Part shown: one piece after another, positions 1-35,930 of the stretch
Layout: the number at the start of each line of letters is the position of its first letter
How positions within the stretch are numbered: the first letter of the stretch is position 1
Virus record (IMG/VR): IMGVR_UViG_3300045051_000414
Span: 1 to 35,930 of that record
Source of the DNA: a virus
Strand: one strand, 5' to 3'
DNA: 35,930 nt
Notes under the pieces: generated by a model
Seen by the model: the letters and a program-made list of their open reading frames with translations, nothing else
Databases searched by the model: none
Told to the model about the DNA's origin: nothing
Position numbers and translations under genes: made by a program

Positions 1-160
1 TATATTTATCAAAGCCGAACACGCTGGCAATGATGTCGGATACAATTGAAACCGTGTCGGCTTCGTTTACATCTCTGTCACGCGCATTCGTCAATATCTT
101 CTGGAAGTTGCCGAGGGTCTTCGCAATACGTTCAGTGACCTTCTTTGGAATCGCCGCCAT
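1..160 (-). CDS. Restriction-associated HsdR-N-like protein, 5' part only (flanking host gene)
   Basis: Leftward gene running off the window edge; only about 53 N-terminal residues are visible. The start MAAIPKKVTERIAK followed by NARDRDVNEADTV and IIASVFGFDKY resembles the beginning of proteins with a type I restriction enzyme R N-terminal-like nuclease domain. These are found alone or in defence loci. ATG at 160 is chosen because a strong Shine-Dalgarno (GGGGAGGAGGAAC) lies just upstream. The frame stays open to another ATG at 295, giving 45 more residues, before a stop at 308-310. It lies outside the repressor end of the prophage and points away from it, so it is probably host DNA next to the insertion. 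The family assignment rests on the N-terminus only. Confidence 0.55.
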   Translation of the reverse strand, partial: MAAIPKKVTERIAKTLGNFQKILTNARDRDVNEADTVSIVSDIIASVFGFDKY

Positions 161-309
161 TTTGTTCCTCCTCCCCGGTGATGTTGATATGGCCCGCTCG
201 TAGCGCAATCTGTCCAGGGTTTCATCGCGGTGCTTAACCGCCGCGTCGATCTCCGCCCTGGTCAGCCCGAAATCTTCCGGTTGCAACAGTCTCATCGCGC
301 CCCCTTTTC

Positions 310-492
310 AGTTGCATACTCAGGCCCCCGAGTATGCAACTGAGTATGCAACTCGGAATCTTCCAGTTGCATACTTGTATCTATTTGATTTTCAGAGTTT
401 TATCCCCAAGTCTCCGAAACGCGGCCAGCCGGCGAGTATGCAACTAAAAGCCCCCTGGAAATCTCCGTAAAATGGGCCGCGAGAATGCAACT
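310..492. repeat. Six copies of a 12-bp element, GAGTATGCAACT
   Basis: Copies lie at 310-321 (inverted), 330-341, 342-353 (direct, abutting the previous copy), 364-375 (inverted, last base differs), 434-445 and 481-492 (one mismatch). The first two form a perfect inverted repeat with an 8-base spacer. The array lies between the repressor stop and the flanking gene, where Mu carries the L1-L3 transposase-binding sites. Alternatively some copies are operators of the flanking gene. No matching element was seen near 35830-35930. Confidence 0.8.
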
Positions 493-1176
493 TTAATCCT
501 GCTTTTCAAGCCCCTGCCAAACCCACCTCACGCGGCCCAGAATCATGTCGGGAATCCCCTCAGAAAGAGGAAGGGAAAAATCGTCATGCTCAGGATTGTC
601 GGAGCGGAAGATTATCTGTTCCGGGCGCATGTGGACGCGCTTGATGACGGCCCCTTCGTAGGGGATCCAGACCGCATAAATGTAGCCGGTGACAATGGCG
701 CGATCGTCGCGATCGACGCCGACGATCGCGCCATCGAGGATGGTCGGCTCCATGGAACGGCCCTTGACGCGGATGGCGACGATTGACGGCTTCCAGAACG
801 ACCTGGGGACGATCAGGGTGTCGATCGGCTCGTGCTCGACCAGGTCGCGGGCCGGCCCTGCGCCGGCCAGAGCGAATACGCCGATCTCTCTGAACCGCTC
901 ACTATCATATGAGCACCCATCTGCCGACGCCTTAGGCAAAAACATCTCACCTTCGCCAGTATCAAGAAAAAGTCGGTTTATCCGATAAATCTCGATTAGC
1001 TCTCTTTTTACAGCTTCAGACGGGACGGCCTTCCCACGTTCAATGTCCGAAATGTAACTGCCAGTAATGCTCATTGGCGCAGCAAAACCGTCCTGGTTTA
1101 GGCCAAGAGCTTTACGGGCAGCCCTCAACGCGCTCCCTGTGATATTTTCGGATGAGCCGATTTTTACTGTTGACAA
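493..1176 (-). CDS. Lysogeny repressor, HTH plus S24 peptidase
   Basis: A 227-residue cI/LexA-type repressor. An N-terminal helix-turn-helix (about residues 14-50, with LGLNQDGFA and ITGSYISDIERG) should bind the operators just upstream. The C-terminal S24 domain (about 97-222) carries the self-cleavage dyad Ser141 (GRSMEP) and Lys179 (AVIKRV). The cleavage site is probably Ala-Gly in VFALAGAG (104-107). It is transcribed away from the early genes like Mu c, but Mu c is not an S24 protein, so induction by RecA/DNA damage is plausible here. The start is TTG at 1176 with a GGAG upstream; a TTG at codon 17 is an alternative. The upstream DNA repeat makes the frame before the TTG encode a near copy of KIGSSE. 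Confidence 0.9.
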   Translation of the reverse strand: MSTVKIGSSENITGSALRAARKALGLNQDGFAAPMSITGSYISDIERGKAVPSEAVKRELIEIYRINRLFLDTGEGEMFLPKASADGCSYDSERFREIGVFALAGAGPARDLVEHEPIDTLIVPRSFWKPSIVAIRVKGRSMEPTILDGAIVGVDRDDRAIVTGYIYAVWIPYEGAVIKRVHMRPEQIIFRSDNPEHDDFSLPLSEGIPDMILGRVRWVWQGLEKQD

Positions 1177-1199
1177 TTCGGATGCTCCGATTTTATGCT
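1148..1199 (+). promoter_or_regulatory. Rightward early promoter with two operators
   Basis: A consensus -35 TTGACA (1170-1175) and a TATGCT -10 (1194-1199), 18 bases apart, face the early genes. Two near-identical dyads, TCGGATGAGCCGAT (1148-1161) and TCGGATGCTCCGAT (1178-1191), start exactly 30 bp apart (three helical turns). The second fills the spacer between -35 and -10. A repressor bound there would block RNA polymerase. The first dyad overlaps the first codons of the repressor gene, so autoregulation is likely. These are the probable targets of the S24 repressor and perhaps Ner. Confidence 0.75.
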
Positions 1200-1250
1200 G
1201 TTGTCAGCTTAAACAATCAAGCCACGCGGCGAAAAAAGAGAGGCGATGAC

Positions 1251-1454
1251 GTGACCTGGGAAGATATCCATAAGCAAGCCTTCAATGTTGCGTCAACGAC
1301 TCCGGTGGTGTTCCAGCGGGAAGCTCGAAGCCTGATCGATCGGCTGCTGGAAACGGGAGCGCCATGGAGTGAAGCAAGAGCAGCATTATCCCGCCTAGCC
1401 GCGCGTCACTCGGCAAGCCTTCCGGAAAAAAGGGGACACGATGGACGTTCATGA
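1251..1454 (+). CDS. Small early protein, unknown function (67 aa)
   Basis: First gene of the rightward early transcript. GTG at 1251 is chosen because AAAGAGAGG lies about 7 bases upstream, and because longer versions of the frame would run into the promoter. The product is a hydrophilic, helix-prone 67-residue protein (TWEDIHKQAFNVAS at the N-terminus, then LIDRLLETGAPWSEARAAL) with no recognised domain. Its end overlaps the next gene by 14 bases, suggesting translational coupling. Role unknown. Confidence 0.6.
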   Translation: MTWEDIHKQAFNVASTTPVVFQREARSLIDRLLETGAPWSEARAALSRLAARHSASLPEKRGHDGRS

Positions 1455-1722
1455 CGCCACCTCCATAGAGGAGCTTTTGCAGGCGACAGAGCCGGGGTCG
1501 AAGGATCGTCTCATGATGCGTCTATTTATTGAGACCGACGCCGACCCACGCAAAGCCTTCGAGCGGTTTGCCGACGAATACCCGATTGATACCCGTTTCT
1601 GGGCGGGCGTTCTGGTGATGGCCATTGAGGAAGTCAACCCCGGCGATCTCGCCGCGCTTGCAGACAAGCCAGTGCAGCTTCCGTCAATAGGCGCTCCGTG
1701 TCATCTGCCGGGGAGTTGTTAG
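1441..1722 (+). CDS. Small early protein, unknown function (93 aa)
   Basis: ATG at 1441 follows AAAAGGGGACACG and overlaps the previous gene. The product is acidic and helical (TSIEELLQATEP, LFIETDADPRKAFERFADEYP). No domain recognised. The last 30 or so residues look less protein-like, and this stretch is also coding on the other strand (1634-1722), so the natural C-terminus may have been altered. Its place right after the early promoter suggests an early regulatory or host take-over role, which is inference. Confidence 0.55.
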   Translation: MDVHDATSIEELLQATEPGSKDRLMMRLFIETDADPRKAFERFADEYPIDTRFWAGVLVMAIEEVNPGDLAALADKPVQLPSIGAPCHLPGSC

Positions 1723-1876
1723 CGTGGCGCAACGAGTCCACCAGGGCGGTCAAGGAAAGCTCGCCGTCGCGCTCAACCAGGGCAATAACGTGCTGGCCAA
1801 TGGTGCGCACCTTCAGATGATCAACCCCCTCTTTAACCAGGTTGTCTCGTTTTTGAATAAACTTATCGACATCCAT
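1634..1876 (-). CDS. Antisense small protein, unknown function (80 aa)
   Basis: A leftward frame with good protein character (MDVDKFIQKRDNLVKEGVD, RTIGQHVIALVERDGELS) and a purine-rich ribosome site (AGGAAAGGACGGG) before ATG 1876. It lies inside the rightward early region. It starts 26 bp from the divergent Ner start and overlaps the end of the preceding rightward gene by 89 bp. No family recognised. If real, it would be expressed against the early transcript, perhaps in the lysogen. The frame opposite (1724-1906, plus) looks like its shadow. Confidence 0.5.
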   Translation of the reverse strand: MDVDKFIQKRDNLVKEGVDHLKVRTIGQHVIALVERDGELSLTALVDSLRHANNSPADDTERLLTEAALACLQARRDRRG

Positions 1877-1902
1877 AATCCCGTCCTTTCCTGGAGTCTC
1901 CG

Positions 1903-2100
1903 ATGAAAGCACATGAAATCCGCGCGTTGCTGGTGAAGCACCAGATCAGTCAGGCCCGGCTGGCCGAGGAGCTTGGCGTGAGCCAAGCGGCGGTGTCCGG
2001 GGCGATCCGGGGGAAGTGGAAGAGCCGCCGGATCTGCGAAGAGGTGGCGCGCCGGCTGAAGTTGCCGGTGACGAAGCTGTGGCCGAAGCTCGCGGCCTGA
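1903..2100 (+). CDS. ner: Ner-like DNA-binding regulator
   Basis: A 65-residue protein that is almost entirely one helix-turn-helix of the Ner/Nlp type. Helix 2 is ISQARLAEELG, the recognition helix is VSQAAVSGAIRG, and KLPVTKLWPKL ends it as in Ner. In Mu, Ner is made first from the early transcript and turns down both the early and repressor promoters. Position before transposase A agrees. GGAG lies 6 bases before ATG 1903. Its target is probably in the 1148-1200 region, but no second operator type was resolved. Confidence 0.8.
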   Translation: MKAHEIRALLVKHQISQARLAEELGVSQAAVSGAIRGKWKSRRICEEVARRLKLPVTKLWPKLAA

Positions 2101-2139
2101 ACGCTGAACAGACTATAGCAATCAAGGCGACGGCAGACA

Positions 2140-2616
2140 ATGACAAAGCCCGCGAAAAGATTTGTCAGTGACCCAGGACAGATGAGCCTGTTCGAGATTC
2201 TCAGCCAGGAGCGCGAGGAGCGCCTGGAGACGCTGCCGGGGAGCCTGTGCGTGTCGGCGCGGTTGCTGGCGGCGGTGAAGGCGGCGATCAAGGCGGCGCC
2301 GAAGAGCCGGGAGACGCTGGCCGACGAGATGACGCAGCTTACGGGGGCGGAGATCTCGGTACACATGATCAACGGCTGGGTGGCGGAGAGCCATCCGCAC
2401 CGGCTGCCGGCGGAGTTTTTGCCGGCGCTGTGCCGGGCGTGCGGGTCGGCGACGCCGCTGCAGGTGCTGGCGGACGCGGCGGGGCTGTTCGCCTTGCAGG
2501 CGCCGGACGCCTTACGGGCGGAGATTCAGCACTATGCCGAGGCGAAGGCGAAGGCGGGAGCCGAGGAGCGCAAGCGCAAGGCGTTGCTGGCGGCGATCGA
2601 GGGGGTGGAGCCGTGA
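2140..2616 (+). CDS. Early regulator, CII/CP76-like
   Basis: A 158-residue protein. Its central part (SRETLADEMTQLTG, VHMINGWVAE, HRLPAEFLPALCRACG) has the layout of phage CII/CP76-type regulators: a helix-turn-helix followed by a segment that reads like a choice of substrate or host state. The C-terminal third is a lysine/alanine-rich helix. It ends by a GTGA overlap with the transposase gene, so the two are translationally coupled. It may tune transposase transcription or the lysis-lysogeny choice. Family assignment is tentative; a DNA-binding role is the safer reading. Confidence 0.6.
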   Translation: MTKPAKRFVSDPGQMSLFEILSQEREERLETLPGSLCVSARLLAAVKAAIKAAPKSRETLADEMTQLTGAEISVHMINGWVAESHPHRLPAEFLPALCRACGSATPLQVLADAAGLFALQAPDALRAEIQHYAEAKAKAGAEERKRKALLAAIEGVEP

Positions 2617-4709
2617 GCGCACAGGTGCCGATCCAGGCAATCGCCGAGGCGCTGGGGCTGACCCGCGCCGGGGCCGAGAAGCGTGCCAAGGCCGAGAACT
2701 GGCCGTATGTCGAGGCGGCCGCGAAGGGCGGCCGCGGCGGCAAGCGGCGGGAGTATGTGGTGAGCGGGCTGCCGGAGGGTGTGCGGGGAAATCTGCTGGA
2801 GAAGCGGATCGAGGCGATCGATGGCACGGTGGCCACGCTGCCGGTGGTGGCGACGCCGATCCTGCCGGCGGTGATTGAGCCGCGCACGCTGCAGGCACCG
2901 GCGACGCTGAAAAAATGGCAGCGGGAGATGATGGATGCGCGCTGCCAGTTGCTGCAGCACATGGAACAGTTGGCGGGCACGTTCGGGACGAATCTGGCGA
3001 TCGAGATGCTGGTGAAGGCGGCGAAGGGCGGGGCGCTGCAGCCACACATCCAGACACTGATCGGCCAGGCGAACGCGCGGGGCGGGAAGAGCGGCAGCCG
3101 GACGCTCTCGCGGTCGAGCCTGCTGCGCTGGAAGCGCGAGCTGAAAGAGGCCGGGGGCAACTACGTGGCGCTGGCGCCGAAGGAGGTGCAGCGCGAGGCG
3201 GTGCCGGCCTGGGCACCGTATTTCCTGAAGTGCTACCGCAAGCCGCAAAAACCGTCTGTGCCGGATGCGCTGGCGGAGCTGGCGACACTGATCCCGCCGC
3301 ACATCACCTTCCCTTCCGAGGCGCAATGCTACCGGCTGCTGGCCAAGATGAGCAGTGTGGATCGCGAGCGCGGGCGCTGCACGGGGAACGAACTGCGGGC
3401 GCTGAAGGGGTTCCGGCACCGCGATACGTCGGAGCTTGACCCGTGCGCGGTGTATCAGTGCGACGGGCACAGCTTCAAGGCGCGGGTCGCGCATCCGGTG
3501 CATGGCAAGCCTTTTCATCCGGAGGTGTGCGCGGTGATCGACGCGGCGACGCGGATGGTGATGGGGTGGTCGGCGGGCTTGAGCGAGAGCAACCAGACGG
3601 TGGCGGACGCGCTGCGGCACGCCTGCACGATTGACCAGGAGAAGCCGTTCGGCGGCATCCCGGCGATTTTCTACACCGATCCGGGGAGCGGCAACCTGGC
3701 GAACGTCAACGCCGACCCGGTGCTGGGGCGCTATGCGCGGCTGGGGATCACGTTCAAGACCGGGATCGTGGGGAATTCGCAGGCGCGCGGGCTGGTGGAA
3801 CGGCTGCAACAGACGCTGTGGATCAAGGCGGCGAAGCAGTTGCCGACCTTCACCGGGAAGGCGATGGATCACACCACCGAGTACAAGACCACCCGGCTGG
3901 TCGATGCCCAGGTGAAAAAGACCGGCGGCAGCGCGCTGATGCCGAGCTGGCCGCAGTTCCTCGATCTGTGCCGGCAAGCGGTGGAGCGCTACAACCATGC
4001 GCCGCACAAGTCGCTGCCGAAGATCGTGGACGAGACCGGGCACAAGCGCCACCTGACGCCGGCCGAGTGCTACGCCGGGCATCTGGCGAAGGGCTGGGTG
4101 CCGCCGACGATGAGCCAGGCGGAGCTGGACGATTGCTTCCGGCCACGGGTGACGGTAACAACGCGGCGCGGCGAGGTGCGACTGTTCGGCAATGTCTATT
4201 TCCACGGCGAGCTGGTGCATCACGGCGGCGAGAAGGTGGTCGTGGAGTACGCGGTGCAGGACGGCAGCCGGGTGTGGGTGCGCGATGTTGACGAGCGGCT
4301 GATCTGCATCGCCGGGTTCGAGTCGAACAAGAGCGCGATGTTCCCGGTGGCCGAGGTGGAAGTGGCGGCGGAGAACCGCGAGAAGCGGCGGCTGGCGAAT
4401 GTCGAGCGCAAGCGCGAGGAGATCATCGAGGAGCGGCGCGGGGTGATTTCTTTGGCCCCGGCGCCGGAGCTGATCGAGGCGTCGCGGGCGGCGCTGGAGA
4501 TTGAGATGGCCGAGGAGTCCGCGGCCAATGTGGTGGCGCTGCCGACGGACGGCGCGGGGCGGCTGCGGCTGTGCCGTGATCTGCAGCGGCGGATTGCCGA
4601 GGGGAGCTGCATCGGGGAGAGGGAACGCGCCTGGCTGGCTGACTACATGCGCGGGTCGGAATACCGGATCTTCGCCGAGGTCGAGCAAGACCTGGCGGCG
4701 CAGCAATAA
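2613..4709 (+). CDS. A: Transposase A (MuA-like DDE recombinase)
   Basis: A 698-residue protein that nicks phage ends and joins them to target DNA during integration and replicative transposition. An N-terminal Mu-type winged-helix DNA-binding domain (about 1-60, IAEALGLTRAGAEKRAK) is followed by a helical end-binding region. The RNase H-fold core carries the triad Asp284 (YQCDGH), Asp356 (FYTDPG) and Glu396 (GNSQARGLVERL). A beta-barrel domain follows, then a charged C-terminal tail that should contact MuB. The length is near MuA's 663. GTG 2613 is chosen because it overlaps the upstream stop (GTGA); the frame is open further upstream, but that part only shadows the previous gene. The catalytic residues look intact. 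Confidence 0.95.
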   Translation: MSAQVPIQAIAEALGLTRAGAEKRAKAENWPYVEAAAKGGRGGKRREYVVSGLPEGVRGNLLEKRIEAIDGTVATLPVVATPILPAVIEPRTLQAPATLKKWQREMMDARCQLLQHMEQLAGTFGTNLAIEMLVKAAKGGALQPHIQTLIGQANARGGKSGSRTLSRSSLLRWKRELKEAGGNYVALAPKEVQREAVPAWAPYFLKCYRKPQKPSVPDALAELATLIPPHITFPSEAQCYRLLAKMSSVDRERGRCTGNELRALKGFRHRDTSELDPCAVYQCDGHSFKARVAHPVHGKPFHPEVCAVIDAATRMVMGWSAGLSESNQTVADALRHACTIDQEKPFGGIPAIFYTDPGSGNLANVNADPVLGRYARLGITFKTGIVGNSQARGLVERLQQTLWIKAAKQLPTFTGKAMDHTTEYKTTRLVDAQVKKTGGSALMPSWPQFLDLCRQAVERYNHAPHKSLPKIVDETGHKRHLTPAECYAGHLAKGWVPPTMSQAELDDCFRPRVTVTTRRGEVRLFGNVYFHGELVHHGGEKVVVEYAVQDGSRVWVRDVDERLICIAGFESNKSAMFPVAEVEVAAENREKRRLANVERKREEIIEERRGVISLAPAPELIEASRAALEIEMAEESAANVVALPTDGAGRLRLCRDLQRRIAEGSCIGERERAWLADYMRGSEYRIFAEVEQDLAAQQ

Positions 4710-4712
4710 GAA

Positions 4713-4734
4713 AAGCCCCGTTGGCGCGGGGCTT
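4713..4734 (+). other. Hairpin between A and B
   Basis: A perfect 8-bp stem AAGCCCCG/CGGGGCTT with a 6-base loop just after the transposase stop, followed by a weaker GGCC-TTTAC-GGCC hairpin. There is no U-run, so it is not a classic intrinsic terminator. It may stabilise the upstream mRNA or set the A:B ratio. Confidence 0.6.
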
Positions 4735-4775
4735 CAACCGGCCTTTACGGCCAGTTCAATCAAGGAGGCTTCAGA

Positions 4776-5507
4776 ATGGCACAGAACGATTTACCCGTCA
4801 ATACGGTCGCCCCACTGACCAACGTCGCCCTGCTACAGGCGGCAATGGCGCGGGCGATCACCAGCCCCACAACGGAGCGGCTGCTGGTGCTGCACGGCCA
4901 TGCCGGCTACGGCAAGACCACGGCGGCCGGCTACGTGGCCAACAAGATGCGCGGCTACCGCGTGGAGTGCTGCTCGCACTGGTCGCGCAAGGCGTTACTT
5001 GCGGCGATCCTGCACGAGATGGGAATCCCGGCCGGGCATTCCATTAACGACATGTTCAACCAAGCCGTCGAGCAGTTGGCCAAGAGCGGTCGTCCGCTGA
5101 TCATCGACGAGGCTGACCACCTAGTGCGCAACAGCTGCATCGAACTGGTGCGGGATCTCCACGACAAGTCCGGGAGCGTGGTGCTGCTCTCCGGCGAGGA
5201 GGGGCTGCCGAAGAAGCTGGAGCGCTGGGAGCGGGTGCACAGCCGGGTGCTGGAGTTCATCGCGGCGCAGCCGGCGGACCTGAACGACGTGCGGCACCTG
5301 GCGAAGCTGTACTGCCCCGGCGTAACGATCGCGGAGCCGTGGCTGCAGGAGCTGCACAAGCAGACCGGCGGCAACACGCGGCGGGTGTGCGTCAACCTGA
5401 TGCGCGCCCGGCACGAGGCGGAGCATCTGGGGAAAATCGACCTGAACGGCTGGGCGGATCGCGGCTGGTACACCGGCACCTCGCCGAATCTGCGGAGGGC
5501 CGTATGA
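4776..5507 (+). CDS. B: Target-selection ATPase B (MuB-like AAA+)
   Basis: A 243-residue AAA+ ATPase, the partner of transposase A. It should bind target DNA as ATP-dependent filaments, deliver it to the transpososome and provide target immunity. Walker A is GHAGYGKT (41-48), Walker B is PLIIDEADHL (107-116), and VVLLSGEEG looks like sensor 1. MuB is longer (312 aa) with an N-terminal HTH extension that is reduced here. ATG 4776 has AAGGAGG 7 bases upstream. The stop overlaps the next start. Confidence 0.93.
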   Translation: MAQNDLPVNTVAPLTNVALLQAAMARAITSPTTERLLVLHGHAGYGKTTAAGYVANKMRGYRVECCSHWSRKALLAAILHEMGIPAGHSINDMFNQAVEQLAKSGRPLIIDEADHLVRNSCIELVRDLHDKSGSVVLLSGEEGLPKKLERWERVHSRVLEFIAAQPADLNDVRHLAKLYCPGVTIAEPWLQELHKQTGGNTRRVCVNLMRARHEAEHLGKIDLNGWADRGWYTGTSPNLRRAV

Positions 5508-6103
5508 GCCGGAAACCGGTGAGCGAGATCAACCAGATGGAGACGCGGGCGGCGCTGTGGGCGGCGATCCGCAGGCTCGGCGCGTTCACGCCGAAGGATG
5601 TCCGCTACGAGACGCGGTGCAGCCGGAGCCAGGTGGAGGAATACCTCAAAGGGCTGGCGGCAGCCGGGATCATCGAGAAGAGCATCGACGAGCCGGGGCT
5701 CTACATGCTGGTGAAGGACTGTGGTCTGGAGGCCCCCAGGGTGCGGCGGGACGGCACGACCGTGACGCAGGGGCTGGGGCGCGAACAGATGTGGCGGACG
5801 TTACGGGGGCTGCGGGAGTTCACGGCGGTGGATCTGGCGGTGCAGGCCAGCACCGAGGAGGCGCCGGTTTCGACTGAAACGGCGAAGGAGTATTGCCACT
5901 TTCTGGCGCTGGCCGGGTACCTGGCGGTGATGCGCGCCGGGAAAGGGGTCGGCAAGGGCGGCGAGCTGACTCGCTACCGCTTCGTGTCGACGCGCAACAC
6001 CGGACCGCTCCCGCCGATGATCCAGAAGGTCAAGGCGGTCTACGACCCCAACCTGAAGGCGGTGGTGTGGAACAGCGCGGAGGGCGGCCATGACGCAAAA
6101 TGA
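5504..6103 (+). CDS. Tandem winged-helix protein of the early operon
   Basis: A 199-residue protein with two similar winged-helix-like halves: residues about 10-70 (LWAAIRRLGAFTPKDVRYET, then SRSQVEEYLKGLAAAGIIEK) and about 95-160 (MWRTLRGLREFTAVDLAVQA, then TAKEYCHFLALAGYLAVM). Proteins of this layout are common after B in Mu-like phages, without a proven role. The ATG overlaps the B stop (ATGA). A DNA-binding or accessory replication role is inferred from fold and position. Confidence 0.7.
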   Translation: MSRKPVSEINQMETRAALWAAIRRLGAFTPKDVRYETRCSRSQVEEYLKGLAAAGIIEKSIDEPGLYMLVKDCGLEAPRVRRDGTTVTQGLGREQMWRTLRGLREFTAVDLAVQASTEEAPVSTETAKEYCHFLALAGYLAVMRAGKGVGKGGELTRYRFVSTRNTGPLPPMIQKVKAVYDPNLKAVVWNSAEGGHDAK

Positions 6104-6404
6104 CCGCATGGAGATCGCCCGGCGCGCAGTGGCGGAGCATGGGCAAGCCCGTGTCGCCGAGCGGATTGGCAAGTCGCCATCGGCATTGAGCCAGGTGTTG
6201 AGCGGCAAGTATGCCGGAAGTCCTGACATCATCCTGGAGCTGATCGAGGCGGAGTTCGGGGCGAGCACAGTGGCGTGCCCGGTGCTGGGCGAGGTGCCGC
6301 TGATCACCTGCATCGAGGAGCGGGAGAAGCCGTTCAAGGCGACGAGCAGCCAGCGGGTCAAACTGTGGCGGGCTTGTCAGGCGTGCCCGAGGAGGAAGTC
6401 ATGA
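6090..6404 (+). CDS. HTH regulator, XRE/LacI-like
   Basis: A 104-residue protein with an N-terminal helix-turn-helix (about 14-40: GQARVAERIGKSPSALSQVLSGKY) and a short C-terminal part (PLITCIEEREKPFKATSSQRV, then CQACPRR). Similar small regulators follow B in many Mu-like phages. ATG 6090 overlaps the previous gene by 14 bases and has GGAGGG upstream; a second ATG at 6105 is possible. The two late cysteines may bind a metal. Target unknown. Confidence 0.75.
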   Translation: MTQNDRMEIARRAVAEHGQARVAERIGKSPSALSQVLSGKYAGSPDIILELIEAEFGASTVACPVLGEVPLITCIEEREKPFKATSSQRVKLWRACQACPRRKS

Positions 6405-6517
6405 AACGACTGATCGAGAGCATCCGCGCACGCTGGGCGCGCAATGAGGAGCGCCGCCGCTTCGCCCTGCTGTTGGCGGCTGGCGGGAGCGTGACGGGAC
6501 CGAGGAGGAAGGCATGA
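6401..6517 (+). CDS. Tiny basic protein (38 aa)
   Basis: ATG 6401 has GAGGAGG upstream and overlaps the previous stop; the 3' end overlaps the next start by ATGA. Coupling on both sides supports a real gene. The product is arginine-rich (SIRARWARNEERRRFALLLAA), could form one amphipathic helix, and matches no known family. Confidence 0.5.
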   Translation: MKRLIESIRARWARNEERRRFALLLAAGGSVTGPRRKA

Positions 6518-6696
6518 AGATCATCCTGATCGGGGCGGGGTTTATCGCGGCGTTTGTGACCTGGCATGTCCACGGCCAGAACAAGGATCTGATGGCCGCG
6601 CTGGACAAGCAGCGGGCCGTCATCGAGCAGCAGAAGGAGCAGCTTCAGCGCGACGAGCGGATCATGTCGTCCGCCATTTTCGTGACCGTTAAATGA
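6514..6696 (+). CDS. Small membrane-anchored coiled-coil protein (60 aa)
   Basis: An N-terminal hydrophobic segment (IILIGAGFIAAFVTWHV, about residues 3-19) would anchor it in the inner membrane. A charged helix follows (LDKQRAVIEQQKEQLQRDER) that could form a coiled coil. ATGA overlap with the preceding gene, and AGGAGG upstream. Function unknown; it could be an early membrane or exclusion protein, but the sequence only shows topology. Confidence 0.6.
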   Translation: MKIILIGAGFIAAFVTWHVHGQNKDLMAALDKQRAVIEQQKEQLQRDERIMSSAIFVTVK

Positions 6697-6719
6697 CGTT
6701 GAAAGGAGCAGTAAACGAG

Positions 6720-7337
6720 ATGGACAACACGGCAAGAAAGGTACCCGATGGGTACATGGAAGATCAGTTCGGCCGGTTGGTGCCGGTCGACCAGATCCGG
6801 GAGATCGACCGGGAGCGTGACGCCCTGGTGCAGGAGATCGTCGGGAAAGCGCACGTCGTCTCGACGCAGATCCAGCAGTTCAAGGCCGGCGTTATGGGCG
6901 ATATCCAGGCGTTTGTCGATCTGTCGGCGGAGCGCTTCGAGGTCAAGATCGGCGGGGCCAAGGGGAACATCACCCTGCTCTCCTACGATGGCCGCTACAA
7001 GGTGGCGAGGGCGATCGACGAGTACATCGTGTTCGACGAGCGGCTGCAGGTGGCCAAGGCGCTGGTCGACGAGTGCATCCACGATTGGTCGGAAGGGTCG
7101 CGCTCGGAGATCCGCGTGCTGATCAACGATGCGTTCCAGGTCGACCAGCAAGGAAAGGTCAACACCAAACGGATTCTCGGCCTGCGCCGGCTCAACATCA
7201 CCGACGAGCGCTGGAAGCGGGCGATGGATGCGATCGGCGAGAGCATCCAGGTGACGGGGAGCAAGGCGTATCTGCGGGTTTACGAGCGGCAGGCTGACGG
7301 CAGCTACACGCAGATCAGCCTGGACGTGTCGCGGTAG
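6720..7337 (+). CDS. DUF3164 family protein
   Basis: A 205-residue cytoplasmic protein typical of Mu-like early regions. It begins with DQFGRLVPVDQI as other DUF3164 members do, has a long helical middle (RDALVQEIVGKAHVVSTQI), and includes the conserved GGAKGNITLLSYDGRYKV and LRRLNITDERWKRAMDAI. Function is unknown; some databases wrongly label it a sulfate transporter, and no membrane segment is visible. ATG 6720 is chosen to match the family start. ATG 6693, which overlaps the previous stop, would add 9 residues. Confidence 0.85.
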   Translation: MDNTARKVPDGYMEDQFGRLVPVDQIREIDRERDALVQEIVGKAHVVSTQIQQFKAGVMGDIQAFVDLSAERFEVKIGGAKGNITLLSYDGRYKVARAIDEYIVFDERLQVAKALVDECIHDWSEGSRSEIRVLINDAFQVDQQGKVNTKRILGLRRLNITDERWKRAMDAIGESIQVTGSKAYLRVYERQADGSYTQISLDVSR

Positions 7338-7346
7338 GGGGCTGCG

Positions 7347-7526
7347 ATGTTCGAGCTGCGCTGCCTGTGCACCAGCCCGAAGTGCGGCCGGCACGAGTTC
7401 CCGCTGCTGCGGAGCAACGTGGTGCGCAAGTCGACCAGCGGGCAGCCGTACACGATCAGCCAGGTGGTCTGCCCGAAATGCAGAATGTGGGCCGAGGTTC
7501 AGGAGATCAAGGAGGTTAAGGGATGA
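7347..7526 (+). CDS. Small zinc-ribbon protein (59 aa)
   Basis: Reads MFELRCLCTSPKCG at the start and VVCPKCRMWAEVQEI at the end. The cysteine pairs around residues 6-13 and 43-46 could form a zinc ribbon; one spacing is unusual (C-x-C, then x5-C). The stop overlaps the next ATG by ATGA. Unknown function; the first of four short cysteine-rich genes in a row. Confidence 0.6.
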   Translation: MFELRCLCTSPKCGRHEFPLLRSNVVRKSTSGQPYTISQVVCPKCRMWAEVQEIKEVKG

Positions 7527-7726
7527 TTTGTCCGCAATGCGATTGCCACCACGACGGGCCGGAGCTGCACTGTCACGACTGTTTGCAGGATCTGGCGCGG
7601 ATGCTGGAGAGCCGGGATATCGCGGTGATCACGGTGGTGACGGAATGGATGCAGTGCCACCTGGTGAAGCCGGAGCGGCCCGACGAAATCGAGTGTCCGA
7701 AGTGCATGCACGAGTTTGAAATCTAA
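7523..7726 (+). CDS. Small zinc-ribbon protein (67 aa)
   Basis: Three CxxC pairs: CPQC near the N-terminus, CHDC about residue 17 and CPKC near the C-terminus. Histidines between the first two (CHHDGPELHCHDC) make metal binding likely. ATG 7523 overlaps the upstream stop and follows AAGGAGG. It may bind nucleic acid or a host protein; no family was recognised. Confidence 0.65.
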   Translation: MICPQCDCHHDGPELHCHDCLQDLARMLESRDIAVITVVTEWMQCHLVKPERPDEIECPKCMHEFEI

Positions 7727-7741
7727 CCGAGGAGAAAGACC

Positions 7742-7921
7742 ATGAGCTACGCACTGAACACCCCCTGCAACGATTGCACAAAGGCCATTATTTGCACCGA
7801 CCGGGCCGTCCTGTCGGGTGCCATTGAAGGCATCCACCGGATGCCGTTCGGGGTCGGCCACCACGGCGCCGGGTCGATCGACCTGAATTGCTGCAACTAC
7901 AAGCAGAAAGACCCGAAATAA
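7742..7921 (+). CDS. Small cysteine-rich protein (59 aa)
   Basis: ATG 7742 follows CGAGGAGAAAGACC. The product has CNDC near residue 9, another Cys at 18, paired cysteines near the C-terminus (DLNCCNY) and a GVGHHGAG segment, so a metal site is likely. No family recognised. A strong double hairpin lies just after its stop. Confidence 0.6.
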   Translation: MSYALNTPCNDCTKAIICTDRAVLSGAIEGIHRMPFGVGHHGAGSIDLNCCNYKQKDPK

Positions 7922-7927
7922 CGCGAA

Positions 7928-7975
7928 ACGGATCAGGGACAGTCCCTGATCCGTCGTCCGGAGGTGGCGCTCCGG
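7928..7975 (+). other. Two tandem perfect hairpins
   Basis: A perfect 12-bp inverted repeat, ACGGATCAGGGA (7928-7939) and TCCCTGATCCGT (7943-7954), with a 3-base loop. It is followed by CCGGAG-GTGGCG-CTCCGG (7958-7975). No U-tract follows either. This is the largest gap in this part of the operon, so the elements could be an mRNA processing or stability signal, a factor-dependent terminator, or a protein-binding site. Confidence 0.75.
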
Positions 7976-7996
7976 GCCTGATGAGCAGCCAAGGGA

Positions 7997-8188
7997 ATGA
8001 CGATGGCAATCAAGTTTTGTACTCCGGCCTGCGGCAATCTGCGGTCGGTTCGTTATGGGTTCGACGGTTCGCGGGTGGTGGGAGCGGGTTACGACAAGCG
8101 GGATCGCGTGGCGACCTGTGCGCTGCGGCCGGCCGAGACGATCCATATCAAGACCGAACCTGAGTGTCTGGTGAACAAGGAGCGCTGA
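7997..8188 (+). CDS. Small early protein, unknown function (63 aa)
   Basis: ATG 7997 follows AAGGGA, with a second ATG two codons later. The product has CTPACG near the start and two more cysteines (VATCALRP, EPECLVN). It starts just after the double hairpin and ends one base before the next start. Not recognised; weaker coding character than its neighbours. Confidence 0.5.
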   Translation: MTMAIKFCTPACGNLRSVRYGFDGSRVVGAGYDKRDRVATCALRPAETIHIKTEPECLVNKER

Positions 8189-8189
8189 G

Positions 8190-8426
8190 ATGGGGATGCA
8201 CTTTGCGCGGATCGAGGAGAGCGAGCGGCTGCTGCGGGTTCACCGGCTGCTGTCTGACGGCAATTGGCACGGGACGCGGGAGATTGCGCTGGCGGCGGAT
8301 GTGTGCGCGGTGAACTCGATCATCGCCGAGCTGCGGGCCAACCGCTATGACATCCGCACCCGGTGCGTGGGGCGCGGCCGGTACGAGTACCAGTTGCAGG
8401 TCGAGGACCAGGGGAGGCTGTTTTGA
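8190..8426 (+). CDS. Small winged-helix DNA-binding protein
   Basis: A 78-residue protein with a winged-helix pattern: HRLLSDGNWHGTREIALAA, then VCAVNSIIAELRANRYDI as recognition helix, and RCVGRGRYEYQL as the wing. Similar small proteins in phages act as local transcription regulators. AGGAGCGCTG upstream; the stop overlaps the next ATG (TGATG). Confidence 0.65.
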   Translation: MGMHFARIEESERLLRVHRLLSDGNWHGTREIALAADVCAVNSIIAELRANRYDIRTRCVGRGRYEYQLQVEDQGRLF

Positions 8427-8839
8427 TGACGCGCGAGGAGTGGGCCAAGGTGGAGAAAGCACTCTCCGGAATCTACGGCCAGGCCAAGCTCAAGGTCGAG
8501 GACTGCGAGATCACGTTTCAACGCCAATTGGTCGATAAAAACAAGCTGGGGATTATGACCTTCGTGGACGGGCATTTTCTCGGGGTGTGGTTCAGCGCCG
8601 AGAAGCCGTGTCCGGAGCAAAAGTTTCTCCGCCCATGCTCTCGCTTCACGCACAAGCCGAAAACTCGCGCCGAGCTCAAGAAGCTCCCCAAGAAAACGCG
8701 CGAGGCGTGGGGGGACTTTTATGACCCAGACCGAAAGTGGAACGGCTTCTCCCCGTTCTGGCCGAACGTCACGGCGATCCGCCGGCACTACCAGAAGTCG
8801 TTCCAGAGCATCGAGCTGATCGAGGTGCTGGGATGCTAG
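8426..8839 (+). CDS. Conserved-type phage protein, unknown function (137 aa)
   Basis: ATG 8426 overlaps the upstream stop with GGGGAGG nearby. The product is mixed alpha/beta with a central hydrophobic strand pair (NKLGIMTFVDGHFLGVWF) and an aromatic, basic C-terminal half (FLRPCSRFTHKPK, KTREAWGDFYDPDRKW). The base composition is slightly lower in GC than the neighbours. No domain recognised. It overlaps the glycyl-radical-like gene by 7 bases, so the two are coupled. Confidence 0.65.
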   Translation: MTREEWAKVEKALSGIYGQAKLKVEDCEITFQRQLVDKNKLGIMTFVDGHFLGVWFSAEKPCPEQKFLRPCSRFTHKPKTRAELKKLPKKTREAWGDFYDPDRKWNGFSPFWPNVTAIRRHYQKSFQSIELIEVLGC

Positions 8840-8997
8840 GCGACGAGCGGCTGATCGAGATCATGAACGGCGGCCTGCGCTGCAAGCGGCCGACCGAGGT
8901 TTACAGCCGGGTGTGCGGATTCTTCCGGCCGGTGCAGGCGTGGAATTTGGGGAAGAAGGAAGAATACAAGGACCGCGTGACGTTCAAGGCGAAGTGA
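8833..8997 (+). CDS. Stand-alone glycyl radical domain, NrdD C-terminus-like (54 aa)
   Basis: From about residue 21 the protein reads TEVYSRVCGFFRPVQAW followed by NLGKKEEYKDRVTF. This is the layout of the extreme C-terminus of anaerobic (class III) ribonucleoside-triphosphate reductase, where RVCGY/F holds the radical glycine (Gly29 here) and the WNxGKxxE tail follows. The remaining ~650 residues of NrdD are absent, and only one cysteine (RCKRP) remains of the zinc site. GrcA/YfiD is a known free glycyl radical domain that rescues oxygen-cleaved pyruvate formate-lyase. A similar repair role for host NrdD is inference. ATG 8833 overlaps the previous gene. Confidence 0.65.
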   Translation: MLGDERLIEIMNGGLRCKRPTEVYSRVCGFFRPVQAWNLGKKEEYKDRVTFKAK

Positions 8998-9037
8998 AGC
9001 CCCCGGCACCAGGAGGGGGGGGAGGCGCCGGGGGCTT
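8997..9037 (+). other. Long hairpin with a Shine-Dalgarno-like loop
   Basis: An 11-bp perfect stem, AAGCCCCCGGC (8997-9007) and GCCGGGGGCTT (9027-9037), begins at the stop codon of the previous gene. The loop carries an AGGAGG purine run. No U-tract, so a processing or stability element is more likely than a terminator. Confidence 0.65.
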
Positions 9038-9086
9038 CGAGACAGCGAACTGCCTCCGGCGCGGAGTATAGCGAAAGGGTTTTGAG

Positions 9087-9563
9087 ATGGCAACGCCTAA
9101 GCAGATCAAGCTGATCCATGTCGTGAAGGGGGCTTTACTCCTGGACGATGCGACCTATCGGGCGATGCTGGCCGGGTACGGGGTCGAGTCGAGCAAGGAT
9201 CTGCGCGACGCCCAGGCGGAGCTGCTGCTGCACGACTTGCAGACCAAGGCGGAGGCCGCCGGGGTGTGGAAGCGCAAGGGCGCGCCGGCCGGCAAGGGGC
9301 GCGCGCCCCGGAACATGCAACGGCCGCCGGCCGAGCAGTTGCGCAGCTACGGCCGGTTGTCCAGGGCGAAGCAGCTGGAGAAGATCGAGGCGCTACTGAC
9401 GGTGGGCGGCAAGTCGTGGGAGTACGCCGACGCTCTCGCGCTGCGGATCTGCAAGGTGGACCGGTTGACGTTCGTGCCGGAGGGCGATCTCTACAAGATC
9501 ATCACCGCCCTGCGGAAACAGGCACAGCGCGAGGGGTGGGATTTGAGCGGGGAGACGAAATGA
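9087..9563 (+). CDS. gemA: GemA-like regulator (Mu gp16, DUF1018)
   Basis: A 158-residue protein that starts like the family: PKQIKLIHVVKGALLLDDATYR, then MLAGYGVESSKDL. A basic linker follows (WKRKGAPAGKGRAPRN), and the C-terminal half has YADALALRICKVDRL. In Mu, GemA modulates host gene expression and DNA supercoiling during early development. It is the usual neighbour of mor, as here. ATG 9087 follows GAAAGGG; the stop overlaps the next start. Confidence 0.85.
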   Translation: MATPKQIKLIHVVKGALLLDDATYRAMLAGYGVESSKDLRDAQAELLLHDLQTKAEAAGVWKRKGAPAGKGRAPRNMQRPPAEQLRSYGRLSRAKQLEKIEALLTVGGKSWEYADALALRICKVDRLTFVPEGDLYKIITALRKQAQREGWDLSGETK

Positions 9564-10243
9564 GCGACAAGCATGTGTCACGGGTCAAAAAACTGCTGAA
9601 CCTGTCGAAATCATCAAACGTACACGAGGCCACGTTGGCCATGGAGCATGCTCAACGTCTCATGGCGGAGCATAACCTGACCATGCAGGATGTGCACGTC
9701 TCCGAAGTTAATAGCCATCGTGGCCCCATGGCCAAGGCGAAGTCCCCGGCTCGTTATCTCCAGGGGCTGGCGCAGATGGTTGCCGAATCCTTTGGCTGTC
9801 ATGTGTTCCTGTCCGCCCGAGAAATCACCTGGGGGAAATGGGAGACCTCAGTCTGTTTCATCGGAATCGAATCGGCGGCCGAGTTGGCCGGCTACGCTTT
9901 CGACGTCCTGCGGCGGCAACTCGAACGGGATCGCCGCGAGCACGTCGTTGGCCTGAAGCGCTGTAAGCCGGCCACAAAGACCCGCCGGGCGGACGCCTTT
10001 TGCGAGGCATGGGTCTGGCAGGTGCGCGGCAAGGTGCGCAAATTGGCCCTGGCGCCAGAACACGAAGCGGCCATCGTCGCATGGAAGGAAAAGGAGTCTC
10101 TGGACTTAGTGCCGGGAAGTGCGCGCAAGAGCAAGGGGCTGAAGGCCAACGATGTCAACTCCTTGGTGGCCGGAGCCACCAAGGGAAAGTCGGCCTATCT
10201 CAACGCCGGGGTCGGCGGGAGCGAGAGGAAGCGTCTCATATGA
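9560..10243 (+). CDS. DUF2786 family protein
   Basis: A 227-residue protein. The N-terminal DUF2786 domain (about 5-45) reads RVKKLLNLSKSSNVHEATLAM then EHAQRLMAEHNLTMQDV. The middle (AQMVAESFGCHVFLS, then CFIGIESAAELAGYAFDVL and RRQLERDRR) matches the usual companion domain of these phage proteins. The C-terminus is basic and rich in Ser/Gly. Function is unknown; a nucleic-acid role is often suggested. ATGA overlaps on both sides place it in the same translational unit as gemA. Confidence 0.8.
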   Translation: MSDKHVSRVKKLLNLSKSSNVHEATLAMEHAQRLMAEHNLTMQDVHVSEVNSHRGPMAKAKSPARYLQGLAQMVAESFGCHVFLSAREITWGKWETSVCFIGIESAAELAGYAFDVLRRQLERDRREHVVGLKRCKPATKTRRADAFCEAWVWQVRGKVRKLALAPEHEAAIVAWKEKESLDLVPGSARKSKGLKANDVNSLVAGATKGKSAYLNAGVGGSERKRLI

Positions 10244-11040
10244 ACCTTTCCTGCCCCTGCTGTTATGCCGAGTTCCCGCTGGAGGCTGCGATCGAAAGCG
10301 ACGCCGGCCGGGATTATGCACGGTTGCTTCTGTCACAGCCGCCAGCCATACAGCGAGGGCTGTCGGCCTATGTCTGGCTGTTCCGCAGTGCCAAGCGCAA
10401 TTTGAGCTATGAACGGCGGCTCAAGCTGGCAAACGAAGTCCTGGGGATGGGCGCCGATCCGCGCCAACTTGCTGCCGCCTTGTCGGACACCGTCGAAGCC
10501 TTGCGAGCCAAGCGAGACGCCGGTGATGTGCGGCCGTTGACCGGGCACAATTATCTGAAGAGGGTGCTGGAGTCGGTGATGGTTGTCGGCCCGGCGGCGT
10601 TGGTGGGCTCTGGTTCAGTAAACGAGACCCGGCCGGCCACCGGCAAGCGCCGGCAGGCGATCGAGGTGCTGGCGGAGTGGGCTGGGAACGACTGGCTGCG
10701 CAGGGAGATCGCCGAGGGGCTGATGGCGCTGGTGGCGCTGAGCCGACCAGGGACGCCGGGGGCGGATACGATCGAGCTGACGGCCGGGGTTTGGGAGACG
10801 GCCATGCGCTCGGCCGGGGTGACGGTGGAGCAGATCGATCACGGCCGGGTGCGGGCCGGGTTTCAACCGCTGCTAAAGCGACGTTTAGACGAGTGGCCGG
10901 AGCCGTATGCGGTGATCGCCGAACTGCCGCGCCGCCCGGCGCAGAGGAAGCTGGAGGAGCCGCCGCCGACGGCCGAGGAGCGGGCACAAAGCGCGGAGTT
11001 GTTGAGACAGGCCCAAAAGACGTTGGGAGGGAGACGGTGA
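10240..11040 (+). CDS. Zinc-finger protein of the early operon, unknown function (266 aa)
   Basis: Begins with a short metal-binding motif (LSCPCCYAEFPLEAAI) and continues with a helical protein: a conserved-looking aromatic segment (GLSAYVWLFRSAKRNLSYERR), a middle region and a proline/glutamate-rich tail. The N-terminal CPCC finger suggests nucleic-acid contact. The gene lies between DUF2786 and mor. In other Mu-like phages, proteins of this size and position have no assigned role. ATG 10240 overlaps the previous stop. Confidence 0.65.
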   Translation: MNLSCPCCYAEFPLEAAIESDAGRDYARLLLSQPPAIQRGLSAYVWLFRSAKRNLSYERRLKLANEVLGMGADPRQLAAALSDTVEALRAKRDAGDVRPLTGHNYLKRVLESVMVVGPAALVGSGSVNETRPATGKRRQAIEVLAEWAGNDWLRREIAEGLMALVALSRPGTPGADTIELTAGVWETAMRSAGVTVEQIDHGRVRAGFQPLLKRRLDEWPEPYAVIAELPRRPAQRKLEEPPPTAEERAQSAELLRQAQKTLGGRR

Positions 11041-11414
11041 TGGAGGAGTTTGCGGAAGCGAGGGGCGTGCAGATGCTGCTGGACGTGGCCAACGTGCTGG
11101 GCGAGGCGCTGGTGGAGGAAGGGGTCGAGCAGGAGAAGGCGCGGCAGCTGGGGCTGTTGGCGGCCGAGCGGCTGCGGGATGTCTACGGCGGCGCGGCGCT
11201 GTATATCTCGAAGACCACGGCGCTGATCCTGTGCAAGCGCGATCTGGAGATCTACGACAAATTCAACGGCTTCAATCATCCGGAACTCGCCCGGCAATTC
11301 GGCTTGACGGAACGGCGCATCCGGCAGGTGATCAGCCGGGTGCGCAAGGAGAGAATGCGCAGGGATCAGCCTGGGCTGCCGTTCGACCAGGACGGCGATC
11401 CCGAGGCGGCTTGA
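11040..11414 (+). CDS. mor: Middle/late transcription activator Mor
   Basis: A 124-residue Mor/C-family activator. The N-terminal dimerisation half (MLLDVANVLGEALVEEG) leads to VYGGAALYISK, the family's hallmark beta strand that contacts the minor groove. The helix-turn-helix follows (HPELARQFGLTERRIRQVISR, about 79-101). In Mu, Mor activates the middle promoter by touching the alpha and sigma subunits of RNA polymerase. Here it is the last gene before a strong terminator, and a dyad-plus-promoter follows. No separate C gene is seen, so Mor may drive all late genes. GTG 11037 is an alternative start. Confidence 0.88.
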   Translation: MEEFAEARGVQMLLDVANVLGEALVEEGVEQEKARQLGLLAAERLRDVYGGAALYISKTTALILCKRDLEIYDKFNGFNHPELARQFGLTERRIRQVISRVRKERMRRDQPGLPFDQDGDPEAA

Positions 11415-11454
11415 CAGACACCCCCTCCCCGGTTTATTGAATAAAGACCACTTC

Positions 11455-11485
11455 GCCCCTCCCTTCCCGGAGGGGCTTTTTGTTT
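11455..11485 (+). terminator. Intrinsic terminator ending the early operon
   Basis: Stem GCCCCTCC (11455-11462) and GGAGGGGC (11469-11476) with a 6-base loop, followed by TTTTTGTTTG. This is a classic Rho-independent terminator 40 bases after mor. It separates early from late transcription. Confidence 0.9.
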
Positions 11486-11490
11486 GTCAA

Positions 11491-11536
11491 AGATGAAGCG
11501 CTTCCTCTGACCATCCCCCCGCAAATCCCCTAGATT
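11491..11536 (+). promoter_or_regulatory. Candidate Mor-activated late promoter
   Basis: An 18-bp dyad with one mismatched pair, AGATGAAGCGCTTCCTCT (11491-11508), contains the perfect palindrome GAAGCGCTTC. A -10-like TAGATT lies at 11531-11536 with no good -35. Transcription would start near 11542, which puts the dyad centre about 42 bases upstream. This is close to the -43.5 known for Mor at the Mu middle promoter. Position after the mor terminator and before endolysin fits. Confidence 0.55.
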
Positions 11537-11648
11537 GATCTTGCCATGGGCGCGGACACGCCCAACCTCCTTGAACCGGCCCAGGCGCCTGACGACCGCC
11601 GGGGCCACCATAAAATACCCGAGGCCATTGGCCAATTGCACCACGACG

Positions 11649-11677
11649 GACCCGGCCGGGAACTCCCCGGCCGGGTC
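11649..11677 (+). other. Hairpin just upstream of the endolysin gene
   Basis: A perfect 12-bp inverted repeat, GACCCGGCCGGG and CCCGGCCGGGTC, with a 5-base loop (AACTC). It lies 12 bases before the endolysin ATG, close to its ribosome site (CGGAGA). It could delay or tune translation of the lysis gene. No U-run follows. Confidence 0.65.
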
Positions 11678-11689
11678 GGAGACTAGCAG

Positions 11690-12238
11690 ATGCCTCTCGA
11701 CGTTTTTGCCCAGGCCCTTTCCTTCACCCTCCAACGCGAGGGCGGTTACGTAAACGACCCGGACGATCCGGGCGGCGAGACGAATTACGGGCTGTCGAAG
11801 CGCGCGTATCCGGATCTCGACATTCGCAACTTGACGCTTGAGCAGGCCGCGCAGATCTACCGCCGCGATTACTGGGACGCGCCGGGCTTCGGCCGTCTCG
11901 CCGAGGTGGCGCCGTGGGTGGCCATCCGGCTGTTTGACCTGGGCGTGAACTGCGGCCCGGTCACGGCCGGCAAGATGCTGCAGCGGGCGATCAACACCAT
12001 CCTCGGCGTCGATGTGCCGGCCCGCCGGCTCAACCCCTGGCGCGAAAAGATCGCCCGACTGACGGGCGGCAAGCCGCTCCTGGTCGACGGCAAAGTCGGG
12101 CCGGTCACCATCGAGGCACTGCGCCTCTGCCCTTGCAACGGCGCCGAGCTGGCGGCGCTCAAGGGGGAGGCTTACATCCATTATGCGCGGCTCAACCCGG
12201 TGTTCCGCGCCGGCTGGCTGGAGAGGTTGGAGGCATGA
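11690..12238 (+). CDS. Endolysin, glycoside hydrolase family 108
   Basis: A 182-residue muramidase-type lysozyme that cuts peptidoglycan at lysis. The N-terminal GH108 domain (about 5-95) has the catalytic-glutamate motif REGGYVNDPDDPGGETNYG (Glu at about 17). A peptidoglycan-binding domain follows (about 98-175; LTGGKPLLVDGKVGPVTIEAL). There is no signal peptide or membrane segment, so export needs a holin, or the coupled membrane-active genes downstream. No clear holin was found. It is the first late gene, as in Mu (lys). Confidence 0.9.
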   Translation: MPLDVFAQALSFTLQREGGYVNDPDDPGGETNYGLSKRAYPDLDIRNLTLEQAAQIYRRDYWDAPGFGRLAEVAPWVAIRLFDLGVNCGPVTAGKMLQRAINTILGVDVPARRLNPWREKIARLTGGKPLLVDGKVGPVTIEALRLCPCNGAELAALKGEAYIHYARLNPVFRAGWLERLEA

Positions 12239-12642
12239 ACCCGGTCGAGTTGTTCGCCCCGCAGAGCTACATCCAGGCGACGCCCTATGAGCGCCACCAG
12301 GTGGCCAACGGCTGCGGCCCGGGGGGCTGGTTGCAATACCTGATCCCGGCGACGATCTACGGCCTGAAGATCGAGGAACCCTGCAACATCCACGACTGGA
12401 TGTATGCCACCGGGTTGACGAACGAAGACAAGGCGATCGCCGACCGGGTGTTTTTGAACAACCTGCTGCGGATCATCGATGCCAACACCCGTTGGGACTG
12501 GCTGCGCTGGCTGCGGTACCGCCGGGCGCGCAAATACTTCGAGGCGGTCGAGCACTTCGGCGGGCCGGCATTCTGGAAGAGAAAAAACAAGCCGGAGGAG
12601 CTGTTCACCTACGAACCTCTCAGCCCGTGGAGTCCCGCATGA
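12235..12642 (+). CDS. Phospholipase A2-like protein in the lysis module (135 aa)
   Basis: Residues 27-31 (CGPGG) match the PLA2 calcium loop C-G-x-G-G. Residues 50-57 (CNIHDWMY) match the active-site helix C-x-x-H-D-x-x-Y, with His53 and Asp54. A later acidic residue (Asp69 in AIADRVF) could complete the dyad. The protein continues with a basic, tryptophan-rich helix (WDWLRWLRYRRARKYF) that may bind membrane. Coupled to endolysin by ATGA and followed by a lipoprotein. Enzyme activity is inference from motifs. Alternatively it is an uncharacterised phage family such as DUF1353, which also has an HDxxY motif. Confidence 0.55.
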   Translation: MNPVELFAPQSYIQATPYERHQVANGCGPGGWLQYLIPATIYGLKIEEPCNIHDWMYATGLTNEDKAIADRVFLNNLLRIIDANTRWDWLRWLRYRRARKYFEAVEHFGGPAFWKRKNKPEELFTYEPLSPWSPA

Positions 12643-12887
12643 AAGGCCTGTTGATGGTCCTGGTGCCGGCCTTGCTGGTCGGTTGCCTGTCGGCTTCGGT
12701 CGAGGTCACCTACAACGAGCAGATGCAGCCGATCAGCTGCCATGCCTCGTACCTGTCGCTGGGCCGTGACGTGGAAGCGGCGGCATTCAAGGTCTGCGGC
12801 AACGATGCAACCGTTGAGAAATCGGCCGGCTCGGATTTTGTGCGGCAGGTGTTGGAGGCCGCCCTGCGCGCGGCGGCGCTGCCCTGA
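12639..12887 (+). CDS. Small lipoprotein of the lysis module
   Basis: An 82-residue protein with a lipoprotein signal: MKGLLMVLVPALLVGC, lipobox LLVGC with acylated Cys16. It should be anchored to the outer or inner membrane. The mature part is short with two further cysteines (SCHAS, KVCGN). Placed after endolysin it could act as a spanin-like component, but no partner inner-membrane spanin is evident. ATGA overlap with the previous gene. Confidence 0.75.
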   Translation: MKGLLMVLVPALLVGCLSASVEVTYNEQMQPISCHASYLSLGRDVEAAAFKVCGNDATVEKSAGSDFVRQVLEAALRAAALP

Positions 12888-13111
12888 TGCCGGATCAGTT
12901 CGACGAGGCGCAGCGTGTGGCGGAGATGCAGCTGGGGGACGCCCTGGCGGCGCACCACCGGCGCGTGAACGAAATCAGGGCGACGCATGGGTTGGCCGAG
13001 TGCGCGGAGTGCGGCGAGGAGATCCCGCAGAAACGGCGGGAGGCGGTGCCTGGTTGCCGGCTGTGCGTGGGGTGTCAAACCAAATTTGAAGCGACGATGA
13101 AGAGGGGTTGA
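12887..13111 (+). CDS. TraR/DksA-type zinc-finger protein
   Basis: A 74-residue protein: an N-terminal helix (DEAQRVAEMQLGDALAAHHRR), then a four-cysteine zinc finger (CAECGEEIPQKRR, then CRLCVGCQ) as in TraR/DksA-family proteins. Such proteins enter the RNA polymerase secondary channel and alter promoter choice. TraR does so without ppGpp. Common in P2- and Mu-like phages between lysis and head genes. The ATG overlaps the previous stop (TGATG). Confidence 0.85.
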   Translation: MPDQFDEAQRVAEMQLGDALAAHHRRVNEIRATHGLAECAECGEEIPQKRREAVPGCRLCVGCQTKFEATMKRG

Positions 13112-13112
13112 A

Positions 13113-13511
13113 ATGGAGATTGATTGGAGGATGACCTACAGCGTTGCCAAGGATGTGCTGTTGCTCGCCGCAGTGATCTACACCTGGTGGTGCAACCGCG
13201 AGAAAGTCACGGCGCGGCGCTTCGAGGCGCTGGAAAAGGACGTCTCCAAGCGGGTGACCGACGAGGCCCTCAAGGCGATCGAACACGAACGCGAGGCCAA
13301 TTGCGACCTGCACGAGCAGCGCACCCGGAAAGTGGAGCAGGACGTGGCGCGGATCGGCAATGACATCCGGCACATGCCAAATCATGCCGACCTGGCCCGC
13401 ATCCATGGCCGCATCGATGAGGTGCACGGATCTGTCCGCGAGCAGACCGGCCTGGTCAAAGGGATCGGGCACCAAGTCAATCTGATCCTCGAGGCAATGG
13501 TGAACAAATGA
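13113..13511 (+). CDS. DUF2730 membrane coiled-coil protein
   Basis: A 132-residue protein with one N-terminal membrane segment (SVAKDVLLLAAVIYTWW, about 9-25) and a long coiled-coil (RFEALEKDVSKRV, RIHGRIDEVHGSV). This is the DUF2730 layout found just before the packaging genes of Mu-like phages. Its function has not been shown. The stop overlaps the next ATG. Confidence 0.8.
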   Translation: MEIDWRMTYSVAKDVLLLAAVIYTWWCNREKVTARRFEALEKDVSKRVTDEALKAIEHEREANCDLHEQRTRKVEQDVARIGNDIRHMPNHADLARIHGRIDEVHGSVREQTGLVKGIGHQVNLILEAMVNK

Positions 13512-13804
13512 GCCTGGCACAGATCCTGACCGAAGACATCCGCCTGGTGATCCTACGCTTCCTCGCCGAGGACGCCGGGTTCGACCTCAATGAGTCGATC
13601 ATCCACAGCGCCCTGGGGACGCTGGGCCACAACGTCAGCCGGGATCGGGTGCGCGTGGAGCTGGCCTGGCTGGCCGAACAGGGGCTGGTGACGGTGCATG
13701 AAGTGGTCAGCGTCCAGATCGCCACGCTCACGGGCCGCGGACTCGACGTGGCCGAGGGTCGCGCGCTGGTCCCCGGCGTGAAGCGCCCCGGGCCGAAGGG
13801 GTAG
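13508..13804 (+). CDS. Winged-helix phage protein (VpaChn25_0724-like)
   Basis: A 98-residue protein with a winged-helix pattern: VILRFLAEDAGFDLNESIIHS, HNVSRDRVRVELAWLAEQG and LVTVHEVVSVQIATLTGRG. It fits the small family that follows DUF2730 in Mu-like phages. Probably DNA-binding, perhaps in packaging initiation. Role not proven. Confidence 0.78.
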   Translation: MSLAQILTEDIRLVILRFLAEDAGFDLNESIIHSALGTLGHNVSRDRVRVELAWLAEQGLVTVHEVVSVQIATLTGRGLDVAEGRALVPGVKRPGPKG

Positions 13805-13806
13805 AC

Positions 13807-14415
13807 ATGGGCCGCAAACGCCAACCGTCCACCGTCGATCTGCTCCCGGCCGGGGTGCGCCAGCAGTTGCAGGCGCTGCTCGACAACCCGCGCGTCACCA
13901 TCCAGCAGGCGGCCGAGACGGTCAACGCCACCCTGGCCAAGCTGCGCGCGGCCGGGGATCCGGACGCACTCGACCCGGCGTGCCCGGAGGAGATCAGCCG
14001 GAAAGCCGTCAATCGCTACGATCTGAAGATGCGCGAGGTGGGAGCCAAGCTGCGCCAGGGCCGCGAGGTGGCGGAGGCGTTCATCGCCCGGGTGGGCGCG
14101 GCGCCCCAGGGGCAGATGGGCTTGCTGATCAACGAGATGCTGCGCGGCCTGGCGTTCGATCTATCGCTGCGGCTGCAGGACGCCGACATTCACGATCCGG
14201 AAACGATGACCGCCACCATTGACCAGGTCAAGGCCATGGCGCTGGCCATGCAGCGGCTGGAGCAGTCGGCGACGATCAACGTGAAGCGGGAGACGGAGAT
14301 CCGCAAGGCCGCCATATCTGCTGCTGCCGACAAGGTTGAGGAGGTCGCCAGGCAGCAAGGGCTCAACGCTGATCAGGCCGCCTTCTGGCGCCAGCAGGTT
14401 CTGGGGGTCCAGTGA
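13807..14415 (+). CDS. Small terminase subunit-like, DUF3486 (Mu gp27)
   Basis: A 202-residue protein that starts with the family pattern (RKRQPSTVDLLPAGVRQQL, then VTIQQAAETVNATL and RYDLKMREVGAKLRQGREV) and ends in a long helix. It should recognise the phage end and start headful packaging with the large subunit encoded next, which overlaps by GTGA. Confidence 0.87.
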   Translation: MGRKRQPSTVDLLPAGVRQQLQALLDNPRVTIQQAAETVNATLAKLRAAGDPDALDPACPEEISRKAVNRYDLKMREVGAKLRQGREVAEAFIARVGAAPQGQMGLLINEMLRGLAFDLSLRLQDADIHDPETMTATIDQVKAMALAMQRLEQSATINVKRETEIRKAAISAAADKVEEVARQQGLNADQAAFWRQQVLGVQ

Positions 14416-16046
14416 GCCAACCCGGCGACGTCCTTCGCATCCTCGACGAGGCTGAGCTTCCGCCCCGGGCGCGCGAGATCCCGACGGTCGGCTTCGATCC
14501 GTTGGCCGAGGGTGTGCTGATGTTGCACCAGCGGCAGTGGATCAAGCAGCTGCACGCGCATGACCTGAACATCGCCGAGAAGGGCCGTCGCACCGGGATC
14601 ACCTACGCCACCGCCCTGGACGACACCATCACCGCGTCCAGCAACCGCTCCGCCGGCGGCGACAATATCTATTATGTCGGCGACACCAAGGAGAAGGGCC
14701 TGGAGTTCATCGGCTACTGCGCCAAGATGGCCAAGATCATGGCCTGCGCCATGGCCGAGGGGTGGAACGGCATCGAGGTCTTCCTGTTCGAGGATCAGCA
14801 GGACGACGGCTCGAGCAAACAGATCACCAGTTACCGCATCCGCTTTGCCTCCGGCTTCCAGATCGTGGCCCTCTCCTCGAACCCGGCCAATATTCGCGGG
14901 CTGCAGGGGATCGTCAACATCGACGAAGCAGCGTTTCACAAGAACGTCCAGGCGGTGATCGACGCTTGCCTGGCGCTGCTGATCTGGGGCGGGAAGATCC
15001 GCATCATCTCCACCCACAACGGCATGAAGAACGCCTTTAACCAGCTGATCCGCGACGCCAGGGCCGACCTGAACGGCTTCAAGGTTTTCCACTGCACCTT
15101 CGATGACGCGGTGGCCAATGGCCTGTATGAGCGGGTCTGTCTGGTCAAGGGCTGGCAGTCGACCACCGAGGGCAAGCAGCGCTGGTACGACGGCATCATC
15201 AAGGGCTACGGCAGCAACATCGCCGCCAAGAAGGAAGAGCTGGACACCATCCCGCGCGAAGGCTCCGGCGTGGCGATCCCCGGCGTGCTGATCGAACAGT
15301 GTCAGAAAGAGGTACGGCCGATGCTGCGCCTGGCACTGGAGAGTGATTTCGTTGCCAAGGGGATGGACTATCGCGACGGATGGATTGCCGACTGGATTCT
15401 CACCCAGGTCAATCCGGTGCTGCTGCAGCTCGATCCGAAGCGGGCGCACAGCTTTGGCTCCGACTACGCACGGCACGGCGACTTCGCCGTCTTTGCGCCG
15501 ATGAGCGTCGAGCAGGATCTGCGGCGGCGAGTGCCGTTCCTGCTGGAGATGAAGAACGTCCCGACCCGGCACCAGCAGCAGATCCTCTGGCACATCATCG
15601 ACAAGCTGCCGCTCTTTCGCAACGGCGCCATGGACGCGACCGGCAACGGCTACACCCTGGCCGAATACACGGCGGACAAGTACGGCCGGCCGCGCATCCT
15701 GGAAGTGAAGCTGACCGATGCCTGGTACCGGGAGAACATGACCCCGTTCCAGCAGGCGTTCGAGGACGGCATGTTCGATCTGCCCAGGGATCTCGACGTG
15801 CTCAACGATCTGCGCGCCCTGGAGCTGATTGACGGCATCATCAAACTGCCGGCGCTGCGCACCCAGGACACCAAGGACGCCGAGTTCAAGCGTCACGGCG
15901 ATGCGGCGATCGCCATCGCGTTGGGGCACTACGCGACGCGGCAGGACAAGGTTGCCCAATACGCCTACGAATCGATCCGCCGCGAGCAGGATGACAACCA
16001 CCGGCCGGGTCGCCCCGGCATGAGCAATACGAGAGGACTCTGGTAA
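14412..16046 (+). CDS. Terminase large subunit (Mu gp28-like)
   Basis: A 544-residue DNA-packaging motor and headful nuclease. A Walker A-like loop lies at 56-66 (EKGRRTGITYA) and Walker B at 167-173 (IVNIDEA). An RNase H-like nuclease carries Asp351 (FGSDYARHGDFAV), Asp408 (MDATGNGYT) and a later Asp in RHGDAAIA. GTG 14412 overlaps the previous stop. It pairs with the DUF3486 small subunit and the portal that follow Mu order. Confidence 0.92.
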   Translation: MSQPGDVLRILDEAELPPRAREIPTVGFDPLAEGVLMLHQRQWIKQLHAHDLNIAEKGRRTGITYATALDDTITASSNRSAGGDNIYYVGDTKEKGLEFIGYCAKMAKIMACAMAEGWNGIEVFLFEDQQDDGSSKQITSYRIRFASGFQIVALSSNPANIRGLQGIVNIDEAAFHKNVQAVIDACLALLIWGGKIRIISTHNGMKNAFNQLIRDARADLNGFKVFHCTFDDAVANGLYERVCLVKGWQSTTEGKQRWYDGIIKGYGSNIAAKKEELDTIPREGSGVAIPGVLIEQCQKEVRPMLRLALESDFVAKGMDYRDGWIADWILTQVNPVLLQLDPKRAHSFGSDYARHGDFAVFAPMSVEQDLRRRVPFLLEMKNVPTRHQQQILWHIIDKLPLFRNGAMDATGNGYTLAEYTADKYGRPRILEVKLTDAWYRENMTPFQQAFEDGMFDLPRDLDVLNDLRALELIDGIIKLPALRTQDTKDAEFKRHGDAAIAIALGHYATRQDKVAQYAYESIRREQDDNHRPGRPGMSNTRGLW

Positions 16047-17629
16047 TGGCACAGCTCGTCGACCCATACGGCCGCCCGATCGAGACCAAGGAGCTGCTCC
16101 GCGAGAAGGCCGCCCCGACCGTGACCGGCATTCGCCGTATCTGGGACGAGACGGTGGCCTCCGGACTGACGCCGCAGCGTCTCGCAGCCCTGCTGCGCTC
16201 GGCCGCAGAGGGGGACCATGACGCCTACCTGACGCTGGCTGAGGAGATGGAGGAGCGCGATCCCCATTACGCCTGCGAGCTGGGCAAGCGCAAGCTGGCG
16301 GTGTCGCGCCTGCCGATCACCATCGAGTCCGCCGGCGACGATCAGAAGAGCATCGACATCGCCGACGCGGTACGCACCCTGGTCAAAGGGGCTGAGTTCC
16401 GGCTGCTGCTCAAGGATCTGCTTGACGGCCTCGGCAAGGGCTATTCCGTGGTTGAGACGATGTGGGACCGCAGCCAAAGCCGGTGGACGCCCAAGCGCTA
16501 CGAGTGGCGCGATCCGCGTTTCTTCCAGTTCGACCAGGCCGCCCGCCGCGAGATCCGGCTGCGCGACGAGTCCGACCTGGTCAATGGTCTGCCCCTGACC
16601 CCTTACGGCTTCATCTGCCATGTCCCCCGGCTCAAGAGCGGCATTCCGATCCGGGGCGGATTTGCCCGGCTGGCGGCCTGGTCCTTCATGTGCAAGGGCT
16701 ACGCGATCAAGGACTGGCTGGTCTTTGCCGAGACCTTCGGCATGCCGCTACGCCTTGGCAAGTACGGCCCAGGCGCGACCGAAGGCGACAAGGACGTGCT
16801 GCGCATGGCGGTGGCCAACCTCGGCACCGACGCGGCGGCGATTTTCCCCGAGTCGATGCTGATCGAGCTGATCGAACGCAAGGGGACCGGTGGAGAGACG
16901 GTCTACCAGGTGCTGGCCGACCATCTCGATGCCCAGATCAGCAAGGGCATCCTCGGCCAGACGGCCTCGGCGGCCGGGACGCCCGGCAAGCTCGGCAACG
17001 ACCAGCTGCAGGCCGATGTGCGCGATGACATCCGCGACGACGACGCGGAGCAGCTCGAAGCCACCCTGCAACGCGACCTGGTCATCCCCTTCGTCGATCT
17101 GAACTTCGGGCCGCAGGAGGTCTACCCGACCCTGCAGCTGCGCGCGGTCAAGCAGGAGGATATCAAGACCCTGGCCGATGCCCTCGACAAGCTGGTCCCG
17201 CTGGGCCTGCGCGTCGAACAGAGCGTGATCCGCGACAAGCTCGGTCTGCCGGATCCGGACAAAAAGGCCAGGCCCGAGGATCTACTGCAGGCGCCGGCGA
17301 AAACGGAGCCGGCTGCCCAGGTCGAGCCGGCGGCCAACCGGGAGCGGTGCGGCTGCCCACATTGCGCGACGGCGTTGAACCGTGTCTCGACGGGAGCCCC
17401 CCTTGACGACATGGCCGAGCACCTGGCCGCCCGGGCCGATGCGCCGATGACGACATGGGTCGAGCAGCTGCGGGCGCTGACCAACCAGGCAGGAAGCCTG
17501 GAGGAGTTGCGCGACCTGGTGCTGGAGGCCTTCCCGGGGATGGACGTTGGGTCGTTGGCGACAATCCTGGCCGAAGAGGCGATGAAAGCGGAGATGCAGG
17601 GCCGCAGCGACGTGAGCGATGGTAACTAA
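16046..17629 (+). CDS. Portal protein, DUF935 (Mu gp29-like)
   Basis: A 527-residue portal, the dodecameric channel at the head vertex. The DUF935 signature runs through PYGRPIETKELL near the N-terminus, RDPHYACELGKRKLAV and the long central region, with the C-terminal GQTASAAGTPGKLGNDQ and PFVDLNFGP. A C-terminal extension has a CGCPHC motif at about residue 433, which is an unusual possible metal site. Start by TAATG overlap with the terminase. Confidence 0.92.
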   Translation: MAQLVDPYGRPIETKELLREKAAPTVTGIRRIWDETVASGLTPQRLAALLRSAAEGDHDAYLTLAEEMEERDPHYACELGKRKLAVSRLPITIESAGDDQKSIDIADAVRTLVKGAEFRLLLKDLLDGLGKGYSVVETMWDRSQSRWTPKRYEWRDPRFFQFDQAARREIRLRDESDLVNGLPLTPYGFICHVPRLKSGIPIRGGFARLAAWSFMCKGYAIKDWLVFAETFGMPLRLGKYGPGATEGDKDVLRMAVANLGTDAAAIFPESMLIELIERKGTGGETVYQVLADHLDAQISKGILGQTASAAGTPGKLGNDQLQADVRDDIRDDDAEQLEATLQRDLVIPFVDLNFGPQEVYPTLQLRAVKQEDIKTLADALDKLVPLGLRVEQSVIRDKLGLPDPDKKARPEDLLQAPAKTEPAAQVEPAANRERCGCPHCATALNRVSTGAPLDDMAEHLAARADAPMTTWVEQLRALTNQAGSLEELRDLVLEAFPGMDVGSLATILAEEAMKAEMQGRSDVSDGN

Positions 17630-18773
17630 GTCGACCTTCACTCTGCCGTTCAACGAAGCGGCGCGCTTTTTCCAGGCGAAGCTTAACATTCCCACGGCCC
17701 GCTGGGACGACCTGTGGCAGGGGCAGCACGCCAAGGGGTTCATGGTGGCCGGGGCGATCCGCGCGGAGCTGCTGGCCGATTTTAGGGCGGCGATCGAGAA
17801 GAGCGTTGCCGGCGGGATGACGCTCCATGAGTTCCGCGAACAGTTCGACACCATCGTGCAAAAGCACGGCTGGTCTTACAACGGTGGCCGCAACTGGCGA
17901 TCGGCGCTGATCTACGACACCAACGTGACCACGGCCTACCAGGCCGGCCGCTGGCAGCAGTTCGTCGAGAGCGGTGCGACGCACCTGATGTACAGGCACG
18001 CCGACGGCGTGCTGCATCCCCGGCCACTGCATGTGGCGCTGCACGGCACGGTGCGACCGATCGACGACCCGTTCTGGAAGACGCACTACCCGCCGAACGG
18101 CTGGGGATGCAAGTGCCGGGCGGTGATTGCCGATGCCGAAGAGGAAACCGGCGTACCGGCGAGCGCTTCCGATCCGAAGACGATCGACAAGGGGTGGGCC
18201 TACAACGTGGGGGAGGCGGGGTTCGGAAGCCCAGCCGAGTGGGCGCCTGATCAGCCGGACAAGTGGCTGCCGTTGGGCCGCGACTTTGCCGACGACTGGG
18301 AAACGCTTGGTTTGCCGAAGCGCCTGCCCAAAGCAGCGACGGCAACTCTTCCGGGGAGTGAGACACTGACGCGAGAGGCCATGGTCGACGCTGTAAAACA
18401 GGCCATCGGCGGGGAGAGTGCATTTTTCGCCATCGATGGCAACAGCGCACACCCATTCGTGATCAACGTCAACGCCGAATTCCTCGGCCAGCACTTGAAG
18501 CTCGATCGCGGCCGCTATCTCCCGTATCTGCGGGAGGTGGTCGAGCAGCCGCAGGAGGTCTGGCTCCGGTTTGAGAAGCATGCGCAGACGGGCAAGGTCC
18601 GGCTGGGAATGCAGCTTTTGCGGGCGGTCGAGACGACCGACGGCAAGACCATGATCATGGGTGCCCAGGTCGACAAAGGGATGCTGGAGGGGTGGACGTT
18701 CTTCGGGACCGACGCGCTCAACTACATCAACAAGCAACGGTGGGGAAAGCTGATCGTGGGGGGAAAAGAGTGA
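17619..18773 (+). CDS. MuF minor head protein with a C-terminal PBECR2-like toxin domain
   Basis: A 384-residue protein. The N-terminal 1-200 is the MuF/SPP1-gp7 domain, with HADGVLHPRPLHVALHGTV and the NGWGCKCRA signature. A linker (200-262) leads to a C-terminal domain (about 265-380: FVINVNAEFLGQHL, LDRGRYLPYLREVVEQPQEVW, TFFGTDALNYINKQRWGKL). This resembles the PBECR2 nuclease-like toxin domains attached to many MuF proteins. MuF sits in the head, so the toxin may be injected with the DNA. Mu gp30 lacks this domain. Overlaps the portal by 11 bases. Confidence 0.85.
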   Translation: MVTKSTFTLPFNEAARFFQAKLNIPTARWDDLWQGQHAKGFMVAGAIRAELLADFRAAIEKSVAGGMTLHEFREQFDTIVQKHGWSYNGGRNWRSALIYDTNVTTAYQAGRWQQFVESGATHLMYRHADGVLHPRPLHVALHGTVRPIDDPFWKTHYPPNGWGCKCRAVIADAEEETGVPASASDPKTIDKGWAYNVGEAGFGSPAEWAPDQPDKWLPLGRDFADDWETLGLPKRLPKAATATLPGSETLTREAMVDAVKQAIGGESAFFAIDGNSAHPFVINVNAEFLGQHLKLDRGRYLPYLREVVEQPQEVWLRFEKHAQTGKVRLGMQLLRAVETTDGKTMIMGAQVDKGMLEGWTFFGTDALNYINKQRWGKLIVGGKE

Positions 18774-18919
18774 AGGCCGCCAGGGTTTGGTTCCGGCAGC
18801 CTTCCGAGCCCTCTCTCCCGACCGTCCGGGCGGGCCACGAGGCAAGACCATTGGGGAGCGTCCCGGTCTTGACCCGAGTCACCAATAATTTAGCACCTGT
18901 CGCGAGCGATTGCAAATGA
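18770..18919 (+). CDS. Bridging small protein (49 aa), doubly coupled
   Basis: A GTG start overlaps the MuF stop (GTGA) with GGGGGGAAAAGA just upstream, and the stop overlaps the next ATG (ATGA). The product, beginning MKAARVWFRQPSEPS, is basic with no domain. Coupling at both ends suggests it is translated, either as a protein or to carry ribosomes to the next gene, which has no good ribosome site of its own. Confidence 0.5.
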   Translation: MKAARVWFRQPSEPSLPTVRAGHEARPLGSVPVLTRVTNNLAPVASDCK

Positions 18920-19470
18920 AGATCACCTGCACCGTCAACGATGCCGAGTTCAAGAGCCTTTGCACCACGCTGCGGCAGCGCATGGGCAACCTGCGGCCGG
19001 TGATGGAGGAAATCGGCCAGCGCTACGAGCGGCGGGTGTTGGAAAACTTCGATCGGCAGCAAGCTCCGGATGGCACGCCGTGGCGGCCGGCCAAGGTGGT
19101 GAGCAATTACTTGAGCTATGTCGGGACGGCCAAGGGGGGCAAACGCCGCAGTGCCTATACGCAGGGCGGCCAGCTGCGCACGGCTTTCCAGCGCTTTCTG
19201 GCCAGCAAGAAACTGCTGGTGCTCTCCGGCCGGCTGCGCTCGCGTATCCATTACCAGGCGGACAATGGCAGCGTGCGGATCGGCGTGGCCGGTATCGAGT
19301 ATGCCGCGATCCACCAATTTGGCGGGCAGGCCGGTCGCGGCCGGAAAGTGACGATCCCTGCGCGCCCGTTCCTGGCGGTGAACTCCGGGGGGCAGATGGC
19401 TCTGGCCGAGCAGGACAGGGTCATGGTGATGGATGTGGTCCGAAAGCATCTTGGGGTGGCATCGCTCTGA
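18916..19470 (+). CDS. Phage virion morphogenesis protein (Mu gpG-like)
   Basis: A 184-residue protein of the virion morphogenesis family, needed for head-tail completion. It has the conserved YERRVLENFDRQQAPDGTPW, LVLSGRLRSRIHY and YAAIHQFGGQAGRG, then IPARPFLAV near the C-terminus. ATG 18916 is preferred over the TTG two codons earlier; it is coupled to the small upstream frame. Confidence 0.9.
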   Translation: MKITCTVNDAEFKSLCTTLRQRMGNLRPVMEEIGQRYERRVLENFDRQQAPDGTPWRPAKVVSNYLSYVGTAKGGKRRSAYTQGGQLRTAFQRFLASKKLLVLSGRLRSRIHYQADNGSVRIGVAGIEYAAIHQFGGQAGRGRKVTIPARPFLAVNSGGQMALAEQDRVMVMDVVRKHLGVASL

Positions 19471-19484
19471 CCGCCAAATTTGCC

Positions 19485-19650
19485 CGAGAACGGGTTGGCC
19501 CGGCCTGACCCCTGCGGGCTCCCGGGAAAACCGATTCTCGAAGAGTTTAAACAGGGTTTAAACGGGGTTCCTATTGCGGTCGCAAACAAAGTTGAAGGGC
19601 TTCAACTGAGGTCGCCACAAAAAGACGTGTACGGTGCGGGTACGCACCGT
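19485..19650 (+). promoter_or_regulatory. Structured leader before the protease gene
   Basis: The gap holds five dyads. (i) A long hairpin, 19485-19496 with 19529-19540, with one 2-bp mismatch and an inner GCCCG/CGGGC. (ii) Two copies of the palindrome GTTTAAAC at 19545 and 19556. (iii) TTGCG-GT-CGCAA at 19574. (iv) AGTTGAA-GGGC-TTCAACT at 19590. (v) ACGGTGCG-GGTA-CGCACCGT at 19631-19650, just before the ribosome site. Mu has a late promoter (PI) at this position. No clear -10/-35 was identified. Confidence 0.6.
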
Positions 19651-19665
19651 GGGGAGGAGGACAAT

Positions 19666-20679
19666 TTGAGCAATGGAATGGCCGACAATCTAAAGGCGTT
19701 GAACGCGGTCACGCTCCCCGAGGGGTGCGCGGCGCTGGCATTGAATTTCGAGTTGCCGGCCGACGGCAGCGTGCCGGCCGAGATCGAGCTGATCCAGGCC
19801 GGGCAGCAACTGGTCGGCCGCGACGGTCGCGCCTGGATCAACGACAACCCGCAAGGGGTGGTGGATTCGCTGCTCTCTCGCGGGGTCGACCTGGTCGTCG
19901 ATTTCGAGCACGCCACCGAACTCAAGGCGCCCAATGGCGACCAAGCGCCGGCGGCGGGCTGGGTCAACGGCTACGAAGTGCGCGCGGGTGGCGCGGTCTG
20001 GGGAAAGGTGTCCTGGACCCCGCGCGGCCAGGAAGCCGTCGCCAATCGTGAATACCGCTATCTGAGTCCGGTCCTGATCTACGAAAAGGCCACCGGCCGC
20101 GTCAAGTCGTTGTCCAGCATCGGGCTGGTCAATAAGCCGAATTTGTTTAACAGGGCACTCAATTCTCAACAAGGAGAAACGATCATGTGGAAACAGCTGC
20201 TGGCCCTGCTCGCCCTGGCGGAAACCGCCACCGAGGAGCAGGCAATGAACGCCGTGAAGAAACTGCAGGGCGATCTGCAGACGGCACTGAACCGGGCCGA
20301 GACCCCCAGTCTCGACAAGTTCGTCCCCCGGGCGGACTACGATGCCGCCGTGAGCCGTGCGGCCAATGCCGAGCAGAAGATCAAGGCGCAGGAAGCCGCC
20401 ACCCTGGAGACGGCAATCAACGCCGAGGTTGACGCGGCCCTTAAGGCCGGCAAGATCACCCCGGCCACCAAGGGCTTCTACGTGGCGATGTGCCGGCAGG
20501 ACGGCGGCCTCGACCAGTTCAGGAAGTTCGTCGAGGCGGCCCCGGTGGTCGGCGATCCGTCCGGTCTGGATCACCAGGATCCGAACAAGGGCGGCAAGGC
20601 TCTGAACGCCGAAGAGGCGAAGATCGCCGGGATGTTCGGTAACAGTGCCGAGGATCTGAAGAAATACGGCTCGGCGTAA
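19666..20679 (+). CDS. Head maturation protease with fused scaffold (Mu gpI-like)
   Basis: A 337-residue protein. The N-terminal half is the Mu-type prohead protease (INDNPQGVVDSLLSRGVD, LVVDFEHATELKAPNGDQAP, EYRYLSPVLIYEK, SLSSIGLVNKPN). The C-terminal half is helical scaffold. TTG 19666 is chosen because GGAGGAGG lies 5 bases upstream; ATG 19678 is the alternative, and the open frame further upstream is within the structured gap. It cleaves the scaffold and itself during capsid maturation. Confidence 0.85.
   Translation: MSNGMADNLKALNAVTLPEGCAALALNFELPADGSVPAEIELIQAGQQLVGRDGRAWINDNPQGVVDSLLSRGVDLVVDFEHATELKAPNGDQAPAAGWVNGYEVRAGGAVWGKVSWTPRGQEAVANREYRYLSPVLIYEKATGRVKSLSSIGLVNKPNLFNRALNSQQGETIMWKQLLALLALAETATEEQAMNAVKKLQGDLQTALNRAETPSLDKFVPRADYDAAVSRAANAEQKIKAQEAATLETAINAEVDAALKAGKITPATKGFYVAMCRQDGGLDQFRKFVEAAPVVGDPSGLDHQDPNKGGKALNAEEAKIAGMFGNSAEDLKKYGSA
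20185..20679 (+). CDS. Nested scaffold protein (Mu gpZ-like, internal start)
   Basis: Within the protease gene and in the same frame, AAGGAG lies 8 bases before ATG 20185, which begins MWKQLLALLALAETATEEQ. The 164-residue product is helical and charged, ending EDLKKYGSA, as expected for a scaffold. Mu makes its scaffold (Z) from an in-frame start inside gene I, so this is the same arrangement. Confidence 0.75.
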   Translation: MWKQLLALLALAETATEEQAMNAVKKLQGDLQTALNRAETPSLDKFVPRADYDAAVSRAANAEQKIKAQEAATLETAINAEVDAALKAGKITPATKGFYVAMCRQDGGLDQFRKFVEAAPVVGDPSGLDHQDPNKGGKALNAEEAKIAGMFGNSAEDLKKYGSA

Positions 20680-20712
20680 GGCCGGCCCCACCCTTTTACG
20701 GAGGAAACCATC

Positions 20713-21123
20713 ATGGCACAGACTGCCGATCGCAACACCCCGCGCAAGGACGCCAAGCTGATTGTCGTTCCTGTCGCCGCCGGCAAAAAGATTTTTGCCG
20801 GATCCCTGGTGGCGGCCGACGCCACCGGCTTCGCCCAGCCCGGCGCCACCGCCGCCACCCTGATCGCCCTCGGCCGCGCCGAGCAGTTCGTGGACAACAC
20901 CGCCGGCAACGACGGCGATCTGTCCATCACAATCCGCCGCGGCGAGGCGTTCAAGTTCAAAAACAGCGCCGGCGACGCCGTCACCCAGGCCGAACTCGGC
21001 AAGACCTGCTACATCGTCGACGATGAAACCGTCTCCAAGTCCAACGCCGGCGGCAACACCCAGTCGGCGGCCGGCAAGGTGGTCGGGGTCGAAGCCGACG
21101 GCGTCTGGGTCGAGATCCAGTAA
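20713..21123 (+). CDS. Capsid cement-like protein, DUF2190
   Basis: A 136-residue beta-rich protein (KLIVVPVAAGKKIFAGSLVA, SITIRRGEAFKFKNS) with a segment on refreshable values (CYIVDDETVSKSNAGG) typical of DUF2190/decoration proteins that stabilise phage heads. The ribosome site ACGGAGGAAACC lies before ATG 20713. It lies between scaffold and major capsid genes. Confidence 0.75.
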   Translation: MAQTADRNTPRKDAKLIVVPVAAGKKIFAGSLVAADATGFAQPGATAATLIALGRAEQFVDNTAGNDGDLSITIRRGEAFKFKNSAGDAVTQAELGKTCYIVDDETVSKSNAGGNTQSAAGKVVGVEADGVWVEIQ

Positions 21124-21159
21124 CCCTTCCCATCACCCTTTACGGAGGATTCAATCGCC

Positions 21160-22209
21160 ATGAAACGTCTGTTCATTTGGAAAGAATTCGCAATCTACGG
21201 CCTGCTGCTCCTGGTGGCCGGGATGCTGAACCTGGCCGGGCTGGTCGGCCAGGGTGTGGCCTCCGGCTCGGCGGCCTCGCTGGCGCTGCTGGTCAACGCC
21301 TCGACCATCAACAACATCTTCATCAACCTGAAGACCACCTTTGCCAAGGCATTTGATGCCGCGCCAGCGGTTTGGCAGAAAATCGCCATGGAGGTTCCGT
21401 CGACCGGAAGCCAGAACGATTATGCCTGGCTCGAAAACTTCCCGAAGATGCGCCGCTGGCTCGGGGACAAGGTGCTGAAAGCTCTTCGTGCCGGGAAGTA
21501 CGTCCTGATCAACGAGGATTTCGAAGCCACCGTCAGCGTCAAGCGCAACGATATTGATGACGACAACCTCGGGATCTACGCCCCGCAAGCGCAGAACGCC
21601 GGCTTCTCGGCCAAGCAGTGGCCGGACGAGCTGGTGTTTGAGAGGGTCAACGGCGCCTTCACCGACGAGTGCTTCGACGGCCAGTATTTCTGCGACACCG
21701 ACCACCCGGTGATCAATCCCGCCACCGGCGACCCGGTGAGTGTCAGCAACAAGGGGACGGCGGTCCTGTCGTGCGCCACCTTGGCAGCGGCCCAGGCGAG
21801 CTTTGGCGCGGCGCGCACGGCCATGAAGAAATTCAAGGACAACGAAGGTCGCCCGCTGAATATCACCCCGAACATCCTGCTGGTGCCGCCGGCCCTCGAG
21901 GACGTGGCCAATGTGCTGAAAAACAACGAGCGCCTCGAGGACGGCAAGCAGAACCCCTACCGGGGAACGTTCGAAGTGGTGGTCGATGGCCGCATGACCT
22001 CGGACACCGCCTGGTTCCTGCTCGACACCACCAAGCCGGTCAAACCGTTCGTCTACCAGCCGCGCAAGAAGCCGGTTTTCGTCAGCCAGACCGACATGAA
22101 CGCCGACGGCGTGTTCATGCGCGGTGAGTACAACTTCGGTTGCGAGGCGCGCGGCGCGGCCGGCTACGGCTTCTGGCAGCTGTGCTACGGCTCCACCGGT
22201 CTCGGATAA
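21160..22209 (+). CDS. T: Major capsid protein (Mu gpT-like) with a hydrophobic N-terminal extension
   Basis: A 349-residue major head protein with the Mu gpT signature (NIFINLKTTFAKAFDAAPAV, YAWLENFPKMRRWLGDK, LVFERVNGAFTDECFDGQYF). Homologous sequence begins at about residue 43. The first 40 residues (KEFAIYGLLLLVAGMLNLAG) look like a membrane or signal segment, unusual for a capsid. ATG 21160 has ACGGAGG about 11 bases upstream and no other start has a ribosome site, so the extension is probably translated, then perhaps removed in maturation. Confidence 0.88.
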   Translation: MKRLFIWKEFAIYGLLLLVAGMLNLAGLVGQGVASGSAASLALLVNASTINNIFINLKTTFAKAFDAAPAVWQKIAMEVPSTGSQNDYAWLENFPKMRRWLGDKVLKALRAGKYVLINEDFEATVSVKRNDIDDDNLGIYAPQAQNAGFSAKQWPDELVFERVNGAFTDECFDGQYFCDTDHPVINPATGDPVSVSNKGTAVLSCATLAAAQASFGAARTAMKKFKDNEGRPLNITPNILLVPPALEDVANVLKNNERLEDGKQNPYRGTFEVVVDGRMTSDTAWFLLDTTKPVKPFVYQPRKKPVFVSQTDMNADGVFMRGEYNFGCEARGAAGYGFWQLCYGSTGLG

Positions 22210-22234
22210 GCAGCAACCATCTGACAACTGATAA

Positions 22235-22263
22235 CCCGGGCTGGCCCGCCAGCCCGGGCTTTT
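22235..22263 (+). terminator. Strong hairpin with U-tract after the capsid gene
   Basis: A perfect 10-bp stem CCCGGGCTGG/CCAGCCCGGG with a 4-base loop, followed by CTTTT. It acts as an intrinsic terminator or attenuator, so that capsid message exceeds that of downstream genes. A conserved RNA called Mu-gpT-DE is described downstream of gpT genes; whether this matches was not testable here. Confidence 0.75.
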
Positions 22264-22278
22264 CCAAAAGGAGCAACC

Positions 22279-22455
22279 ATGATCCGCATCACCTCCAGAA
22301 TTGACGGCTTCCGCCGTTGCGGCGTTGCCCATCCGAAGGCGGCGACCGAATATGCCGACGACCGGTTCAGCAAAAAGGAGCTGGAAGCCCTCCAGGCCGA
22401 GCCGATGCTGACGGTCGAGATCGTTGGCGACAAGAAGACCGGGAAGGACAAGTAA
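22279..22455 (+). CDS. HI1506/FluMu-N-like small protein (58 aa)
   Basis: Reads MIRITSRIDGFRRCGVAHPK then YADDRFSKKELEALQAEPML and TVEIVGD. This is the small domain at this place in Mu-like head operons (FluMu N-terminal/HI1506-related). Probably a head or neck accessory protein. AAAAGGAG precedes ATG 22279. Confidence 0.8.
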   Translation: MIRITSRIDGFRRCGVAHPKAATEYADDRFSKKELEALQAEPMLTVEIVGDKKTGKDK

Positions 22456-22458
22456 CCC

Positions 22459-22893
22459 ATGCCGTACAGCACCCTCGCCGACATCCTCGAGCGGATCGCC
22501 GAGAAGGTGGTCATTCAGTTGACGGATGACGACCGCCTTGGCGTGGTCGACCAGGGCAAGGTCGACGCGGCGATCGCCCGGGCCGACAAGGAGATCGATG
22601 CCTGGTGCGGAAACCGCTACACGGTTCCGTTCGCCGATCCGCCGGCGGTGATCCGCGAGATCTCGGCGGACCTGGCGGTCTATCACCTGTACGCCCGCAA
22701 GGTCGACAAGCTCCCCGAGACGAGGGTCGAGGGGCAGAAGAACGCGCTGCGGCTGCTGGAGAAGATCAGCGACGGCAAGGTCTCCCTGGGGACCGCCCAG
22801 CTGCCGCCGGCGGCGCCGGCCGCCGTGTCGGGCGGGGCGAGCTTCGTGGCGCCCGATCGGGTCTTCACCCGCGACACGCTGAAGGATATGTAA
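22459..22893 (+). CDS. DUF1320 head-completion protein (Mu gp36-like)
   Basis: A 144-residue protein with the family pattern: YSTLADILERIAEKVVIQLTD, VDAAIARADKEIDAWCGNRY, and AVIREISADLAVYHLYARK. It is a neck/connector protein between portal and tail. The C-terminal third is flexible (Pro/Ala/Gly). It starts 3 bases after the preceding stop and abuts the next gene. Confidence 0.9.
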   Translation: MPYSTLADILERIAEKVVIQLTDDDRLGVVDQGKVDAAIARADKEIDAWCGNRYTVPFADPPAVIREISADLAVYHLYARKVDKLPETRVEGQKNALRLLEKISDGKVSLGTAQLPPAAPAAVSGGASFVAPDRVFTRDTLKDM

Positions 22894-23331
22894 ATGACAA
22901 TCGCCGAGATCGAAAACGCCTTACTGCAACGGGTGCGGGATCACCTCCCCGAGGTGGAGACCGTCGAGCGCTATGCCGGGCAGCTGGAGCAGGAGATCGA
23001 CGAGATGCCCTTCGGTTCGTCGGCGGTCTTTGCCCTGTACGACGGCAGCGACATGACGAGGGCCGACAACCAGTTCTTTTTCGACAACGCGGCCATTTCG
23101 ACCGTGATCGCCTGCCGCAACCTGTCCGGGCGCGGCAATGCCCAGGTCGATGCCTACGCCCTGTTCGCTCAGGTGCGCGACTTGCTGACCAACCAGAAGC
23201 TGGGGCTGGAGATCGAACCGCTCACCCCGACCCGGATCGAGCTGGTGTTCGTTTCCGGCCCGTTGTGCGTCTACGGCATCCGTTGGCAGACCGCCTTCGA
23301 ATACACACCAAGCACCCCGGCCAAGCAATAG
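22894..23331 (+). CDS. DUF1834 tail-terminator-like protein (Mu gp37-like)
   Basis: A 145-residue protein of DUF1834: IAEIENALLQRVRDHLP, RYAGQLEQEIDEMPFG, SAVFALYDGSDMTRADNQ and FVSGPLCVYGIRWQTAFEY. In Mu this position is the head-tail connector or tail terminator. It starts right after the DUF1320 stop (TAAATG), so the two are co-translated. Confidence 0.88.
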   Translation: MTIAEIENALLQRVRDHLPEVETVERYAGQLEQEIDEMPFGSSAVFALYDGSDMTRADNQFFFDNAAISTVIACRNLSGRGNAQVDAYALFAQVRDLLTNQKLGLEIEPLTPTRIELVFVSGPLCVYGIRWQTAFEYTPSTPAKQ

Positions 23332-23358
23332 CAAGCGGCGGGAAGGAGATCAAACAAC

Positions 23359-23634
23359 ATGGCACAAATCACCGTCACAATTCGCAGTGATCGTGGCGAG
23401 CTGGGAACCCACCCGAAGTACGGGCCTCTGACGCCCGGCGCGAAGCTGGTCATTGCCGAGGAGGATTTCGGCGCGGAATTGTTCGAGCGCCCGGCGCCGG
23501 ATTTTCTGTCGCCGCATGAAAAGACCGACCGGGACCGGGCCGCCGAACTCGGGCAAAAAGTCGGCCATCAGGAGCCGCCGCCGAAACAAACGGCTAAAGG
23601 CGGGAAAGGCAAGGAGGTGACCGACAATGCCTAG
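23359..23634 (+). CDS. Small tail-region protein, gp38 position (91 aa)
   Basis: Reads MAQITVTIRSDRGELGTH at the start with an acidic middle (AEEDFGAELFERPAPDFLSP) and a lysine-rich, disordered C-terminus. It occupies the place of Mu gp38, but similarity to DUF2635 is not evident. GGGAAGGAG upstream; the stop overlaps the tube gene by 8 bases. Confidence 0.65.
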   Translation: MAQITVTIRSDRGELGTHPKYGPLTPGAKLVIAEEDFGAELFERPAPDFLSPHEKTDRDRAAELGQKVGHQEPPPKQTAKGGKGKEVTDNA

Positions 23635-24691
23635 TCCAATTACAGGGTTCGGTCAGACGCTAGGCATCAAAAAAGCCTCGGCCTGGAATGTGCCCGCCGT
23701 CTGCGGTACTGGGAATGGTCTGCCGTTTCTCTCTGGCCAAGCCGGCCGCGAAGCCGCCCTGTCCGTCGCCAAGTCGCGCGGCGTCAGTGTCGCCAACAAC
23801 GCCACGCCCGGCCCGATCGACTGCCAGGCGCCCTACAAGTTCGCGTTGCGCTACGAGGGATTCGACGTCCTGCTGGCCCATTTCATGGGGATTGCCGGGG
23901 TACCGGTCCAACAGGGCGCAACGATTGCCTATCAGAACATCCTCAAATGGTCGCCGGACATCTACGGGTTGTTCGTGACGGCGGCCAAGAACATGACGAC
24001 CTACATCGAGGAGATCCCCACGGCCAAGATCGCGGGCATCACCCTGTCCGGCGAAGTCGGTTCGGAACCGCTGGAGCTGGAGGTCGAGCTGATCGGCAGC
24101 AACAAGGAGGTGGCGTCGGTGGTGAACACCTTGGCGACGTTTGCCAACGTGACGAATTACGGCATTCTGCCGCTGCCGACCATGTTCAGCCATCTGCAGT
24201 TCCGCATGAACGATCAGAGTGGTCTCGCGCTGGCCGCCGGGGATGTTATTTACCCGTCGAAATTCAGCCTGTCGGCCAAGCGCAACCTGCTGGGCGAGTA
24301 CACCGGCGAGTACCGGACAACTGGGGCCAACCCGCAGGATCTGCGCGACGAGCCGTCGAACAACGGCCTGCCGGACATCTCCCTGAAGCTGGACTTCGCC
24401 AAGCACACGGCCGCGACGTTCCTGACGGCCCTGGGGAACGACACCCGGAAAAAGATGGATATCATTGCCACCGGGCCGCTCATCGCCGACACCTACTACT
24501 ACCAGCACAAGCTGCAGCTGCCGCACCTGCAGCTGAAAAACGCCAAGCCCACCGACGACCAGGGGCGGCTCAAAGAGCCGCTGGAGTTCCTGGTGCATGC
24601 CGCATCGGCCGCACCTGCGGGCATGACCGGAATTACCGATCCGTTCTGGTGGACGGTGATTAACAAACGCACTGGCGATCCGCTGCAGTAA
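23627..24691 (+). CDS. Major tail tube protein (siphovirus type)
   Basis: A 354-residue beta-rich protein (SVAKSRGVSVANNATPG, YKFALRYEGFDVLLAHFMG, AKIAGITLSGEVGSEPLELE) that fits the long-tail tube family (Phage_tube_2 type). It forms the tail shaft as stacked hexamers. It stands where Mu has its sheath gene L; no sheath is present, so the tail is non-contractile. Followed by a strong hairpin. Confidence 0.75.
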   Translation: MPSPITGFGQTLGIKKASAWNVPAVCGTGNGLPFLSGQAGREAALSVAKSRGVSVANNATPGPIDCQAPYKFALRYEGFDVLLAHFMGIAGVPVQQGATIAYQNILKWSPDIYGLFVTAAKNMTTYIEEIPTAKIAGITLSGEVGSEPLELEVELIGSNKEVASVVNTLATFANVTNYGILPLPTMFSHLQFRMNDQSGLALAAGDVIYPSKFSLSAKRNLLGEYTGEYRTTGANPQDLRDEPSNNGLPDISLKLDFAKHTAATFLTALGNDTRKKMDIIATGPLIADTYYYQHKLQLPHLQLKNAKPTDDQGRLKEPLEFLVHAASAAPAGMTGITDPFWWTVINKRTGDPLQ

Positions 24692-24702
24692 CCAACCACA
24701 CC

Positions 24703-24729
24703 GGGAGGCGGGCAGTAAGCCCGCCTCCC
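24703..24729 (+). other. Perfect 11-bp hairpin after the tail tube gene
   Basis: GGGAGGCGGGC and GCCCGCCTCCC with a 5-base loop (AGTAA). There is no U-run. It probably protects the tube message from 3' decay or slows polymerase, giving more tube than downstream protein. The second such hairpin after a major structural gene. Confidence 0.75.
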
Positions 24730-24752
24730 CTGACAATCAAGGAGAGGTCGCC

Positions 24753-25103
24753 ATGAATATTGCCGTATTGCGTCGCCCGGAACCCGTCGATCGCATTCGT
24801 ATTTACCCGGGGACCGATGACCTGGCCGCTGTGTATGTGAAATATCTGAACGACGACGAGCGCGCCCAAGTTGGTGTCCTGGTCGACGAACTGGTCAAAG
24901 ATGAAAAGATGGATCGCGAAACGGCTTCGCGAATCGCCTTTGGCCGAATTGCCGTCAAGGGCATCGAGGTTATTTTCGATGGGGAGGTTGAAATGCCCTT
25001 CACCGAAGAGACGGTCGATTTCCTGATGGTCAATGTGCCGGAGTTTCGGAGGGTGGTGTTGACCGCGTCGACCACGCTGCAGCGGACCATCGAAAAAAAC
25101 TGA
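24753..25103 (+). CDS. Tail assembly chaperone G
   Basis: A 116-residue protein between tube and tape measure, the position of chaperone G in long-tailed phages. It reads IYPGTDDLAAVYVKYL, KDEKMDRETASRIAFG and EEMPFTEETVDF in parts, ending TLQRTIEKN. It should coat the tape measure during tail assembly. Its last codons form a frameshift site. AGGAGAGG precedes ATG 24753. Confidence 0.78.
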   Translation: MNIAVLRRPEPVDRIRIYPGTDDLAAVYVKYLNDDERAQVGVLVDELVKDEKMDRETASRIAFGRIAVKGIEVIFDGEVEMPFTEETVDFLMVNVPEFRRVVLTASTTLQRTIEKN

Positions 25104-25408
25104 TTGCCCGCCTCCATGCCCGGCTCGACTTCCCAAAACTCAAGTGCGATCGCTGTGCCGCCACGCAGGAGAAATACGGCGAGCCGCCGTTGTGCCGCAC
25201 CGAGAAGGGGTGTCCGATCCCGCCGCTGCGTCCCGAGGCGCAGCGGATCATGGAGATTCGCGGGCTCCTGGAAAGCCTGCATGGCCTAGTCGATCCCGGC
25301 ACCATCTGCCGGATCTACCGGGTCGAGTCAGACGATTTGCTGCTGCTGGCGGCGTATGAAGACGAGTTGAAGCGCTGTTTAAAAGAGCCTGAACAGGACG
25401 ACGAATGA
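24753..25408 (+). CDS. Frameshift product GT (tail assembly chaperone)
   Basis: If ribosomes slip -1 on A_AAA_AAC at 25094-25100, the G protein (to residue 116) continues for 102 residues in the other frame to the stop at 25406-25408, giving 218 residues. The T part has a possible zinc finger (CDRCAATQEK, then CRTEKGC) and a helical end (AYEDELKRCLKEPEQDD). In other phages the T part recruits tube subunits to the tape measure. No start with a good ribosome site exists for the T part, which supports its being made by frameshift. Overlaps the tape measure start by ATGA. Confidence 0.72.
25094..25100 (+). promoter_or_regulatory. Programmed -1 ribosomal frameshift site
   Basis: Heptamer A_AAA_AAC in the correct phase (codons GAA AAA AAC) directly before the TGA of chaperone G. 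The -1 frame is open to the tape measure start. This is one of the best slippery sequences known in bacteria. No strong hairpin downstream was found. Confidence 0.8.
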
Positions 25409-28194
25409 GCACCAAGCTCGAACTGATCATCACCGGAGATTCAAGCGACGCTACCCAGGCGATCGATGCACTGCAGCGCGCTGGCGCCACAGCGGCCAGT
25501 CTCCTGGAGCGTGAGTTCAATCAGCTTGGAATCCAGTCGGCCTTGGCGTTCGAAAATCAGCGCAAAGCGGCTGACAATGCGTTCCAAAAAATCAAGACAA
25601 GCGGCGTTGCCACGGCCCATGAGCTGCAGCGTGCTCAAGAGGCCTACGCGGCCACCCTGGCCCGGATTGACAAAGCTGAAGGACTGCACACCACGCGGCT
25701 GGAAGAAGTCGACCTTGCGCAGAAGCGTGTTGGGGCTTCCACACAGTCTCTCTCCTCCGCGTATAGTACGCTGGCCGGAGTCATGGCGGCGATGGGGGTC
25801 CAACGGTTCGTCTCGCAGATGGTCGACGCCAAGGTGGCGATCGACCGGATTGACGCGAGCCTGAACACCACCTTTGGTCAAGCGGCTGGGGCAGAATTCC
25901 AATTCGTCGCCAGAGAGGCCGACCGACTTAATCTCTCTTTGACCGGCACGGCGGAAAGCTACGCCTCTTTCGCCGCCGCCACCAAGGGAAGCGCCCTCGA
26001 AGGCGAAAAAACCCGCGCCATCTTCACCGGCATTGTCGAAGCGTCCACGGCCCTCGGGCGGTCTGCTTACGACACGGCCGGCATGATCAACGCCCTCCAG
26101 CAAATGGTCAGCAAGGGGAACGTCCAGGCCGAGGAATTGCGCGGGCAGTTGGGCGAGCGGCTCCCCGGAGCGTTCAGCTTGGCCGCCAAGGCCATGGGTG
26201 TTACGGAACAGCAGCTGAACAAGATGCTGGAGCGCGGCGAGGTGCTGGCGTCGGATCTGCTGCCACGGTTGGCCGCCGCGCTGCACGAGAAGTACGGCCA
26301 GGCCGCCAAGGATGCCGCCGACAAGATGCAGGGGGCGCTGAACGAGGCGGGCAATGCCTGGGACGCCCTCCTGCGCAAATCCGGAGACAGCGCGCCGCTG
26401 ATCGGCACCGTCAACGCCACGACCGCAGCAGTCAAACTGCTCACCGAAAACCTCGACGTGGCGGTGGCCGGGATGACGGCGCTGACGGCCGGGGCGGTCA
26501 TTACCAATCTCGGCACCTTGGCTACGCTCATGAAAGCGGCGGCCGGGTCGGCGGCGCTGATGTCCGCCGGGGTGGCCGGTCTCGTCGGGTTGGTCGGCGG
26601 CGGGGCTTATCTCGCGGCCCGAGAACTCCTAAAAGTTGGCGATGACGCCCTGTTTGACGGAAAGCTTGGTTATGGCGAGAAGAAGCTGAAGGAGGCACAG
26701 CGGTACGCCGAAGAGATCCGAAAAATCAAGGAGAAGAGCGATGCAGCGACAGCCGCCGCCATGTCCGTTGGCCCTGCCGGGCTTGGCTCTGACGCGCTGG
26801 CCAAGCTGAGGGAAGAGCAAGAAAAACAGCACGCCAAGGCCGTCAAATCCGGGGAAGATGCGCTAAAGAGTTACAGTGCCGCACTGAAGGATGTCGGCCG
26901 GGAGCAGATGCGCCAGGCCGAATCGGGCTTTGCCCGCGACATGGAGCGGCAGGCGGAATACTTTGAGCGCACGGCGACGGCGGCCAGCAACCTGACAGCA
27001 CCGATCCAGAGTTATCTGGCGGTGATCGACCAGGTGTACGGAGCCCAGAAAAAGGGGCAGGAAGACATCCTGGCGACGCTGGTGCAAATCGGGGCGACAG
27101 AGGCCGCCCGCCTGCAGCAAGAAATCAATGTCAGTGCCGCCGAAAAGACCCTGCTGGAAGGGCGCCGCAAAGCGTGGGAAACCTATGCCGGCGATGTCGA
27201 AAAGCTGGTCGGCACGGCCTGGGACAATCTGGCCAAGAAGGAAGAGGTGTTGCTGCAATCACGCTTGGCGGCGCAGGCGATCAAGGACGAGCTTGGCGCC
27301 ATCGCCAATCCGAAGCTGGAAAAAGACCCGTTCACGGCGCGGCTGGATCAGCAGGATGCCTTGCGGGAGATGGAACGCAAGGCCCTGGCAACGACCAATC
27401 CCGAAGAAAAGCTGCGGCTGCTGGATGCGGTGGTAAAAGGCTGGGCGGCGCTGAAAACCGAGGTCAAGGACGGCGACACGGTTCTGATTTCCACTCAAGA
27501 TGCGGCAGCGACGGCGCTTGACAATGTAAATCGCGTCAATCAGGAGATCGACGCGCTCAGGGTCAAGCAGACCGAGCAGGCTGCCGAGCAGGTGCAAAAC
27601 CTGACGATGGTCAAGGGGGAGGCCGAGGCGGCCATCAAGGCGCTGAACGCCCAGCTGATCGACCTCGACACGAAGCTCGCCACCATGGCGCTGAAGACCA
27701 TCACGGTGGAGGCCAAGGACCAGGCCACCTCCGAGATCAACACGATCCAGCAGGCGCTCGAAAAGCTCAAGGACAAGACCGTCACCATTACCACCCGCTA
27801 TGTCAATAACATCCCCGGCCGCGGGTCGCAGGGCCAATCGCAAGGGAATGGCGGCGATGCCGGCGGTGGTTCCTCTAAAGGCGGTGGAGACGCTGGCGGC
27901 GGTGATGGGGGTGGTGATGGCGGCGGGGGCTCTGGGAGCGATGCCTCTTCTTCGCAGTCGCTTGCGGCAGGGCCGACGCCAAGGTCCAGGGAATTTATCC
28001 CCAAGACGAAAACGCCGGCGACGAGCGGTTCAGGGCAGCCAAAACCGGCTGGCTCCGCGTCTCAGGTGATCCAGTTCACCGGGCCGATCAGCTTCGCCTT
28101 CCCCAACGTAACCAATGTGAACGACGTCCGCGAACTGGTCCCAGAAATTGCGCGGCTGCTGCGCGAGCGCTATCGCATTTCGATGACAGGGTAA
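25405..28194 (+). CDS. Tape measure protein
   Basis: A 929-residue protein whose length sets the tail length. The N-terminal region has long coiled-coil helices. The tape measure domain follows (AGVMAAMGVQRFVSQMVDA, LQQMVSKGNVQAEELRGQLG, ERLPGAFSLAAKAMGV), typical of the TIGR02675 family. A hydrophobic stretch (about 350-400) follows, then another coiled coil, and near the end a Gly/Ser-rich linker (about 812-852). Siphovirus tails run about 1.5 angstrom per residue, so the tail would be near 140 nm. ATG 25405 overlaps the stop of GT. Confidence 0.9.
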   Translation: MSTKLELIITGDSSDATQAIDALQRAGATAASLLEREFNQLGIQSALAFENQRKAADNAFQKIKTSGVATAHELQRAQEAYAATLARIDKAEGLHTTRLEEVDLAQKRVGASTQSLSSAYSTLAGVMAAMGVQRFVSQMVDAKVAIDRIDASLNTTFGQAAGAEFQFVAREADRLNLSLTGTAESYASFAAATKGSALEGEKTRAIFTGIVEASTALGRSAYDTAGMINALQQMVSKGNVQAEELRGQLGERLPGAFSLAAKAMGVTEQQLNKMLERGEVLASDLLPRLAAALHEKYGQAAKDAADKMQGALNEAGNAWDALLRKSGDSAPLIGTVNATTAAVKLLTENLDVAVAGMTALTAGAVITNLGTLATLMKAAAGSAALMSAGVAGLVGLVGGGAYLAARELLKVGDDALFDGKLGYGEKKLKEAQRYAEEIRKIKEKSDAATAAAMSVGPAGLGSDALAKLREEQEKQHAKAVKSGEDALKSYSAALKDVGREQMRQAESGFARDMERQAEYFERTATAASNLTAPIQSYLAVIDQVYGAQKKGQEDILATLVQIGATEAARLQQEINVSAAEKTLLEGRRKAWETYAGDVEKLVGTAWDNLAKKEEVLLQSRLAAQAIKDELGAIANPKLEKDPFTARLDQQDALREMERKALATTNPEEKLRLLDAVVKGWAALKTEVKDGDTVLISTQDAAATALDNVNRVNQEIDALRVKQTEQAAEQVQNLTMVKGEAEAAIKALNAQLIDLDTKLATMALKTITVEAKDQATSEINTIQQALEKLKDKTVTITTRYVNNIPGRGSQGQSQGNGGDAGGGSSKGGGDAGGGDGGGDGGGGSGSDASSSQSLAAGPTPRSREFIPKTKTPATSGSGQPKPAGSASQVIQFTGPISFAFPNVTNVNDVRELVPEIARLLRERYRISMTG

Positions 28195-28197
28195 AGC

Positions 28198-28557
28198 ATG
28201 CCGCACGCCTTCATCCATACCAACGTCACCGTGCTCTTCAGCCGCAATCCGACCCGTCCCAAGCCGGGGCTGGCGATGATCGGCGCCGAGGATCAAACCG
28301 CCGGCGGGGTGCGCGTAGGGTTTGATCCACTGACCGGCGTGGAAACCCGTTTGCTGCCCTGGTCGGCGATGCCGGATGCCGAACTGGCGGCGCTGCTGGC
28401 GTTCAAGAATACGATCGTCAAAGGCAGCTCGGAAACGTTCACCTGGTTGTCGGCGTCCGGGGTGGCAAAGACGGCGCGGTTGGCCAGCGGCGAGATCACC
28501 TACACCGAGATCGCCCACAATGCCAACCAGGTGGATGTTTTGGTGGAGCTGGTATGA
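28198..28557 (+). CDS. Tail tip protein, unknown (119 aa)
   Basis: A 119-residue, mostly beta-strand protein (FIHTNVTVLFSRNPTR, LLPWSAMPDAELAALLAFKN, SSETFTWLSASGVAK). In position after the tape measure it resembles distal tail components, with a variant of the GFDP motif (GVRVGFDPLTG). No family recognised. Coupled to the following gene by ATGA. Confidence 0.65.
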   Translation: MPHAFIHTNVTVLFSRNPTRPKPGLAMIGAEDQTAGGVRVGFDPLTGVETRLLPWSAMPDAELAALLAFKNTIVKGSSETFTWLSASGVAKTARLASGEITYTEIAHNANQVDVLVELV

Positions 28558-30563
28558 GCCGCGACCTGTACACGCGCGAGACGCCCTGGAGCGTGGCGGC
28601 CTTTGCCCGGGCCTCAACTGCCTACGGGCAGGACGGCAGCCAGGTGGCGAATGGCGTCGGGCGCTATGCCTTTATCGATCCGGTGGTGATCCCCGGCACG
28701 GTCAACCTGATCCCCCTTGCCAGGCAGGACTTCTCCGGCTGGACGGCGCTATCCGGGGCCACGGTGACGGTCAGCCAAAACCAGATGGTGCCCGAATGGG
28801 GGACCGTCAAGGCGACGCGGCTGCAAAGCACCGGCGGCAGCTCGACCGTCAAGTATTCCCTGGCCAATATCGTCAACCCGTCCGTGGCCGGTCAGCCGTA
28901 CACGGGCAGCCTGCTGGTCAAAAACATCGGCGCCAAGGCGGTGGTGATCTCGTTGAGCCTGCCGGGTGCAACGACGGTGACCATCAACCCGGGGGAGGTC
29001 AAACCCGTGGCAGTCAGCGGCACCGGCGATGGGGTCACGGGCTTGAACCTGCGCTTTGGTACGGCAGCGGCCGGTGATGACTTCGACATCCTGGCCTATC
29101 AACCCCAGGCCGAGAATCGCAGCACGGCGACGCCGTTTACTCCGAACAGCCGCAATGTGGCCCTGGCTGCCGGGCCGAATGGCCGCGGCCTGCTGATCGA
29201 GGGGGCTGTGACCAATCTGATTGCGCTGGCGCGGCAGGACTTCTCCGGCTGGACCGAGCTGTCCGGAGCGGTGGCGACCATCACCCAGAATCAAGCGGTT
29301 CCCGAGTGGGGGACGTCGGCGGCGACGCGGGTGCAGACTGCGGGCGGCTCGTCAACGGCCAAATACTCCCTGGCCAACATCGTCAACCCGTCGGTGACCG
29401 GCCAGCCGTACACGGGGCTGCTGAAAATCAAGAATATCGGCGCCAAGGCGGTGGTGATCGGGTTCAGCCTGGCGGGGGCCATCTCGGTCACAGTCAATCC
29501 CGGCGAGACCAAGGACGTCAAGATCACCACGACGGGCGATGGCGCGACCGGTCTGAACCTGCGCTTTTCCACGACGGCGGCCGGGGATGCAATCGACGTG
29601 CTGGCGTGGCGGCCGCTGGCGGCGGCGACGGCGCGCACCACCAGCTGGCACGAAAGCACCCGGGTGGCGGAAACGCTGACCCTGCCCGCCTCGGTGCTGC
29701 CGGCGACGGGCGCCGCCGGCAGTTGGGAGCACGACCTGGTCCCCGGCGCAACGGCGTATCTGCAGACCAGCCCCAAGCCCCGCCTGTTTTCCCTCGAGGG
29801 GAGCAGCGGCTACATCACGGTGCGGCATGCCAGCGATTCCGCCTCGTTTGAACTGGTCTTTACCGATGGAACCGCGACTACGACCGCAACCTTTGCCGAT
29901 ACGCTGATCCCTTCCGCCAAGGTGCGCCTGAGCCTGACCTGGAATGCCACGGTCGCCAGGCTGTTCGTCGACGGGACCGAGGTGGCCACCATCAACACTC
30001 CGGCGTTGCCGGCGGCATTTACCGGCGCGGAGATCGGTTACAGCGTGGCCACAACCTATGCCGACAGCCTACACCAGACGGTGCGGATCTCGTCACGGGT
30101 GCGTGCCATCAGTGAGGTCAAGGCGTCGATCGGCAAGCCGCTGCGGATGGACAATGCCACCAAGGGCCTTTGGCTGGTCCCGAATAATGGCGAGGCGCTG
30201 CTGGTGCGCTACACCGATCAGAGCGCCCAACTGCCGGGGGCGCCGCAGCGCCCGCACAAGGTGGTCGACAGTTTGCCGCAGCAACGCGGCCGGGATTCGC
30301 TCGGCAATCCGTATATCTATCACCACGGCGGGGTGCGGCGCGTTCGCCAGGAGCCGCAATACATCCGGCTGACGGAGACCGACCTGGTCAACCTGACGAC
30401 CTTTGTGCAAACGGGCCTGGGCGGGGTTCGGCGCAATTGCACCTGGGTCGATTTCGACGGCACGGCCCGAACGGTGCGTTTGCTGACTGGAAAGCTGGAT
30501 CCGGTTCCTGACAACGGGTTCTACGCGGTGGTGCTCCCCTCGGAAGAGGAGATCGCACTATGA
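28554..30563 (+). CDS. Tail tip/adhesin protein with a tandem duplicated beta module and LamG-like domain
   Basis: A 669-residue protein. Residues 51-186 and 221-356 are copies of one beta-sandwich module (both contain ARQDFSGWT, then YSLANIVNPS, then IGAKAVVI), 170 residues apart with no gap. A LamG-like sandwich follows (about 371-510: SFELVFTDGTATTTATFAD, LSLTWNATVARLFVDGTEVA). The last ~150 residues (RMDNATKGLWLVPNNGEAL, GGVRRNCTWVDFDGTARTV) form a separate tail-associated end. The beta modules are probably sugar-binding. It overlaps both neighbours by ATGA. Confidence 0.7.
   Translation: MSRDLYTRETPWSVAAFARASTAYGQDGSQVANGVGRYAFIDPVVIPGTVNLIPLARQDFSGWTALSGATVTVSQNQMVPEWGTVKATRLQSTGGSSTVKYSLANIVNPSVAGQPYTGSLLVKNIGAKAVVISLSLPGATTVTINPGEVKPVAVSGTGDGVTGLNLRFGTAAAGDDFDILAYQPQAENRSTATPFTPNSRNVALAAGPNGRGLLIEGAVTNLIALARQDFSGWTELSGAVATITQNQAVPEWGTSAATRVQTAGGSSTAKYSLANIVNPSVTGQPYTGLLKIKNIGAKAVVIGFSLAGAISVTVNPGETKDVKITTTGDGATGLNLRFSTTAAGDAIDVLAWRPLAAATARTTSWHESTRVAETLTLPASVLPATGAAGSWEHDLVPGATAYLQTSPKPRLFSLEGSSGYITVRHASDSASFELVFTDGTATTTATFADTLIPSAKVRLSLTWNATVARLFVDGTEVATINTPALPAAFTGAEIGYSVATTYADSLHQTVRISSRVRAISEVKASIGKPLRMDNATKGLWLVPNNGEALLVRYTDQSAQLPGAPQRPHKVVDSLPQQRGRDSLGNPYIYHHGGVRRVRQEPQYIRLTETDLVNLTTFVQTGLGGVRRNCTWVDFDGTARTVRLLTGKLDPVPDNGFYAVVLPSEEEIAL
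28704..29622 (+). repeat. In-frame duplication within the adhesin gene
   Basis: Bases 28704-29112 and 29214-29622 encode near-identical modules offset by exactly 510 bases, with many silent differences between them. The duplication is thus not very recent. It separates from the LamG domain at about 29640. Confidence 0.8.
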
Positions 30564-32722
30564 AAACGTTCCCCGCCGGGTTCGCTACCGAGATCGCCAA
30601 GAAAACCGGCATTGCTCCCATCTGGATCTGGAAGCTGGTCGTCAATGGCGTGACCTACTGGATATCCGACCACGCCCGGCAGATCGCTTCCTGGCAAGGC
30701 GGCGTGACGCTGCTTCCCTGGGTGAGCAAGTTCGGGCAACTCCGGGAAGGGCTTGAGGGGAGTCTGGAAGAGATCCGGATTGCGGACTACCAGCTGGATC
30801 TGCTGGCAGATCCGGATGCCAACCCCAACATCATGACTCTGGCGACGGGATACCCGCTTGGGAAAGACGCCTGTTCCCTGTATCTGTGGCTGGCCGGGCT
30901 GGACCCGGCGACCGCCCCGCCCCAGGAGCTGGCCAGGGGATTCGTGACGGACGTTTCGCTCCCCGACCAGACGCGGGTGTCCGTGTCGGTGGAAGACGAA
31001 TCAAGCCGGCTGCGCCACAAGTACCTCGGCACGAAGATCACCACCGCCACCTATCCCAATGCCGATCCGGACGACGTCGGGCTGATCATCCCGCTCGTGT
31101 TCGGCACGATCAAAAACGGCATCACCCGGGCGCTGCGGGCCGGGCTGCTGACCACGCTCAAGACCGCCATCACGGCCGGGGCGACCTCCTGCCAGGTGGC
31201 CCGCGCCGATGGCATCACGGCCAACATGGTCTTTAGGATTGGCGACGAGGATATCACGGTCACGAACGTCAACGGGGACACCCTGACGATTACCAGAGCC
31301 CAGAACGCAACGCCGCACGAGGCCGGAGATCGCCTGTTGGAGCGGGTGACGAGCCCGTTCGTCTTTGCCGTTGCCGATCATGCGGTCGGCAACTTGGCCA
31401 AGGTGCTGGTGCGTGCCGGCGACATCGACATTGATATTACCGACCAGTGCACCCGCTACACCGGCCAAGGGGGCAGCCAGTACAGCACTTATGGTTCCCG
31501 GGCGCTGGTCACCATCTCCTTGGCGCAGGCGGATAACATTCGCAATCGAGTGGCAAAGCTCAAAAACTCCCTGGCGGTTGTGAACCCAACGCATGCCCAC
31601 AGCAACACATCGACCGCCAACCAGATTGCCAGCAATGTTGGGACTGATTACACCAACGGCATGAACGGAATTGCGACCGTTATTCCTGAATATCCTTATC
31701 TAGGCGAAGTGATTCAGCAGACCACCACTATGCAAATTCATTGGTGGGGCGGCGATCTCAATTCCGAGGTGAGAATTAACGGTGTGCTTGTCCGGACTGG
31801 CTATTCGTCCGGATGGTACGATTGGTCTGGGTCAACCGTCGGTGATGTCTGGGCATCTCATGAGGCAGGTGGAGGGGCCACCCCATATATAGAATTGGTT
31901 TCGTGCAGCCGTGATTTGACCTATGCCCCCCAAGGCGCCGCCGTGGCCCAGGAATCGTATTTAACCGGTTCGGTCAACTCCGTGGCCGACGCGCTGATCG
32001 GCGGGAGGATCCTGGCCGATGTGACCAACACCCGCACCGCCGCTCAGGTGTTTGACGATCTGCTGGCGCTCTGCGGCACCTACAGCGCCACCCAGGTGGT
32101 CGGCAGCCTGCCTGGTTCGTATGCCGTTAATGGCGAAATTATCGACTATCAAACGGCCGATAAAGTGTTGAACCAGATCGCGTTCGAACTGCGCAGCTAT
32201 TTCCGCCTGGCAGCGGGGGTGCCGAAACTGATCGTGCGCCCGGACACCTTGACCAGCGCCAGGACCATTGCGGCCTGCCGGGTCACGGACGATGGCCGCC
32301 GGATTCACTCCCGCCGAAAAGCCCCGCTCGACCAGGTGATCAACAAGATCAGCGTGCTTTACGAGCGCGACTGGACCAAGCCGCGCGGTGCCGATGCCTA
32401 TCGAAAAATCACCGACGTGGCGACCGATGCAACCTCTATCACCAATTATGGCGAGCGTGAGCGGCCGGAGCTGTTTCAGATGGATTTTTGCACCGACGCC
32501 ACCATGGCCGCCAGTGTCCGCGATTTCTATCTGGCCAAGCGTAAAAACCGGCCGATGATCCACACCAGCAGGGTCTTCCTCGATCAAGCCCTGCTCGAAT
32601 TCGCCGATGTGGTCACACAGGGTTTTGCCGACAACGTGGTCGGCGAGGTCCAGCAAGTTCAATTCAGCCCGGGGAGCATCACCGATATGGATGTCATTGA
32701 TCTCGTTGTGGAGGTGCCGTAA
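30560..32722 (+). CDS. Tail hub protein with a variable insertion
   Basis: A 720-residue protein. The N-terminal half (AIAPIWIWKLVVNGVTYWI-like start, VTLLPWVSKFGQLREGLEG, VGLIIPLVFGTIKNG) is like tail hub proteins of B3/D3112-type siphoviruses. Residues about 347-457 (bases 31600-31930) have clearly lower GC and a tryptophan/tyrosine-rich composition (IHWWGGDLNSEVRINGVL, SGWYDWSGSTVGDVW), so they look like an inserted receptor or sugar-binding module. The C-terminal part (RIHSRRKAPLDQVINKISV) returns to the hub. ATGA overlap on the left, TAATG on the right. Confidence 0.75.
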   Translation: MKTFPAGFATEIAKKTGIAPIWIWKLVVNGVTYWISDHARQIASWQGGVTLLPWVSKFGQLREGLEGSLEEIRIADYQLDLLADPDANPNIMTLATGYPLGKDACSLYLWLAGLDPATAPPQELARGFVTDVSLPDQTRVSVSVEDESSRLRHKYLGTKITTATYPNADPDDVGLIIPLVFGTIKNGITRALRAGLLTTLKTAITAGATSCQVARADGITANMVFRIGDEDITVTNVNGDTLTITRAQNATPHEAGDRLLERVTSPFVFAVADHAVGNLAKVLVRAGDIDIDITDQCTRYTGQGGSQYSTYGSRALVTISLAQADNIRNRVAKLKNSLAVVNPTHAHSNTSTANQIASNVGTDYTNGMNGIATVIPEYPYLGEVIQQTTTMQIHWWGGDLNSEVRINGVLVRTGYSSGWYDWSGSTVGDVWASHEAGGGATPYIELVSCSRDLTYAPQGAAVAQESYLTGSVNSVADALIGGRILADVTNTRTAAQVFDDLLALCGTYSATQVVGSLPGSYAVNGEIIDYQTADKVLNQIAFELRSYFRLAAGVPKLIVRPDTLTSARTIAACRVTDDGRRIHSRRKAPLDQVINKISVLYERDWTKPRGADAYRKITDVATDATSITNYGERERPELFQMDFCTDATMAASVRDFYLAKRKNRPMIHTSRVFLDQALLEFADVVTQGFADNVVGEVQQVQFSPGSITDMDVIDLVVEVP

Positions 32723-33090
32723 TGCCCGTAACGATCACGGTGAAACGCAAAGATCTGCCGGTCTCTCGGCCGCAGACCATCAAGATCGGGACCGACTGGG
32801 AAGGTGAGAAGTTTTATCACAAGAACCCTGACGGCTCGGCGATCAACCTGACCGGGGCGGTTGTTTCCGGGCGGCTGCAGCTTGCCAACGGCACGGTGAT
32901 CGATCTGGTCATGGTCGTGGATGCGGCTGCCGGCAGCTACACCCCGACGCTGCCGAAAGAGACCACGACCAGCTTCACCGCGCAGACCGCCAAGTACGAA
33001 ATCGACGTGGTCGACAGCCTCGGCAAGAAGCACTGTTATTGGGACGGGCCGGTGACCATTAAACCGACCATCCCGGCGGCGGGAGCCTGA
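32722..33090 (+). CDS. Small beta-sandwich baseplate/fibre protein (122 aa)
   Basis: A 122-residue protein rich in beta strands: IKIGTDWEGEKFYHKN, GAVVSGRLQLANGTVIDLV, KYEIDVVDSLGKKHCYWDG. The fold pattern resembles the Ig-like N-terminal domain of BppU-type upper baseplate proteins. A host-binding-device connector is likely. Not a firm family match. Confidence 0.6.
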   Translation: MPVTITVKRKDLPVSRPQTIKIGTDWEGEKFYHKNPDGSAINLTGAVVSGRLQLANGTVIDLVMVVDAAAGSYTPTLPKETTTSFTAQTAKYEIDVVDSLGKKHCYWDGPVTIKPTIPAAGA

Positions 33091-33091
33091 C

Positions 33092-33853
33092 ATGGCCGGG
33101 GAAGTTCATCTGGTTGTCGAAGAGGACGTCGTCGAGATCTGCGAGGTCGCCGAGCAGGGGCTTCCTGGCCCGCCTGGCTATGGAATGACGCCGGACATCG
33201 TCGCGGCGATCGCGGCCGCCGAAAACCCTTCCGGAGAGAACCCTTTTGGGACGATCAGCGCGATTTCTGCCCGGATTGCCGCTCTGGTCAATTCGTCCCC
33301 GGCCACCCTGGACACTTTGAACGAACTGGCGGCAGCTCTTGGCAATGACCCAAATTTCGCCACAACAATCGCCACCGCGTTGGGCGGCAAGGAACCGACT
33401 CTTGCGACCATGACGCAACAGCAGGCCGAGGATCAATCCAGTACGGCGAAGGTGGCCACCACGGGACAACGGATCTGGCAGGCCATTGCAAAGTGGGCGG
33501 ATACGGGACTCAACGGGAAGTTAAACGCATCCGGTGGCACGGCGACCAACCTCAGCGAAACCAAGCAGCCGCCGATCACCGGGAGCGTCAGCAATATCGA
33601 CTGGTCGGCCGGGCATACCACAATTAACTACGCCGGAAACACTGCTATTGCTGCAATCAACAACGTCCCGACAAGTGGGCGGGCGTGGCACTCTATGATG
33701 TTCCGACACAATGGGGGGATAAGAACTCTCACGTTGCCGGCTGCTGTCGTGAATACTTATGTCCTACAGGGCACGGCGAATGGGTATGACCGTCTGGTGT
33801 TTGAAGCCCATAGCGCAACTGAAATTTACGTGACTGTTGTGGAGAGCAAATGA
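33092..33853 (+). CDS. Tail fibre protein
   Basis: A 253-residue fibre: an acidic N-terminus that should attach to the tail (HLVVEEDVVEICEV), a short collagen-like stretch (GLPGPPG), a long trimerising helix containing the common fibre motif (SPATLDTLNELAAALGNDPNF), then a C-terminal beta domain (GIRTLTLPAAVVNTYVLQG). Base composition falls toward AT in its last third. The stop overlaps the next ATG. Confidence 0.75.
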   Translation: MAGEVHLVVEEDVVEICEVAEQGLPGPPGYGMTPDIVAAIAAAENPSGENPFGTISAISARIAALVNSSPATLDTLNELAAALGNDPNFATTIATALGGKEPTLATMTQQQAEDQSSTAKVATTGQRIWQAIAKWADTGLNGKLNASGGTATNLSETKQPPITGSVSNIDWSAGHTTINYAGNTAIAAINNVPTSGRAWHSMMFRHNGGIRTLTLPAAVVNTYVLQGTANGYDRLVFEAHSATEIYVTVVESK

Positions 33854-34356
33854 GCGGGCTGATGGGGTGTTTGCGGAAACCGCCCACGGCAGTCGGGCAC
33901 CGTTACGTGCGCCTGTTGGCAACGGATGTTTCGTGGACCAACTATCTCAGCTCAAATCCGTATTTTCAGACGCTTTGGCAGATTTCCTTTTTTGCCTCTA
34001 CCGACGGAACGGGAACAGACCTATGTATTGGCAAAACCGCCTCTGCCAAAAGTTTTTACGCGGCTGGTTATGAAGCGTCCAAGGCGAATGACAATAACAT
34101 CAACACCCGATTCGCTACAGCTCAGGGGGCAGAGGGTCTTGTTGCTCAATGGTGGATGATTGATGCTGGAGTCGGCAACACCATTGATGTTCGGTCGGTA
34201 AAATTAGCAGGCTTCTACCTGGCTGGAACCGGATATTTGTACGCCAAAAGTTTTGCTTTGCAATGGTCTGATGACGGAACGAACTGGACGACAAAGGCAA
34301 CATTCAACACAACGCAGCAGCCGGATAAAACCGTGCAGACCTTCCAAAACTTGTGA
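33850..34356 (+). CDS. Discoidin-like (F5/8 type C) adhesin
   Basis: A 168-residue protein whose C-terminal ~130 residues have the discoidin pattern: ASKANDNNINTRFATAQG, QWWMIDAGVGNTIDVRSVKL, and SFALQWSDDGTNWTTKATF. Such domains bind sugars or lipids. It probably forms the receptor-binding tip. The gene is lower in GC than the head genes, a sign of separate acquisition. Coupled to the fibre by ATGA. Confidence 0.75.
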   Translation: MSGLMGCLRKPPTAVGHRYVRLLATDVSWTNYLSSNPYFQTLWQISFFASTDGTGTDLCIGKTASAKSFYAAGYEASKANDNNINTRFATAQGAEGLVAQWWMIDAGVGNTIDVRSVKLAGFYLAGTGYLYAKSFALQWSDDGTNWTTKATFNTTQQPDKTVQTFQNL

Positions 34357-34364
34357 GGCAGCTC

Positions 34365-34907
34365 ATGTACCGAACCAAAAGCAATCCGCTTGATCTCATT
34401 TTGCAGCCGCTCGAACTGGTGGATGCCGACGGAAACCGCACGGTGCGATCGATCCATGGGGAGTTTTCCGCCGAGCAGATGTTTGCTCACGGCTACTACC
34501 TCGACGTTGCTCCTGAGTTCGATCCGTCAACGCACAAGCTTGGCACGGTGCCGACCTGGAACGAGGAGGCCGGGACGGTGACGCTGGCGGCGGTGGCAAA
34601 AAGCGAAACCGAGATCATGACTGAGCGGCGGGCCTACTGCGACCAGATCAAAGAAGCCGGGAAGGCTTATCTCTACGCGCAGATCGATGCCGACGGCATT
34701 GCCCTGGTCGAACGACTGGTCGCCGCCGGCCACCCCTATGGCGTCGCCAACAGTCAATGGTGCATCGATCTGCGCAAGGAACAATACCGAAGAATGGCGG
34801 TGGTCGAGGCTGGCGTGGAAGACTTCACGACAGAGATGCTGAACTTCAGCAGCCACGGCGAAAAACCCTACACCGTTGTCCAGATGATGCTGGCGGCGGG
34901 GATGTAA
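34365..34907 (+). CDS. Fibre-associated protein, assembly chaperone-like
   Basis: A 180-residue protein with an N-terminal beta part (DLILQPLELVDADGNRTV, FSAEQMFAHGYYLDVAPEFD) and a helical C-terminal part (AGKAYLYAQIDADGIALVE, RRMAVVEAGVEDFTTEM). Its place after the fibres suggests a fibre assembly or cap protein. ATG 34365 has GAGG 6 bases before; a GTG at 34353 overlaps the previous gene but lacks a ribosome site. Confidence 0.6.
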   Translation: MYRTKSNPLDLILQPLELVDADGNRTVRSIHGEFSAEQMFAHGYYLDVAPEFDPSTHKLGTVPTWNEEAGTVTLAAVAKSETEIMTERRAYCDQIKEAGKAYLYAQIDADGIALVERLVAAGHPYGVANSQWCIDLRKEQYRRMAVVEAGVEDFTTEMLNFSSHGEKPYTVVQMMLAAGM

Positions 34908-34922
34908 TGAAAAGATAAGAGA

Positions 34923-35071
34923 GGGAGCGGCCTGCCCGGTGCGGGGACACCGAACAGACCACCGAGATCACAGACGAAACCTGTGAGCCCAGCCAAGGCT
35001 CCCCCACCCCGTGCACGAGGCGGGCCGAGCCTGGCATAGCGTAATGACAAAATACGACGCTTTGGAGGCTC
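34923..35071 (+). promoter_or_regulatory. Structured leader upstream of the methyltransferase
   Basis: The 167-base gap folds into many hairpins: CGGTG/CACCG (34937-34952), TCACAG/CTGTGA (34968-34986), AGCC/GGCT (34991-35000), AGCGT/ACGCT (35038-35061). Two longer pairings exclude each other: GGGAGC (34923) with GCTCCC (34998), or GGCCTGCC (34929) with GGCGGGCC (35019). GAGCC (35027) can pair with GGCTC (35067), covering part of the ribosome site GGAGG. Mu mom is controlled by a similar mRNA fold opened by Com. No Com-like gene is adjacent. Confidence 0.55.
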
Positions 35072-35074
35072 ACC

Positions 35075-35830
35075 ATGCACAAACCGATTATCCCATGGAT
35101 CGGCGGTAAACGCCGGCTGGCTAAACAACTGCTCCCGCTTTTCCCGGAGCACACATGTTACTGCGAACCGTTCTGTGGAGCGGCCGCCCTGTTCTTTCTC
35201 AAACCGATATCAAAAGCCGAGGTCATCAATGACCTCAATAGTGATTTGGTCTGCCTGTACCGCGTGGTGCAACACCATCTTGACGAGTTTGTCAGACAGT
35301 TTCGTTGGGCTTTGGCCAGCCGCGAGATATTTAAATGGCTGAACGACACGCCACCGTATGTGCTGACTGACATCCAGCGCGCTGCTCGCTTTTACTATCT
35401 GCAGCGGACGTGTTTTGGGGGGAAGGTAAACTGCAGGACGTTTGGTGCCGATCCGAGCGGCCCGCCCCGGATCAACCTGCTTCGCATTGAGGAAGATCTC
35501 AGCCAGGCTCATCTTCGGCTGGCTAGGGCAACGATCGAGCACCTCCCGTGGGAAGAATGTATATATAAGTATGATCGCCCGACGACCTTCTTCTATCTTG
35601 ACCCGCCGTACTGGCAAACTGAAGGATATGGCGTGCCCTTCCCATGGGGAGAATACGAGCGCCTGGCAGATGTAATCCGGAATTTGAAAGGTAGAGCCAT
35701 TCTCAGTATCAACGATCATCCTGATATTCGCAGGGTGTTTGCTGGTCTGGAAATGACCTCTGTCGGAATCAATTACACGGTTGGAGGTGGGCGGCGCGGG
35801 GGAGTGAGGGGGGATGAGAAACCAATCTAA
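35075..35830 (+). CDS. dam: N6-adenine DNA methyltransferase, D12/Dam class
   Basis: A 251-residue enzyme that methylates adenine in DNA using S-adenosylmethionine. The N-terminal motif is PWIGGKRRLAKQLLPLF, motif I YCEPFCGAAALFFLKP, the catalytic motif IV TFFYLDPPYWQ (DPPY), and the late motif INDHPDIRRVF is present. It is probably a phage-DNA protection enzyme against host restriction, in the place of Mu mom. The C-terminus ends INYTVGGGRRGG followed by a G-rich tail, where relatives usually carry a short extra motif. GGAGG lies 6 bases before ATG 35075. Confidence 0.9.
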   Translation: MHKPIIPWIGGKRRLAKQLLPLFPEHTCYCEPFCGAAALFFLKPISKAEVINDLNSDLVCLYRVVQHHLDEFVRQFRWALASREIFKWLNDTPPYVLTDIQRAARFYYLQRTCFGGKVNCRTFGADPSGPPRINLLRIEEDLSQAHLRLARATIEHLPWEECIYKYDRPTTFFYLDPPYWQTEGYGVPFPWGEYERLADVIRNLKGRAILSINDHPDIRRVFAGLEMTSVGINYTVGGGRRGGVRGDEKPI

Positions 35831-35930
35831 TTGAAATTGCGAAAACTACGGTTGGCGATTGTTGACAAATGGTTTACGGGAGGGGAAATATGGTGGCAGC
35901 TCAAACCTGTTTTGAATAGCAGCAGGCTAG
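35831..35930. other. Last 100 bases, no gene recognised
   Basis: Between the methyltransferase and the window end I see no gene. There is a TTGACA at 35862 with no good -10, and a 9-codon frame at 35890 that I do not believe. The 12-bp element of the left end does not recur here. The right end of the phage is thus not identified. Confidence 0.6.

Follow-up and report, generated by a model that had tools for sequence, protein, structure and literature searches.

A probable G/GT tail assembly chaperone pair in a Mu-like phage, predicted to be expressed by −1 ribosomal frameshifting and bearing a conserved four-cysteine motif in its T extension

The window analyzed here is a 35,930-nucleotide stretch of the IMG/VR record IMGVR_UViG_3300045051_000414 (positions 1 to 35,930), a Mu-like transposable phage displaying a Mu transposase C domain, a Mu portal and a Mu-like major head protein. 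On its plus strand, a tail tube protein gene of the Phage_tube_2 family (23627–24691; Pfam PF18906, E 1.2e-8, above the cut-off) is followed by a Shine-Dalgarno-like element, AGGAGAGG (24740–24747), which we rate as good from the sequence, and by gene G (24753–25103), which is predicted from its open reading frame, the profile matches of its relatives and an AlphaFold2 (AF2) model to code for a tail assembly chaperone of 116 residues. The last codons of G carry a candidate slippery heptamer for −1 ribosomal frameshifting, A_AAA_AAC (25094–25100), recognized by its phase, its conservation and its in-phase uniqueness, and the codon right after it is the UGA stop of the unshifted frame (25101–25103). 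The −1 frame encodes the T extension (25100–25408; 102 residues and a stop), for which the open frame, the codon-position bias of the relatives and the identity to the T of the nearest of them provide the evidence, and which would yield a GT fusion of 218 residues. Within T lies a C-x2-C-x12-C-x5-C motif (25145–25213), a probable metal site marked by invariant columns in 20 T proteins, whose cysteine codons start at 25145, 25154, 25193 and 25211. The ATG (25405) of the tape measure protein gene (25405–28194; Pfam TMP_3, E 2.7e-26; PHROG tape measure, E 7.8e-46) overlaps the T stop, TGA (25406–25408). The G/T pair is thus flanked by a Phage_tube_2 gene and a TMP_3 gene, an order repeated in the relatives described below, where homologues of the tube gene are syntenic and lie immediately 5′ of GT.

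Several other genes of the window merit a mention in their own right. A Mu F-like head protein (17619–18773) has at its C-terminus a PBECR2 nuclease-like domain (Pfam, E 1.1e-16), a toxin-like fusion in a virion protein. A tail-region protein (28554–30563) contains an internal duplication of two 300-base copies, 510 bases apart and 75% identical, followed by a lectin-like stretch (sub-threshold Laminin_G_3). There are also two small cysteine-rich proteins (7523–7726 and 12887–13111), one with 67 residues, several CxxC motifs and no Pfam match, whereas the other contains a zinc finger of the DksA/TraR type (E 2.4e-12). A D12-class adenine DNA methyltransferase is encoded at the record's right-hand end (35075–35830; E 1e-25).

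The 3′ codons of G read GAA (25092), AAA (25095), AAC (25098) and TGA (25101), which places A_AAA_AAC in the X_XXY_YYZ phase at 25094–25100, and a ribosome slipping back by one base there would continue with CTG ATT GCC and so on through 102 codons (25100 to 25405). Base by base, this agrees with an earlier note on this DNA, which had placed the heptamer in the correct phase at the G stop, described the −1 frame as open for 102 codons up to the tape measure start and given the fusion 218 residues (116 + 102). The string AAAAAAC occurs four times in the window against 2.3 expected from shuffling, so the heptamer by itself is unremarkable and it is its phase and place that count. The 18 window genes scanned, with 6,934 codon positions, contain nine in-phase XXXYYYZ sites, and the only one of the form A_AAA_AAN is that at 25094.

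Relatives of the locus were reached by an indirect route. Neither G nor T of the window had a tblastn match among 50,697 phage records, and nothing was confirmed in single-protein scans of virus contigs with the window G, T, tube and tape measure proteins or in a genome scan with the tube protein; a T profile found none in 398 genomes of the Arenimonas phylum, a search that had no positive control and shows little. The first relative (L009), a prophage in a proteobacterial MAG with a tube protein 37% identical to that of the window, was obtained via the portal protein, and downstream of its tube gene it features A_AAA_AAG, a stop one codon on and a −1 T with the cysteines. Its tube protein as query led to 14 virus contigs, and profile searches of Desulfobacterota genomes together with T searches of virus contigs added further loci. 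The T family is present in 24 distinct phage-type loci, and the T proteins of related loci are 15–47% identical to that of the window. Nearest among the relatives is L113, whose T is 51% identical over 92 residues and whose G is 36% identical and likewise ends in EKN-stop.

The heptamer conservation that the earlier note had proposed to examine in homologous loci is pronounced: 23 of the 24 distinct loci keep a canonical heptamer, A_AAA_AA[G/C/A] or G_GGA_AAC, in phase at the same junction, with the G stop 0–8 codons past it in 22 of these 23 and 92 codons past it in L087. The same note had named fused frames lacking a slippery site as what would speak against it, and no homologue among the phage loci examined joins G and T in a single reading frame. 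The one exception to heptamer conservation, L120 (the same place as L103), is a prophage with CAAAAATGA at the junction and a T ATG overlapping the G stop; since its open reading frame in the tape-measure position has only ~195 residues, its sequence suggests a tail module that is decayed or altered. If the encoded amino acids and the codon usage of the respective locus are taken as given, the slippery codons have a probability of 0.02–0.43 at any one locus; for 13 representatives the nominal product is 8e-15, a value exaggerated by shared ancestry. A-rich codons are kept at the junction even in GC-rich loci (e.g., L095, L122, L114 and the window). Moreover, differences in the T frame between pairs of relatives with T at least 55% identical fall on codon positions 1/2/3 as 834/682/1553, a protein-coding substitution bias.

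This recurrence bears on two other explanations of the frame change. As the window is a metagenomic virus record and long A runs are error-prone, G and T might be one gene in one frame, split by a sequencing or assembly error; we regard this as extremely improbable because 23 distinct contigs that differ in their G sequences share the arrangement and, one lineage excepted, have their stops 0–8 codons beyond the heptamer. Slippage of the RNA polymerase on the A run, rather than of the ribosome, could be entertained for the seven consecutive A's of the window or the nine of L087, but the run is just six A's long in L094, L112, L114 and L122, and the GGGAAAC of L116/L117 contains no long homopolymer, so transcriptional slippage is highly unlikely. 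The in-phase XXXYYYZ is moreover a ribosomal signature, and the stems found downstream in relatives (see below) fit a ribosomal stimulus.

A third possibility is that T is made separately, by reinitiation or from its own start after G, without any fusion. The G stop does overlap a T-frame ATG (TAATG) in L083, L086, L089, L090 and L094, and L120, which lacks the heptamer, has an ATGA overlap; however, the heptamer is still kept in the TAATG loci, and there is no T-frame ATG, GTG or TTG before the first motif cysteine in the window or in L009, L082, L084, L085, L092, L093, L113, L117, L121 and L122, where the part of T devoid of start codons is the most conserved one. In the window, the first such codon after the upstream stop of the T frame is codon 31 (TTG, 25190), which follows cysteines 1 and 2 of the motif and directly precedes cysteine 3. 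As an ordinary start cannot yield the conserved part of T, frameshifting is, as read from the frames, its only ordinary route, and separate translation of T can be considered excluded for the window. As an account of the family, translation of T without fusion is very improbable, and as an extra route it is possible in the TAATG loci.

Elements that might stimulate the frameshift differ between the window and its relatives. All 13 L009-type loci show a stem 4–10 bases 3′ of the heptamer, with best z-scores of −2.1 to −7.3 against dinucleotide shuffles and 0–8% of background windows in their own surroundings reaching energies as low, and a similar downstream stem is seen in L121 and L122. Because RNAalifold recovered no common covarying stem across the L009 group, these stems are a local-energy result and not a proof by covariation. 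In the window, no local downstream stem is detectable (z 0.4; z 1.1), and the Shine-Dalgarno-like score upstream of its heptamer does not exceed that of synonymous controls. A GGGAGG upstream of the heptamer in many relatives was considered as a Shine-Dalgarno-like stimulator and rejected, as synonymous-codon controls (mean z −0.8) indicate that the encoded Arg-Glu explain most of its occurrences. A_AAA_AAC is less shift-prone in E. coli than A_AAA_AAG (PMC5009743). With this less slippery heptamer, no stem and a stop codon next to it, low-level slippage is expected in the window, as a chaperone of the G/GT class needs.

G is a probable tail assembly chaperone, judged by the profiles of its relatives and by its predicted fold. 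Each of the 12 G proteins in the alignment hits phrog_313, "Tail assembly chaperone" (best E 1.1e-14), the window G by itself doing so weakly (E 0.26). The best PDB match of the AF2 model of the window G (pLDDT 77) is the HK97 chaperone (2ob9; Z 5.5, 93 residues, 5.0 Å), followed by YqbN (3klu; Z 5.1), the remaining matches being at 3.7 or below. A Z of about 5 is modest by itself, and we consider the modeled fold match credible since a tail chaperone heads the list. HK97 itself has an annotated −1 frameshift product; its chaperone differs in showing 8% sequence identity to the window G. PHROG 313 includes T5-like phages, and the G of L084 matches T5-like chaperones (E 4e-8), whereas the downstream frame of the T5-like records stands at +1/−2 relative to G. 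In three such phages (L098, L099 and L100), a homologue of the relatives' G is followed by a long +1/−2 open reading frame overlapping the end of G, and the published annotation predicts no frameshift signal for T5-like chaperones (PMC6256483). The idea that the T5-like T is a homologue that lost its cysteines was rejected, as it has no detectable similarity to the T described here.

The T extension is the unusual part of this pair. When 20 T proteins are aligned, no column is invariant except the cysteines that occupy positions 16, 19, 32 and 38 of the window T, and all four are also present in 25 of 25 sequences of a separate T alignment. What had been flagged from the single sequence as a possible C-x2-C ... 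C-x5-C zinc finger thus recurs, in its four cysteines, in all aligned relatives. The distance between the third and fourth cysteines varies from 2 to 26 residues, being x2 in most, x5 in the window and x26 in L082. Otherwise similar T proteins of L082, L083, L089 and L094 have Gly/Ala-rich inserts of differing lengths, which separate the third cysteine from the fourth by as many as 26 residues. Searches of Pfam, PHROG, NCBIfam and PDB sequences yielded nothing convincing for the T family, with only sub-threshold zinc matches in Pfam and NCBIfam, and the open papers searched contained no relevant report of zinc or cysteine in tail chaperone T domains. The lambda T has no cysteine and those of D3112 and RS1 have none or one and no CxxC; in this small comparison, the few T domains examined agree with the remark that such a motif is unusual. 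By these sequence comparisons, the four-cysteine form of T appears to be new, in a T family that has no database entry.

The four cysteines probably form a metal site, most likely one for structural zinc. The model of T has a pLDDT of 81, falling to 66–70 around the cysteines, and its fold search returned no match at E 0.001 and no VIA-align row above Z 4; we infer the zinc site, therefore, from the cysteines themselves. That the motif instead holds an iron–sulphur cluster or forms disulphides is an unlikely reading, though one to be taken seriously. The relatives come from genomes of Desulfobacterota, an often anaerobic, Fe-S-rich group, which lends the cluster some appeal. The counterarguments are ones of reasoning and not of test: the two short-spaced cysteine pairs look like zinc knuckles, whose usual appearance this is, and disulphides are unlikely in a cytoplasmic chaperone.

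Taken together, we consider it very likely that this locus is a G/GT tail assembly chaperone pair made by −1 frameshifting. The production of two chaperone versions by ribosomal slippage is long known in phages, and the frameshift locus is a further member of the known G/GT class. Its precedent is the gpG/gpGT pair of lambda (Levin, Hendrix and Casjens 1993; Xu et al. 2004, 2013, 2014; reviewed in PMC5009743), where most ribosomes make G and some slip to produce GT, G binding the tape measure and T the tube protein (PMC5009743). The window shares with lambda the order tube–G–T–tape measure, a −1 frameshift near the end of G and an expected low level of the GT fusion; it differs in that lambda has a T devoid of cysteine and another slippery sequence, and there is no detectable sequence similarity between the two. 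The tail chaperones 17.5/17.5* of SPP1 likewise form a pair, for which a putative −1 frameshift is described at another canonical heptamer, UUUUUUC (PMC6316719), a comparison made here by description.

Accordingly, we propose that most ribosomes would stop at the UGA at 25101 to release the 116-residue G and that a minority, in the phage's host, would slip back by one base on A_AAA_AAC, with tRNA-Lys and tRNA-Asn re-pairing with AAA and AAA, to make the 218-residue GT, giving a ratio presumably dominated by G. By analogy with lambda, G would form a coat on the tape measure protein, and the scarce GT molecules would use their T part to recruit tail tube subunits. The first part of this T is predicted to be a small module held by the four cysteines, most likely through structural zinc, and followed by helices.

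A relative of the T module also lies outside phage tail operons. Seven Desulfobacterota genomes (L104–L110) have a chromosomal open reading frame of ~190–210 residues, which in the three loci read through (L104, L107 and L108) is situated between a recJ-like gene and a gene for a CoA-binding protein. It is in one frame, lacks a slippery site and has a C-terminal half homologous to the four-cysteine T domain (hhalign probability 98, E 6e-14). Its N-terminal half scores 17.9 against G, compared to at most 11.8 in 60 shuffled controls, a suggestive similarity at the sequence level. We raise, as a tentative and rather doubtful conjecture, that the T of the Desulfobacterota-associated phages is a metal protein, with zinc or Fe-S, whose site is essential for starting tail tube assembly, and that the same module in the recJ-side gene represents a chaperone captured by cells or the reverse.

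The relatives offer a natural series, with one junction, several heptamers and a downstream stem either present or lacking, for studying what a frameshift site requires. Little is understood about the T part of tail chaperones, and the four invariant cysteines of this lineage provide a concrete handle on what its binding to the tube needs. The interest of the family would rise further with evidence that the metal matters or that the bacterial gene next to recJ is a captured chaperone.
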